Of a DNA stretch of 64,000 bases, positions 1 through 64,000 are shown piece after piece. The position numbers and the translations under genes were made by a program. Source of the DNA: Pyrenula massariospora (taxonomy: Eukaryota; Ascomycota; Eurotiomycetes; Pyrenulales; Pyrenulaceae); NCBI GenBank assembly GCA_021030905.1, contig JAGFMI010000008.1, forward strand, positions 186,001 through 250,000, given 5' to 3'. Each line of letters starts with the position of its first letter. Within the stretch, counting starts at the first letter, position 1. The notes beneath the pieces were generated by a model that was given only the letters and a program-made list of their open reading frames with translations, was not told the origin of the DNA and did no database searches.

Positions 1-163
1 CGTTATGATGGGTGAGGATGAGGATGAATTTAACGATGACAATGAGAGCGAAGGGACGGCAAAGGGCAACACTGGTAGCGATCATGATGATGCGGATGAC
101 TTTGACCACATGGAGTTGAGCGATGAGGACATGGGATTTGTTGCGATAGAGCGCGGAGATTGA
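1..163 (+). CDS. C-terminal end of an unidentified gene, acidic tail
   Basis: This is the 3' end of a coding region that begins outside the window. The frame starting at base 2 is open and ends at TGA 161-163, giving about 53 residues. The tail is very acidic, with many Asp and Glu and the ending ELSDEDMGFVAIERGD. Such tails are common in nucleolar, chaperone and chromatin proteins, but nothing here identifies a family. The choice of frame is an inference from its composition and clean stop. Confidence 0.55.
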   Translation, partial: VMMGEDEDEFNDDNESEGTAKGNTGSDHDDADDFDHMELSDEDMGFVAIERGD

Positions 164-2151
164 TTTGCCTATAGCCTGGTGAGCATGTCATTCGACCGGC
201 ATGATTCCTCCTCCTGCGGGTTGTGACAGTGCAGCGGATATGTCGTGTCTGGCGTCGATGTGTGATAGAATCAAAACTGTTTTTACGTACTCAACTGAAA
301 GGATTGAGCACAATGCCTAGACTATGCTGCTGTAAGTGCGTCCTGTGAGAATACTTCTTTTGCATTTGAAACTCAAAAGCCGGCATGTCGTCAAAGCCCA
401 TTCGACCATCTTCCTTCGCCAAGAATCTACGATTCCAAATCGGCTCCTAATCCGCCAGCAAGTGGCAAACATACAAATACCTTGTCCTGCCCTTGACAAC
501 GAGTTTTCAAAAGACTACCGCCGCTGCTGGTCGTTGATCTACCCTAGCCGAACACCGACCACGATATCCAATTCCGGCTCATCTAGGCCCACCCATCCAT
601 AGACTTCCCCATCAGCCAAGGTCGGCCATCCACTCTATAAGCAGGCATCAGACAAGGTTCACCCCAAATCGCTCGGAAAATTCGGGCGGCAAGTAATCTA
701 ACCTCAAGGCTATAGGGTGAAAGGACGACGCCAACGGTCCGCCTGGTCTAGGCTAGATGGAGTTGATGCTCCGCACTCTCTAGGCTGGGGAGTCTGGAGC
801 TCTGCAACCTTTGAGAGGAGAGGTTTTGGATATGAGAAAAGAAAGTCGCGTCATACTGCCTGTGTTGTGTATCTTCCTGGAAACTGGTGTCCTTTTCACT
901 TCTTGAAATGGGAACGTGCCCCGTGCAGCGTGATATCTTGGGTCGGAATGCGGATGTACTTTGCAGAGGGAACCAGGGAGGAAAGGTACCTAAATCTGCG
1001 AGGTGACTGTCTGGTCTGCTGTGTGCAGCAGGGTGGCTGACGATCTGCTCCGGAATTGGTCCGGAGCTCTAATTGAAGGGCGATGCGTCACGCATTAATG
1101 CGGTGATTGCGATTGCTTCTCGCGTATTGATACATATCGAGGATGCTGAGGTGTGGGTGACTAGAAGAGTGGAAGGCTTCTAGACGAGGCGGGCAGACCT
1201 TCGATGCATTTGATAGCGTGGACGGCGCATCTAGCTCTCGAGAGCGATTGGTTTGAGGCAGACTGGTGCTATTATTGATGATTATGGAAAAGATGCCTGG
1301 GGGAGATTCGCTCAGGGTCAGCTTACAGTCTGATGGTGGATAGGCCTCTCACGCCGGCGAGAACTGCCTCGGGAAGATCTGACGGCCGGCGGCGGTTGAT
1401 TGGAGCGCGTGGGCGGCGGTGGGAGCTCGGTTGATCGCGACCGCAATTGAACAACACCCACGCACCCTCTGGGCATCTCTACACGAACGGGCCCTGCCGG
1501 AGCTTCCTCGAGAACAAGCACAAGGTCGGGAGTCAGAAGAGCAACGATCGGCCAGCGCCACCTGCAACGGTGAGGCCAACGTCGTCCCCCCATTAGATGA
1601 TCAGGCTTTCCCTGTCTCCATGTCCTCCCCATCGGCAAACACCAGTCATCGCACACCCACCTTATCAGAACCCACTGCCGCCGGTCGCCCGTTCTCGTTT
1701 TTAGGAAAAGATCGGTCTGCCTATGCGCCTCGCTTCTGGCTCAGGACTCAGGCTGCCCCCCAGCTCGAGCCTTTCGGCTTGTTTCCTCACCCAACTCCAC
1801 TGCATCGTCCCCCCAGTGCATCCTGTGCCTGACCGTAATTCACTTTCGGCTGGCTGCTCGTTGAACGGCTCTGCGTGCTGTGCGAAGCCACCTCCCCTCT
1901 CTGCGAAATTGAGACCATCAAGGCACCATGTCCCCCAAATAATAGCCGTCCAAGTCCAGATCCAGATATGAATTCTCGACCTTCCAAACACGACTGTCGC
2001 GATATTGTCAGCATATCCTCTGGCCCCCAATGACTTCATTCCTCCGAGCTTCACCTTCACAATTCTAGGAAGACTACACTGTTCATTGTACTGTCATCTG
2101 GAGCCAAGCATAATCATTGACCAGGAACACGAGGTAGAGGTCTCCAATTGG
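164..2151. other. Intergenic region and probable 5' leader of the Zn2Cys6 gene
   Basis: About 2 kb with no convincing gene. Open frames on both strands are short, start at poor sites and show no motif. From about 1480 to 2200 the plus strand becomes C/T-rich, as fungal leaders often do, so the transcript of the downstream regulator may start well before its start codon. Confidence 0.5.
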
Positions 2152-2220
2152 ATGCCCGTCAGCTCAGGTCTCGATCCAAGCGTGTCCACCGATCTCTATC
2201 ATGTCTACAGCTCAGGTTGA
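2152..2220 (+). promoter_or_regulatory. Upstream ORF overlapping the start codon of the Zn2Cys6 gene
   Basis: An ATG at 2152 opens a 22-codon frame that stops at TGA 2218-2220. That is 20 bases past the main ATG at 2201 and in another frame. If the transcript starts upstream of 2152, ribosomes using this ATG would pass the main start while translating, which normally lowers expression. The sequence shows the arrangement; its use depends on the unknown transcription start. Confidence 0.5.
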
Positions 2221-4666
2221 CATCGCGTCACCTGCACCTACCTCAGACTCCGCAGCTCCCCGTAAGAGAAGAAGAAGAGCTCCAACCACGGGAGCGGCTG
2301 ACGACTGCTTTACATGCTCCAGCAGAGGCGAGAAATGTGATCGACGAAGACCTTACTGCTCGAAATGCCTCGACGACGGCAAGGATTGCTCAGGATACAA
2401 GACGACGCTGACATGGGGGGTTGGAGTCGCGAGTCGAGGAAAGTTGCGTGGCCTCTCCTTACCAATCGCCGGAACCGCAAAGGCATCATCGCCAACGTCT
2501 GCCAGTTTTCCACGGAAAAGGAGCTCGGTCACGGGTGAGCGGCCAAACAGGATACAAACTACACAGCCATCCTTCCCATCGTCTTTACCACCGACACCTA
2601 CCGGGCCCCTACCAATCCAATATGCCACAGTCCCAGCTTTTGATTTTGTTAGCGGCGAGACTGTTTCACCCCATGGTATGATGCATACGCCGCAGTGGTC
2701 GCATTCGGGTCCTGTACCGATGCCGCCGCAAATGCCAGTTACTCCTCGCTCAATTAATCCACCACATCATCTGCAGCCACTCAACGTATCGGTTCACAAA
2801 TTCCCCGATGAGATCAACATGCCGACCTCTGCGAGCTCTTTAGGTGGCTTCAGCGAGGCCTCTTTTGGCTCACCTGTCGTGTACTCGGCGTCGTCAGACG
2901 AATCCGCGTATTTGAGTGTTCCCCAACCAAGCAATGGCGGACATCGTTTAAGCTTCAACGACACACAAACACTTGATCCTCAGACCTCAACACCGTGGGC
3001 CGGTAGCGATCTGAACTTTGCCGGAGGTTCCGCTATCAATCACCCTGACGTTTTCGACCCTACGCCGAAGACTGAACCATTTCTTATCCCGAACTCGACC
3101 TTTGAGGAAGGTAATGGAACATCGATGATGAATCACTCCGATGAAGGGGATGTCGAAGAGGTGGTGTACGGGAGCGATACGTCTCCTTTGACGAGCCCTG
3201 TGGATATTATCCCTGGCTTCTTCAGCGATCCATTCGCAGAGCATGCGCTCGCTCCTTCTCCATACCCTGGTTTCACTGCGATAGGAAAAACACCTAGGAT
3301 GAAGTATCTAATCAACTATTACACCGAGGTCATTTCACCGGTAATTGTCGCTTTTGATGGTCCAAACAACCCTTACAGAACACACATCTTGAAGCTCGCC
3401 ATGAGCAGTGAGACTTTGCAACATGCAATCGCTGCGCTCTCCGCTAGCAATCTACGTCAAAGGAAAGAGAATAACGTACTATCAACGTGTAAGACAGATC
3501 CTGCACGACGGTCCTCAATGGCCCACTGCGCCCTGACAGATCTGACGCACAACGATCATCTGGTCCTTAGCAAAGAGGCCCAAGCAACCGAGGAGAAATA
3601 CCACAAAGGGATGTCAATCCAATCTTTGAACGCGGCTCTTGCAGACCCAATTAAGCGAAGGGACGACTCAGTTCTTGCGACGCTTCTGATATTGTGCCTG
3701 TTTCATATCTGTGATTCTGGGGTCGCAAAGTTCAAGACACAATTTGCAGGTGTCAAAAAGCTCCTTGGGCTACGTGTACATGATCTTGGCAGTAACTCAC
3801 GGGAGACGAAATGGTACACGCGAATGTTCACATGGTTCGATGCATTCACCGCCACTGTAAACGAACGGGAAGGCCAATTACAGGGTACTCACCTAGATAT
3901 TTCAAGCCTCTCTGACGAGGAATGGGCAATGGAAAACTTGGCAGGCTGCGATGGCAGACTATTCAAAACCATCGCCCAGCTAGGGCGCCTAAATGTCCTG
4001 AGCCAAGGAAAACCGGTCCAGGAGAAACAACACATCGTCCCCCGTCCACCGACACTGTTCTCTGACCTCGATGCTTTTGATGGGGACAGCTGGTCCCACA
4101 TTCTTGCTGATGAAGACCTCTTTCAATCCAATAGCGACGACCCGAGGACGCAGTTTTGGCGCGAGTGGAGAGAAATACGACAGGAGCTGCAGTCGTGGCA
4201 ACTAGACACTTCAATCTTTGATTCGACGAGCGCTACGCCTCTGACCTTAGACCAGAAAGTTGACCTTAGCAACATCTCCGAGTCGTTCCGGTATTCCGCG
4301 TTGCTGTATACGGAACGCCTGGCAAGCCCAACTGCACCGTCGGACGACCCAAGGATCCAGGATCTGGTTGAGAAGAGTTTGTGTTATATCCGTGAGGTCA
4401 AAAGTGACGTGTATCTGCTGTGGCCATTGTTCATTACTGGAAGCGAGTGTGTAAAAGAGGAACAGATTTCTGTCATCCGGCAAAGGTGTCTGGATATCCA
4501 GAAAGATTCTGGGTTCTTGAACAATTACTCGTGCCTGGAACTTTTGGAAAAGGTCTGGAAAAGCAAGGGGGTTGCGGATGAGATAGGGATGGCAAAATCG
4601 GAGGGCTTTAAATGGAGGGGAGTTATGGATGCAGAGAAGAGTGAAGGGGAATACATTGTCGTTTGA
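2201..4666 (+). CDS. Zn2Cys6 fungal transcription factor (Fungal_trans_2 type)
   Basis: A single open frame of 821 residues. Residues 36-63 form a Zn2Cys6 DNA-binding cluster with Cys at 36, 39, 46, 53, 56 and 63 (C-x2-C-x6-C-x6-C-x2-C-x6-C), preceded by a basic stretch RKRRRRAP that may be a nuclear localisation signal. A long low-complexity Ser/Pro region follows. From about residue 365 a helical part resembles the Fungal_trans_2 regulatory domain (YLINYYTEVISPVIVAFDGP, then HAIAALSAS). It should act in the nucleus; target genes are unknown. The segment right after the cluster (YKTTLTWGVGVASRGKLRG) looks well conserved in Pezizomycotina from memory. No intron is needed. An upstream ORF overlaps its start codon. 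Confidence 0.9.
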   Translation: MSTAQVDIASPAPTSDSAAPRKRRRRAPTTGAADDCFTCSSRGEKCDRRRPYCSKCLDDGKDCSGYKTTLTWGVGVASRGKLRGLSLPIAGTAKASSPTSASFPRKRSSVTGERPNRIQTTQPSFPSSLPPTPTGPLPIQYATVPAFDFVSGETVSPHGMMHTPQWSHSGPVPMPPQMPVTPRSINPPHHLQPLNVSVHKFPDEINMPTSASSLGGFSEASFGSPVVYSASSDESAYLSVPQPSNGGHRLSFNDTQTLDPQTSTPWAGSDLNFAGGSAINHPDVFDPTPKTEPFLIPNSTFEEGNGTSMMNHSDEGDVEEVVYGSDTSPLTSPVDIIPGFFSDPFAEHALAPSPYPGFTAIGKTPRMKYLINYYTEVISPVIVAFDGPNNPYRTHILKLAMSSETLQHAIAALSASNLRQRKENNVLSTCKTDPARRSSMAHCALTDLTHNDHLVLSKEAQATEEKYHKGMSIQSLNAALADPIKRRDDSVLATLLILCLFHICDSGVAKFKTQFAGVKKLLGLRVHDLGSNSRETKWYTRMFTWFDAFTATVNEREGQLQGTHLDISSLSDEEWAMENLAGCDGRLFKTIAQLGRLNVLSQGKPVQEKQHIVPRPPTLFSDLDAFDGDSWSHILADEDLFQSNSDDPRTQFWREWREIRQELQSWQLDTSIFDSTSATPLTLDQKVDLSNISESFRYSALLYTERLASPTAPSDDPRIQDLVEKSLCYIREVKSDVYLLWPLFITGSECVKEEQISVIRQRCLDIQKDSGFLNNYSCLELLEKVWKSKGVADEIGMAKSEGFKWRGVMDAEKSEGEYIVV

Positions 4667-5507
4667 GCTATCTAAGAGTGGGGAAGACGTTCCCCGGGAA
4701 TCAATCACACCGAGGCACGTTTGTTTGGGACTGCGATTCTTTGTCAAATGAAATTTGACGCCGGAATGAAGCGATGCTGCGGGATGGTGATGGCGACTGG
4801 AGTACTATGGATCTAACATATCTACGATTGTTAGGGAAATGTGTGTATATATTGGCTTGAAATCGAATCAATGAGATGCATCACTCGTGCATAAGACATC
4901 CATCGTAATCTCCACGAGACGGCCTCTGATTCTCGACCGTCGGCCTTACAAGGAACCAGGAAATGCTTATCCGCCGTTGCGGTTGTCTCTGTGAAACGAA
5001 CCTCTGCACAGTCCCTGTGCCTGTAAGATGATCAGAACCATCTGTGCGCACCTTGCCATGCGAGGCGGAGATGGGGAATAAGGATGCAGTTCCCCGGTGA
5101 CGCGGTGACGTGCAGAAGCTGCTGTGCTACCAGAGAGTTGGGGCGGAGTGCGGAAGCAGGGGAAGCTTGACGGAGTTCGAGGCCGCGTCCTTTTGATACC
5201 CTACTCTCTGCCTGATCACCATAGCACCATAGACCTTGATATTCACTTGTTTTCAACCTCCGTCTCCGTGAACTTCGGCAACGTTCTTGTAAAGACCTTT
5301 ACCCAATGGAAACCTGCGACGTTCGCTGAATTCCCTGATATATTTCCATGCAAGCCGCCGTCGACTTGAGTCGAGACCACACCGGGGAAAAAACAAGCAA
5401 GCTTTTCCACGCTCGAGCCGAAACACTGTGTTGCCGCTGGTAGACTACAAACTCCACGGTGCAAGAGGCGGGCTGCACGCGATAACTGTTGACCTAATCA
5501 AACGGAC
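4667..5507. other. Intergenic region
   Basis: Holds the 3' end of the Zn2Cys6 gene and the promoter of the F-box gene, both on the plus strand. I see no further coding signal. Confidence 0.5.
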
Positions 5508-7094
5508 ATGAAGCGCCAACTCCACAACCCTCTCCAACTCCTTGACCTTCCCAACGAGCTCATCCTACATATTATACAATGCCTCGACTACGATACGAGA
5601 GCGCTTCTCAAGGTCTGCCTGGTGAACAAACTCTTCTACAAGTACGCCGAGCCCCTCATCAAGGTCAAAATATTGATCCAGGATGGAGATGATGGGGACG
5701 AGCTCATAGGGGATCTCACCGATATTCCCCGCCGAGCATCTTGGATGTCACGATTAGTGTTTGCGTACCCTGAGAAATATCATGTGCAGGGTCCTTCATT
5801 TTTTCCTGGACTCGCAATGATGAAGAACCTGCACGAACTTGTCATCGAAGCTACGGATTTCCCAGACTCTCAAAGCTACTTTCATCCTCAATTTGCTAGT
5901 GAGCAGGAGGAGATCTCGAAGATCTTCAGAAGAGCTTCGCTTTTGCAAGAGCGACCATTTGAGCGGTTGCTCCCATGTCTCCGTACCTTGGAGCTCCAGT
6001 TTCTCTACGACAACCACAACCTCTGGGACCTGTCAACGTCTTGGATGGTATTCCTTCACCCAACTCTCCGCAGTCTTACCCTTGGCTGTGCTGGCTGGTC
6101 ATATGCCGACGAGTACGGCAGACCTCAAAGGGCACACAATCTTGACGTTCTCTCCAAGTTTTATGCCACCACCCCTTTAGAGTCCCTAATCTTCGAACAA
6201 TGCGACATCTGCCTCGTCGCTCTCGCCACCATTCTCTCCATCCCCAAGTCCCTCCAACACCTCAAGATCCATGAATCCCGCCACTACCACCACCCGCGCG
6301 GATACTGCGTCGAAAAGCGCCATCGATACCTCGAAGCTATGGCTCCTCAAGCCCACTCCCTCCGTACCCTCAGCTTCAGCCTCAGCGATGACGAACAACG
6401 GAGCTATCTATATGCTGACCATGCGGACTGGTCCCCTTTCACCACCTTGACCGAACTTGCTATTGCCCCCGTACATATCCTCCTTGGCGACATCACTAAC
6501 AGTAACTATCACAACATCAACCACGTTTTAGGCCACCCAATCCTCCCGGCCCCCAATACGCTACCTCCGAGCCTTAAACACCTTGTAGTATGGGATATGC
6601 CTTCCTGGAGGGATCCCTCTGGCGCCCTCCTCGCCCTCCTTCGTAACTCACAGTACATACCTACTCTTAAGCACATCACCTTCGAACTAAGATCCCTCAA
6701 CTTCTACCTCAACCGCCGTCGCCTTGCCTTGGGGCGCCCGGTCACCCCGCCTTCACTCAGCTCACTATCATCGGAGATATCTGCTTTTGCGGCCGAAGCT
6801 CAGAAACGTGGTGTGAGGGTAAAACTTGAGTGTCTTCTCAAAATCTCGACGCATATCCCGCCGTACCTACACGGGGAGATACCGTCGAAGAGGGAAGAGA
6901 TGTTTGATTCTGGTGTGGAAGGGTGGGAAGGAGAGACAGATGGGCAGAGGGTGGAGAAGTGGTTGGATATGGAAAGGGGGAGGTATGTTCAGGGGCAATA
7001 ATTGTCTGTTGGGTCGATGATGATGACTGACTAATATCGTCTCTCTAGGATCGCAGACTACGATGAGTTTGTAAGACTGAGGGGTGACGGGTGA
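5508..7094 (+). CDS. F-box protein
   Basis: Two exons, 5508-6982 and 7049-7094, encoding 506 residues. An F-box lies near the N-terminus (about residues 9-55: LLDLPNELILHIIQCLDYD followed by ALLKVCLVNKLFYKYAEPLI). The rest is a leucine-patterned region typical of fungal F-box proteins that recruit substrates to SCF ubiquitin ligases; the substrate cannot be inferred. The 66 bp intron 6983-7048 has donor GTATGT, a CTGAC branch and acceptor CTCTCTAG. Splicing changes the end from YVQGQ to IADYDEFVRLRGDG, which I prefer because that kind of ending is familiar in this class. Without splicing the frame stops at 7001 (497 residues). The F-box call is firm, the terminal exon less so. Confidence 0.82.
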
Positions 7095-7560
7095 AAGTAG
7101 CTACATTTCGATGTGGTGAAGATTTTCGACCACATGTGGATACCGGTAGACTATAATTCTGGATATGAGATACGACCCTTCTATACGCGCAGGAATGAGC
7201 AAAGAGCGTTTGGGAGCTTGCTACTGGAAGATGTTCTTGAAATATGACGGAATTGTGCATTTGTTATTTGATGCTGGTAGTCCACGAATCAATTAATTGT
7301 GGCCATGCTTACGGTGCTTGGTAAGTATGATGGAGAATACCAGGATACTACATTTATTACGATTTAGCTTATCTAGATTACGAAGACATGAGATCTATAC
7401 ACTCGACATCCTCTCCACTCCATAACCAACGAACCTCTGATTCTAAACTTTCCTCAGATAGACCGCCCTCTATGTCACTGCAGAACCACCCCCTCTAGCC
7501 GCCCCTCTCGATCTCCCAACCAACCCGTCTTCTCCTTTTCTCTTTCCCCCCTACGCTACA
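7095..7560. other. Intergenic, convergent 3' ends
   Basis: Short gap between the F-box gene (plus) and the RTA1-like gene (minus), whose 3' ends face each other. Nothing else seen. Confidence 0.5.
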
Positions 7561-8469
7561 CTACACCCCTCCAACCTTCTCTCCCCCCTTCTCACCCCCC
7601 CTCCCCTTCCTCGTCCCCTCCCCCCTCACACTCCCCGGAAACGCGAACGTCCCCAGCAAAACCACGGCAACCCCCACGGGCGCAAACTCCAGCCCCCCAA
7701 ACCACGCCTCCCGCACGCTCAGCCACCCAAACACCCCCTGCGCCGTCTCGACCAGCCGGAACACGGTCCGCACAAAGATCAGCACAGCGGCGAGCGTCAG
7801 ACTAGCCATGAAAAGCCGGCGGTCTGCGCTCTTCGAGCGGGTGTGGTAGAAGACGGCAAGGCAGGCGAGGAAGATGGTGAAGAAAAAAGTTTGCACGGCG
7901 AGGCCGGCGAGGAGGATGGAGTTTGCGGTGGAGGGGGATTGGTGGTGAGAGGTGCGGGAGCCGATCAGGGAGGCGCCGGTTACTTGGATGAGGGTGGTGA
8001 GGGCGTCGGCGGTTATGAACGTGTAGAGGATGGGTTTTGGTTTGAGGAGGGGGTTGGGTGGGGCCTTGGTGGAGGGGGAGCGCTGCTGCTGGTAGCGGAT
8101 GAGGAGGGTAAGCGTGTAGTATATAGCCGCGCTGATGCACACCGGAGCGGTGACGATGAGGAAGTACTGGATGACGAAGTAGGAGGTGCGGTAGGGGTCC
8201 TTGCGGGAGGAGAGGAGGCGGAAGGCGTAGCCGATGCCTTCCATGACGCAGGCTATGAGGATGGGGATGGAGAAGGCGTAGAGGCGGTGGGTGATGAGGC
8301 GGTGGGTGATGAGGCGGTGGGTGTGGAGGAGGAGGGAGAGGGAGAAGAGGACGATGGCGAGGATGGAGAGGGTTGTTGAGGGGATGTAGCCGTAGATAAT
8401 TATGGAGGCGTCGCCGGGGCCGTGGGGGTTGGGGTGGGTGGGGGATATGTAGCCTTTATGGTAGGACAT
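7561..8469 (-). CDS. RTA1-like seven-helix membrane protein
   Basis: One exon, 302 residues, start ATG at 8467-8469. The protein has about seven hydrophobic segments and motifs of the fungal RTA1 family: GYIPS near the N-terminus, EGIGYAFR, YFVIQYFLIVTAPVCISAAIY, and late RTVFRLVETAQGVFG with REAWFGGLEF. RTA1/Rsb1 proteins sit in the plasma membrane and are linked to resistance to 7-aminocholesterol and to sphingoid long-chain base export. The substrate here is unknown. The C-terminal tail is Gly/Lys-rich and probably cytosolic. A 15 bp tandem repeat lies inside the coding region. A Zn2Cys6 regulator gene on the same strand lies upstream. Confidence 0.9.
   Translation of the reverse strand: MSYHKGYISPTHPNPHGPGDASIIIYGYIPSTTLSILAIVLFSLSLLLHTHRLITHRLITHRLYAFSIPILIACVMEGIGYAFRLLSSRKDPYRTSYFVIQYFLIVTAPVCISAAIYYTLTLLIRYQQQRSPSTKAPPNPLLKPKPILYTFITADALTTLIQVTGASLIGSRTSHHQSPSTANSILLAGLAVQTFFFTIFLACLAVFYHTRSKSADRRLFMASLTLAAVLIFVRTVFRLVETAQGVFGWLSVREAWFGGLEFAPVGVAVVLLGTFAFPGSVRGEGTRKGRGGEKGGEKVGGV
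8281..8322 (-). repeat. 15 bp tandem repeat inside the RTA1-like gene
   Basis: The unit GAGGCGGTGGGTGAT occurs nearly three times in a row. On the coding strand it gives THRLITHRLITHRLY, a basic repeat between two hydrophobic segments. Since the unit is five codons long, copy-number change keeps the frame. Confidence 0.85.
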
Positions 8470-9128
8470 TGTGAAGACAGAGAGGGTGGTTTTGAGGAGT
8501 TGGATGGGGGAGGTGGATTGATATCAGATGCTAGAAGGAGAGACAGAAATTTGAGAGAAGAGGGTGCAAAGAAAATTGAGAGAACATCATTCTGTATTTA
8601 ATACTTTTCAAAGCTCAGAGGTGAAACTCAGAATTCTTTCAATAGCCTGGGTCAATACTATTTTCTGCCTTATATCCTAGTACCGGAGGCTTCAAGAACC
8701 GCACAGCTACCGAGTGAGGTAAGCATTTGTGATAGAAGAAGCCGCAGTCAGGCCGGAGTTGCCAACAATTTCATGAATGGTGCTAATCTCTTGAAAAAGA
8801 CCCCTGACTGCTTGTATGCTATGGCTTGATACTCCTAACGACTTTGCAGTCACGGAGTTTACTTATCCTCCGTGGTCCCGGTACCAATCTCTAGGAGACT
8901 AAGTAAAATGCCAAGACTCAGTCTTGGCACGCCGTCTTCGGCGCTCAGTATCTTCCGACCAAAGGATTGAAGGCTGATCAGATCAACGTCGGCAATGCGA
9001 TGCCCACTTGTGACTGGCAAGCTGTGCGCAGTCATCACTCAGTCAAGATCTGACGTCCCCTTTCACAAGATTAACTCTTCGTTTGGCCCCCTATCGTTCT
9101 CATATGCTCCTTTGCAAGTACAACTGTT
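8470..9128. other. Intergenic, promoter of the RTA1-like gene
   Basis: Upstream region of the RTA1-like gene and 3' end of the Zn2Cys6 gene, both on the minus strand. An AT-rich element TATTTAATAC near 8596 could serve as a TATA-like site. No coding signal seen. Confidence 0.4.
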
Positions 9129-11439
9129 TCAGAAGTCTGGGCTGAAGCCGTATCCAGGAGCATAGCTTATGTTGTTGAACAGAGAAAGAAGTTCTGGGTC
9201 AAGTTCCATTGGGAACCCGAGCGTGTCAGTCGCAACAGATCCAAGGTCGCCGTTCTGCCAATGTGCATTGGAATTGAAGGGGTGCAAACTTTGCTGCTGG
9301 GGCTGCAGGTTACTTTGGTAAGGGTCATGAGCTGATACAATAGAGTAGTTGGTGTTGCTTGTCGGAGTTGAAACGCCTTGTTGGAATAAGGACGGATTGG
9401 CCGACGATGAACCGTAAGATGTCGTCCATGGCGTAGCTGTTGCAACCTCAATGCTGGGAGAACTCTCCTGTGAAGTCCGTCGCGTCGATAAAGTTCGCGT
9501 CTTGCCCGAACTATCACTGATCCCGTCCCTTGCTTGAGCACTATGTAGCTGCTCTTTGTACCAAAGATAGACCTTGAAAACCATCATCAAGAACACCGTG
9601 GGAATCTTGAACCGCTCGGAGCCACTAGCCTCTCGCAGATGTTGGACAACAGCAATAAGATAAGACTCAAGCCTGATGCTACTCTTATCGGTGAAGCTTG
9701 CAAAAGAACTCTCCACATTCGACGCAGAAGCATAGAGCTTAGCAAGGATCAAGACTGCGTATAGAGAGCGAACAAATACGAAGACCGGAAGATTACGAAC
9801 TTCAATGGTGTTCATGGAGAGCAATGTGTCAAGTAATGCATGTGCAGAGGATAAAAGGTTCAAAGTCGCGTCGATGTAGACGGGCGGAAGATGCTGCGCA
9901 ATCGCCTGAGGTGTGATGTTTTCAGGTCGGTATGGAGAAAGGAAAGTATTCGGGGCATGCTCCGCGTAAAGAATATTCTCGTGGATAAATAGATGGCAGG
10001 TGTGGTACATAATGAGTAGAGGACCTTCTTTGTTAGTCTTGGACTCATTCTAAGATGAAAAAAATCAAACTCACCCCTAAAAAGCTCGCTGTTAGTCTCA
10101 TCTAGCCACGAATCAAGCTGCTTGATAATGGCTTTCATGACAAGCTGTGTGCGTTGGTCGTGAAGGCAAATACTGTTCGCTTGATCATCTGAATAAAGAG
10201 AAGAGCTGATCTCTTCGAGGATGATTGTCAACTTGCTATATGCAACAAGGAGAGCATCAGATGGTACAGCGTGCAATGAGGTAGACACATATTTGATACA
10301 ATCATCGACCCATCTATTAAACCGAAGCAATGTTAGACGTCGTTTGGTTAGTGCGGCTCTGCGAACAATTAGCTCTGGGCACTTGTCAGGAAAGAAAATG
10401 ACGCTCACCCTATGCAACCTAAGTAACATGCTAGGAAAACCCTGCGACGTTCAAGCTCAGGGAAACTATTCGCTGTTGAGGTTGGCCCCGGGTTGAGAAG
10501 CCAGTCAGGTTCCTCGAAAGCTGAGTCGAAAATGGTGTCTTCATTGCTGGTTCCTGGACCAGGCTCTCTGCCAAGGCCTATATCTTGGGCCATACTGGCG
10601 GTCATTTGGAAAAATTCATAGAATTTGAGCTGACCTTGCTTCTCTGGCGGGTTGTACCATATTGTGTTCACCAAGAGAGACTGGACAAGTTCGAAAGATT
10701 TCTCGCTGTTCAGAAATATCCTTTCCGCAAGCACTTGATTCATCTCGAGATGCAGTATTCTGGACAGGGCAGGATTTCGGCTTCCAGCGGCAACAGCGAT
10801 GATGCTCAAAAAAAGAACAGGCTGAGCTTGTCGCAAGTATTGAGCTGAGACGCCATGTCTCAATACAACAGCAGGGTAGTGGGGTGTTAGCGCCTTATCG
10901 TAGGTGTGGAGGAGTTCCTCAGCATCCTTGATTGAAAGAATTCCTCGATCGACTACATCTAGCTCATGACCATTAGATACACCAACGACGGTTGATCTCT
11001 GTCCTGCAGGTGTGTTAAGAACGGCAGAGTTGTGTAGTCTAGGCGACGTAATAGATCGGGCAAGCTGAGTCTGCGTTAGATCTTTCTCAGCTGGGAGTTC
11101 AGGACTTTCTTCGTTTCCGCCAGAGGCTGTCTTTGCACAGGTCGGAGAAGACTCTTCAACAAGACGGCCATTACTCATCATGGCACGCATTGCAATGACT
11201 TCTTTCTCCAGCTCTGCGACGCGAGCATCTGTACGCTGACGAGGTTTTCGCTTCTTTACTGCTGAGAAGATACATTCTTGTTTGAAGCGAATGCACCGTT
11301 GGCATTCTTTTGAGTTTTCATTCGTAGCGACAATGCAGCGCACTTTTAGAGAACGACAAGCGTCACAAGCTTTGTTTACCGAAGCTTGAGTTTTCGGCTC
11401 TTGTGTCTGGGCTGACGAGTAGCCAAAATCCCTAGACAT
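9129..11439 (-). CDS. Zn2Cys6 transcription factor (War1-like)
   Basis: Three exons on the minus strand: 10409-11439, 10075-10313 and 9129-10027, encoding 722 residues. A Zn2Cys6 cluster has Cys at 25, 28, 35, 46, 49 and 56 (C-x2-C-x6-C-x10-C-x2-C-x6-C; ACDACRSLKVRC then CQRCIRFKQECIF). A basic linker and a short coiled coil (VAELEKEVIAMRAMM) follow, as in dimeric members. The central part resembles the fungal-specific regulatory domain, including GPLLIMYHTCHLFIHE after intron 2. Intron 1 (10314-10408) has donor GTGAGC and branch CTAAC. Intron 2 (10028-10074, 47 bp) has a tandem AAAGAAG acceptor, so a product one residue shorter is possible. The frame continues upstream to 11508 without an ATG, so 11439 is the first usable start. 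The War1 resemblance (weak-acid response regulator) is from memory. The last ~120 residues are Ser/Gln-rich, a possible activation region. Confidence 0.85.
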
Positions 11440-12030
11440 GAGGGAGACTGAATCGGTTGGAAGAAGCGAAACCCTTTGGAAGGAAACGAGCAACGGTCTA
11501 GCTCTCAAATCCTTCTAAGAGAATCTGTTTATTGCGATACATCCTTCACGACAATATGTCCAAGAACTTAGTGATGCCGACATCGTAGGTGTTGATTAAG
11601 CTGAGCCCTGATCTATTTCCGAACCGGAACATGACTAAGACGCGTAGCTATTAGGCGTCCAGCCACAGAGTCCGCGCGGTCTTGCGAAGTTTTTCTGAAA
11701 ACATCGCCGTAGAGGCTGAAAGATCCTTCCATAAGCTGCTTGTGTAAATACACTGTGAATGAGGATGCTCCCATAGTTGGGAATTCGAATTAGTCGCGCA
11801 GCCAATAATTAGCATTTAAACCTGCTCGGCTAATAATCCGGATGTGCCACTTGACCTTAACCAAAACGTCCCTTGAAGGTGCCCTGAGATGGCAGAATTG
11901 GCAAGACTGTTAAACTCATGCGGTAGATATGAGGAGATTATTCGATGCTTCATTAATGCATTACATTATTCACATATCAAGTAAGATTCCTCCAAAGCGT
12001 GCGCGACAAAGGTGGAAAGAAAAAAGGCCA
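11440..12030. other. Intergenic region
   Basis: Promoter of the War1-like regulator and 3' end of the hydrolase-CorA gene, both on the minus strand. No gene seen. Confidence 0.45.
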
Positions 12031-15000
12031 TTAAGATCCTTTACCACCTTTCGCGCCAGGATTCCTTATTCCGAGGTATCTAAGTAGCATCACGCGGGAC
12101 CCCCAACTCCTGCTTGTCTCACTTCTCACCGCTGTATTCGAGGCTGGCAGCTGCTTTTGGTCCTCCAGATCTCTCCATATGTCATCGTCCACTATCACTT
12201 CTTTACTCTTCCGCTGGGTGTACTTTTCCAATAAGCGTTTGAGCAATCGTGGTTTCCTCTTTCGAGGGTTCACGCGACGGAATGCCCATTTCACCCCCAG
12301 GAATTTGAGAATGGTTTTAGCCATATCGCGGAGAATCCCTTCGGCAATCTTTTTAGCTATAATAGCGGCCTCGCGTAAACGACTGTTGAAGGCCACGAAA
12401 ATGGCAGTGATGATAATGGCTAGTGTGATGGGAATGGCGAAGGCAACAACAGTGTGTGCGCTTGGATTGGATTGAGTGCCACTCCACTCCTGGACGTTCA
12501 TGCCAAATAAGCCTGTGAAAAAGGTTAGAGGTAGAAATATGATGCTTATGATGGTAAAAATCATGATGGATCGAGATTGAGTCTGGCTAACGTCGGCTTG
12601 CCAACGAGCCATTCGCGCCTCGTCGACATTGGCCTGCTTCTGCTTGATGTCTAAGAGATCTTTGTACGAATCTTTTGCAAGATTTGCACTTCGGCGCATC
12701 TCAGAGATTTGCTTCTCGTATTCATCGATTTTGTCAATCGCTTCTTGGAGGTATCGGACACCATTGGGGCTTTGAATTAAATCCGACTCAGCATGCTTGT
12801 ATTCTTTAACCATTTGTTCGACAGTCTCCTTTTGCAGTTCAAGGAGTCTGTTAACCGTAGATAATTCATCATCAATGTCACGAAGCTCAAGAAGTGCCGA
12901 CAAATCACGCTTATTTTGTTCTTCCGTTTTGCTCTCACGGTCCAGCTGTTCTTCGACTGTCAGTTTTTGTCCAAGCGCGTTCCTATTAATGTCTCCACCC
13001 CTATTCTGGAAACCCCGGGCGCGAAAGTCTTTGAATGACTGGGTCATTTTCTCGGTCTAGAAGGTTATCTAGTGTGCAAAGCTGGTAGGATAAATGGAAC
13101 TTACTAGAATAGAAATAGATTCCTCGAAGATGCGTAGAACTTGCAAGTCGAGATGAGAGCTGCGTTCGAACAAGACCGTGACAGAATGCAAAACAACGAG
13201 CGCCGCGAAATCTAAGCAATTTTCACAACGTCGGGCTAAGTCTCCATTGACCTCGTTGTATATACTATTTCTTAGATCTGCCTGTCTGAATGACACGAAC
13301 GTCAATAAAATAGTAGCATGTCAAGTTACGTAGATACTTACTGATACAGTCTACCATCCGCGATAGATGACTCCTTTTGTGGAAACATTGTCACGATGTT
13401 CGTCTCATCAAGTATCCAAAGCCACAGTTGATCGACCATCAAAACATTGCCATCAACGATTTCTTTTTCTTTTGGTCCCTTGCCAGCCTTTTTCATATGC
13501 TTAGGCACTTTTAAGGGTAAGTTCGATGGTCGTTCTTTGGTCCTTTTGTAAAGAATCTGATCATCATCGCGTGCTTGTGTATTTCTGAGATTTGGGTATC
13601 CAAATTGGTCAAGAGTTCTCCGACAGTGCAATGGAGGATCAGATCCAAGATATTTCCAAATCATCTTTGTCTCGAGGGACGTCGATGTCGCTATATCCAT
13701 GCCCACCGGTCGGATGCGGCCTTGTTTCATTCGCTTTGCAATGATTTCTCGACGTGATACAAGACATTTGTATCGGTCCCAGTTGAGATATGGAAGGTAG
13801 AGAGCGAAGTTGTAATGGCTAGGCGAGGCAACGCCACATTGCCTTTGTGTGTCAAGGCCGGGATGGACACACGTCGACTTAACGAAACGAGCGTGTGGCG
13901 CGGCATGACGCCCCTTGATATGTCTCGAGATCCAATGATTGTAATGTAAGAGGCCTGCATGGGAGTTTTTCCCGCTCTCACCACCAATTTTCTCTAGAAT
14001 CGGACTCACCCAGCCAGTATTGTTGAAAGGCACATGACTCCAAGTAAACTTGTGACTAGAATTTTCCGCTCGTTTTGACGGCGCTGAGGCGCGAGGTGGC
14101 AGCTCACGCGCTTTGCGCGGTGGTCGGGACAATGGATCTAGAAAGCTAGGAGAAGACTGCCGCCTTTCCCCACTATGCATCGCATCGTCTCGACTTTGAC
14201 GGCGTTCAGAGGGCTGTGAGCCAGGTCTTTCAATCTTGCGTTCTCCATCAGTTCCCAGCGGTGATAACAATTTATTCGAGTTCAGGCCATTAATTGGTTC
14301 AAGCTCAGACTGTGTAGGGATGTCTACAGGGAAGGTAGCTTCACGCTGAAGGCGAATGTTTGGCGACGGAATACTCACGCCGTTCTCAACACGTTCTCTA
14401 GGGGGATCTTCTTGAAAAGAAGGTCTCGAGAACCGGATTGCGGGCAAAGTGTCTTCATTGATATTTGCGAACCTTGATAGCGCCACTGATGCGTTATCGA
14501 GTCCATCAGAGGGTTCTCCGATCGTTGACATCACACTTCTCCGGCGACCCTGGGAAGTAAATAGCGATGCTTGTTCTTGAAGACGGGCTTCAAGGCAACG
14601 TGTCGGGCCTAAACGCAAAAACTCCGGAAGGGACCTACGGCTTGACCACAAGGTTAACGGGCTTGCAGAGCTGATGCCAAGCGCAGTATCCTCGTAAAAG
14701 CCGTTCACTTCAACGGTGACTTGATCATCTACCTTCAAAACAAAATCTGGAGTCTGAGATAAGATCACAGCAGTTTCAACTTCGGTCTTAAGAGTATCAA
14801 GATATGACTCTAGGCCAGCCTGGGTCACGCCTTGAAAAGCAGCTGTTCCAGCGTGGTTCGTTGGTAGAGAAATCTCAACCTCGCTCTCAAGATCCAAAAT
14901 GGCAGATTTAATGGACGTTATAGGGGCGCGGAAAGGGGTTGGCTTGACTTCATGGTTGGCAGGAGAGCTCAGAAGGAGTTCTGTGTCTGTGGTTTCGTAG

Positions 15001-15876
15001 AAACTAAATATTCTGAAATCTGTTGATATAGACTTGAAATTTGCGTCTATCCGTCGAAGGTCTTGATGATTGATGCCAAAAGATCTTCGTAACCCATCTG
15101 GAATTGGCCACTTCAAAGCCATTTCGTCTGAGATGCTGTGAAGAAATTCCCGGGAAGCTAGGTAGCTCGATCCTTGGTGTGGCGTGGAGAAAAACGTAAA
15201 GCCAAAGCAGTCGCGCACCATTTGCTCTTGTTGGTCGATCTCGGCAGCGAGTGTAATGGCAGCCTTAGCCACAATACCACCTGTGCTATGGCATATGAAG
15301 AAAATTGGCCGTGCTTTCTGCCCGGATTTACGGCCGTCATCGTCAGATAGCTTTCGTAGGAGCTTATGCGCCAGATCTTCTATGCTATCATCCTCAGCAG
15401 GCTTCCCATGGTCATACAGCAGGACTCTAGCTCTTCCTATCGCTTGCCGAAGCTCACGTGTGGGCCAGTCCAGAGGAGTGGGACCACCTCGCTGCAGCGG
15501 TGCGTCTATAGGGCTGTGGGGAAGCGACGACGTTGACCGCTGAGGCATAACTTTCGCCGCAGATGGGACAAGCGACGTGCTTGCCGCAACAGGCAATAGA
15601 GTCAAAGAATGGGTTTTTGACACGGCGCGATGTCGAGGTCTTGGAGGAGCAGTGTGTTCGAGTACTGAACGAGGGATCCATGTTTGCTGGGGATCTGCGC
15701 CAATTGCTGGAACGGCAACGATACTGGCCACGGTCAGTACCACTACCTTAGACAATGTGTGTCGATACCCACTCAACGTCTGTGTCATGCAAGAACCTGG
15801 GTTCGATATTTGCAAAGTTAGGCTCTTCGGACCATGGCGGTCGTGGCGTGGTCGAACGGGTGGTATCGCGCGACAT
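12031..15876 (-). CDS. Alpha/beta-hydrolase fused to a CorA-like membrane module
   Basis: Four exons on the minus strand: 15773-15876, 13342-15723, 13105-13285 and 12031-13056, encoding 1,230 residues. After a short leader, IVAVPAIGADPQQTW (from residue 36) starts an alpha/beta-hydrolase of the SERAC1/SesB kind. ICHSTGGIVAKAA holds the likely nucleophile Ser181, FFSTPHQGS follows, and TNHAG probably carries the catalytic His. A long Ser/Pro-rich linker comes next. The C-terminal third is a CorA-like part seen in many fungal membrane proteins: RRTLDQFGYPNL, QARDDDQILY, VDQLWLWILDETNIVTMFP, a coiled coil, helix 1 (about 1053-1073) ending in GMN (1074-1076), and helix 2 (about 1091-1112). No NACHT, NB-ARC or ankyrin region lies between. 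Introns are 49, 56 and 48 bp with good consensus. The frame above 15876 lacks an ATG. Function is inferred only: possibly a membrane-anchored lipase or esterase. Confidence 0.8.
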
Positions 15877-16733
15877 ACTGTCGTCAACAACTAGCCTGGT
15901 GTAGAGCGCCAGTTGTTGAAAATGATTGTAACGTCGGCGTTGGCCTTCATGGTCCTGTCGCACAGTATCTCTTGAAAGGGGGACAGTCGCTGAGGGTCAG
16001 TCTCCATTTTGGCGCGAATGGAGGACATCAGCCGCCGCCTTTTATTTCTTGACCCTTTCTTCGTTGTACGGAGGAGCTGACTAGTGGCGCCCCCCGCCCC
16101 TGTAAGAGTAGCTTCATGAGGAGGATATGCATTAGCACGGGTAGGTGATCCTGTGGTTAAGGCCTAGCAGGATTCTCATCCCAGCCGTGTTTGGCTTTTC
16201 TTTCCGCATCCTGGCCCCCGCATTGTCTAATACTTTGCAAGAGCCTCATCCTCGCTCGATGCTGCTCTGAGCGCGCAGCATTAAAGTCATTGCGGATCAC
16301 TTCGGAATCGATATTCAATGCCCAAGTCCACGATGAATATAGTGTTGAGTTTAGTTCGTGGAATTACATCGGTCAAAGTTTCTGGCCGCCAAGTAGAGAT
16401 GCGATAATGGGTAGAACAATGCTCTGTCATCAGATTCCTTCTCGGCGAGTGCGTTGGGGGACAATAGCCAGAGGTACAGCACCTAGAGTACTTAAGCTTC
16501 TCAGCTTCAATGCGGGGCGAGCCGCCAGTTGCTGCTGGGGCGTTCGGGCTTCCAACCTCGCAAGCTTTAGGCGGAGGCTCTGCGGCTCGGAGAAGATCAC
16601 TCGTTCTGTACCATGATCTTCTCAAAAGCCGTTTGGCGTTAGCACTGGCTTTACGTGATTTTCTCAATCGCCGCGCGAAGTGTTCTCTGCGGAATCACTA
16701 GGATTAATACATCAATTAAGAGTACGTCCGAAA
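15877..16733. other. Divergent promoter region
   Basis: 857 bp between the start codons of the hydrolase-CorA gene (minus) and the XAP5 gene (plus). It must hold both promoters. I see no coding signal and no tRNA; a tRNA-like impression near 16140-16195 lacks a proper B box. Confidence 0.45.
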
Positions 16734-17976
16734 ATGTCTCCCGCCGCCGATGGCCCCCCTCGAACTTCTACACCACGATCTTTCACGAACCAGACAACGT
16801 CAGCAGAGGATTTGCTGAAGTCACAAACAGTTGGTCTTGTCAATCTATCTGACTTTCGAAAAAGGCGCGCCGAGGTTTTCGAGCTGAAAGAGAAAGAAGC
16901 ACAGGATCGGACGTATGGACGTGTTCAATCCAATGATTCTGGTGGAACTACACCTTTGCAAGCCCAGGATTATGACGGGTGAGCTTTGCAGATATCTGAA
17001 GGCAATGCAGGGCTGATTTACAAAGCACAGCGTCCAGAGCCCCTCGGTCGATTCCGTGAAACAGCCTCCACGCAAGAAAAAAAAAGCTGCACGAAACATC
17101 CTGTCCTTCCAAGAAGAGGATGGAGAAGACAGTAGCGCCGTTGCCACGCCTTTATCATCTCGGTCCAATGACTCTAAGCCCTCCACACCAGTCCCGGATG
17201 ATCGAATATCAGAACCCGTCGCTCGCAAAATCACACCCAATCCCCACCTTTCTGCACCTGCCCCAAAGATCGCAACAAAGTCTTCTTTGCAGGCGGAGGC
17301 ATTAGCTCGAGATCAGCTACGGCGGGAGTTTTTGTCACAACAAGAGGCTGTCAAAGCTACAGAAGTATTAATCCCGTTCATATTCTACGACGGAACGAAC
17401 ATTCCCGGGGGTAAGGTTCGAATGAAAAAGGGTGATCCTATCTGGTTGTTTCTTGACCGGTGTAGAAAGGTCGGGGCTGAACTTGGTGTTTCTGGAGGAA
17501 GCGCGTATGGAGGGAGTACCAAGAAGAATGATAGTCGACGAGAATGGGCCCGAGTTAGCGTTGATGATCTTATGATGGTACGAGGAGATGTCATCATTCC
17601 TCACGTAAGTGAAGATATCTCCTTGATGGCGTACCGCGATACTGATCGTTATTAGCATTATGAGCTTTACTTTTTCATTGCAAATCGAGTTGTCAACCCA
17701 TTGCAAGGCGGTGGTCTGCTGTTTGATTACAATAACACCGCTCCAAAGCAAGGCGTCGCTGACGGTACCTCTTTGCTGAAAACGTTCAACGACGATCTTG
17801 AAGGCCAAGATGCTGATCCTGTACTCACCAAAGTGGTCGACCGGAGGTGGTATGAGCGGAACAAGCACATCTTTCCCGCTAACATGTGGAAGGAATATGA
17901 GAGCAGCAAAGACTTTGAATCCAAAATGACGAGCGGTAGGCGAAGAGATATGGAGGGGAATTTGTTCTTCTTCTAG
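16734..17976 (+). CDS. XAP5/FAM50 family nuclear protein
   Basis: Three exons, 16734-16978, 17031-17604 and 17656-17976, encoding 379 residues. The C-terminal half matches the XAP5 domain: VLIPFIFYDGTNIPGGKVRM, KGDPIWLFLDRCRK, then GDVIIPHHYELYFFI across the second splice site and a Trp/Tyr-rich end (VVDRRWYERNKHIFPANMW). The N-terminal part is charged, with a basic PPRKKKKAAR stretch, a likely nuclear signal. FAM50/XAP5 proteins are nuclear and linked to splicing and gene expression; the fungal role is little known. Introns are 52 and 51 bp, with donors GTGAGC and GTAAGT. The ATG at 16734 is the first in frame; an open stretch upstream begins only with GTG. HEI10 follows 454 bp downstream on the same strand. 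Confidence 0.9.
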
Positions 17977-18430
17977 CCTCTAAATGCAAACATTGGAACA
18001 TGTCATGGTCCCAAAGAGCATTTTCTTCGGCGTTCTGCGGACGCAAGTATTCCACGACAGCAAAGGCTTCTTCCCGACCTAGTTCTTTAACCACGCCGAT
18101 CCTCGTTGTCACTGCTTCCCCTTGACGTTAACATGACATGATATGAGACGCGATGATAACTTGTAAAGCCACGCTGGACTTTGGCTAATGACGGTGAAGA
18201 TAGATATGCTCTTGCTCATCATTCTCGGCCGCCCTTTCTGTCTTCGGAGACATTACCGGCCTGAACAAGGCAAGAGCGCGTCTTCCGGGAGCCTTTAAAT
18301 GTCACTCCAGTCCTTCTGTATCTTGCTCACTCTGTCTCTTCAGTCTTCTTCTTCTACTACCACCATCGTTTTTCGAGTCTTAGAAGTCTGCTAAGTCTCT
18401 GGGAGAGACTAAAGCGCTTTCATTGCGACA
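17977..18430. other. Intergenic, promoter and leader of the HEI10-like gene
   Basis: Ends in a C/T-rich stretch at about 18300-18390, typical of a fungal promoter or leader. No coding signal. Confidence 0.5.
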
Positions 18431-19882
18431 ATGGACCTCGCTCTTCGCTGCAATACATTATCGTGCAGGGCCAACCTCAATGACAAGGCCGTCGTCACGA
18501 CCTGCTCGTAAGTCCATTTCTTATTATCGTTGCCCATAGCTGATGTGCTCCAGCCACGTCTTCTGCTTAGCCTGTGGGGATAGCACAGGGCTGTCTCGAT
18601 CATCAGAAGCCAGCCGTTTCTGTCCTGCTTGCAAAGCAGCCCTACCCAATCCTGACGATGCCGTTACCACCGTTCTCAAGCCCACGGAAGATTACAAGAC
18701 TAGTGTGCTCAGCGGACTGGACCCTGCCGTTATTATGGAGTGTGCGAGCAGAGGACTTGCCTTCTGGACTTATCAAGCAAGCCAAGAAGTGTAGGTGCAA
18801 AGTGCAATGCTGTTCAAGTGACTACACGGTGCTGACGGGCTCAAGCTTCTACCAGGAGTGGCTAGGAAAGAACCTTACTGAAAAGTACAGCAACTTGAGC
18901 TCCAAAATGGACAAAGTAATTGAAGAGGCTAACTCGGAGATCACTGCCCTACAAAACAAAATCAACGGTAGACCTCTGTGGGCCCTTCGTGTGCTCATCT
19001 TTGCTGACAAGGATAGGATTGCAACTTGACCAATCAACCCTTGCAAGCAAGAATAGAGAGCTTTTCCAAATGTATACAGAGAAGAATAAGAAGCAACAGC
19101 AGACACAGCATCTCTATGACACATTGAAAAAGCGGATACTAATGTCTCAGGTTCAAACAGCTGCTTCTGATACCGTGAACAGAACGGTCGACTCATTCGC
19201 CTCAGCCGCTCGGCAAGAGATCTTAGATACCCCTGGTGAACATCAACATGACGAAACTGCCCAAGGATCTCGACATCGACAATCTCCGAACCTTGCGCAC
19301 AACGTGAACGGTACGGGCATTCTTCATACTCATGATCGTAGGGAAAGTGATGGCCGCCACAGCGTCGATATCCTTACCATGCCTCCACCTGGCCGTCCGG
19401 CAGCACACCGCCCGCGTAAGTGTTCCCTACTAGCACGTAAAGGACGTACCTCAAACTAAAGATCGCAGCAACGCTTCAAGTACCTACTCCACAACATCGG
19501 ACACATCTTCCAGGCGCCCGGGTGTCTGCAGCTCGATCCCAGATTCCGCTAAGCACCAGCCATAACTCTCACGTCAACGGCGTCCACCATCTGGGCCATC
19601 CTCCAGGCTCTGCCTTTCGTCAACCTGCCTCAAGAACCAGCGGCAACCGAACCAGTCACAGCGGATCCAGCGGATATGGTATCAGCGCCGGTATCAAGAT
19701 GGGTCGTGCACCTGCGACTGCCTCTGGTTATCGTGATGCAGGACTGGAAGCAAATCGGGGTAAGCAAGGCCCTCTGCATGATACTGACCGGTGGGACTAA
19801 CTTCATAGGTTCCGCATCTTTTCCCCCACCTTTGCAAGAGCCTGGCCAGGGAGGTCAAGCTTTCGCTCATGGATACTACTAG
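18431..19882 (+). CDS. HEI10: HEI10/CCNB1IP1-like RING protein
   Basis: Six exons, 18431-18507, 18554-18790, 18846-18967, 19017-19415, 19469-19759 and 19809-19882, encoding 399 residues. The N-terminus is a RING-like zinc finger: RCNTLSCRANL, VVTTCSHVFCLACG, then SRFCPACKAALP. A region with GLDPAVIMECASRGLAFWTYQASQEV and YQEW follows, characteristic of the HEI10/CCNB1IP1 family, then a coiled coil of about 80 residues (KYSNLSSKMDKVIEEANSEI onward). The C-terminal third is low-complexity. HEI10 is a SUMO/ubiquitin ligase-type factor that marks crossover sites on meiotic chromosomes in Sordaria, plants and mammals. The five introns (46, 55, 49, 53 and 49 bp) all keep the frame. One donor is the less usual GTAGAC at 18968. 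The family call is strong; exon 6 is slightly less sure. Confidence 0.87.
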
Positions 19883-20982
19883 GCCTTTGATTTCATGCCG
19901 GCTCTTTGACTCATCTCACATACGTCGTTCATTAGTATAGTGAGATAATCGCAACATTTGCGTCTGATCTCTGTCATGTTCCGAAGGCCCCACCATACTT
20001 CCAACCGGCCTGTTCGTGGGGTGAACGAAACTGAGCTGTCTAACATGATTACTACAATATTCGCTACAGGCAGTCCGATTCTATCTCATCAGCATACAAC
20101 TGCGCCGATCTTTGTTGTGCATTGAATTCTTCGGTTTAATACAAGCTTATATGTTAATTGAGGCTGATGAAAATGAGAAAGGCACGAGTCAAATAGGGGT
20201 TCGAGTATTAAGAAATGTACTTTGCCACAAGATCCAAATCTTCACCCAAATTGTGCGGGTGAGCTAGTTCTGCGCAAATCTTGGACACGAATTCTTATCA
20301 AGCACCGTCCTAGTAATCTGTGTCAATCGACCGTCTCCGGCGGTAATCCAAAGCACGGTAAGGATCTGATGACAAGCTTCTGGCTGCCCCCTATCCCCTA
20401 CCCCACCCTCGTTGAAGGACAGGAAAATCAGACTGCCATTGAAGCTCACAGGTAATAAATGAAATTGTTTGCATGAGTCCTGTCCGACGGACGACCACGT
20501 AGTAAAAGCATCAGGGCATGTAGCTGGTCTATGTGCCCATCTGAACTTTGACCTATGCAGGTCTTGCGTGCGACCCAGACCTTCCTAAGACTGTTCAACT
20601 CGGGTGGTAGACAAAGCGGTGAAAGAGAAAGGACTTCCTTTGGGAGCACCCTGCGCTGGTGAGGGATGACCGAGTTCCAGACAAAGAATTTCGGAAAGAT
20701 CCATAGGACAGACATGGAATGACAATGGAGGAACCGAAGCAAAGAAACGGTGTTCAAATCTTCGAGGAAATCGGATGGAAGGTCGACAATTGCTCCACTA
20801 TACCAGCAAGCTATCTCTCCATTCCTCCGTCAGTGCAGTGAACTCGATCCTCGGCGTCCCACTCTTCCCCTTCCTCGCACGAGAACGTCCTTCAATCTGC
20901 CAACACCCACCCTATCTCCGCAGCCAGCCAAACCGGCCCCCCCAAACCCCCTTCCCCCTCCCCACCTCCAAAACCCATCCAA
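19883..20982. other. Intergenic region
   Basis: About 1.1 kb after the HEI10-like gene. Short open frames show no motif or sensible composition. From about 20850 the plus strand turns strongly C-rich, the leader of the small gene that follows. Confidence 0.45.
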
Positions 20983-21279
20983 ATGTGCACAACCCTCTAC
21001 AGCACCCACACCTCCTGCAACCACCGCGCCGCCGTCGCCCTCCACCCCTGCGTCGCCAAGCGCCTCGCCCACCGCCTGCCCGCCCGCACCACCCGCGCCT
21101 CTCCAACGGAGCAGACGCGCCGCCGGATGCTGGGAAAGTGCGCCAAAGAGCGCGGGCTGCGGAGCGATACGGTCGGGTTCTGTAGTTGGTGTAGGGCTGA
21201 GATGGGGCTTCCGGGGGAGGGGGAAGGGGAGGGGTGGAGGGGGGCGGAGGGGAGGGATTGCTTGGGGAATGTGTTGTGA
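20983..21279 (+). CDS. Small cysteine-containing protein of unknown function
   Basis: 98 residues from ATG 20983. Cysteines are spaced along the chain (MC at 2, SCNH, HPC, KCAKERG, and CSWC near residue 69), resembling the small orphan proteins with a C-terminal CxxC that are frequent in filamentous ascomycetes. It has no signal peptide, so it is probably cytosolic. The last ~25 residues are Gly/Glu-rich and read through G-rich DNA. Longer frames overlap on both strands but are Pro-rich translations of the same C-rich tract and less convincing. Function unknown; the call rests on Cys pattern and start context. Confidence 0.4.
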   Translation: MCTTLYSTHTSCNHRAAVALHPCVAKRLAHRLPARTTRASPTEQTRRRMLGKCAKERGLRSDTVGFCSWCRAEMGLPGEGEGEGWRGAEGRDCLGNVL

Positions 21280-24200
21280 TGGAAGCTGGGAACTTAGAAC
21301 GAGTGAAGAATGGTGGGGTGGAATAGGAAGAGGTGGATATGGATCAAGCTTGATCGGGCTATGCTTCGGGTTGGGGGTGGCAGATATTGTTTTGGGTTGA
21401 TATGGGATATAGTAAATTCTAGTATAAGTAATCGGTAACGGCTGCCTTGCAACTTTCTCACCGCGAAACATCTTCAGTACTCAGGAATGGATACATTCGC
21501 TACCATACTCCCAAGACTCTTAGGTAGATCCTGTGTGTTTCGAGACATGCGATATTGGCTGATCATGATGGCCTACCTTCTAAAGGATTGCTTCGCCGAG
21601 TCTTGACTGTCATCTGAATGTCCTAGCACAGAGACCGGAACTCTCACAAGTCAGTCCTTGTGAGGTATCGTGGTCGTTAAACATATGAGAAAACGATTGA
21701 AGGCTAAGAATGATTTTCTAGGAGCATTTACTGGAGAATTGTCGGAGGTCCCGTGGGTCCATACGAGAGATCAAAAAGGGGATCGATGACGTCCGATTGC
21801 CAGATCTCGATCCCATAGAAGCAGTTGTTGACGTGTAGATTCTTGGGGGATCGAATCCATCACAGAAACACTTTTCTTAGCGAAATGCAAGAAAGCCACG
21901 ACTCAAGACCCCTCGTCTTGTAGAGTGAGCTACCGAATCAAGGCAGTTGGTAAAGATTTCCTTGACAACTAGCTTGGGAAAGAGAGCGGTCGACACAGGG
22001 CTCGGCAATGTCTGTTTCTCAGCAACACACTGTTGTCTTCGAATCGTTTATATTGATTTGATTTTGCTGGATGCTGATTTGGTTACGGATCTTTGGATAG
22101 TGTTGAAAATTTGAGTGTTGCCGAAGGAAGACTTCCGGCGTTAGGAAAAGGAGCCAGTAATATAAGTCATTATTTTCGGCATCGTACCGAATGATGCATT
22201 CGGCTCGTCACCGACGCCATCAAGGTCGATTCATGCACAAGATCAATCAGATCTTGAGTTACCATGCATCCTACCCTCGAGGTGTTGATATAAATGTGTA
22301 CCAGTGGTGCATCACTGTACTGTATGCATCGAACGTGATTCAATTCAATACGTACGGTAAAAAAGGTCGGTCCCCCCGCTCCCCCTCACCTGAGGTGTGG
22401 TACCCCCCAGAGGCTTACTGGACCGGCCCCCCGTGACGAGAGTCGAAACGCCCGACCGCCCCTAAGCCGCATCCCGAAGCCTGGGCCTCCGGGCGATGCC
22501 AGTGCCCCCAAGCATGAAAGGATGGAATCATTGTTCCTGCATGCATGAAATGACTTGCCTATACTTTGCACTTGCCCTGCGTTAAGCACGGGCCGGCTTT
22601 GGCGGCGGCCGCCCATGTGGTCGCAGCTGATCAGCACGTCTACTGCCTGTACGAGAAGACAGACTTTGAACTTGAACCTTGAAGAGGTCATTTGACAGTC
22701 TTAGATCCAGCAAAAGGTAACTAAATGCAAATCGGTACACACTAGCTTTCCACGAATTGGGAGGACGGCGTACACGGACTGGGCTAGGGATTCGGCGATA
22801 AGGAAGCGGAGGGGAAGAGCGAAGAACAATCAAGGTGGAGGTGGGATATTCTCTCATGTGCTTGTCGACACGATCGTTTCAGTTGGAACGTAGGCGCCAT
22901 GGCGAGTGATGTGGCCTATGGGGACGGCGGCAGCGAGTAGCGGAGGCGGTTAGAGAAGGTGTTCTGCATCAATACTCTAATACCAAGGGGATGAAATGCA
23001 GTGGACGGAACGGTTGGGGGCTGAAACAAAGCTGAAGAGCAGGTGGGGTAAATCTAATCACAAGAGGGTAGCCGGGGGAGGAGCAGCCGGGAGGTGCGAG
23101 AGAGAAGGTGGGAGGGGTGCAGGTGAAGGGGCCGCAATCAATGGAGCGGAGCACGCCATGCAGGGGCACTATTCCTGCTTCAAGAGGCGAGTCCACCAAT
23201 CACTGCCCTCTACCTCTCGGTCGTCCTCCCCCATCCAATCCTCGGGTCGACGAAGCGCCGATCTTCTCCCACAAGTAGGTGTCAAAACGCTCAGGGATCA
23301 TCATGGTGTGTTGCAGCAAAAGGAAGACAAAGGCATGCCAAACCGTCTCCGGCCGAGGCCGTCCTTAACGTTTGAGCCGCCACGGCAGAATACCCATGAA
23401 GATTCCACGATGGGGTCGATTTGAGCCGTGTCTGCAAGGGCGCAGGCAATAGACATACATATCTTCAGTACGACAGGACGCGAGCAATGATGGTGTGGGA
23501 GTGCAAAGAAATGCACAAGCAACCGTTTCAAGCCATGGTTTCTTTTGATATAAGAATAGGTGGGGTAAGTGGCGGTGCTGATTGGACGACAACACCTAGG
23601 CAGCCCGCCTCAAGAGCCCGGGCTCCATCACAATCCACATGGCGGCAAGACGGCGATGGGGGCACTATCAAGCAGGCGCCGATTCTGGCTGCGCCACAGA
23701 GATTTTTGGCGGCCATTCGGACACTGTAACGGCTACAATGGTCGTTGACAACAAGAAGCGATGGTATTTTTGGTACGCTCCTGTGTGAATCACGAGGCCA
23801 GCGGGCAATGGGAAGGTGGGAAAGGGAGGCACGTTCTGTGATAGCACAGTGATGAGCGGAGGTTTCAACTTCAAAAGCATCCTATCATTGGATTAGGCGC
23901 CGAAAACGATGTTCTAGCTGCGATTACAATTACACATGTGATCAATCTGAATACCTCCATCGCCTTTGGCACCCACGCCGATTTCATCCCAGCAGAAAAA
24001 AAACGAGCAGGCGAATAGACGAAGAGAAACAAGAACTTTTCCCAGCCGTTTTGTCCGTGAGGAAGCCAACAGGTGTACAGGGTATCTCTTGCGCTAGAAA
24101 AATCAGACCAGAAAGACCTCCGTCTAAAATATCGGAAGCAGTGACTCGCTGTAGAAAGTCTGACCTGCCGCCGTAGAATGCTGTCGAAGTGCATAGACAT

Positions 24201-24399
24201 CGCCAACCGAGAGAAAGAAAAAGCCAAAACCAAAAGACGCTAATGAGGTATCTTCGCTTGCGCCGCGTAACCGTGAACGCAGTAAACTCAAAATCAACCT
24301 GTTTTTCGCCACCCGGGGCGACATTGTCCGTCTCATCGTCGAGTCTTGAAAAAATATGACTCATCCATATCCTGCCATCGCTGTCACTTGTAAGCCATT
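21280..24399. other. Intergenic region of about 3.1 kb
   Basis: Many short open frames on both strands, none with a recognisable domain or convincing splice structure. No transposon ends, long repeats or tRNA seen. It holds the 3' ends of its neighbours. An unrecognised multi-exon gene or non-coding RNA cannot be excluded. Confidence 0.4.
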
Positions 24400-25542
24400 C
24401 TAGGCAGCAGAGGGCCACCTCAGAATCTCCTCGCAGTTCGCGTCGAACCGCATGTTCCACAACCTGATACTGTTCATCAGTCGCTCCGTGTTCTCCAACT
24501 CCCTGTCCCTGCCGAAGATGGACTCGACAAATTCGCAGCCAGCATTCTTGCCCATCGAGACGCCTTTGCCACCCTCTCGCTTCGCTGCCCGCCACATGAA
24601 TTTCTCACAATCCTTGAGCAAGCCCTTGAATTTTGCCCAAAGGCGAGCGCCACTGTCGATGAAATCCTCAACCATTTCTCGGTTGTCGACGCTGCGAATC
24701 CGTGAAGTGCACTCTTCCGCCCGCCTCATCTTGCCCGCAAGCTTGATCAAGAGGAGCCAGAGATCGCCTGCCACGTCAGCCATAGGAGTCGAGGCCCCGT
24801 GATGGTAGACGGTCCAATCGTAGATCCATTTTCCTAGAGAGTTGGCGTCGAAGACGCTACCCAGCAAAACGATCGGTGACTCACTGGGATCCCAGTTCTT
24901 GATTGAGTAACCGGATGGGATGCCTGCACGGATGGCATCGTCCTCGGTCGCCTTGGGTGGTGGTCGCATTTGAGATTTTGGCTTGGGCGGACTTCGCGTG
25001 TTGGTCGATGAACGGCGAGCGCGCGAGCGTTTTGGGGTCTCGTCGTAAAAGTTTTCCTGCTGCGGGTAATAGTACTGATCAGCGCTGGGCTTGGAGCTTC
25101 GTTTGGCCTTTTTAGGCTCCGGCTCGCGGTAGATGTATTGACGCGAATCGTATGCATCGTCAACAACATCTACGTAGATGGGCTGCTTCTGCGTTCGCAA
25201 CGGAGTGCGGTTCGGGTTTTTGCCGCCAGAGAAGGAAGACGTGCGGATCTTGTGAGTCTTCCCGCCTCGTTGTACACTTACATAGTCGTACTTGGCCGGC
25301 GGCGACGTGTAGTCGGGGACCGCTTCGTAGAAGTGTGGTGATGGATATCCCGCAGGAGAGTGCCATCCTGCGTTCTTCGTCGCAGTGTAACTGTACTTCC
25401 TCGAGTGCTTTCTGGGCGGTGTCCCATGCTGTGGAGCGTAATAGACGTACTGTTGAGAGTCGCTATTATACGGGGACGAAGGCGAAGAAGAGTCGTGGTA
25501 TGGGGTCCAACCCTTAGGCGGACTTTGGTTCTGATGGTACAT
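24400..25542 (-). CDS. Conserved fungal protein with Tyr/Pro-rich N-terminus, unknown function
   Basis: One exon of 380 residues on the minus strand, start ATG 25540-25542. The N-terminal ~200 residues are low-complexity, rich in Pro, Ser, Tyr and Lys/Arg (YYYPQQENFYDETPKRSRAR), and probably disordered. The C-terminal ~170 residues look like a folded helical domain (IPSGYSIKNWDPSESPIVLL, then ANSLGKWIYDWTVYHHG and a Leu/Lys/Glu helical run). I recall this domain in ascomycete proteins of unknown role, sometimes given vague cell-wall names, but know no function. No signal peptide or membrane segment. It is isolated, with gaps of 3.1 and 4.3 kb on its sides. Confidence 0.78.
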   Translation of the reverse strand: MYHQNQSPPKGWTPYHDSSSPSSPYNSDSQQYVYYAPQHGTPPRKHSRKYSYTATKNAGWHSPAGYPSPHFYEAVPDYTSPPAKYDYVSVQRGGKTHKIRTSSFSGGKNPNRTPLRTQKQPIYVDVVDDAYDSRQYIYREPEPKKAKRSSKPSADQYYYPQQENFYDETPKRSRARRSSTNTRSPPKPKSQMRPPPKATEDDAIRAGIPSGYSIKNWDPSESPIVLLGSVFDANSLGKWIYDWTVYHHGASTPMADVAGDLWLLLIKLAGKMRRAEECTSRIRSVDNREMVEDFIDSGARLWAKFKGLLKDCEKFMWRAAKREGGKGVSMGKNAGCEFVESIFGRDRELENTERLMNSIRLWNMRFDANCEEILRWPSAA

Positions 25543-28500
25543 GTTATGCCGGGGTGGCTGGGGAAGGGTTTAATGTTCTGCGCGCCCACTCTCAGGGCGA
25601 TATATCTGGTTCGCCGTCCGGTGCTGATGTGTGTTGAAAGGAGGAGAAGGATCGGAAAGACTGATTCTCTCTCTGGCACATATGGGCGGTTTTTCGAAAG
25701 GTTTCCCGTGTGTCGGAATCAATGGATCTTGCAAAAAGATCCAAAGGGTGTCGATTTAAAAATTGGTAAGGTGTAGTTTGAAAGCCGTGGCAGCCTGGAT
25801 GACAATGACAGAGTCAAAGCAGGAGGTTGGGGGGTGGAGAGGCTCTTAAGTGCGTCGCAGCCGATTGAATCGAACAAGGGGTGGTTTAGCGCGACGGTAT
25901 GGGAGAGGTGCGCGTCAAATTGCCGTTGCAGCAGAATGGAGCCTGCAAGCACAGATCACTGATCTGCCAATAGCAATTTCAAAAATTTTTCTTCAGCCCC
26001 CTTTTGAGATTAGGGAGATTGAACTTTATCGTTCCGCAAGCGATTTGGAACAAGAAGCAGAGGCTCACTCTGACGGGGGGAGCAGGAAGCGCCCCTTAAA
26101 GAGTATGAGCAGAGAGGTAGACAGTTTCCGAAGGGCGCCAGCAGCCACTAGACGATAGTTAGCTCTGAACCTTGGACGTGGCTTTTTGTCGACCGACCAG
26201 GATCTCTCAGGCTAAAGCAGGACCGCTGTGCAATACCTGGCGGCCGTGGTAAGGTATTACGGTATGGTATTACGCCTGCAAAATTGGTACTCATGGAGTG
26301 CCTGGAGTCACTGCGATCTTCTCGCGCACACACGTCGGAGATGGCAAGCAAAAAGGATCAACACACCTGTCCTTGTGGCAACGACCCATACATATACCAG
26401 CGACTTCTTCTCTAGTCAGAATGCGCCGGCGTCGTCGAAGAACTTCCAGAAGCGGCACCAAGACACGAGCACTTTCGATGGCTGCTTGAGTAAGCCGTAC
26501 ATCAGTCAGCAGCGCGGCGGAAGCTGGCCCCCTCTGCCCTCCCCCCGCTCCCATACCACACACCACCATCGCCGCTGGGATTCCACGAAAAATCCCCCAA
26601 ACTCCTTCGCCTCAACGCCCAGCGCACTTAGGGCTGCACAGCTGAGCGTCGTTGATACTTATTTTGGATGTGTGCCCCAAGGATAAAATCGACGACATGC
26701 GCGTCGGCTGACATATTTTTAACGGCAGCCTCTTGTATAACGACTTCCCAATTTGAGCTTCGCGCTGCGCGGTCATCATGATTCTCTCAACGGCGACGGG
26801 ATCCTCGACGTCGCCGAGCCTGCCGTCTTCGTGAATCATGCCCTTCCGGACGGCCCGCACCAAGTTTCGAAGTGAATACTACGTACCGGATCATGGATGG
26901 CTGAATGCTTACCATCCAAATTTCACAGACTACGTATCATCGTAAGCTCACCAAGATCCACTCAGTGGGACGAGTCACCTCGTCAGTGTTCTCCCGGGTG
27001 GCCTAGCATTGCTTCCGTGTCGTTCCAGATGTTCTATCCACCCGCGATCGCGCTGTTGATTGGATATAACGACATTTCCATTTCACCCGAAGACTGAATC
27101 CCCTTACATCCATAGGTTCTGCATTTCTGATGTCAATCTGCTCGGGTTACCCTCGCTATTCAGCTCTCTACGAAATGTCTCGACGAGTCTCGGGTTATTG
27201 ATTGGCATTGCGATCTCAGCGGGGATTTCGGAGCAAAGCCACTCGGTTTTCAGAATCCGGTTGTGGGAGCATTATTGACTGGTCCATGCGGGGGCCTCGA
27301 CCACTTTGCCTCGCCCTTGTACCCCCGTCAGCTCGGGGAGGTGACTCGCATTTGCATCCCCCAATGGCCTAAACTTGACACAACTCCCGTCAAAGCCCCT
27401 TTTCAGCGGGGCGGATGCTGAAAATTTTTTTCGCACACAACAATAATTGCGCGACAAAAAATCATCTGGACCACACACCGCAAGTTCGACTTTGTCGACT
27501 TGTCCGGCGAAAAAACAGTCGGTGAAGCCAATTGACAGCGCAAAGCTATCTCGCCTGTGTAGTACAAGAGCGCGCGCAGATGTCATGTCGCGGTGTATAT
27601 GCAGCTACTGTTTAGCGGCTTCTCAACGAGAGGTTACCATATTCTGCATGCCGTGGCACATGGCATAACAGGGTCCCAGCTTTGCGGCCTGACGAGCATA
27701 CCTCTCCCAAGGGCCCCGAGGAAGTCCTAGGCTAAGACATTTTGCCTAACACCCTTCCGCTAAGCTGCTAGTATCCTCGATGGGTTCCCTTTATCGACCA
27801 CGATGCGAGATGAAATATTGCGTGTCGCACAGCAGTTGAATGTCCGTCTTATATGATTTGAGCAGCCACAATGTTTTGTGCGCCGATAATTCCAGGCTCA
27901 GGGTTTGGACGCCTGCTTCTCTGAGCTCATCTGCGACATCAGACAATCAATTCTCGGGTGCGTACTGCTGTTGACTGTGTCACTTTGTTGTCCAAGATGA
28001 ATCCATCCAAAATGAAATACTTCTCAACGGTAATACCAATTTTCTTGTATTCTCATTACAAACTACCTCCTATGCAGGATTATTGTAGCCTCATTACCAA
28101 GTCCTTTCCGCCCTGTGAAACCGGCGAGTCGCATGTTGCCAATTCACCGGGACTTCATGCACACTAGCAAAGATTGGGCAGCCTCACCCTTCGTTCCAAC
28201 CATTCCTAAGTCACCATCTCTCTTCATTCATGTCAAGGCTACTTTCACATGCAAATTTGAGAATTCGCTTTTGCAAAGGACCAATCTTGCATCAAGTCGC
28301 GGCGGAGCTCCAGCATCACCGCCTCAGTATCTCACTTTTGAGTCACGTTAGGCGCTGATGACTGCTGCAAGTTGCCTTGCCCACTGAAATGTAGTACTGC
28401 TCAACGGTTGACATGACGTTGGTCGTCCTCAAAACTCCAACCAGCTCGAGGAAGATGGTTTTTTGTGTAAATGGACACGGTGGGCTACGAGACGATGTGT

Positions 28501-29827
28501 CTCATGAGTCATTGTTGGTCATCTGCTGCCATCGACACGGCTTGTGCAGTCCGTCCTACTACCTGACTAGATCCCTTAACACATTGACGTGCTGTACATA
28601 CCTAAGATTAGACCAGGTTTAATAAGTGTTGATTTCAGATGGAAAGAGTCTCGTCTGTACAATTCGCAGCGACGTAAAGGCGGCCGCCCTGGTGCGTCTT
28701 CAAGTCAGCTACATCGAAAAAGACGCCAATAGCTCTGAGCTCAGGCCAGGGATAATCGCGTCTCGGGCTCATAAGAGTTATGTTTGCTAAATGCCATATC
28801 ATGCCTAGCTTCTACTTCGGGTTGATAGAACTTGATCTCTCAAAGTGTCTACGCGTCCATTCCTTGGTTCTGATGGATGGCTGCCATTACCACCGATTTC
28901 CAGAATATCAGGAATAGAGCTGTATGTTCGGTTTACTGCAGAGCTCGAAGTGTTAGTACGATTGTGGTAATCTCCCATCTTTCTCCTGTCGCATATCTAA
29001 TTTCCAACCGACAAATGGCTATCCGCTCCGAGCTCTATGTCATGTTTTCAAGACTGGGGATGTGATCAAACTGTGTACCACAATGGAGAGGGTGTTAGAC
29101 GGTGGTAAAGCCTGTAGTTCTTTCCAAACTACCATTTATGTTGGAAGACTGCGTGGCCAACAGAGAGGATATAGCGATACAATACAAGTAATAGGCAATA
29201 GTCGAGCTTCTAGCTTGCTTGGTCAGTCCTTTTTCGTGCAAAGCCTACACCTTCTATTCGATAAGTCGTCAAGGTCAGCCGGGGAGCCCGGTGAGACGTC
29301 CAGAGGCTCTAGCGGGGAGTTGTATGCGGGCCCGATACCCGCGATTAGCTTCTGCCCGCCAAGTCCGCCTACGGCTCCCGCCCGGGATGGAGGCTTGTCT
29401 TGGGCCGAAGGGGCCGAAGGGGCATACCTTAAGTCTCTAAAAGGCTTTAATTGACAGGCTCTGCGCGAAAAGAGTTCTAGGCAGATGTACTTCTATACAT
29501 CGTCGCGGAGAGCAAGTCATAATATCAAACACTTGGCTTGGCCTCGCAGCCGAGATTTTGTCATCGAATGTTTGATTACCTATCAGATGGAGTTTGGGCC
29601 GATTGCGAGATCGCGGGGCAACGTCACGATTGTTAAGCAGCCAAGGCAGCTTCTGTCAACGCTCCTGAAGCAATATCGTATAGACATCCTATATTCCCTG
29701 ATGTAATCTTCCCGTTGATAGCTCTCTAGGTCATCTTCTTTACATTTAAGTCAACATTACTTCCATAAATCCTTCATCAGCAAATTTTAGGCTGCTCCAA
29801 GAAGCTGGCCTCTTAAAGTCCCACAGC
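25543..29827. other. Intergenic region of about 4.3 kb
   Basis: No gene that I can support. The minus-strand frame 27272-27586 (104 codons, ATG start) is the longest coherent one but shows no family. The segment 27300-27600 has a mixed look: GC-rich blocks, then T-rich and A-rich runs. Another GC-rich block lies at about 29280-29430 and includes a short tandem GGGGCCGAA. No terminal repeats, reverse transcriptase or transposase motifs seen. Confidence 0.4.
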
Positions 29828-30805
29828 ATGGCTGCCTCGAAAGCCTGGGCTGTTATTGCCGGAGTTGGACCGGGCACGTATGTCAACATCTTTTTCCCGG
29901 GCTTCCTCTCTACTGTCGCGGTGGATTCTTTGCGTGCTCTTAGCTGACCAATATCTCCCCACAAAGCGGCGCGTCTGTCGCCCGGAAGTTCGCGTCCTCC
30001 TATTCAGTTGCTGTGCTAGCCCGTAAACCTGCGAATTATGAGCCTCTTATAGAGGAAATTACAAAATCCGGAGGTAAGGCTATTGGCCTGAGCACCGATG
30101 TCGCAGATGCAAGCAGCGTCAAGTCTTCGTTCGAGAAGCTCAAGACGGAGATGGGCAATGCAAATCTGGCGGCGGCAGTCTTCAATGTTGGGGGGCATTT
30201 TGTACGGAAGCCATTCCTCGAATTGACCGAGGCTGAGTTCACCGGCGCTTTTGACATTGAATGGTAAATTTCCATAACCCAGTGGCCTCAAATACAAACC
30301 TCGTGGCCGACGGACTGACCATTGAATAACTGAAATACAGTCGGGGCGCCTTCCTATTTTCCCAAGCCGTCCTTCCCCTCCTCCTTGCGGCGAAAGATCC
30401 TCCTCATCCTCCCACTCTCATATTCACAGGCGCCACTGCTTCCACACGTGGGGGTGTGAATTTCTCATCGTTTGCTGCTGGCAAGTTCGCTCTCAAGGCC
30501 CTCGCACAATCTGTTGCTCGGGAATTTGGACCGAAGGGTGTGCACGTGTCGCATGTCATTGTGGATGGTGTGATAGATATTCCAAGGACCAAAGCCTGGC
30601 AATTCAATGCCCCTGACGCAAAAATAAGCCCTGAAGCGGTATGTTGTACCCCTATCAAATTCAAGTGTTCGAACACTTCAAGTTTTGCCCGCCACTAATT
30701 GAGACAACCTTTCAGATCGCCGACGCTTATTGGTATCTACACACACAACCAAGAACGACATTCACATTTGAGCTTGATATACGCCCGTATGTTGAGAAAT
30801 GGTAA
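29828..30805 (+). CDS. Short-chain dehydrogenase/reductase with Phe at the catalytic Tyr position
   Basis: Four exons, 29828-29877, 29967-30263, 30341-30638 and 30716-30805, encoding 244 residues. The N-terminus has the nucleotide-binding glycine motif of classical SDRs (IAGVGPGTGASVARKFA), then DVAD (residues 61-64), NVGG (90-93) and a C-terminal substrate region. The active-site segment reads SSFAAGKFALKALAQSVARE, so the usual YxxxK is FxxxK, with Phe160 and Lys164. A subfamily of SDRs with SxFAAxK is known to me from fungi and bacteria, so this may be a family trait. Substrate unknown; probably cytosolic. Introns are 89, 77 and 77 bp with donors GTATGT, GTAAAT and GTATGT. Length is normal for an SDR. 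Confidence 0.87.
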
Positions 30806-32669
30806 ACAGGAAAGCACAGGACGCTCGGACAGACGTAGGATGCACGGTCGGATGAGGTTGCCATTCTTTTTCAAGCCTAAATTCGAAAACCGAGAATTAC
30901 CAAGACTTTGTTGCTGCTTTACCTGAACTACCTGCAGTAGAAATTTTCGATGTTTTCGTGTATCTTCAAAGCGGAACACAGGGCTAGGTCGCTCGACAGA
31001 TAATCGCCAACTGGGCAGTAGTACCACAAAGGCAGTTTCAACGAAAAATGCCCTTTGTTTCAACAACGTGTGCTGACTGAGACCCCCAGCCAGGTATAAA
31101 TTTCGCAAGCATTTAAAAATCCTGTTTGGCAATACTCGCATCAGAGACACCGGTGCTGAACATGGCGAAGTTTAATTGGGTAATGTTTAATTGAACCCCA
31201 GTCACTAATTTTCCGGCCTTTTCATTCCTTTTCTTCACCTACACTGCACGACCCTGATTATCATAGCATTCATATGAAGGTTTATTGACATGATGAGAAG
31301 TCATGTCTTCGTCATAGGGTTGGTTAGGCTAGCCTGATCTTGTCTTGCACTTTCTGGTTTTCATCCTCGGACTACTGCCTGTTAGAATTGCGTTGAGTTC
31401 TCATTATTCCATGGCTTCCCGTCGGTCACATCTGCTAATCACGGCTAGGATAGGCTCCATGTTCTGACGACAAAAGCCCATCCGCCGCTCCCGAAATGCT
31501 CAGTTCGGCTTCAAGGCCGGGAAGGAATTGATGAGCATGCTCCAGCGCTCTGAGTTATTTTCTCATGCATCTTCCAACTCCTCGAGATACCCAAGCCCTT
31601 CTCATACAGATTGCTGATGGATACTCCTGCAATTCTTCGTCAACGCTTCAGAGACGGGAACGGCGTGACCTTCCAAATATCGAGGCTTCTTGGTGACGAT
31701 GGTACTGATCTTCGCTGACCTATTGGTTGCACGTCGAGTGACGAACTCGAATCCACAGGACACTATCCATAACTCTCCTTGCGCGCGGCACCTTTGATAT
31801 CACGCAGGACTTAGGATTCCCGGCCGGATAAGGAGAAGCTTTTCATCACGTGATCTTACAACACTCGCGAGGGCGGGGTTAAGCTTTAGCTTTCCTCCGC
31901 GCTGCCGGCACACGCCTTCCGGCACCGAACCAGTCTTCAGCTTCTCACCCATCTGCCGACCCTCTCTACGCTTGCCTCAAGTCATCCGTACGTGCCGCCT
32001 TTCGCTTCAACTGTCTGTTAAGAGCTCAGCACGGCACACCTAGCGTGCACTCTGGCTCCAAAATTCCCAAACCTGCTCAATAGTGGCTCATCACGACTCT
32101 TTGATTTGATTTAAATCACCCTGGGCGCGGCAGCCTTCTAGAACATCCACTGTCGCGGCGCCCTGGGATGTGGCAGACCAAGCTTCCCCCGCTACAGAGA
32201 TCGCCTGGCAGACCATGCTGTTTCTGAAGTGATCGCACTTCTCGGCACCCAATCAAGCCTTTGGCTTGCATTAACGCCGACCGCGCTGTTGCTTATTCTG
32301 CCGTAATGAATTCATTGATTGCGAGCATCCTGACGCCATGCATTCGCGTCAGGCTTCGGTGAAGTCGGATCCTTCTCTCCGCTGTCTCCAGACATGCTGT
32401 TTTATCAGTTAAGGCTACCTCGGTAATCTCTCCAAAGCCATGGTTGGCCTGTCGAGCTCTCCACGTTTTCCGCTACCCCATGGGGAGATCGAAAGCCCCA
32501 AAAGTTCGCTTTATGTGCGCATTTCATCAAGGCTGGTTCTCAAGTTACCTCCACCCTTTTCATTTGGTCTGATTTCCTCTACCTTCTCCTTCTACCGTGT
32601 ACACTTTTCTACCTTCTGTCGCGTTTTCCCTCGGGGTTTTCAATTGGAGAATCCTCGATCAACTCCATA
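30806..32669. other. Intergenic region, promoter of the aquaporin gene
   Basis: About 1.9 kb without a supported gene. From about 32500 the plus strand is C/T-rich, probably the core promoter and leader of the aquaporin gene. A palindromic CACGTG element lies at 31845-31854. Confidence 0.45.
31845..31854. promoter_or_regulatory. Palindromic CACGTG element
   Basis: The perfect palindrome ATCACGTGAT contains CACGTG, the E-box bound by Cbf1- and Pho4-type bHLH proteins. It lies about 820 bp upstream of the aquaporin start. A ten-base palindrome can arise by chance; the regulatory role is a guess. Confidence 0.3.
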
Positions 32670-33860
32670 ATGGCACAAGACGATAACCACATGCATCGCT
32701 TGGCGACGAATGATTTGGAGCTAGGTGCAACAGACGCCCTTCAGAGGCATATTACCCGCCATGTTGTCCCTCCCAAGCCAGTATCACAGCGAAAGCTCAT
32801 GTTTGAGCATCGTCGGCCACGTTTTCTCCGAGAGTGTATGGCTGAAGCAACTGGGGTCTTTTTCTATGTGTAAGTCTCTCCGTCATTTTACGTGCCATGA
32901 ACTAAACTTCCCTACTGTGACTTGATGCTGATATATCCATTTAGCTTTCCCGGAATCGCAGCTGTCGCTTCTTTCACGCTTGCCATCCCCTACTCAACCA
33001 CGGAAGTTGGCACCTTACCGCCCACCACAGTCTTCGGTAACATCCTCACTATCGGTTTCGCCTTTGCCATTGGCATCGCCTTTGCGATCATCACCTGCGC
33101 CCCCGTTTCCGGTGGCCATTTCAACCCTGCCATCACTATCTGCTTTGCGCTCTGGCAAGGCTTCCCCTGGCGCAAAGTGCCCCACTACATCTTCTCCCAG
33201 ATCTTCGGTGCCTTCATAGCCGGCCTCATCCTCATGGGTTGCTACTGGCCCGAGATCCACGCCCTCAAAGAAGCCCAGATCAAAGAAGTGGGCACCGCCG
33301 TGTTCAACGGCGGCGCCGCGTCCATCCTCTGCGTCTTCCCGAACCCCACCCAGACCAACCACGGCTATCTCTTCTTCCAAGAATTCTTCGTGGACAGCTT
33401 CATCGGCATCGTGATCTGGACCTGCCTCGACCCCGCCAACCCCTTCGTCTCGCCGGTTTCGGTCCCCTTCACCATCGGCCTCGCCTACGGCGCCATGGTG
33501 TGGGGGTTTGCCGCAAACACCATCTCCACGAATCTTGCCCGTGACCTGGGCACGCGCATCGTGGCCGCCATATTCTTCGGCAAGGAGGCCTTCACCTTCG
33601 ACAACGGCTACGCGTGGATCAGCGTGATTGTCAACATCCCCGCCACCATCTTTGCGACTGCGTACTACGAGTTCTTGGTCAGGGACTCGCTGCAGAAGAT
33701 TCAGAAGGGGCACGCGGATCACGAGGAGGGCTCGGCGGGGTTGGAGAGGCATTTGAGCCGGGTCGGCGCGATGAAGGAGCCGCAGGGGGAGAGCGAGAGG
33801 GGGTATATGAATGCGACCGAGCAGAGGAATGGGGAGATCAACGCGAAGGATTTTAGCTAG
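32670..33860 (+). CDS. Aquaporin/aquaglyceroporin (MIP family channel)
   Basis: Two exons, 32670-32869 and 32945-33860, encoding 371 residues. After a ~55-residue hydrophilic N-terminus come six hydrophobic segments. The first pore motif is GGHFNPAITI (NPA at 127-129). The second half-helix reads TISTNLARDLGTR, so NPA is replaced by NLA at 263-265, followed by Arg266 of the selectivity filter. Such a changed second motif is known in fungal aquaglyceroporin-like groups. The C-terminal ~60 residues are charged and cytosolic. It should conduct water, glycerol or other small solutes across a membrane. The intron (75 bp, donor GTAAGT, acceptor TTTAG) falls in the first transmembrane segment and keeps the frame. 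Exon 2 is markedly GC-richer than its surroundings. Confidence 0.93.
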
Positions 33861-34924
33861 GCGGAGGGGAGGTGATCGATTATGGTCGAGTTACTGCTTT
33901 GGGGAATTGGGGGCCGGGTATCATGGGGCTGGTGGGTTGGTCGACTTTTGTATCCTACATGTTGCGAAGAGGGATGGAAACGATCTCTATGGAAGTTGTA
34001 TCGGGGCGTGTATATGATGTAGAAATAACAGGCCGCACGGCTGCCCATTTGGTCTTCTGGTCTTACCCGCGAATGGCACTTAGTCTCCGTCCCCAAGTGG
34101 GTATTCCCAGAGAGGATAATATAACGATATTAATAGGAACTATAAAGTATAAGAATAAAGTCTTGTCACGAGATTGAAGAGCGTATGTAGGTGGTTCGGT
34201 AGTCGCATAGCAGAATCTTCTGGAGGCGCCTGGGTTTGTCTGCACTGACTTTAATTCGAAAGAGCATGAGCGCCGAGTTAAGGCCCGAGTATTTGCAATC
34301 ACGAGAGAAAGTGATAGCATCGACACCTCTGTTGTAGGCATTCACCGGCGATATGATAATCCACAACGCTGCAATTGCCGCAAGGATGAAGGACATGAAA
34401 TAGTCGTAAAGGGATGCGAGTTCGACATTCCTGGAAGTAGTGTATCATATCGAATCCAATCCATGTTCTTGGATTTCTTGGAAACTACTTTTCGAGACTA
34501 TTTTCACCGGTTGTCCGGCTTTGGATGCCGCGATGGTCCTTGAATGGACCCCCATCCGTCAGAGTGGCTGTTGCGGACATCAACAGCTTAGCATCCGCCT
34601 GGCCGTTTCTTTTTCAGTTCTTGGCGCCACAGGATGACAGAATTACCCGCTAAGCTCTTTCTTCTTTTATCTACCTTGCGCTGCTTCATCACTATCCAAA
34701 GTAATACATTATTAGTTATTTCTCTCTCTCTTTTTTTAATTCGCTATTCCGTAAGAAACGCATAGCATAGCTGTGGATGGAAAATTGTCGCTCAGGTGTG
34801 ATACCTGTCGAGGATTCGCATCGGGTAACCACTACCATGAAGTACAGCGTACTCTTTGTCAATTGTAGCTTCGATTGCTATCCTCCTCACACTCTAGCTT
34901 AGAAAATTTACATTTCAGGAAACA
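33861..34924. other. Intergenic, convergent 3' ends
   Basis: Gap between the aquaporin gene (plus) and a secreted-protein gene (minus). A T/C-rich run lies near 34715-34740. No gene seen. Confidence 0.45.
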
Positions 34925-36183
34925 TCAACCAGACACTCCGTGGTCGCAGATAGTATAATCCGGTCGCATAACAGTCAACGAAAAATACAAACAGTCCACG
35001 ATCACAACGCCCCCGCCAACTTTGGGTGAGGATCCTGCTGGGCCTGTAAGGAAATCGTCAGTAAATCGATCTTGCGCTGATGTGGCGTAGACATCACTCA
35101 CAATTATCCACATTGTGAGCAAAGTACTGCTTTGTGAGCTCCTTCGCCGTAGCATTAGTAAGATCCCAGGAACGTTGCCCAGTGCAGCCGTCACCATCCG
35201 GCCATTTTTGTACATACATTGCAAGTGTTCCGCTGCTATCACTCACATACTGACCTTGGTTGCCGACACACCAGCGTTTCCCATGGGAAAGGGGACCTAG
35301 AGAGCCTGGATTACCGGCAGCACCTGCTATTTGGTCGATCCGCGACTGGATGGCGGAGACTGCCGGATCTCGATCTATGGTGGCAGAGGGATTGAGCGCT
35401 GAGCTCGGCTGCGTCGCGTAACATCCGCTCGATTGGACGTGGCCCCAGGTCACGGTGGGAGTAGATGGAGGTGGTGTCCAGGTAGGATATAGACCATTCA
35501 GAACGGATTGGACTCTGGTATCTGCAATTGAAGTTGCGAACGCCTGAAATACGGGGTCAGACCAAACGATCTGTGATGTTTCGGTGTAGGTGGATGTGGT
35601 CGCTGTTGCAGAACAAGCTGGTGGCGAAGTCGTTGGAGTAGTCTCGGCGGGAGTTGGCAGCCTGTCGCTACCTATCGTTACAGGAGCTGGCATCCCTTTG
35701 ACCATGTATATCCCTGCAAGTAATGCTGGAACAGAGTCAGCGCACTATCTACGTCGCTCACATGTGCTTACGGATCCCAAATAGTGCCCATAGGCCATTG
35801 TTGCAATTGGCCGGCTCATAGTGAAAGAGGGCTGGCACGGTCGTGGTTTGAGAGCTGATTGTCGTGGTGAAGAGAAGATCGGGGACGTCGGTCGTAAAAG
35901 AAGTAATGCATGACGGCGAGAAGGAATGCAGATCTGTAATCGTTGTAGAAAAAGGAGGATCCGAGTAAGGACACTTAACAGCCCCGGTAGCAGTGGGTAA
36001 ATACTCTCCGTCAGAGCAAGAGCAAGTGGCTCTACGGTTTTGTGCAGGGCCGTGGGCGCGGCCCTGTAACGGGGCTGGTGCGGGCCAGCAAAACGCGGTT
36101 TGGCTGGGAATTGATGTCGTAGACGTCGGAGAGCATGAAACACGTGCGACCAAATACAAAGCAAAAACGGTATAATGGGCCAT
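34925..36183 (-). CDS. Predicted secreted protein, unknown function (380 residues)
   Basis: Three exons on the minus strand: 35772-36183, 35102-35713 and 34925-35043. The N-terminus MAHYTVFALYLVARVSCS looks like a signal peptide. The body is Thr/Ser/Pro-rich, so probably O-glycosylated, with scattered Cys; the C-terminal ~120 residues look folded (GKRWCVGNQGQYV, WPDGDGC, HNVDNCPAG, GGGVVIVDCLYF). Both introns are 58 bp: 35714-35771 has donor GTAAGC; 35044-35101 has donor GTGAGT, a TACTGAC branch and acceptor TTACAG. Without the second splice the protein would stop early at 35094 after NCE. I do not recognise a family; it could be a cell-wall or effector-like protein. It is transcribed away from another secreted-protein gene 749 bp upstream. 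Confidence 0.72.
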
Positions 36184-36932
36184 ATCTCACATATGCTTCG
36201 GATCAGGACGAGAAAAGTGTTCTCCGACCGGAATTGGGGGGTTCTTAACTGTCGCAGAACAAAGAATATATAATGCAAGAGCTATTGTAGTATTAACCAT
36301 CATAATGGCGGAGGGCCAATCTGCAACATTAACGGAACTTGCCTGTCTGTATCTACACATCGATGGTGGAGATGCCCAATGAGCCAGGAAAAACTCCTGT
36401 TGGTAAGAAAATTGGTCCATGCGAGGCGTTGCTTGTTATTGCCAGTAATGTGAAGGACCAGGCGACCAATAGCAGGCGGCTCGTCACGGCGGCTTGGCAC
36501 ATCGGATCGAAGACGGCCGCGTCTGACATTTTCTGCCCATGAATACCTCACGGGCAGCACGCTTTTGGGGACAACCACCCCCTCGCGATCTGGTTGGACT
36601 CTCTGCGTGATGGACCTAACATGGATGCTAGCATTCGGCCGCGAAAAGGAAGATCACTGTCGCCTTCCCTCCGAGCCAACATTGTGTCACCAAGACATTC
36701 CGTCCAAACACCTCGTGACGATGCGTTTCGATCGTTCCTTGAAGGTCCCGTTGGCAACAAGTTATACGTTGTTATCATTGTGGCGAGGGCGGAGTGGTCT
36801 GCAAGGCTTTAATTATAGTAGCAGCAATGTTCTTTAAACGTTTTCGATGTACAGCAGTGAATCTCTCTGTCCAGAGCATCTCTCACGTTTCTCAGCTCTC
36901 TTGCGCCCGAAATTCAAAGCAAATCTCGATCG
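36184..36932. other. Divergent promoter between two secreted-protein genes
   Basis: 749 bp between the ATG codons of the two genes, which point away from each other. It has no coding signal that I trust. A shared promoter would allow joint control. Confidence 0.5.
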
Positions 36933-37857
36933 ATGAATCTCGAATTAGCACTTCTGTTTCTATTCTACCTAGGACATTGCTTCGCAATTCCTTGTAGTGA
37001 AATATGGGAGGAACGTTTGGATCCTTTCAAACCTGATCAAGGTTTCGACATTGTCAGAGCGAGCGACTGCAAGATTAGATTCCAAGCAACTGGCGGTGGC
37101 CAGTCCGATGACCCCTGGCGTTGTAAGATTGAAGTCTTCGAATTCTATCCCAGCCCCGCTCATACGTAATCAACAGGTCGAGTGACGGATCTCAACTATG
37201 CCTCTACGGAAGAATCGGTCTACGAGACTATTAGACAATTCAAATCGCCGTCAAATGATCGGCTGTGGTTACCTGGAAATGCCGATGGATTCGCCTATGC
37301 CGGTCTCTTCAAGAATACCTGGGTCGATCCCGACATCAGTCTCCTCAAATCCAACACAATGGTCACTTTTCGTAAGCGATTCCGGATGCAGACCTATGCC
37401 TTCTCCGGGATGCTAACGGCCGCGCTTAGTCTTACCATCCGGCCTAAAGAAAGTGAAAGTCGTGAAGTCTGCGAAGCCAGGTGACGGAAGTGTGCAAGCT
37501 GCGGACAATGCTGGAATCGTTGGATTGTATGGAACAGTCGAGATTAAGGATTATGCTTATTCAACATTGCATCTTGTCGCTGCAGGACTATCCTATCGAT
37601 ACAACTACGAAACGTTCGGTCGCAAGGAGTCAAACGTCAAGTTGTTGCCCTCTACAGGAGGGTCGAAGTCGTTTTTTCCATATCCAGACGAGGCGTTTGT
37701 CTACGCCCAGAAAGACGATAAGAATGAATGCGTGATCATCGACTTCCGAGAGATGGATGGCTTCATCTCTGCCAGCCGAACAGACTTCTGTGGCCAATTT
37801 AACCCATATATGGCAAAAGGGGGGCTTTCGAGCACAGGCAAAAACGATGACTGTTAG
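36933..37857 (+). CDS. Predicted secreted protein, unknown function (270 residues)
   Basis: Three exons, 36933-37122, 37177-37371 and 37430-37857. The N-terminus MNLELALLFLFYLGHCFAIP is a clear signal peptide with likely cleavage after about residue 18. The mature part has several Cys (PCSEIW, SDCKIRF, WRCRV, NECVIID, DFCGQF, final Cys) that could pair, and no other membrane segment. I do not recognise the family. Introns of 54 and 58 bp have donors GTAAGA and GTAAGC, and both keep the frame; the second carries a CTAAC branch. The neighbour on the other strand is also secreted. Confidence 0.75.
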
Positions 37858-38867
37858 ACGCCAATGCTCGGCTCCATTGGGACCCTCTTGGACCCATTTC
37901 CCCGGCAGGCAACCACAAATGACAGGTATGAGGTCTTAGGTGGGTGACAAACGGTGGAGAGCATAGGGATATAGACAATAGCTTACTCTTCTGTACATCA
38001 AGACTCAAAGCTTAAAGAGCTGAAGACTCGGAGGCGATTTGTTGGCGAATATCATTAGAGGGTCTTGGCATATCTTGGTGCCTTGGCGGGTTGCTAGGGG
38101 CATGACAACAGGCAGATGAACATTCAATATAAGTTTAATTTTACACTCCCTTGGAGCGTAATATTGACCAACTAATGCTTCACGAGACTTTCATTAACTT
38201 ATTTACAATTAATGACGTCGTAATTTAATCAGTTAACGATTTTTGACCTTACATTACTTGTTCATCAATCGTTGACGGCACTGCTTGTAGGCAAGAGAAA
38301 AGGGACTAAGTATAAGCTTGGGTGAGCTAGGGGTGGTGATCGCGCGAGCCGGGGTGAGTGACGAGCTGTAAGGCGGCATCAATCTAAAGCCTAAAGCAGG
38401 TGAGGCGGCCATGCAATTCTGTCTTCTTGGCATCTTCAAATTTCTTGGCCATCGAATTGACACTTTGGAGCTTTGTTTCTCAATTCCAGTATTAGCTGCC
38501 CCCACACACCACTCTAGAGTTAACTACAGGCGGACTTACAGCTACGTTTCTATCATACGCTGCGCTGGTGGCTTATTGACGATCCGCTCTGCCTTCCAAC
38601 CGCGACAACGACACACACCTACTCATCCGCGAGATCCTCCGCCAGGTTTAACACGTCCGCCTTTTACCTCTGCGCGCCCTCCTCCACCTCTCTACTCACT
38701 TTCTCTTGCCAAAAAACCTCGCCTTAAAACAACCATAACACCCTACTCCCTCAATCTCCCCCACCACCAACCTCTTGTTTCCCTAACCAGTCACCAGCCC
38801 TCACCGTCAACCTACCACACCCCTCCCTCCCCCAAAACTCCTCACCCCAGCCAGCTACCAAACAAGC
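37858..38867. other. Intergenic region with an AT-rich patch and OST4 leader
   Basis: The stretch 38120-38260 is AT-rich. From about 38580 to 38867 the plus strand is strongly C-rich, a probable leader for OST4. No other gene is supported. Confidence 0.5.
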
Positions 38868-39101
38868 ATGATATCCGACACCTCCCTCTACACCCTCTCC
38901 ATCTTCCTGGGCAGCTGCGCCATGCTCCTCACCGTCCTCTACCACTTCCTCGAGGTCAACGCGCAGGACGACTCCGCGCTCGCCGCAGAACTGAAAGACG
39001 ATCGGGTGGGTGTCGGGGCGGTGAAGCCGCCGCTTTTGAGTCCTGGGGTGGGTGGCTCGACGGAGGGGATTAGCGGGAAGGGAGGGAAGGGGAGAAGTTG
39101 A
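38868..39101 (+). CDS. OST4: Oligosaccharyltransferase subunit OST4
   Basis: 77 residues, one exon. The N-terminal 33 residues match OST4, a tiny single-helix subunit of the oligosaccharyltransferase complex of the ER membrane: MISDTSLYTLSIFLGSCAM, then a hydrophobic run and YHFLEVN. OST4 helps hold the catalytic Stt3 with Ost3/Ost6 for N-glycosylation. Yeast OST4 has 36 residues. Here a tail of about 40 residues follows, first acidic (DDSALAAELKDD) then Gly/Lys-rich and probably disordered. The stop is clear and no intron is visible. The C2H2 gene converges on it from the right. Confidence 0.9.
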   Translation: MISDTSLYTLSIFLGSCAMLLTVLYHFLEVNAQDDSALAAELKDDRVGVGAVKPPLLSPGVGGSTEGISGKGGKGRS

Positions 39102-39471
39102 GTCTGGACTGTTGAGGAGTTATCAAGGGAAAGATGGAACGTGCTGCAAGAATTTTAGGGTGGTTGTGAGAACCCGGAGGGAGGGCTTCATTGCGCGCTA
39201 CGTGTTTGGAGCATGGCAGAGGGTCGAGCGTACAAAAGTCTTGGAACAAGGGCAAGAGGAAAAAATCTTGTCGGCTACTGGGCCTTATTGTGTATCGGGA
39301 GTAGTGCATGGGCTTAACTGCGCCCTCGAAATAATCATGTCGGAATGCATGACAATGTTCTCGGTATTGAACAACTCAGCTATACTCATACACGAGTAAG
39401 AGCCTCTGGTGGCTGCTGAGCAAGACTGCTCTTAGCGCTCTCCGGTGCGCATAGTTATTCTCGCCAACTCA
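39102..39471. other. Intergenic, convergent 3' ends
   Basis: Gap between OST4 (plus) and the large C2H2 gene (minus). Nothing else seen. Confidence 0.5.
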
Positions 39472-42400
39472 TCAATCATCATCACTATCCACGTAGATCC
39501 CCGCAAAGTCCTCATCTTGGACCAGTGTCTGCCTTCTCTCAGGCGTGACCAGAATACACCCACCCCTCTCAATCCCGGGAATCTTCGCCTTCCTCGCCTC
39601 CATCGCCCTCAGTATCTCAGTCGCGCTCTTCACGTCATTCAGTTCCTTGTTCCCATGCACCTTCTCAAACGCCTTGTGCGGATCTTTCTCGACGGGCAGT
39701 ATGAGCGTATCGCTCGCGTAGTCCTTGACCGTTTTGGGCGAAGATGTGTAGGTCACAGCTTCATCGGAGGAGTTATTGAGGTATCGCGCGGTATTAGCCT
39801 CGACTGTCTGCGGATCTGTGAGACGAGTTCTAGCTCGATGACCAGAAGGGAGGTTGGCATTGGGAGGAGGGTCGAAGAGAAACTGAGAAAGATCCGAAAA
39901 ATTCCTGGATTCTTGCTTACCAGAATAGATGGCAGAAGGGCCATCGCCATATTTCATCGCGATTGGCTCAATGTGGTCCTCCTCGACATGGCTATACCAT
40001 GCCTCTGCTGTTGGGAAGCGGACAGTATGCACGACCTGTCCGTCTTCATTCCGGTCGAGGGTACGGCATTTACGCCACCAGCATTCGTAACCATGACGGT
40101 CGTCGCCTGTTAAGTGTTTGCGGATGTGTTTTCGAAGGGTGGCCAGGTTGTGTAACTCAGAACCGCATCCTTTCATAGCACATTGGTAGACGTAAGTTTT
40201 GACAGGCGACGGAGCGCGTACTTGAAGGTCAACTTGAGCAGGTGCCGAAGCTTGTGCTTGTGCACGAAGAGTGGCTTTTGACGGATGTTTGTTCTTTGCG
40301 CCTGGGGGTCGGCCACGGCGTTTTCCGCTTGGGTAAATAGCACCGGGTTTCTCCATGCTTTCTGGAGTGTGATTCGGAGAGCCGTCAGGGAGAACGCGTG
40401 CGTGATCTGGAAGACTTTTGGGGGGCCGAGGACTTACGGCGTCCTGTGGCCTGTCGGACGATGGCTTTGTGGAATCGGAGGGGTCTTCGAATGCTTTTGA
40501 CGTTTTTTGGCGGTGGCTGTCCACGGCGGGGTTGTCGGACCGCTCTTTCCTGATTGGCTGCCTTGGACCCTCGACATCAGACTGAGCATCTCTTCTACCA
40601 AAATGAGCCCTTTGTTTAAGCGCCCATTTCGGTGGGCCGGCCGGAATATCCTCGACCTCTACTCGTGGTACAGGAGGACCTCCTGGATCAACGCTGTCCC
40701 AATCGATGGTGTTAAAATCACAGTCCCATGTAAGATTAAGTCTGTGGGCCAATGCGAGCAGATGGCTGTTCAAGCCCTTCTCACTTGGATGTCTCCCAGC
40801 TGCGATAAGAATGTCCCTGGCTATCGTCTTGGATTCATAAAATGGCTTTATTAGAGCTTCTTTCCGATCGATGGTCTTCGCCATGACTGGAAGCGGCGGT
40901 TGCGTCCGCATTTCCGTATGCTGATGCTGCAGCGAGAAACTGTTCTCTGGAGGTAGAGGGTTATGGTATTGCTGTGGTGTCCCTGCGTAAGAATGATTCG
41001 ACGCTGGTTGGACAGCCGTATTGAATTGAAGAGGTGCAAAAGGATCGCTCGGAGCAACGTCGGCTTGCACTGTAGGCGGGCCTTGACTTGCAAAGTCGGG
41101 TTGAATCTCAGTAGATGGTGGTGGCGTCTCCGTTTTTGCTTTTTTTGATGGCATTACATAGTCTTCATCGTCGCTTAGCAAACTCAGATCAACTAATTCC
41201 GCGAAATCACGCTTTCTAGCTTGCGCCTCTTTCGAACCCGGGACAGGCTTAGGAACAGAAGGACTGGGGACCCCTAATCGCGGTTTAGATTTTGGGCCTG
41301 GTTTATTCGTACTCTTGGCCTCTTGCTTGATTGATGACTCTTGCTTGACGGGTGTACTGCTCACAGGCGTGCTTAGATTAGCTTGAGCGGGGGGATCAAG
41401 TGATACCATCTGAGTTTGGCTTTGAGCACCCTGAGGCTGAGATTGAGGCTGATTGGGTGAAGCAAGATCCGGGACGTTGCTAAGAAGCGACCGAGCGAAA
41501 TGACCTCGATGAAGGCAGAGGCCTTTGCTCTCAAGATGCTCACATAGTTGAAGATAACTAGGATTAAGGTCCAGCAAGGCAAGGATGACCTCTGGAGACA
41601 GTTCTTTTCCTTGATTGCCAGGATGGGCATTAAGCACTTTGACGGCAGCCTCAGCTAAGGACTTCCGTTTTGCTTCTGGCCAGATAGTGCTGCCGGTACT
41701 CGTAGGCTTGGTAGCTGCCACAGGTATAACCGCTGCTTTTACGTCTTTCGACTGTAGCTTTGCAGAAGAATTCGCGACTGGAGGTGGATGAGCATGAGAC
41801 GAATTTGTAGTACTCGTTGAAAATTGAAGTGGCTCACTTGAAATCGTAGAAGGTTGATTTGATGGCAACAGATCGCTATTGGTCGACTGGGACTCTTTCT
41901 TCTTGTTTGGTCCTCGTTGACGTCTCTCTGCAGGGAATCGCCCGAGGTCTGGCAGATTTTCCTCGTTGTCCTCAACAACCACCTTACCCCCAATCTTGTT
42001 GGGATTGATTGCGTTTGTAGCAGCCGGACGAGCAACGGCATTTGCCTTTGGATGGGCAGAAATAGGGGCCTGGCTGGTACTGGATGACTGGCTTGGCACT
42101 GAATGGTGTGGAGGAACAGCCTTGGATTTTGATTTTGTATGAGCAGGTAATGATGCTCTATTGGGTTGAAGCTTTGCCGATGCAGCTTTATCATTGCCAT
42201 CGCCATCGTCCATCGTTGCTAACATCTTCTGGAACATGCTTGGATCTTTATTCTTCAACTTTTTTATCTTCTCTAGCATCGCCATCATCTCGGCCTCATC
42301 CTCTCCCCCTTCTTCTTGAGAATCTACCGGCTGTTTGGATGCCCGAGGGTTAAGAGACTGCCTGGCAATAGAATTTGATGCTCCTGGTTTGGGGATCGGC

Positions 42401-43788
42401 TCAGACTGACGAGCTTTCTTTTCTCTTGGCTTGCGTATCGAGCCATCCTTATTGCGAGTAGGTTCTTTCGCTTTTCGCGGCCCAGCAGCCGGTGATGGAT
42501 GTGGAAGACGTGTCGAGTCTGATTGCTCCGAAACAGTCTGCCGATCCTCGGTCTTCTCTTGCGTATTTTGTCGTTCTAATACTTCCTTCTCCGCGGCCTC
42601 TTTCTTTCGTCGTTCGTACTCCTGGTGATATGGGTTGTAGACTTTGCTCGGATCTATGAAGTCTGGCATGCCAGCAGTCGGAGTATCTGCTTGTGGATAG
42701 GAGTTGGAACTGGACTCGCCTTCTCTTGCATTGGACACAGGCATAGACACATTGTTTACTGCGTTGAAATTATTCGGTCGAACGGTTGGAGCAATTTCGC
42801 TAACATCAGCATGATTCCGATACGGAGAGGAAATCCCTTGCGATCGAGACTGGGGATTATTGTTGGCGTAGCGATGGGTTTCCTTGGTACCGTAATTGCC
42901 ATACTGTCCAGATGATTGCTTCCCATATTGAGGAGAAGATGTCTGAGGTATAGCAGAATGCCGTTGCGTATTTGGAGTGTTGCCAGGGCGCGATGTGTAC
43001 GGCGAAGTAGATCTGTTGTGAGCTGCTGTCGAGTTTGTCGCATTGCCGACTGGCACGGGGTTTCCCATCGTTGGGGTATACGAAGTAGGCTGTTGCTGAA
43101 AGTTATTGACCGGCTGCGAATGCTGATTCTGTTTCCGCTTTGTGGCTCCTGTCAGTGCTGCAGCAGCCGAGGCAGCCAAGTTGTGTTGCGAAGACTGTGG
43201 CCGATTGTCCGTATAAGTATTGGACGTACCTAACCTTGAATAGCTATGATACACATTCTGCACTTGCGCTGGCGAGCTCACTCTTTCCTGACCAGTCCCA
43301 GAATGTCGTTGAAACCCAGCGGATATTGGTGTGTTTGACTGAGAAGTTCGATCGATTGAATTCTGATTCTGTACACCAGCAGATTCAAGGCCTGAGGCGT
43401 ACGCTAGACTGTTTAGAGCGTTCGTTTCAGGTTGCGTCGGAGCTTGAGAGGTAGTTCCATAGTAGCTGGCAGCGTTCCCGTTTGACACAGATGATCCATA
43501 GTCATTCCTTTGTCTATTGTAGTTGTAGGCTTGCTGCTGAGTTTGCCCGTTCTTCCAAGACTGACCACCGTAGTCCTGATTATCTTGGTTCAAGGTCCCG
43601 TATGCCTGTTGCGTCTGAGATGGCCAGTTGTAGTTGCTTTGCCCATATTGCTGTGCTGTAGATGATGGCTGCTGCAGGGTCGACGTACTCGCAGCCTGCC
43701 GACTGTTTCCATAACTTGACTCATTCGAATCGTTATTTGTTTGGTTCTGGTAGTAGTGGTTGTAGTTCTGAAGGCTCGAGTATGACAT
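39472..43788 (-). CDS. AT-hook and C2H2 zinc-finger protein with prion-like N-terminus
   Basis: One exon, 1,438 residues, start ATG 43786-43788 (MSYSSLQNYN); ten further codons are open upstream but begin with TTG. The first ~330 residues are rich in Gln, Asn, Tyr, Ser and Thr, a prion-like composition. Later come a Lys-rich region, a conserved helical segment (WPEAKRKSLAEAAVKVLN, then LNPSYLQLCEHLESKGLCL), KRDFAELVDLSLLSDDE, and a second conserved block (HPSEKGLNSHLLALAHRLNL). Near residue 1155 KRRGRPPGAKNK is an AT-hook, and near residue 1195 YQCAMKGCGSELHNL begins a C-x4-C-x12-H-x3-H finger, with a second Cys/His pair set after it (YECWWRKC...HVEEDH). The C-terminus is acidic. A nuclear chromatin-associated role is likely; assignment to a remodelling complex would be a guess. 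It shares a short promoter with RPL26. Confidence 0.85.
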   Translation of the reverse strand: MSYSSLQNYNHYYQNQTNNDSNESSYGNSRQAASTSTLQQPSSTAQQYGQSNYNWPSQTQQAYGTLNQDNQDYGGQSWKNGQTQQQAYNYNRQRNDYGSSVSNGNAASYYGTTSQAPTQPETNALNSLAYASGLESAGVQNQNSIDRTSQSNTPISAGFQRHSGTGQERVSSPAQVQNVYHSYSRLGTSNTYTDNRPQSSQHNLAASAAAALTGATKRKQNQHSQPVNNFQQQPTSYTPTMGNPVPVGNATNSTAAHNRSTSPYTSRPGNTPNTQRHSAIPQTSSPQYGKQSSGQYGNYGTKETHRYANNNPQSRSQGISSPYRNHADVSEIAPTVRPNNFNAVNNVSMPVSNAREGESSSNSYPQADTPTAGMPDFIDPSKVYNPYHQEYERRKKEAAEKEVLERQNTQEKTEDRQTVSEQSDSTRLPHPSPAAGPRKAKEPTRNKDGSIRKPREKKARQSEPIPKPGASNSIARQSLNPRASKQPVDSQEEGGEDEAEMMAMLEKIKKLKNKDPSMFQKMLATMDDGDGNDKAASAKLQPNRASLPAHTKSKSKAVPPHHSVPSQSSSTSQAPISAHPKANAVARPAATNAINPNKIGGKVVVEDNEENLPDLGRFPAERRQRGPNKKKESQSTNSDLLPSNQPSTISSEPLQFSTSTTNSSHAHPPPVANSSAKLQSKDVKAAVIPVAATKPTSTGSTIWPEAKRKSLAEAAVKVLNAHPGNQGKELSPEVILALLDLNPSYLQLCEHLESKGLCLHRGHFARSLLSNVPDLASPNQPQSQPQGAQSQTQMVSLDPPAQANLSTPVSSTPVKQESSIKQEAKSTNKPGPKSKPRLGVPSPSVPKPVPGSKEAQARKRDFAELVDLSLLSDDEDYVMPSKKAKTETPPPSTEIQPDFASQGPPTVQADVAPSDPFAPLQFNTAVQPASNHSYAGTPQQYHNPLPPENSFSLQHQHTEMRTQPPLPVMAKTIDRKEALIKPFYESKTIARDILIAAGRHPSEKGLNSHLLALAHRLNLTWDCDFNTIDWDSVDPGGPPVPRVEVEDIPAGPPKWALKQRAHFGRRDAQSDVEGPRQPIRKERSDNPAVDSHRQKTSKAFEDPSDSTKPSSDRPQDAVSPRPPKSLPDHARVLPDGSPNHTPESMEKPGAIYPSGKRRGRPPGAKNKHPSKATLRAQAQASAPAQVDLQVRAPSPVKTYVYQCAMKGCGSELHNLATLRKHIRKHLTGDDRHGYECWWRKCRTLDRNEDGQVVHTVRFPTAEAWYSHVEEDHIEPIAMKYGDGPSAIYSGKQESRNFSDLSQFLFDPPPNANLPSGHRARTRLTDPQTVEANTARYLNNSSDEAVTYTSSPKTVKDYASDTLILPVEKDPHKAFEKVHGNKELNDVKSATEILRAMEARKAKIPGIERGGCILVTPERRQTLVQDEDFAGIYVDSDDD

Positions 43789-44228
43789 TGCTCGCGGTTT
43801 GGTACCGATCGGAGGCAATGAGAATTGGTGGAGCTACCGCAAATCTTCTGATTTGAGTAGCCTCTGAGATACTGCTTGCGCCTGGTTGAGACCATTCAAC
43901 CCTTGCACGGAGGTCATCGTGTGGGAGATAAAAATTTTGAAGATTCTGGAAAGGCCACAATCAGTCCATGAATCTGGAGCAGGTGCTCACCATGCAGTGG
44001 CTATTGGTAGCTGCGCTCTGCCGCGGGCACTCTTTTCGCCTCTCGACGCGAAATCGCGGAGTTGCGTTCTGTAAACCCCCCAACCAATCACGCGTGTGCC
44101 GCACGTCGGCAGTAAGTCTTGGCGCGCACACATGAAATTGGCGTTGGCAGCCAATTTCAGCATTGTAATTCTAAGACGACGAGAGCATCTATCGGACCTC
44201 TCCAGCCACTTACAAAACCACGCTGAAG
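43789..44228. promoter_or_regulatory. Divergent promoter, C2H2 gene and RPL26
   Basis: 440 bp between the two start codons. It must serve both the large C2H2 gene and RPL26. It contains a perfect inverted repeat with CCAAT in each orientation at 44133-44159, and CACG/GCGCGC-rich patches near 44090-44130. Confidence 0.6.
44133..44159. promoter_or_regulatory. Inverted repeat with two CCAAT boxes
   Basis: TGAAATTGGC (44133-44142) and its exact complement GCCAATTTCA (44150-44159) flank a 7-base spacer. Each arm holds a CCAAT box, on opposite strands, 70-95 bp upstream of the RPL26 ATG. CCAAT is bound by the HAP/NF-Y complex. A symmetric pair inside a divergent promoter suggests a two-way control element, but this is inferred from position. 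Confidence 0.5.
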
Positions 44229-44782
44229 ATGGCCAAAATCTCAGCTGGTAAGTCACGACAGCTTTTTGACACCCCTTCCTAAGTTCTTTATATCACGAGG
44301 GACTGACAAAGTATTCCGTTCTAGTAACCGCATCGTCGCGGCGAAAGTCCCGCAAAGCTCACTTTGGAGCACCATCCAGCGAGCGTCGAACTATCATGTC
44401 TGCACCTCTCAGCAAAGAGCTTCGCGATAAACACAACGTACGCTCAGCCTGAGCCTTCCCTGTTTGAAGTCCACGGAGGAAGTCGGCCTGTTAACAGAAC
44501 CTTTATCTATAGGTCCGGTCAATCCCCATTCGCAAAGATGATGAAGTATCTGTCGTTCGAGGCAGCAACAAAGGCAGAGAAGGCAAAGTGACGAGCGTGT
44601 ACCGACTCAAATATGTAATCCATGTGGAGCGAGTGAACCGCGAGAAGAGCAATGGGCAAAGCGTACCAATTGGAATCCATCCGAGCAAGGTTGTGGTGAC
44701 AAAGTTGAAGCTGGATAAGGATAGGGAAAAAATTCTGGAGAGAAAGGGAAAAGGAAGGGAAGCAAAGAGTAAATCGAGCTAA
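44229..44782 (+). CDS. RPL26: 60S ribosomal protein L26 (uL24)
   Basis: Three exons, 44229-44247, 44325-44437 and 44513-44782, encoding 133 residues, normal for eukaryotic L26. The KOW-type core is present: [40 protein letters not shown], then [19 protein letters not shown]. The N-terminal [19 protein letters not shown] is typical of the family. It sits near the exit tunnel of the large ribosomal subunit. Exon 1 is only 19 bases, a common layout for ribosomal protein genes. Introns are 77 and 75 bp with donors GTAAGT and GTACGC. Reading phase is correct throughout. Confidence 0.97.
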
Positions 44783-47041
44783 GCGGTTGATTCCCTAAAC
44801 GTGACAGGTCTGTGCAAACAGTATGCTGAGTTGATAAACAATGGCATGAACTTAGAACCATGCGAAGCAGCCTTTTCCGCGATACGGGCTTACCTGAGGT
44901 CGGTGTATTTCGGCAGGTTCTAAGCGCTGACACTACCTTTCTGTCTCTTCATATTCCTACGTTTCATATACATTCTTTGGCCGAAACTCTGCATTGGCTG
45001 CGTGGAATCTTTTAGAAGCAAATGCTTCCACCCCAAAGTCTGCCAAGGAACTCTCTCCAGACCTACATGTTTCTGGTTACTAGTCGTCTTCGATATTACC
45101 TCTGGCTAGGATCCAGAAACCCTGTTTGTGAACCTCTCCGAATAAAATCGGGTTTTCCATTGCAGCGCCTGGATATTTCTTCTTTCTGGCACTGAGCTAA
45201 GCCTCTGGTACAGGCTTTTACCATACTTTATATCTTTCCAGCCTCTGAACTTTCTCATCTGCCTGCCTTGTCTTTCGTCCCCGCCAGCTATCACCGGACC
45301 CATCTGATACCATAATGGTCGGCCTCGGTAAATACCTGGCGCAGATCGAGTCCGAAAGACTCCTTGCCTATAAGTTCTCCCGCTTATCTCTCCTTCATGA
45401 CGCGTTGTCGTGATTTTATTGTGGTGGTAATTCGGGTTTGAAAGATGTGAGGGACATTGTTTTTGCTACAACCGTTTGGGCCGTCCTCGAGTAAGCTTGA
45501 GACCGTGAAAAGGAGGCGATGATAGCATAACGATAAGAGTTGTGCTATCCAGCAAGCTCTAATTGATCAGGTATCTTCTTGAAAGAAATAATCGGTATAG
45601 GGGCAGTTTGGTTAGTTCTTACAAGTTCTCTGTGGTGTCTGATACCTCTCTTTGTAATTATCGTATCTAATTTTATTACCTCTATTCTTATGTCAACCAT
45701 CCTCTTTTTCTGCTGGCCTGAAAATGCTTTCTTGATTCGAAGGCAAATTATGTCGTTTTATGGCCACCTGTAAGAAGTCATGATCCGGTGGCCTAATTGT
45801 ATACTCGGGGCTTTTTGGTTGTTGCTATAGCGTTCCATCGAGGCCTTTATTTCTTTAGTCTTCAGTCAGGAACTTTCTATCTTCGTGCTTGCTCGACTTG
45901 AGTGTTATTTCCAACTGGTTAATTAGCAAGCAGACTTATCCGATGTCAAGAAATTTCTCCAAGTCCATGAGACCTCCAATTCTTGGAGCTGATATCGGAC
46001 AATTAATACGGCAATCGTCTTCAATTACCTTTAGAACTTGCCTCGATCCATATTCACCGGGGACAATTCGATGTTCGATAGTGGGAGTTGAAGAAATCTA
46101 GTGACTATTACATGACTGTCCATGTTCATTTCCAATTGGGCGGAAGACTTTTGCGATACATTTACGTATTAGAAGGAATAGACAAGGTGATTCTAAGCGG
46201 CTGTGTGCAATTTTTCACTTGCGACTGATCGGAACTCAATTACACCCATGTTGTATAAGCAGGCGAACTTTGAAATAAGCTCTGGAAGGCGGTGGTAAAA
46301 ACATCGAACCAAATTCAGTAAGCTGGATGGAAAGTGTGGTAATGTGATACTGGTGCTTTCCTGGACGGCCATGGGCTTGGATCCGGTGCACTACTGGAGC
46401 TCGGAGTCAGGAGAAACAGCTTGGAAAGATCCGGCGGACCGGGCCAAGCGGGGATCTGATTAAGACATGGAAGAGAGAGGTGAGATAAGGCTGTAACGGA
46501 CCGACCAGTAACGATATAAACTTGCATCTAGGGATAGCTCCATCGTTGTAGAAAGGTGGACACAGGAGCGCTTATGAAATAGATGAGTCCGCAAAGGTGC
46601 TCAATCAGGATATGATATGGCCCGGTTAAGGAAAACCTGAAGCTCAATGATTTGAAGCTTGAACTGACCTATCATGGCAGAGCTTTTGCAAAAGGTTGGC
46701 AGTTACGAAATTTATTCACCCGGATTTGGCAAACGCTGTAGCTGAAAGACCTTGCTATGTCAGAGCTGGTGTCGACATCACAATGAGATATAAGACGAAC
46801 TAGAGGCGAAAGAGAGACCTTGGAGGCTAGGGTAAGAAAATAATTGTAAAAAGAGATTTCACAATGCATCTCGTATTCCAAAAGTCATATTGCCGGCGAG
46901 AAGGTCCTAGAGCCAGTAAACCCGTATTATTTGCACCATCCTGAACCACGCTTCTAGTCGCCAGCTTGAAACAGACCTTGTAAAGCTGGGGATGAGGAGT
47001 CTAATCCGTATGAATACGCAGTGGAAGGCGGAACCACCTGT
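44783..47041. other. Intergenic region of about 2.3 kb, convergent 3' ends
   Basis: Lies between the 3' ends of RPL26 (plus) and the p23 gene (minus). The part 45560-46300 is more AT-rich than its surroundings. Short open frames have no motif. I see no tRNA or mobile element. Confidence 0.45.
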
Positions 47042-47839
47042 CTAAGACACCTCCTCAACTTTACCCTTACCCTTGCCGACCTCCTCAGCTTTGTCCTCTT
47101 CTTCAAGATCCGGCATATCATCGTCATCATCGTCATCCTCTCCCTCGCCTTCCGCGTCACCACCAAGGCCTTCCATACCTCCTGCTCCGGCTCCTGCGCC
47201 GAGTTTGGAGAAGTCGATGCCTCCAAAGCCACCATCTTCTCCGCCCATGCCGCCGCCGAAGTTATTCATATAGTCGTCATCTTGGGCAGCGTTTTGCTCA
47301 TCTTCATCCACCCACTACACTACCCTTAGCATGCTAGGTATATAGCCCTTGAGTAAGAAGTTGCTCACCTTGTCAAAATCAGTTTTCAAGAAATGGACCT
47401 TTGCCTTGTCTTTCAACAGTCGCGGCCAGTATTCTTCCTTAAGCTCTTTCTTTCTAAGAACCAACTCAATGTCCCGAGCGGTGTGGTGCGTCTTGCTCTC
47501 GGCGACATCGATCTCTCCAAAGAACTCAAGCTCGAGGTGATAGGTGGTTTTCTTAGTTTCCGAGGTGCCGGTAAAGGTGAGGCTGGTGGGCTGGAGATCA
47601 AGCTTCATGGATTTGGGAGTAACATCGGGCACAGATATGGTCAAGTAGATGTAGTTTTTGGTGGCATCGGAGCTCGATGAGCGCTGTGCCCATAATACTA
47701 TGCAAGGGATTCATGTTAGGGTCTTGTATTACCAACAATCGTCTTGTGCGGGTGAAGCTGAAAAGCCCCACAACGGAAGCGGGACCAGGCAGAACAATGC
47801 TTTTGACTTACCCTCAGGAGTAACTTTTGTGCCTGACAT
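47042..47839 (-). CDS. Hsp90 co-chaperone p23 (Sba1/Wos2)
   Basis: Three exons on the minus strand: 47812-47839, 47369-47697 and 47042-47314, encoding 209 residues. Exon 1 codes only MSGTKVTPE. The CS domain follows (VLWAQRSS, NYIYLTISVPDV, LTFTGTS, HLELEFFGEID, ELVLRKKELKEEYWPRLLKD), then the p23 signature WVDEDEQ after the second splice. The tail is Gly/Met-rich (FGGIDFSKL) and ends in a very acidic run. p23 binds and stabilises the closed ATP form of Hsp90 and also has passive chaperone activity. Introns are 114 and 54 bp with donors GTAAGT and GTGAGC. The VLWAQRSS motif straddling intron 1 confirms that splice. Its start lies 596 bp from that of Vps24 on the other strand. Confidence 0.94.
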
Positions 47840-48435
47840 TGTTGCGGAGAGACCAAGAGCAGCAGTGGCTCGTTGTTATAAATGCAAGGGGAAAAGGGAG
47901 AGGGGTGGGACGCAATGAGTACCTTCGCAGCGGAATCTAAGATTTGAGGTAGAGAAGTGAAGGTTGGGGTCGCAAGCGAAAAGTGCGGCCTCAGGCTGGT
48001 CGTACTAAAACTCCCGCCGTGGAATTTTCACGAATGACATCGAAGCCATACATCCAATGCGCGGAAAGGCTACAGCGGTGACAAGGCTACGGATACTTCC
48101 ACCCCCTTCTGCTACCAGGATCCGCCTAGAAACAATCACCACTCACTATTTGCCAACGGCTGAAGCTGTTCCTTCTGCACCATCAGCCCTACTCAGAAGC
48201 TAAGATCGCTGCCCTGTCCAATCGTGCGCCAGTCAGACGCCTCGTTTCCACTCTTAAACTGCGCTTTGCGCTTGTTTCTTAAGGTTGCCCGCTGCTTGCT
48301 TGCATCACCTCCGGAAATTGCCAGCCATTTCGTCGAAGCCTGCGTTGAGAAACGTTGGGTTTTGTGCGACATTGGGCTGCTTACGCAGTCTACACGAGAC
48401 TTGTCTACACTACATCGCTGTGCTTCCCTCTCCCC
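47840..48435. other. Divergent promoter, p23 and Vps24 genes
   Basis: 596 bp between start codons. Must carry both promoters. No coding signal seen; the last ~100 bases before the Vps24 start are C/T-rich. Confidence 0.45.
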
Positions 48436-49171
48436 ATGGAGTCCCTCAAAGCGGTGTTCTTCAAGCCTGACCCGGCTGTCCAAGTGCGGTGTTTCTATCT
48501 GTTCAAATATATGTATTGCTCACTAGATGTTCTAGATGCGCAAGTGTAACAGCCTTATCCGAGCCAACACAAGGAAGCTCGATCGTGATATTGCTCAGCT
48601 GAAAGCCCTCGACCAGAAAACTAGACAGTACATCTTACAATCCTCGAGGCGAGGCCAGAAGAATCCGTCACAGGCAAAGCAAGCTGCCGCAGAGACCCGG
48701 ACATTTGCAAAAGAGCTGCTTAGAGTAAGGAAACAATCGGCAAGGTTACACACAAGCAAAGCACAGCTCCAGAGCGTTCAGATGCAAGTGAATGAAGCTT
48801 TCTCCGTTCGAAAGATAGAAGGCAGCTTGAAAGCCAGCACTGGCATCATGAAAGACGTGAACACCCTTGTCCGGTTACCAGAGCTCACGGGCACCATGCA
48901 GCAGCTGAGCCAGGAGCTCATGAAAGCAGGCATCATAGAAGAGATGGTGGGTGATACTCTACCTAATGACGAGCTACTTGAAGGGGAAGATGAAGAAGCT
49001 GAAGCCGAAGTTGATAAGGTGCTTGGAGAGGTATTACAAGGAAAGCTGGGTAAGGTGGAAGCACCAGAGCCGAAGTTGCCAGAGCAGCCCGTGGAGGAGG
49101 AAGAGGATTTCGAGGACCAAGAGGCTACACTGGAGCAGATGAGAGGAAGACTAGAGGCTTTGAAGAGTTGA
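48436..49171 (+). CDS. VPS24: ESCRT-III subunit Vps24/CHMP3
   Basis: Two exons, 48436-48483 and 48536-49171, encoding 227 residues. Exon 1 codes MESLKAVFFKPDPAVQ. Exon 2 continues MRKCNSLIRANTRKLDRDIA with the long basic helical hairpin of the Snf7 family (helices to about residue 110), then MKDVNTLVRLPELTGTMQQL and a C-terminal acidic half (DELLEGEDEEAEAEVDKVL). The end EATLEQMRGRLEALKS matches a MIM-type helix that binds the MIT domain of Vps4. Vps24 caps Snf7 filaments on endosomes during multivesicular-body sorting. The 52 bp intron has a weaker donor, GTGCGG, but the frame and the VQMRKCN junction agree with the family. Confidence 0.94.
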
Positions 49172-49807
49172 TACCCGTCTTTCTGCTCGTCTGCGCAGCG
49201 CGTTTCGTATTTTCATGTTCACAATACTTTTTGGACACCACGCTTGGGTAGATTGTCTACCGTGGTCATGCTATGGAAGGCGTTTACCGAAGTTTAGCAA
49301 CGCAAGACTGTATGGTTAACGGGAAACGTAGAATGCAATTGACATGTCCAGTGAAGATTTTATATTCACCGCATCAAAATGCACATAGACTGCTGCTCAC
49401 CGATTGTAATGCAAATCATTTTGCCCCTTCACTGTATTTGGTGCACGTGCCGAAAGCGGTTAAGCGTTGGGCTCGTGGCGGGAAATCATCTGAAAACAAT
49501 CGCAGCCTTCCCTCTCCTTCACTTTCATCCTCAACCGCCTCACAAAGCCCACACCCGAAGCATCCACAAGTACCACTTTTTCTTTCAGTCACCTCCTTCG
49601 CATCCTCTTTCAACATATATCGACCTTGACCCAACTATCTTCATCGAACAAAGCCAACCGCGACCGGTGCTTCTGCACTTCCGCTAGCTTCTCAGCAGCG
49701 CTACTCCTGCTCTGCCATCGCGAATTTCCTGCGCGATATTGTCAAGGGATCTGCCGTCCTTGATAAATCATCAAATCGGATCATCGAATCTATCTTGACT
49801 CATCAGG
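49172..49807. other. Intergenic, promoter and leader of the Yra1/ALY gene
   Basis: 636 bp between Vps24 and Yra1/ALY on the same strand. The part 49500-49700 is C/T-rich, a likely promoter and leader. No gene seen. Confidence 0.5.
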
Positions 49808-51859
49808 ATGTCTGGAAAGCTTGATCAAGCACTCGACGACATTGTCAAGACCAACCGCAGCCAAACCCGTCGCAGGGCTCGCCGCGTCAAGCCTACCAAG
49901 ACAACTGCGGTCGCTGCCCCAGTCGGCGGAATCAAGAAGTCAACCAAGTCCGTCAAACAAGCCAAGGCCGTTCCTGGACCATCCTCTGGACCCCGCGAGA
50001 GCAAGATTCAAGTCAGTGGCTTGGTAAGGGTCTCGATTCTTCTTTGCTTTGCCTACAGCTTACATTTCGCCAGCCCCACGACGTCGGTGATAACATGATC
50101 AAGGTATGTTGACCATGAGGTCTCCACATTGGATTCGTCTCCGCCATCTTTTCTGAAACCGCGAGCTTTCGATTTCCATGCGAGGCGAAAACATAAGGGT
50201 GGCTCCCACATATATGAAACACTGTTACACACTTGGCGTACAAAGGCAAGAACTCCTTCGTGCTTTCGCTCGCTAGTAGCTAGCTTGATGCAAAGCCTGT
50301 CGAAGTTGAGTCGTCTTTGATCCCGCAATTGTTCGGCTCAAGCCTAGAGCAAGGCTCGGCTTGGAGAAAGTCGCAATGCAGGACGTCGTGTACCTTTGCA
50401 AATGATTTGCATTAATATCGATCCTTTCTCAACATTGGGTTTTACTTTCATTGAGTTCGGAAATCGAAGCATCAGCGAGCAAGGCATCAGCAAGCTTTAC
50501 AGCATAGCAAATCCATCTTTCACTGGAAATCGAGCGCCTGCGCGCTGACGGCATCAGCGCTCAACGTCATGCCAACAGAGTGTACTGCACCGGATATACG
50601 GGACGAGAGTCGTTTTCGAAACTCTTAGATAGGCAGGCTCGACAAAGTTTCAACAGGATTCAGGCGAAGGCTCGGCCAAGATATCTACCTGATATACCTT
50701 ATCACCAATCCCCCTTAGCTGTTTTAACCAACATTGCAAGCTTGCAACGCTTGACAGAGAGACAGTCCTTTTGGCAGAAAGGCTTTCTTCTCCTTTTTCT
50801 TGCTCACGTTGGTCGAACTGCAACCTCAACGCTTTTTGTCCCGCACGGTCGTTCCATGGATCAGCTGATACTCGACGGGCTCTCACATTGCCTCCAAGGT
50901 CCCCATTTACATGAGCTACTATTATAAGACAGTCTGAACTAGACTCTATACCCGTCTCTTTGGGCCTATGGAACATTCTCTTGGATAGATGCCTTGCTAC
51001 AACATACTAACTACTAATGCTTAATGCTTGCTCGCTGGTGCTTTTGATTTTGGTGGCATCAACGGCGGGTCTCTATTCCTCCGATATGTTGATCGCCTTC
51101 TGTGACAAGCCGTCGATCCGATCATTCTTTATCTCGTTGGCCTTTCGAGTTACTAATCACGGATCTCATGAATAGGAATACTTCGGCAAGACCATTGGAC
51201 CTGTCAAGAAGGTTCTGCTCAACTACAACAAGAATGGGCAGAGCGTTGGGGTTGCTACTATCATCTTCCGAGAGCGAGATGCAGCTTCACAGGCTGCCAA
51301 ACAATTGAACGGCACACGTGTAGACAATCGGCCGATGAGGGTCAGTCACAAAATTCACTACTCTCTGACAAAACTAATACTTGTACAGATCGAGGTCGTG
51401 ATGGATGCTAATTCGGCTCCCGAGCCAGTTGCCGCCAAATCTCTGGCTGACCGTGTTGCGTATAGCTCTCAACTCTATCTCAATGTGTTCATGCTACTGA
51501 CTAGAGCTAGTGCGAACCCGAAAGCACAACCGAAGTCCGCCGTCGCAAATAAGAATTCTGAGAAGGCCAAGGACGGGAAAGGCGCCGCACGTACCAAGCG
51601 TGGCCGCAACGCCAACCGTCCCAAGCGCAAGACTGCAGAAGAGCTGGACGCTGAGATGGCAGACTACTTCGGTGACGGTGGGAACGGCGCTGCAGCAGCC
51701 GCCACGGCGGATGCAGGTGCCACGAACGGAACCGTTGCCACTGGTGGCGATGCGATGGATGAGATTTCTGTTAGTAGCCCGGATTTTATTTATTGAATCT
51801 TGAATGTGTATGTGTCTTGTTCGAAGAATGGGCACTAACCGATTTATGATTATCAGTGA
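49808..51859 (+). CDS. YRA1: mRNA export adaptor Yra1/ALY (REF family)
   Basis: Exons 49808-50023, 50074-50103, 51176-51340, 51389-51459, 51511-51769 and stop codon 51857-51859; 247 residues. The N-terminal GKLDQALDDIVKTNR is the REF N-box that binds the UAP56/Sub2 helicase. An Arg/Lys-rich region follows, then an RRM starting at KIQVSGLPHDV and running through EYFGKTIGPVKKVLLNYN, GVATIIF and QLNGTRVDNRPM. The C-box LDAEMADYF lies in the last third. The protein couples splicing and TREX to nuclear export of mRNA. Introns are 50, 1,072, 48, 51 and 87 bp. The second is exceptional and is listed separately. The last (donor GTTAGT, branch CACTAAC, acceptor TATCAG) leaves only TGA in the final exon; unspliced, the frame ends at 51796 with eight extra residues. 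Confidence 0.9.
50104..51175 (+). other. 1,072 bp intron 2 of the Yra1/ALY gene
   Basis: Donor GTATGT at 50104, branch TACTAAT at 51151-51157, acceptor AATAG ending at 51175. It splits the RRM in phase 0 between GDNMIK and EYFGKT, a junction that needs joining to give a normal RRM. Introns elsewhere in this window are 45-114 bp. Retention gives an immediate stop (GTA TGT TGA). A further tandem pair of branch-like sequences, TACTAAC-TACTAAT, lies at 51005-51018, well upstream of the used acceptor. No conserved open frame or snoRNA box pair was seen inside it. Confidence 0.85.
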
Positions 51860-54800
51860 GCGAGTTGGGCGAGCAAAGAGGAATGGAGAGCCCGAGGCTG
51901 TTCCGGGTTAACTAGCAACAAAGGCATTTGGCCTGGGATGGAGATGCGGTGGTGGGAGTGCACCTTGTGGATTTGCCTTTTTCTTCAGACTGTATAATTC
52001 CCCAATTGGTGTCAAAGGTCAAGCATTGGGATCTCTTTTCAAACACTTTCCAGTGAGCTGTTTTGGGGAGGGGAACCAAGGGCTTCTCTATGTGCCTCGT
52101 TGGGTTGGTTGTGGTGAGCAGGAAAGACAGCAAATTGAATTGAATAAGATACTCGGCAATAGCAATAAGGACCTCACTCTATCACCATTTTGAAGAGGCA
52201 ATTACCCTCCCCCTGAAGAAATCATCTCCTTAACTCCAGATTTAATCAATGAAGGAATGGTTGCGCCTTTCTTTCTTTGTCTTGTTCTTTCCAGCTGCGA
52301 TCTCGAGGGGCCAGTTTAGGGAACCCCCTATACTGTGCTGTGATCCCCTGTCTGTCCCGTGATGCCTAAAGGCCAAATATGCAGCTCCGTCCCTCCTCCT
52401 TCGGCCCTTGCCGGTGGGACAGCTTGGTTTGCGGTCGCCGAAACTGTAGATTTTATGTTGTGTAGGTTGACTTGCTCGGTATAGCCTCATCGAGATGATC
52501 GAGCTGATCGAGGCGGAGCGGCAATTTCCGCCACACACATACACCTTCGCGGACAATGCGTTGTAGAGCTAACTTGGAGCGCATCGGTGCATGTCCTGGC
52601 GTGGTGGGTATAGTTTCGGTGATGGTGCTTACTAAGGCGGAACCTGGTTCATTTAATTGGCGACCCAGCGGTGGGAGATTGGCTTCCTTTGTCAGGGTTG
52701 TAGAGGAGGGGGGAGGGGGGGAGAGAAAGGGGACGGGTCAGGGCATCAAGTAGTGTGGCTGGTGGGGAGGGAGGTGGGAGAAGTATGTACGTTGGGTTGT
52801 GCAGATGGAGAGTAGATGAAACAGAGAGAAAAAGGATGCGGAAATTGCCCATATTTTGAGGGTCATGCTGTATGTGCTGGGAGGGTCTTAAAACTATCGA
52901 ACCAGACTATGAAAGTTGCGGCATGGGTGAGTGATTCTATATTGATGGTCTATAAGAGGGGCGAGGAACTAGACAGTCAAAAGCTATGGATTAATGTGAG
53001 CTAAGGAGCAAAGAGGTGGCAAGTTTTTTTTAGTGAATTATAGGGACAACATACAGACAAATAACAATGACTGCAGAGGAAAATTGTCAGAAGCGCGAGA
53101 GGAGAACAAGTTCTGCTCATCAGTAAGGATTTGCGCTCTGACGTCTGTCATCCCGAGAGAAAAAATAGGAAAAAACAGAGAACAAATGATTAGAATAAGC
53201 GATGGCTGAACTGGTGGCATGTGTAGAGGTAAATGCTAATTAGAAAATTTTGTGGACAGATAAAGCAAGCCTGGTCTTCCCCTAACATAGAGTCGACATT
53301 GGCAAGCCTGATTGAAGCTGGTGAGCACGCTGCATGCATGGAAGCAAAATGCCAGCAATTCCCTACTGAATTGACAATGACACAAGGTGGTGTTCTGCTT
53401 TTCCTGGAGAGAGAGGAGAGGTCTCTTCTTGTTTCAGCCAGTGATTTGTTGGAAGTTGGTCTGTATTCGAGACACTCGGTTGAATGTGGCGGCGTTGTTG
53501 ATTTCAGTGGTCAAGGATGAGCACCATTGAACCTACCACTATTGGGAGCTTAGGGGTAAGGCCGCTAGGTTTGTGGCTTCCCATGCCCTACCGCATGAAA
53601 CACTATTTCGCTTCTTGAAATTTAGATGAGTTGCATCCAACTCGATCCTGAAAAAATACGCATGCATGACGAAGGCAGATGCGGCATACTCCATTGAGCT
53701 TGGGTCCAGGTACCCAGCATGGCTGCAAGATAGGAGAAAGAGGTTGGTACCGGCATTTCCGGAAGGCTGAAGGGATGACGGCAGAATGTCTCAGAAACGG
53801 ACGATAATCCAAAGTGCGTTCTTCATGGGTGTCTGCTGTTGCGCCAGGGGATGATGCAGAGGAAATGAGGGCGGACAAGGCTGAGCTGATAAAGCGGGCG
53901 GAGGGAGAAAAGGCTGTTTGGGGTAACTTTCAATTGCGGCCAACGGAACAAGGCGGAGCGAGGGCGGATGAGGCTGGAACCGCCCAAGAGGAGCAGCGGG
54001 AAGCTTGAGCAATGACCTTAAGAGTTAAGATTCAAAACAACCACCATGATCGGATATGACGAAGAGCACTGAGACATGGGGGCAGAAAGCACCGCCCTGT
54101 TCAACATCCTTGGAAGGCTGTGCTCTATCCCAGCCTCATGTCTCTGTACGGAAGTCGATAAATAACGAATAATTTTGCGAGGGTCAAAGAACCCTGGGCA
54201 ACTAGGGAACCTTGACAAAGCTGAAGAGGGGAACTGATTGAGCTTGTCAGCGTCTTGTCTTTAGTCTTAATCGAAATCAAGATCTTCGTGCGTAATGGCC
54301 CCTAAAGAGAAAGATCCTTACTTAATTGATCTTAAGAAGGTGTACTCAAGGTTTTGATAGTTCGGTCGGGGCTGGAGCTGTAGTCTGTGCTTTCTCCACA
54401 GCAAGCACCGGAGAGATCTTCCAGCGAAACGTGCACTTTGGGTCTCGAGAGGAAGCTTATCGATAGCTACCCCCATAATGCAGGTCATTAAGAACCAAAA
54501 TAGGCTGTCGCATGTCAACAGAAGAGCCATGACAGGCGCCATGGCCCATAGATTTCGTGTCCGGCCTTCCGCGGCGGGGTCTGCTTCTTAAGTTCTGTTG
54601 CACAGCACCTTCTAGCTGCCGCTCGGCTGGAGCCATAGGCTGCCCCATTCTGGAGAGACGCCTTAGATTACTGTATGATTGAAGGGCGTTAGCGAGATGA
54701 GGGGAATCGGCAGTCGGATTGTATTATTTCGCCCCAGACTGGCTTGCATGCTTCATGCGGCCTTGATAGCAACCGGCGGTGACCTGCGTCAGGTAGTCAG

Positions 54801-57195
54801 GGCTGGCAGCCGTGGTTGGAATGATTTCTACCGCTCGTCCAACGTCCAAATTCCCGAGTCTGGCCTTGCATGCATAGCTGTCCTCCATCCAAATGATTCA
54901 AGCGCAAGACCGCCGCCATTAAGCGCGAGACAGTCGGTCAGTGATGGTGATAAGGCTCGAAAAGCTCTCGTACCTGCTTGACCCTGGCGGCTTTGACGGC
55001 AAAGCTTGCGTCGATCAGGCTCGGAAAGCGCTGCCATGTTGGGCCTTGGCGCTGCTGGGACTGGGGCGGGATGTCAGGGCATGAGCTAGGCCATAGCGTG
55101 GGCGCGTAACACAAGCCGGAAGATCATATTGGCCGTTGCATGCTGGACAATCTAATGACGATAATTCGAATACGAAAGTATCTGATGGTGCCAATGAAGC
55201 ATCCAATGAGAAATCTACTTCTCCCCCGGGATATTTTGGAAAAGCCCGACGGTCGTGCAGTTCCTTGCGCTTGAAGTAACACATAAAATGCCCGCGGCTA
55301 TCGCAGGAATAAGATGGTGATTGCTATCGCGACGCAGCCCCAATTTCTCAATGACCACACGGAACATGTTGATTTCTGATCTTGCAACGTACTCGTTGAG
55401 AGACGGTCGTTGGAAAAGGACTTGGCCGTGCCGCAATCTGGCGACGGCCACCACTGCAACATGCAGACCATCATCCGCTGGAGCTTTGACGTTCATGCGG
55501 ATCGCCTCTATTCTTGCCCCCGCCGCTATCCCGGTAGTGTTTCTTGGGCTTGACTCGTCGAATTTGACGGTAGCATGATATGCAAATGTGATGTGGCTGA
55601 ATGTACTGGGTGTTGCATTACAGTCTAGCAACCGTCACCGTGATAATCGAGATGATCAGAAAGATGGTCGAGGCACTATTGTAACCCCGCCGGCATCGTC
55701 GATATTGCTGGCTGGCACGGAAGTGTTGTAGTAGCAGAGGAGGGGCATCTTCTGGTTCGGCTGGCCGCACGACAGCAGCCTCCCTTGGACAGGTTCTGGT
55801 CTATTGATGTCTATCAGCGAGGGTCTGCCCAGGCAACCCATGGTTCCGGTCGTCTGGCTGGGTACAAGAAGGTCCAGTCATCGTTCCCGGGTCCATGGGA
55901 CAGCGCTCATTGGAAAGGTGTGGCAAATTGGAGATGCCACATAGCAAACATGTTGGAGAGCGGTGGCCGGGCATTTCCCCCAGTACATTTGGCGATATAA
56001 GCGCCTGGACGGGGCGGTGTCTCTGATCTGGGGCGCGCTGGATCGATTGGAGCAGCCGGTGTTGAGGGGGGGGATTTGGGGGAGAGTTGGCGGGAGGAAG
56101 AGGGAGAAGGATGCGGATGGGCTGATTGGGTTTGTTCTGTGATGGCGCCTGCAGAGTGCTCTATGACCCCGGCACGTGGCAGGCCAATGGTATCCCTGAA
56201 GCGCCCGTCGCACCCCCGTCGAGGCCCTTTAGCGTGCGTCGCCGTTCCTGATGCCCGCACTTTGTCTCCTCTCCACCGCCCACATCCTGGTCCCAGCTCT
56301 CGACCACCATCAAACATGCTCCCCAACCACGAGTCCGCCGACGAATCGAGAATGGGTGGACGGGCTTAGTCCGATACATTCAATGTGCTTGTTGCAAAAT
56401 GGACGAACAAAGTCCCATTCTTTCCTTTTCCCCAACGGCACCGCCTCCTTTGCGCGGTATCCGTAACTCCAATACCATACCTCGAAAACCAAACGGCTGA
56501 CGAACATCTACGCCCAAAAGCGGAACTGCTCAGCGAAAGCTCACGATCCTTGGTCTAACGAGAGTCAATCTCTAGGCATCCCGGCGCTCACCTGGCCCTA
56601 AAGATCCCTATCCTGCCCTAAATCAAGCGCCTGGCATACCCACTCGGCGTTAAGATCCCTCGTCATCGGGTCTGCTTAAAACGGTTGCTGCCAATCTGGG
56701 GTCCCGTCGTCGTACGAATGTACCTCACATGCTCGGCGCAGCAGCACCTGTCTCGCCCGCTCTTCTTCCTCTGCAAGTCTGCCGCCGCTTCCTCTCTATT
56801 GCATGCATCTTGAAACCTTAGAGCTTTCCAGCTGTCTGTCGTGGTGGTCGCACTCGCATGCACGCGGGCCCTAAAGGAACAGCCCTGGTGTTGTACCTGG
56901 GCAGCTTCCTCTAGCCGCAACATCCACTTACCCTGCATGCCGCCATATCGGTTACTACCTTGTGTGCCCAACGATCTGGTTATCCTCCTCTGCAGTTATC
57001 CAAGACATACTCCGCCTACTGACACACATCCGAAGGGTGCGTCCAGTTCTTTTTTTCTCCAACATTCACACCACCTCTCTCCCCAGGCGCATCGGGTACC
57101 GTGACTATCGCAAAAGACAGGCCAGATGCGGCGAATGCTTGCTTCAAAGACTGACTAGTTATAGCTTGCTGCGGTGATCGAGGTCCCTATTGACG
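51860..57195. other. Largest gap, about 5.3 kb
   Basis: Between the Yra1/ALY gene and the WD40 gene. Open frames are short, mostly below 140 codons, and none shows a domain, signal peptide or coherent splice path. G-rich runs occur near 52700 and 56060-56090; C/T-rich stretches increase towards 57195. No transposon ends or tRNA seen. It could be a long promoter and leader of the WD40 gene, or hide a non-coding RNA. Confidence 0.4.
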
Positions 57196-60100
57196 ATGTC
57201 CGCCAGTCAATTGGCGCGACATCGGTCTCTGTCCTCGCAAAACAAGCCAGCACCTCGTCCGCCAGACGTCGGCTTTGAGCCATGCGCGGCCACAGCGTCC
57301 CTCTTGGTGTACGCCCAGGGCCCAACGGTCGTCTGCCTTCATCATGACACACTTGCGGTAGAGCGTCGGTTCCAGAAGCATGCGGAAGATGTTCAATTGA
57401 TCTCCGTGGATAATGTGAGCGAGAGAGGGGCAGGCAGGCTTGTTGTGAGCTACGATGTTGGAATGACAGCGATTGTGTGGGACCTCTTTACTGGCCATGA
57501 GATAGCACGCTTCGTCTCTTTCGAGCATATCCGAGTTGCAGCGTGGATGAGAAACGGAAATGTCGCATTCGGTACGGGGCTCGTGGAACAAATCGAAATC
57601 TACTTGCGGTCGGAGCTGACGGTCTTCCAGGAAACACAAAGGGAGAGATAATCCTTTTCGAGCCCTCGTCCTCTGAGCATATCTCTGCTCGAACGATTTT
57701 CGATCCTATTACTGCTCTGGCTCCGTCATCAGACTGTAGGACCTACGCTATAGGGTTCGTATCTCGTTTGTGCCGTAGCCTTCTACTAACAAGTTCAAGA
57801 TACCATAATGGCTCCATATTACTTGCTGCACTACAACCGGCTTTCACAATCTTGCATACTTTGACAACTGCGAGAGCACCCTCACCAATCTCTGCTCTCT
57901 CCTGGCATGCTTCATCCTCAAAGCAAAAGTCAGACATGCTGGCAACCCAGACCACCGATGGGGACTTGCGGGTTTGGAGCGTGGCAAAACCTCCAACTGG
58001 CGATCCTCCTCGAGTGATAAGAGCGCTAAAGAGATCCGACACATTTAGGCCGGGACCGAATTGGATCGCCTGGTCAAAAAATGGGCGTATTGTTCAATAT
58101 ACCGAAAGGTAAGTTGTGATTGACCCTGAGATGCCCTTTTAGGAAATAGTGGCGCTTAAGGCTGGCTCCCTGATTTGCTAATCACGCCTCTGTCACATAT
58201 AGGGAGACTTGGGCTTGGGATGTACGTACTAAGCATGTCACCTATGAGCCGATCCCTACAGTGGAGGATGTCAGAGCCCTTGCAGCATACGGTCCTACCG
58301 CGACCCTGTTCACCCTTGGGCCTAACCACACGGTTCAACAATATGATCTAGAGCGACCTCATCTCGACAAGAGCGTCCAAGTCTTACCCCAATCTACACC
58401 CCAGACACCGCCCGAGCAAGACCGACAAGTAGGGATATCGACCTCCGAGAGCGAGGAAGATCTCACGTCCCCTATACACAGAACCAATATGGAAATGAAC
58501 GCCATCGCTGCTTCTCGGATCGATAGGAACGCTTCATTCAGCCCACAATCGAACCAAAGTCGTACTGAATCCATCAATTCCTACGGATCGACCAATAGAG
58601 AGAGACATCTCGACCCATTCTCGCCAATGACCATGAGTGAAAAGACTGGGACTGTCTTCTCCATGACAACAAACCAGTCTCACCAGAGCAGGCCGTTACC
58701 AAGTGCTAGCACCATGTCATATGGCACGCAGTCACCAGTCTCGGCTCGATCTAGCCGGAAGACGTCCCGACTGAGGCAAGAATATTTAGCGAGCCCTGAA
58801 GAAAAACCGCTCGTAGAATTGTTCCCGTACACGCGTGCTCGGCTCACAGATCTTCCGTACCGACCTCCAAGGTCTGTAGATGAATCAGAACTGACTCCTG
58901 ATGATCTCAGGCGCCAAATGCTTAGTGTGGTCTTTGGTTGGGACGAAGACATTAAAGAATTGATCCGTGATGAGCTGAGCAGACATGCTATTGGAAGCAC
59001 CAATGCTGCGCTGCTCTCAAGATGGCTGAACGATGACCCTGACCATTTGGCATCTGTCATGGGTGCCGGAGGTACGACAACAAGTATGGATTGGATGATG
59101 TTGGCTCTCAGTGGAGTCAGCAATCAGGAAGCCGCAAAGAAAGTAGCACAAGCATTTGTTCAGAAAATGCTCGCCAAAGGAGACATACACGCGGCAGCCA
59201 CAATTCTTCTAGCGCTCGGAGATCGAAATGACGCAATTGAGGTTTACGTGACCGGCGAACGCTACATGGAAGCTGTGCTGATGACATGCCTCATAACACC
59301 ACTGGATTGGCAAAGGCAATCTTACCTGGTTCGCAAATGGGGCGAACACGTCGTGGAAAACTCTCAACAATCACTCGCGATAAGGTGCTTTTCTTGCACC
59401 GGTGTCGAGCCCTCCGGACCGTGGACGTCGCCGTCGGCGCAAATGATGGCTGGGAAACACGATAGCTCTGAGTTCACACCTTTTTATCCTGCTTCAAATC
59501 AATATCAACGGCCTTCACTGCGCAGTGGGATGCCAGAAGCACCTACGCCAGTTGCCATGCCGGCGCCACCCACTCCGCTACCTCCACCTGCTCCTGGGAC
59601 AAGAATGACCGCAAAGAATTCTGCTCTAAAGTTGATCACCACATTCGGGGAACAACCAGGGCCCCAGTTCAAGTTCCCTGGTCTGAAGTCAGATGACAGA
59701 ACCCCTACCAATGCTCCAGGTGTCACGCCAATAGCCGAATCTGCTATTCCAGGTTCGGCAATGTCGCCAGGAGGGCTTGGATCTTACAGGTTAAACAGCA
59801 TTGCTAGCATCAACAACGCCTTGTCTGCGCGCACCGCAACGCCTGGAGGGTATCGCCGTCAACGGCTACCTTCGATCGGTGAAACCCCTATCGATGTCAA
59901 TCCTCCCGCGTTTCCAGCTCCAAAACCGTTGCCCACGCCTGATAATTCTGGTTCTGACAAGGAAAAAGAGTCGAGATCTATACCGGAAGACACGGCTCAA
60001 AATCCGAACAGTGCTGACAACGGGCATCTTCTTTTATCCTCCGCGCGTTACGAGCCTTCCAGTACGCCAGCCCGGAGCAACGCTCCCACGCAAACGCCTG

Positions 60101-62364
60101 CAACAGCCATCAGAGCCCACACGTCACAGTCCTTACACCCTCTCCAAGTCAGGAATGAACAAGATCAATCAAGTCTTGGTTTAGCCAATGGTGCCAACAG
60201 TCGCGGAAGCTCTCGTTCTCGGAAGCCAGCTAATCTGTCCTTGCAAGACCTATCACGACCTAGCACGAATGAACCCCTCACAGAACTATCTCAAAGTGAC
60301 GTTACGAGCCCTCTTTATAGCGGCCACAGTTATCAATCTACGAGAAGTCCTAGCATAAGCGGTAAAAGTACCGACCAGTACATCAACAGCCTAGACGAAG
60401 CCTACTTTTATGCACAGCAACAACGGAACCATCGACATACAAGTAAAAACCGCAAAGAGGGCGAGAGCCGAGAGAGGAAGCGTAGTAAAAACCGTTCCAA
60501 GATTACGACAATGGAAGGCAGAGGCAGAAATAATCATGCCCACATCCCACCTCCTAAGCGTTCTCCGTCCTCTCCGATTCCCATGTCTCCAGAGGATCTG
60601 CGCTTGTACACTGCCAGTGTGGAAAGCATCGATTCTACTCAAACTCGCGGTAGAAGCCAGCCAAGATACGAAAAACCATCCTCGCGTATCGACCATCAAT
60701 CTTCTGAGTATTTTGGCGTGATGCCCGCCGAAGCAATTAAGCCTACCAAGCCTTCGAGTCGGAAGACCAGTCGTCAGCAGAGCCCTGAGCCATCCATTGA
60801 CATGCATGGTAGAAGCCGCCATCGATCAAAGCGAGATGGATCTAAGCTTCGGTCACCTTCCTCTCCTGTGCCTATGTCTGCTTCAGGAGAGGATATACGC
60901 AAGCACTCTGAACCTGAGGGCTCGTTGAGGTTCGTTTCTGATGATCGACAACGGCTAAGCTCAACTCCGAGAAGCAATAGTAGAAGGCCAGACAGAAGTA
61001 CCAGTGCACGTAGAGACGCATCGCCAGACAGAAGAAGACATCGTACGAGGTCTTCCAGCCGACAAGCTCAAGACCGAGAGCCTGGCCTTGTTAGGAGGGC
61101 TAGCTTTAGCAGCCGCAAAAGTGACGGTCGTAAGGAGAGGCGCCACCGAGATCGTTCCACTGATGGACCTCCGGTGCGGCAGTGGTCTGAGACAACGGAA
61201 CCTTATGCTCGCTCTTCAAGCCATCCACAGTTTACATCTGACGACTCCGAGTACAGATCAGCAAGCATAACAAACTCACCGGCTGAACGACGGAAAAGGG
61301 AAATAGCCGCGGCCGAGCTGGAAGCCAGACGACTCTCATTGGCGAGGAGACCATCAGCACCTCAGATACCCTTTCCCGGACAAGCAGCCCACGTCAAATC
61401 CGCCTCTACCGATCAAGTAAATGTCATGCCCACTCGGACTGATAGTCTTCCCGTATCTGCAAGTAGCTTTGCTCACAGGATGCAAGCCAAGACGTCTCCG
61501 AATGAAGCCAATTTCTCCGACTCTAATTCCTCGGGCAAAGGATCACATGGCAGCGGAGCTCGAGCAGGTCTTCCTGCTACACCACGAGCCATGCGCCACC
61601 CACGGTACAACACATCTGGAGACTCGGACACCCCAGCTGTTCCGGATGTCCCCGATAATCTCGCTCAACTCCCTAGCGAAGCTTATAGACCTTCGATCGG
61701 GCGAACCGTTTCCGCTCCCATCGAAGCCATGTCCCCTAGCGGAAATCCAGACCTCCCGCTAGACCTTCCCGCCCATCCAGCATATAACGCGCGTCTACCT
61801 CGTAGCCGGTCCGGCAGCCGGACACGAGCTTTTTCCCCTTCTCGTCGCGAGCCGTCCCGTGACCGGGTCATGTCCCCTCCGATGATGGCCATTCGAGATC
61901 CTCCAGCCGCAACAATTGGCAAGATCAACACCTCCCTCTCGAATGACAACCCTCCTCTCCTTCCCGAGCTTCAACACCTCCATTCCCCACCACCTCCCCC
62001 TCCTCCGCCGCCGCAGCACCACACTCCTCAGTCTGCTGGTACTATTAGCATTGGCTTCGAAGGACCCGGCGCAATGATTGATGTGCGCCCAGGTACTGCC
62101 CCCTTGGAGCCACCCCCGGGTCACGGAAAAATGCGACGAAATTCGAGCGCGCATCGCCGGGGAAGGAGCGTCAATGAGAATAATGTGGCGGGTAAGATTC
62201 GGGCATTCACAGACCGCATGAGGAGCACGAGTCGGGGCAGAAATACAAAGAGCCCGCCATATATTGGGGGGCAGCCTGGTAAAGGAGATGCGCCAAGTCC
62301 GTATGAGAGCCTGGCGCCGAAAGGGTATGAGAGGAGGGGTATAGAGGTGGCGGGGAAGGTGTGA
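57196..62364 (+). CDS. Large WD40 and alpha-solenoid protein with long disordered tail
   Basis: Four exons, 57196-57571, 57631-57754, 57800-58108 and 58203-62364, encoding 1,656 residues. The first ~330 residues form WD40-like repeats (LVVSYDVGMTAIVWDLFTGH, NTKGEIILFEP, TTDGDLRVWSV, ETWAWDVRTK). From about 490 to 670 lies a helical region (EAAKKVAQAFVQKMLAKGD, LALGDRNDAIEVYVTGERY, SLAIRCFSCTGVEPSGPW) like the solenoids that follow beta-propellers in coat or scaffold proteins. The remaining ~980 residues are low-complexity: Ser/Arg/Lys-rich, with a run of ten Pro near residue 1530. The architecture suggests a scaffold; I do not know a characterised orthologue. Introns are 59, 45 and 94 bp; donors GTACGG and GTTCGT are weak but both keep the frame and restore the propeller motifs. 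The ATG at 57196 is the first in frame. Confidence 0.88.
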
Positions 62365-62974
62365 TGGATGTGCACCGGTGGATGGCCAAATGGCCTGCCG
62401 GTGAACGGTGACGAGAACTTGGGTTTCGCCTTGTCTTCTTGTTCTCCGCCGAGGGGATGATTTGCGCTACCGCTCTAGGTTTTACATTTTGCCTTACCCG
62501 ACTTGATTTCTCTCCTTATTACGAGGTCACGAATTTTGTACTTTTCATCGGCGAGTGTATTACTCGAGGGCGGCTTGGTGTGATTTTCTTCGCGTACTTT
62601 GAGCGATCTCTTGCCGGCGACTCCAGGCGTTCTCTTCTTCTCTGCTCTTGCATTTTGTTCTGAACATTCCTTCGGATATTGAAATCCGTTATCATTGAGA
62701 TCGACGGCTTGTTGGAAGAAGATTTTTATCGACAGAATTTATGATGGACTTGTTAGAGAAAGTTTGAATTGGAAATTGAGAAGGAATTACGGGAAATTGG
62801 AACACAATCAAAACACACAAAAGCCTCGATGTTAGTCTGCATGTATGTACGTTTTTATTACTACTACTGCTGCTTACTATCTAGAGCTTTTGAGCCTCGC
62901 GGCTAATCCCTATTTGCTGGTATTGGGAACTGGAACGGGGGAAACTTTTGCGGAAAAGATTTGGTGTAATCATA

Positions 62975-63149
62975 TCTTCGCGAGATAGTCAAGCTACCTT
63001 AGCCTTAGCCACTTCTGACAAATGAAGAGCGGATATTTTCACCTCTTTCTATATCTCCATCTCATTTTTCCTTTATAGGATGTCTTCGCGTGTCTTGGTC
63101 AAAGCTACCTTGGCTACTTTCTGATAATGGAGAGCGGATATTTCACCTC
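62975..63149 (+). repeat. Imperfect direct repeat, two copies about 107 bp apart
   Basis: Copy 1 (62975-63045) and copy 2 (63082-63149) share TCTTCGCG, GTCAAGCTACCTT/GTCAAAGCTACCTT, CTTCTGACAAATG/TTTCTGATAATGG and AGAGCGGATATTTTCACCTC/AGAGCGGATATTTCACCTC, in the same order and spacing. It looks like an old local duplication. Confidence 0.75.
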
Positions 63150-63748
63150 ATCCTCGTCCACGTTCTGTCTCGGTTTTTGCACGTGTAGGCCATCAAGGCC
63201 ACCGACAGAGCCGTAGGGGAGGGTATGGACAAGTTGTGCAGTAATTGCGTTGATTTTATGATTGGTCCTGGATGATTGGGGTGTTGTTAAGCTAGGTATC
63301 TGGGAGGAATGGAAGAAGGGCAAGAGGTATCGGCGTTGTCATCGTACCTTGCTTATACGGGTATGATGCTTCCTAACAATGCTGATCCGGGGATGTCGTG
63401 TGAAGCCAGGAGGGGGTAACATCGTCTTGTATGAATGGGATGGGGATATGTCAGCCCCATCCACACTTAGTCTCTGTCTGACTCGTTTCTGTTACGAGTA
63501 TTACATTCATTCATATATACATACTTTTCCTTACCCTTTTCAACCCCACAAACGCAAATGTACACCCCATCTCCCGGCCCCTGGTCTGTCATGGGTGGTA
63601 TGTCTACACAGTGAGTGATTCCAGGCCCCACGTCTTGGTCTCATGCGTTACGACCTGGGGAAAGAGAGAGCCTGCTGACCGACGAACTGATCAAGTAACT
63701 AACCAGAGGGATGGGGATGAGGAGGGTTGATAACCAGCGCTCTTTCTT

Positions 63749-63770
63749 AGATAGATAGATAGATCGATGA
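63749..63770. repeat. Short GATA microsatellite
   Basis: Tandem GATA units (about three and a half) followed by ATCGATG. Too short to be more than a simple repeat, though GATA factors could bind it. Confidence 0.8.
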
Positions 63771-64000
63771 AGCTAGAAGGGAAGGTGAGCGGATAGAGAT
63801 AGGAGGGTGTTGTTGGGTAGTTGCTTGCTTGCTTTGGGGGTATTGGGAGGGGAGGTAGGTAGAGAGGGACTGGGAAGGCGCGTTGGAAGGAAGCGTCAAG
63901 GGAGGAGGGGCGGGCGAGGGGTCCTGAGAATAGGGCGAATGATATCCGCACTTCTGATTTTTGGTGTGCGGCTATTTGATGGCATGGGATCTGTGGATGG

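What the first reader, a model, noticed from the sequence alone, without database searches (positions are those of the whole stretch)
50104..51175. Yra1/ALY gene keeps a 1.07 kb intron at the position of yeast's autoregulatory intron
All other introns I could place here are 45-114 bp; this one is 1,072 bp. It interrupts the RRM in phase 0 just before EYFGKT. In S. cerevisiae, as I remember it, YRA1 has a 285-nt first exon and a 766-nt intron that falls just before EFFASQ, the equivalent point, and slow splicing of it lets Yra1 limit its own level. The same position and phase in a filamentous ascomycete suggests an ancient regulatory intron rather than chance. Retention gives a stop after two codons. 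A tandem TACTAAC-TACTAAT lies at 51005-51018 besides the likely branch at 51151, which could slow or divert splicing; an AG at 51108-51109 would also lead to an in-frame stop.
Basis: partly seen in the sequence, partly recalled or inferred. Interest (0 to 1): 0.75.

Follow-up and report, generated by a model that had tools for sequence, protein, structure and literature searches.

The report
Long conserved intron in RNA-export gene
A fungal gene for the RNA-export protein Yra1/ALY carries a 1,072-base intron at the place where baker's yeast has the intron by which Yra1 limits its own level, so this form of self-control may be older than thought, but nobody has yet shown that it works here.

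Summary
Window 49808-51859 (+) encodes a Yra1/ALY protein. Its second intron, 50104-51175, is 1,072 bp, phase 0, K|EYFGKT; 14 of 16 introns placed elsewhere by rough, length-capped models are 46-114 bp. Published S. cerevisiae coordinates (exon 1 of 285 nt, intron 286-1051) put the yeast intron at the same codon boundary and phase (VR|EFFASQ, residues recalled). Retention gives a stop at the third intron codon. No strong internal donor was found, so a hidden exon is unlikely but not excluded.

New here: an 18-pair long-range helix (50466-50483 with 51027-51044), stronger than any in 1,112 dinucleotide shuffles. Its 3' arm follows the tandem TACTAAC-TACTAAT, which lies in a 119-base AG-free stretch. 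The branch site nearest the acceptor is ordinary, so the yeast system's weak branchpoint is not met.

Best reading: an ancient intron that limits Yra1/ALY by slow splicing and decay of the retained form. Shared position is well supported; regulation is inferred. Long YRA1 introns are published for budding yeasts; my listings showed none for filamentous ascomycetes.

The parts
49808..50023 (+). ALY exon 1 (coding part): N-terminal motif MSGKLDQALDDIVKTNRSQ and start of RRM
   Evidence: aligns with REF2/ALYREF N-terminus
50024..50073 (+). intron 1, 50 bp, GTAAGG...CCAG
   Evidence: one search used an end one base short
50074..50103 (+). exon 2, 30 nt, PHDVGDNMIK (skipped by the crude gene finder, needed by the RRM alignment)
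50104..51175 (+). intron 2, 1,072 bp, phase 0, GTATGT...AATAG: the finding
50110..50112 (+). in-frame TGA met at once if intron 2 is retained
50466..50483 (+). 5' arm of the 18-pair long-range helix
50469..50564 (+). three copies of GCATCAGC (50469, 50484, 50551), the first inside the 5' arm
50989..51107 (+). AG-free stretch holding the tandem branch sites
51005..51018 (+). tandem branch-site-like TACTAAC-TACTAAT; next AG is 99 and 92 nt from the two branch A's
51027..51044 (+). 3' arm of the long-range helix, beginning 9 nt after the tandem sites
51108..51109 (+). first AG after the tandem sites; its use leads to a stop after 21 codons
51151..51157 (+). likely used branch site TACTAAT, A 19 nt from the acceptor
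51176..51340 (+). exon 3, rest of the RRM (EYFGKT...NRPMR)
51341..51388 (+). intron 3, 48 bp
51389..51459 (+). exon 4
51460..51510 (+). intron 4, 51 bp (acceptor 51504 also keeps frame; weak donor GTATAG)
51511..51769 (+). exon 5, with C-box-like EELDAEMADYF at 51638-51670
51770..51856 (+). possible intron 5, 87 bp, before a TGA stop at 51857-51859; otherwise the frame stops at 51794-51796
   Evidence: tentative

Best explanation
This is the orthologue of the YRA1 intron. It was in the gene of the common ancestor of filamentous ascomycetes and budding yeasts and has stayed long because it controls how much Yra1/ALY is made. Most likely the long intron is spliced more slowly than its neighbours; the retained form carries a stop two codons into the intron, with later introns downstream, and is lost by nonsense-mediated decay; more Yra1/ALY on the transcript means less splicing. 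The long-range helix probably folds the middle of the intron away and sets the distance between donor and branch site, while the tandem branch sites in an AG-free stretch compete with the proximal one. Shown here: gene, intron, position, phase, stop, tandem sites and AG-free stretch in the sequence, and a predicted helix far above chance. Inferred: that the helix forms in the cell, slow splicing, decay, feedback, and the roles of helix and tandem sites.
For: Gene identity: RRM_1 E = 1.9e-12; best solved relatives are THOC4 (ALYREF, 1.3e-13) and REF2, with the N-terminal motif aligned; the C-terminal EELDAEMADYF resembles the yeast C-box EDLDKEMADYF. Position: same boundary and phase as the yeast intron from published coordinates with recalled residues, aligned without gaps around the junction. 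By my own estimate, one of 5 introns falling on one given site of about 3 x 226 by chance is about 0.7%. Unbroken intron: with a hand-set donor matrix no site of score 0 or more inside it, mean 7.2 in 228 overlapping control stretches, none of the 228 as low; at cut-offs 1, 1.6 and 2, 11, 33 and 54 of 228 are as low. It follows that no internal-exon candidate with such a donor exists, while 9 of 9 control segments had one. Helix: -35.6 kcal/mol, 0 of 1,112 shuffles; 12 of its 18 pairs have probability 0.98-1 in three foldings. AG-free stretch: of 27 ACTAAY sites in the window only the two tandem ones lie more than 58 nt from the next AG. Literature (passages): Yarrowia YRA1 intron 1 of 850 bp, retained form an NMD target, retention 27-fold up in upf1; S. 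schoenii YRA1 introns of 850 and 748 bp; yeast autoregulation; a parallel in fungal srp2, whose long intron is retained and decayed by NMD in Neurospora.
Against: No RNA evidence and no relative. The proximal branch site TACTAAT is ordinary, 13th of 18 by score, and the donor GTATGT is good, so the intron need not be slow. Intron structure overall is not exceptional: z -1.14 and 3 of 20 shuffles fold at least as well, for the first 997 of 1,072 nt. A run of 18 or more pairs of any strength occurs in 5 of 1,112 shuffles, and one of 57 other window segments has a stronger helix, in a region of C- and G-rich tracts. The window's plus strand has 5 AG-free gaps this long or longer among 4,138. This gene's own intron 4 donor scores -3.6, so a hidden exon with a weak donor is not excluded. 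In Yarrowia the authors think the S. cerevisiae decay route is probably not conserved. Many ancient introns are shared without known function.
Confidence: 0.6

Rival explanations
1. Ancient intron, neutral length: the position is shared by descent, but the extra length is drift or an old insertion and has no regulatory role.
For: The proximal branch site and donor look normal; whole-intron folding is not unusual; no Rfam family and no Pfam domain of note inside.
Against: Long YRA1 introns in budding yeasts, in S. cerevisiae at this same site; strong helix beside the tandem sites; no strong internal donors.
Confidence: 0.22
2. Insertion of a small transposon whose terminal inverted repeats are the helix arms (about 579 bp, 50466-51044).
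For: The arms could be read as terminal inverted repeats.
Against: No target-site duplication beyond a chance-like 4-mer, and no second copy of the arms or the intron in the window. Genome copy number could not be tested.
Confidence: 0.07
3. The intron carries another product: a snoRNA or other ncRNA, an alternative start, a hidden exon or a nested gene.
For: Open stretches of 139 aa (+) and 118 aa (-) lie inside. A hidden exon with a weak donor cannot be excluded, since intron 4 of this gene has a donor of score -3.6. I raised this rival from 0.08 to 0.10 for that reason.
Against: No Rfam match even at E <= 1; of 5 open stretches tested the best Pfam hit is E = 0.075, far below its cut-off; no internal donor of score 0 or more; the TAG just before EYFGKT closes that frame upstream.
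Confidence: 0.1
4. The tandem sites and the AG at 51109 form a regulated alternative acceptor giving a truncated protein or an NMD form, rather than (or besides) simple retention.
For: Tandem TACTAAC-TACTAAT in an AG-free stretch; use of 51109 ends at the TAG of the real acceptor.
Against: AAG is a poor acceptor (general knowledge) and lies 92-99 nt from the branch A's. Predicted pairing does not decide: in the flanked folds the G of both AG 51109 and the real acceptor is mostly paired.
Confidence: 0.15

Closest known systems
S. cerevisiae YRA1 intron (autoregulation by inefficient splicing; Edc3p/Mex67p-dependent decay of the pre-mRNA)
   Same: Same gene family, same codon boundary and phase, very long for its genome, C-box kept; retention brings a stop in both (for yeast as reported).
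   Different: Here an extra 50-bp intron splits the upstream coding part, the proximal branch site is ordinary, a tandem branch site and a strong predicted helix are present, and autoregulation is unproven. A predicted RNA structure in the yeast intron is reported conserved within Saccharomycetaceae (PMC4937481, passage); I did not compare it with this one.
Yarrowia lipolytica YRA1 (YALI0A20867g) intron 1, 850 bp, NMD target when retained (PMC2911113)
   Same: Long intron in YRA1; the expected fate of the retained form is NMD.
   Different: Branch TGCTGAC 3 nt from the acceptor, called degenerate there; I did not see its exact position in the protein.
Retained long intron of fungal srp2 / animal SRSF5 (PMC4379411)
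   Same: RNA-binding-protein gene with an unusually long intron in filamentous ascomycetes whose retention introduces a stop; decayed by NMD in Neurospora.
   Different: Different gene; retention demonstrated there, not here.
Zipper-stem introns of yeast (RPS17B, RPL7B)
   Same: A long-range helix shortens the path from donor to branch site.
   Different: The helix here does not start near the donor; predicted donor-to-branch path is 25, 82 or 125 steps depending on the flank folded, against an average of 26.67 for wild-type RPS17B (PMC2536676, passage).

Membership tests
Yra1/ALY (REF) protein | Central RRM of ALY type | tested here: met
   RRM_1 E = 1.9e-12; THOC4 (ALYREF) E = 1.3e-13
Yra1/ALY (REF) protein | Conserved N- and C-terminal motifs | tested here: met
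   N-terminus aligns with REF2/ALYREF; EELDAEMADYF against yeast EDLDKEMADYF of 5sup
YRA1 autoregulatory intron | Position and phase of the yeast intron | tested here: met
   yeast residues near the junction recalled, only length and C-terminus checked
YRA1 autoregulatory intron | Long intron for the genome | tested here: met
   1,072 bp against 46-114 bp for 14 of 16 others in rough, length-capped models; uncapped models propose other long ones, three of five judged artefacts and two untested. Window only, not genome-wide
YRA1 autoregulatory intron | Long first exon | tested here: inconclusive
   246 coding nt before the intron (yeast 285), but split by a 50-bp intron; 5' UTR unknown
YRA1 autoregulatory intron | Weak or non-consensus branch site | tested here: not met
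   TACTAAT, 13th of 18 in score, A 19 nt from the acceptor
YRA1 autoregulatory intron | Intact C-terminal domain | tested here: met
   C-box-like motif present; named as contributing in PMC6450643 (passage)
YRA1 autoregulatory intron | Inefficient splicing with feedback by the protein | not testable with these tools
   No RNA data
Zipper-stem intron | Stable helix that brings donor and branch site close | tested here: inconclusive
   Helix strong; predicted path 25, 82 or 125 by context

The most novel reading that the evidence does not exclude
The ALY intron is a structural splicing switch: the long-range helix presents the tandem TACTAAC-TACTAAT as an unpaired decoy branch in an AG-free stretch, so U2 is held there without a good acceptor and the intron is retained or mis-spliced to a stop; Yra1/ALY, an RNA-annealing protein, sets the balance by promoting or melting the helix. 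If so, feedback by this intron dates from before the split of budding yeasts and filamentous ascomycetes, while its mechanism has changed.
Probability: 0.15. Interest if true: 0.75.

Novelty: new variant of a known kind. Interest (0 to 1): 0.5.

Why it matters
Intron-based autoregulation of YRA1 is a classic case in budding yeast, where few introns remain. A same-site long intron in an intron-rich filamentous fungus would suggest that the regulation came first and explain why yeasts kept this intron, and it makes the question testable in fungi with ordinary NMD and many introns.

Tried and rejected
Hidden exons: no candidate with a donor of score 0 or more (one fact seen twice, since the same donor matrix rules both). 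Of 9 control segments 9 had a candidate in some phase and 7 a frame-keeping one. Nested protein or ncRNA: nothing convincing. Transposon with the helix arms as ends: no target-site duplication, no second copy in the window. Relatives: genome contigs gave 310 and 124 pattern hits and viral contigs 22, 254 and 0, none confirmed (28, 40, 71); this says nothing about fungi. The first gene finder was far too permissive (one 64-kb 'gene') and is discarded; the second is rough. In one search I scored 13 of the 16 introns plus 5 of this gene, leaving out those of 56, 159 and 163 bp. One search listed introns 1 and 4 with wrong ends; one search listed possible intron 5 from a start two bases off, so its donor score there is void. 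The donor cut-off was chosen after looking, and the contrast weakens at higher cut-offs. GCATCAGC: 6 in the window against 3.1 expected, 7 of 100 shuffles with as many, so only weakly unusual.

Full report
What is there. The plus strand from 49808 encodes a Yra1/ALY protein in five or six exons. Pfam gives RRM_1 at 1.9e-12; the best solved relatives are THOC4 (ALYREF, 1.3e-13) and REF2, the latter aligned from the first residue. The C-terminal EELDAEMADYF resembles the yeast C-box seen in 5sup. Introns 1, 3 and 4 are 50, 48 and 51 (or 45) bp, a possible intron 5 is 87 bp, and intron 2 is 1,072 bp, 50104-51175, phase 0.

Same place as yeast. PMC2864733 (passages seen) gives the YRA1 intron boundaries as nt 285 and 1052 and the last stop nucleotide as 1447, counted from the AUG: exon 1 of 95 codons, intron of 766 nt, 226 aa. 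PMC6450643 (passages) prints 776 nt. My recalled Yra1 is 226 aa and its residues 95|96 are VR|EFFASQ. In the alignment this is the column of K|EYFGKT, with no gap between the LP motif and the junction in either protein. The yeast residues near the junction come from memory; only total length and the last 27 residues were checked.

Long and apparently unbroken. With a crude gene finder the other introns are 46-163 bp (16 introns, cap 200 bp) or 50-114 bp (9 introns, cap 250 bp, higher intron cost). With introns up to 2,000 bp allowed it proposed further ones of 341, 391, 571, 894 and 1,081 bp, and in this gene fused introns 1 and 2, skipping exon 2. Exon 2 is kept because the RRM needs it; the 341-, 391- and 571-bp ones conflict with Pfam-supported neighbouring genes; the 894- and 1,081-bp ones are untested. 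Inside intron 2 no site reaches score 0 by a hand-set donor matrix, against a mean of 7.2 in 228 overlapping control stretches on both strands, none of them as low; at cut-offs 1, 1.6 and 2 there are 11, 33 and 54 as low, so the depletion is suggestive rather than firm. Hence no internal exon with such a donor, while 9 of 9 chosen control segments gave one. A weaker donor is possible: this gene's intron 4 donor scores -3.6. No Rfam family appears at gathering level in the window or at E <= 1 in 49900-51400. Five open stretches in or overlapping the intron gave nothing convincing in Pfam, best E = 0.075.

Parts of the intron. Donor GTATGT; likely branch TACTAAT with its A 19 nt from AATAG; score 13th of the 18 introns compared, so ordinary. 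AG-free gaps of this size are not unique: 5 of 4,138 on the plus strand are as long or longer, this one included. The first AG, 51108-51109, would add 21 codons and stop on the TAG of the real acceptor. The best helix of the intron has 18 pairs, 50466-50483 with 51027-51044, -35.6 kcal/mol; none of 1,112 dinucleotide shuffles reach that energy (best -33.0), although 5 hold a run of 18 or more pairs, and one of 57 other window segments has a stronger helix, a segment with C-rich and G-rich inverted repeats. Twelve of the 18 pairs have probability 0.98-1 alone or with flanks, the outer ones 0.24-0.81, and the tandem sites are unpaired except for the last base. Against this, the first 997 nt of the intron fold no better than shuffles (z -1.14, 3 of 20 as good), and the predicted state of the donor depends on the flank: unpaired 0.89-0.97 in the intron alone, 0.02-0.18 with flanks; the real acceptor is mostly paired where it was measured.

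How it likely works. In S. cerevisiae a long first exon, long intron, weak branchpoint and intact C-terminal domain are reported to contribute to autoregulation (PMC6450643, passage, citing Preker and Guthrie 2006, which is not held). Here length and C-terminal motif are met, the first exon is inconclusive, the weak branch is not met. A strong distal tandem branch without a near AG could give inefficiency by another route; this is inference. Retention stops translation at once, and later introns remain downstream, so NMD is the expected fate, as shown for Yarrowia YRA1 by northern blot in NMD mutants, though RT-PCR there saw no retained form (PMC2911113, passages), and by q-RT-PCR in a later paper (PMC6351623, passage). 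Neurospora srp2 shows that a filamentous ascomycete uses the same logic; that intron is in the longest 3% there and the longest 1% in Aspergillus (PMC4379411, passages).

What is known and what is new. Long YRA1 introns are published for hemiascomycetes and for Saccharomycopsis schoenii (PMC13148404, passage). Full-text searches with Yra1 and Pezizomycotina, Neurospora, Aspergillus, fungi or long intron and with YRA1, intron, autoregulat, splicing brought up, in the listings and in passages of the 15 papers I opened, no description of this intron in a filamentous ascomycete. I therefore call it a new variant of a known kind, with function unproven. On rechecking I raised one rival (hidden exon or other product) from 0.08 to 0.10 because of the weak donor of intron 4; the other odds stand.

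Noticed in passing
20859-21255: C-rich and G-rich tracts forming strong inverted repeats, including a perfect 16-mer (CCCCTTCCCCCTCCCC / GGGGAGGGGGAAGGGG at 20948 and 21214).
   Followed up: partly
48536-49171: Upstream neighbour on the same strand encodes a Snf7-family (ESCRT-III-like) protein; its start may lie in an earlier exon.
   Followed up: partly
39472-43788 (-): A 1,438-aa open frame without a Pfam hit, the strongest coding signal in the window by the crude gene finder.
   Followed up: no
51460-51510: Intron 4 of the ALY gene has a weak donor (GTATAG) and two acceptors in the same frame, 51504 and 51510, which would change the protein by two residues.
   Followed up: no
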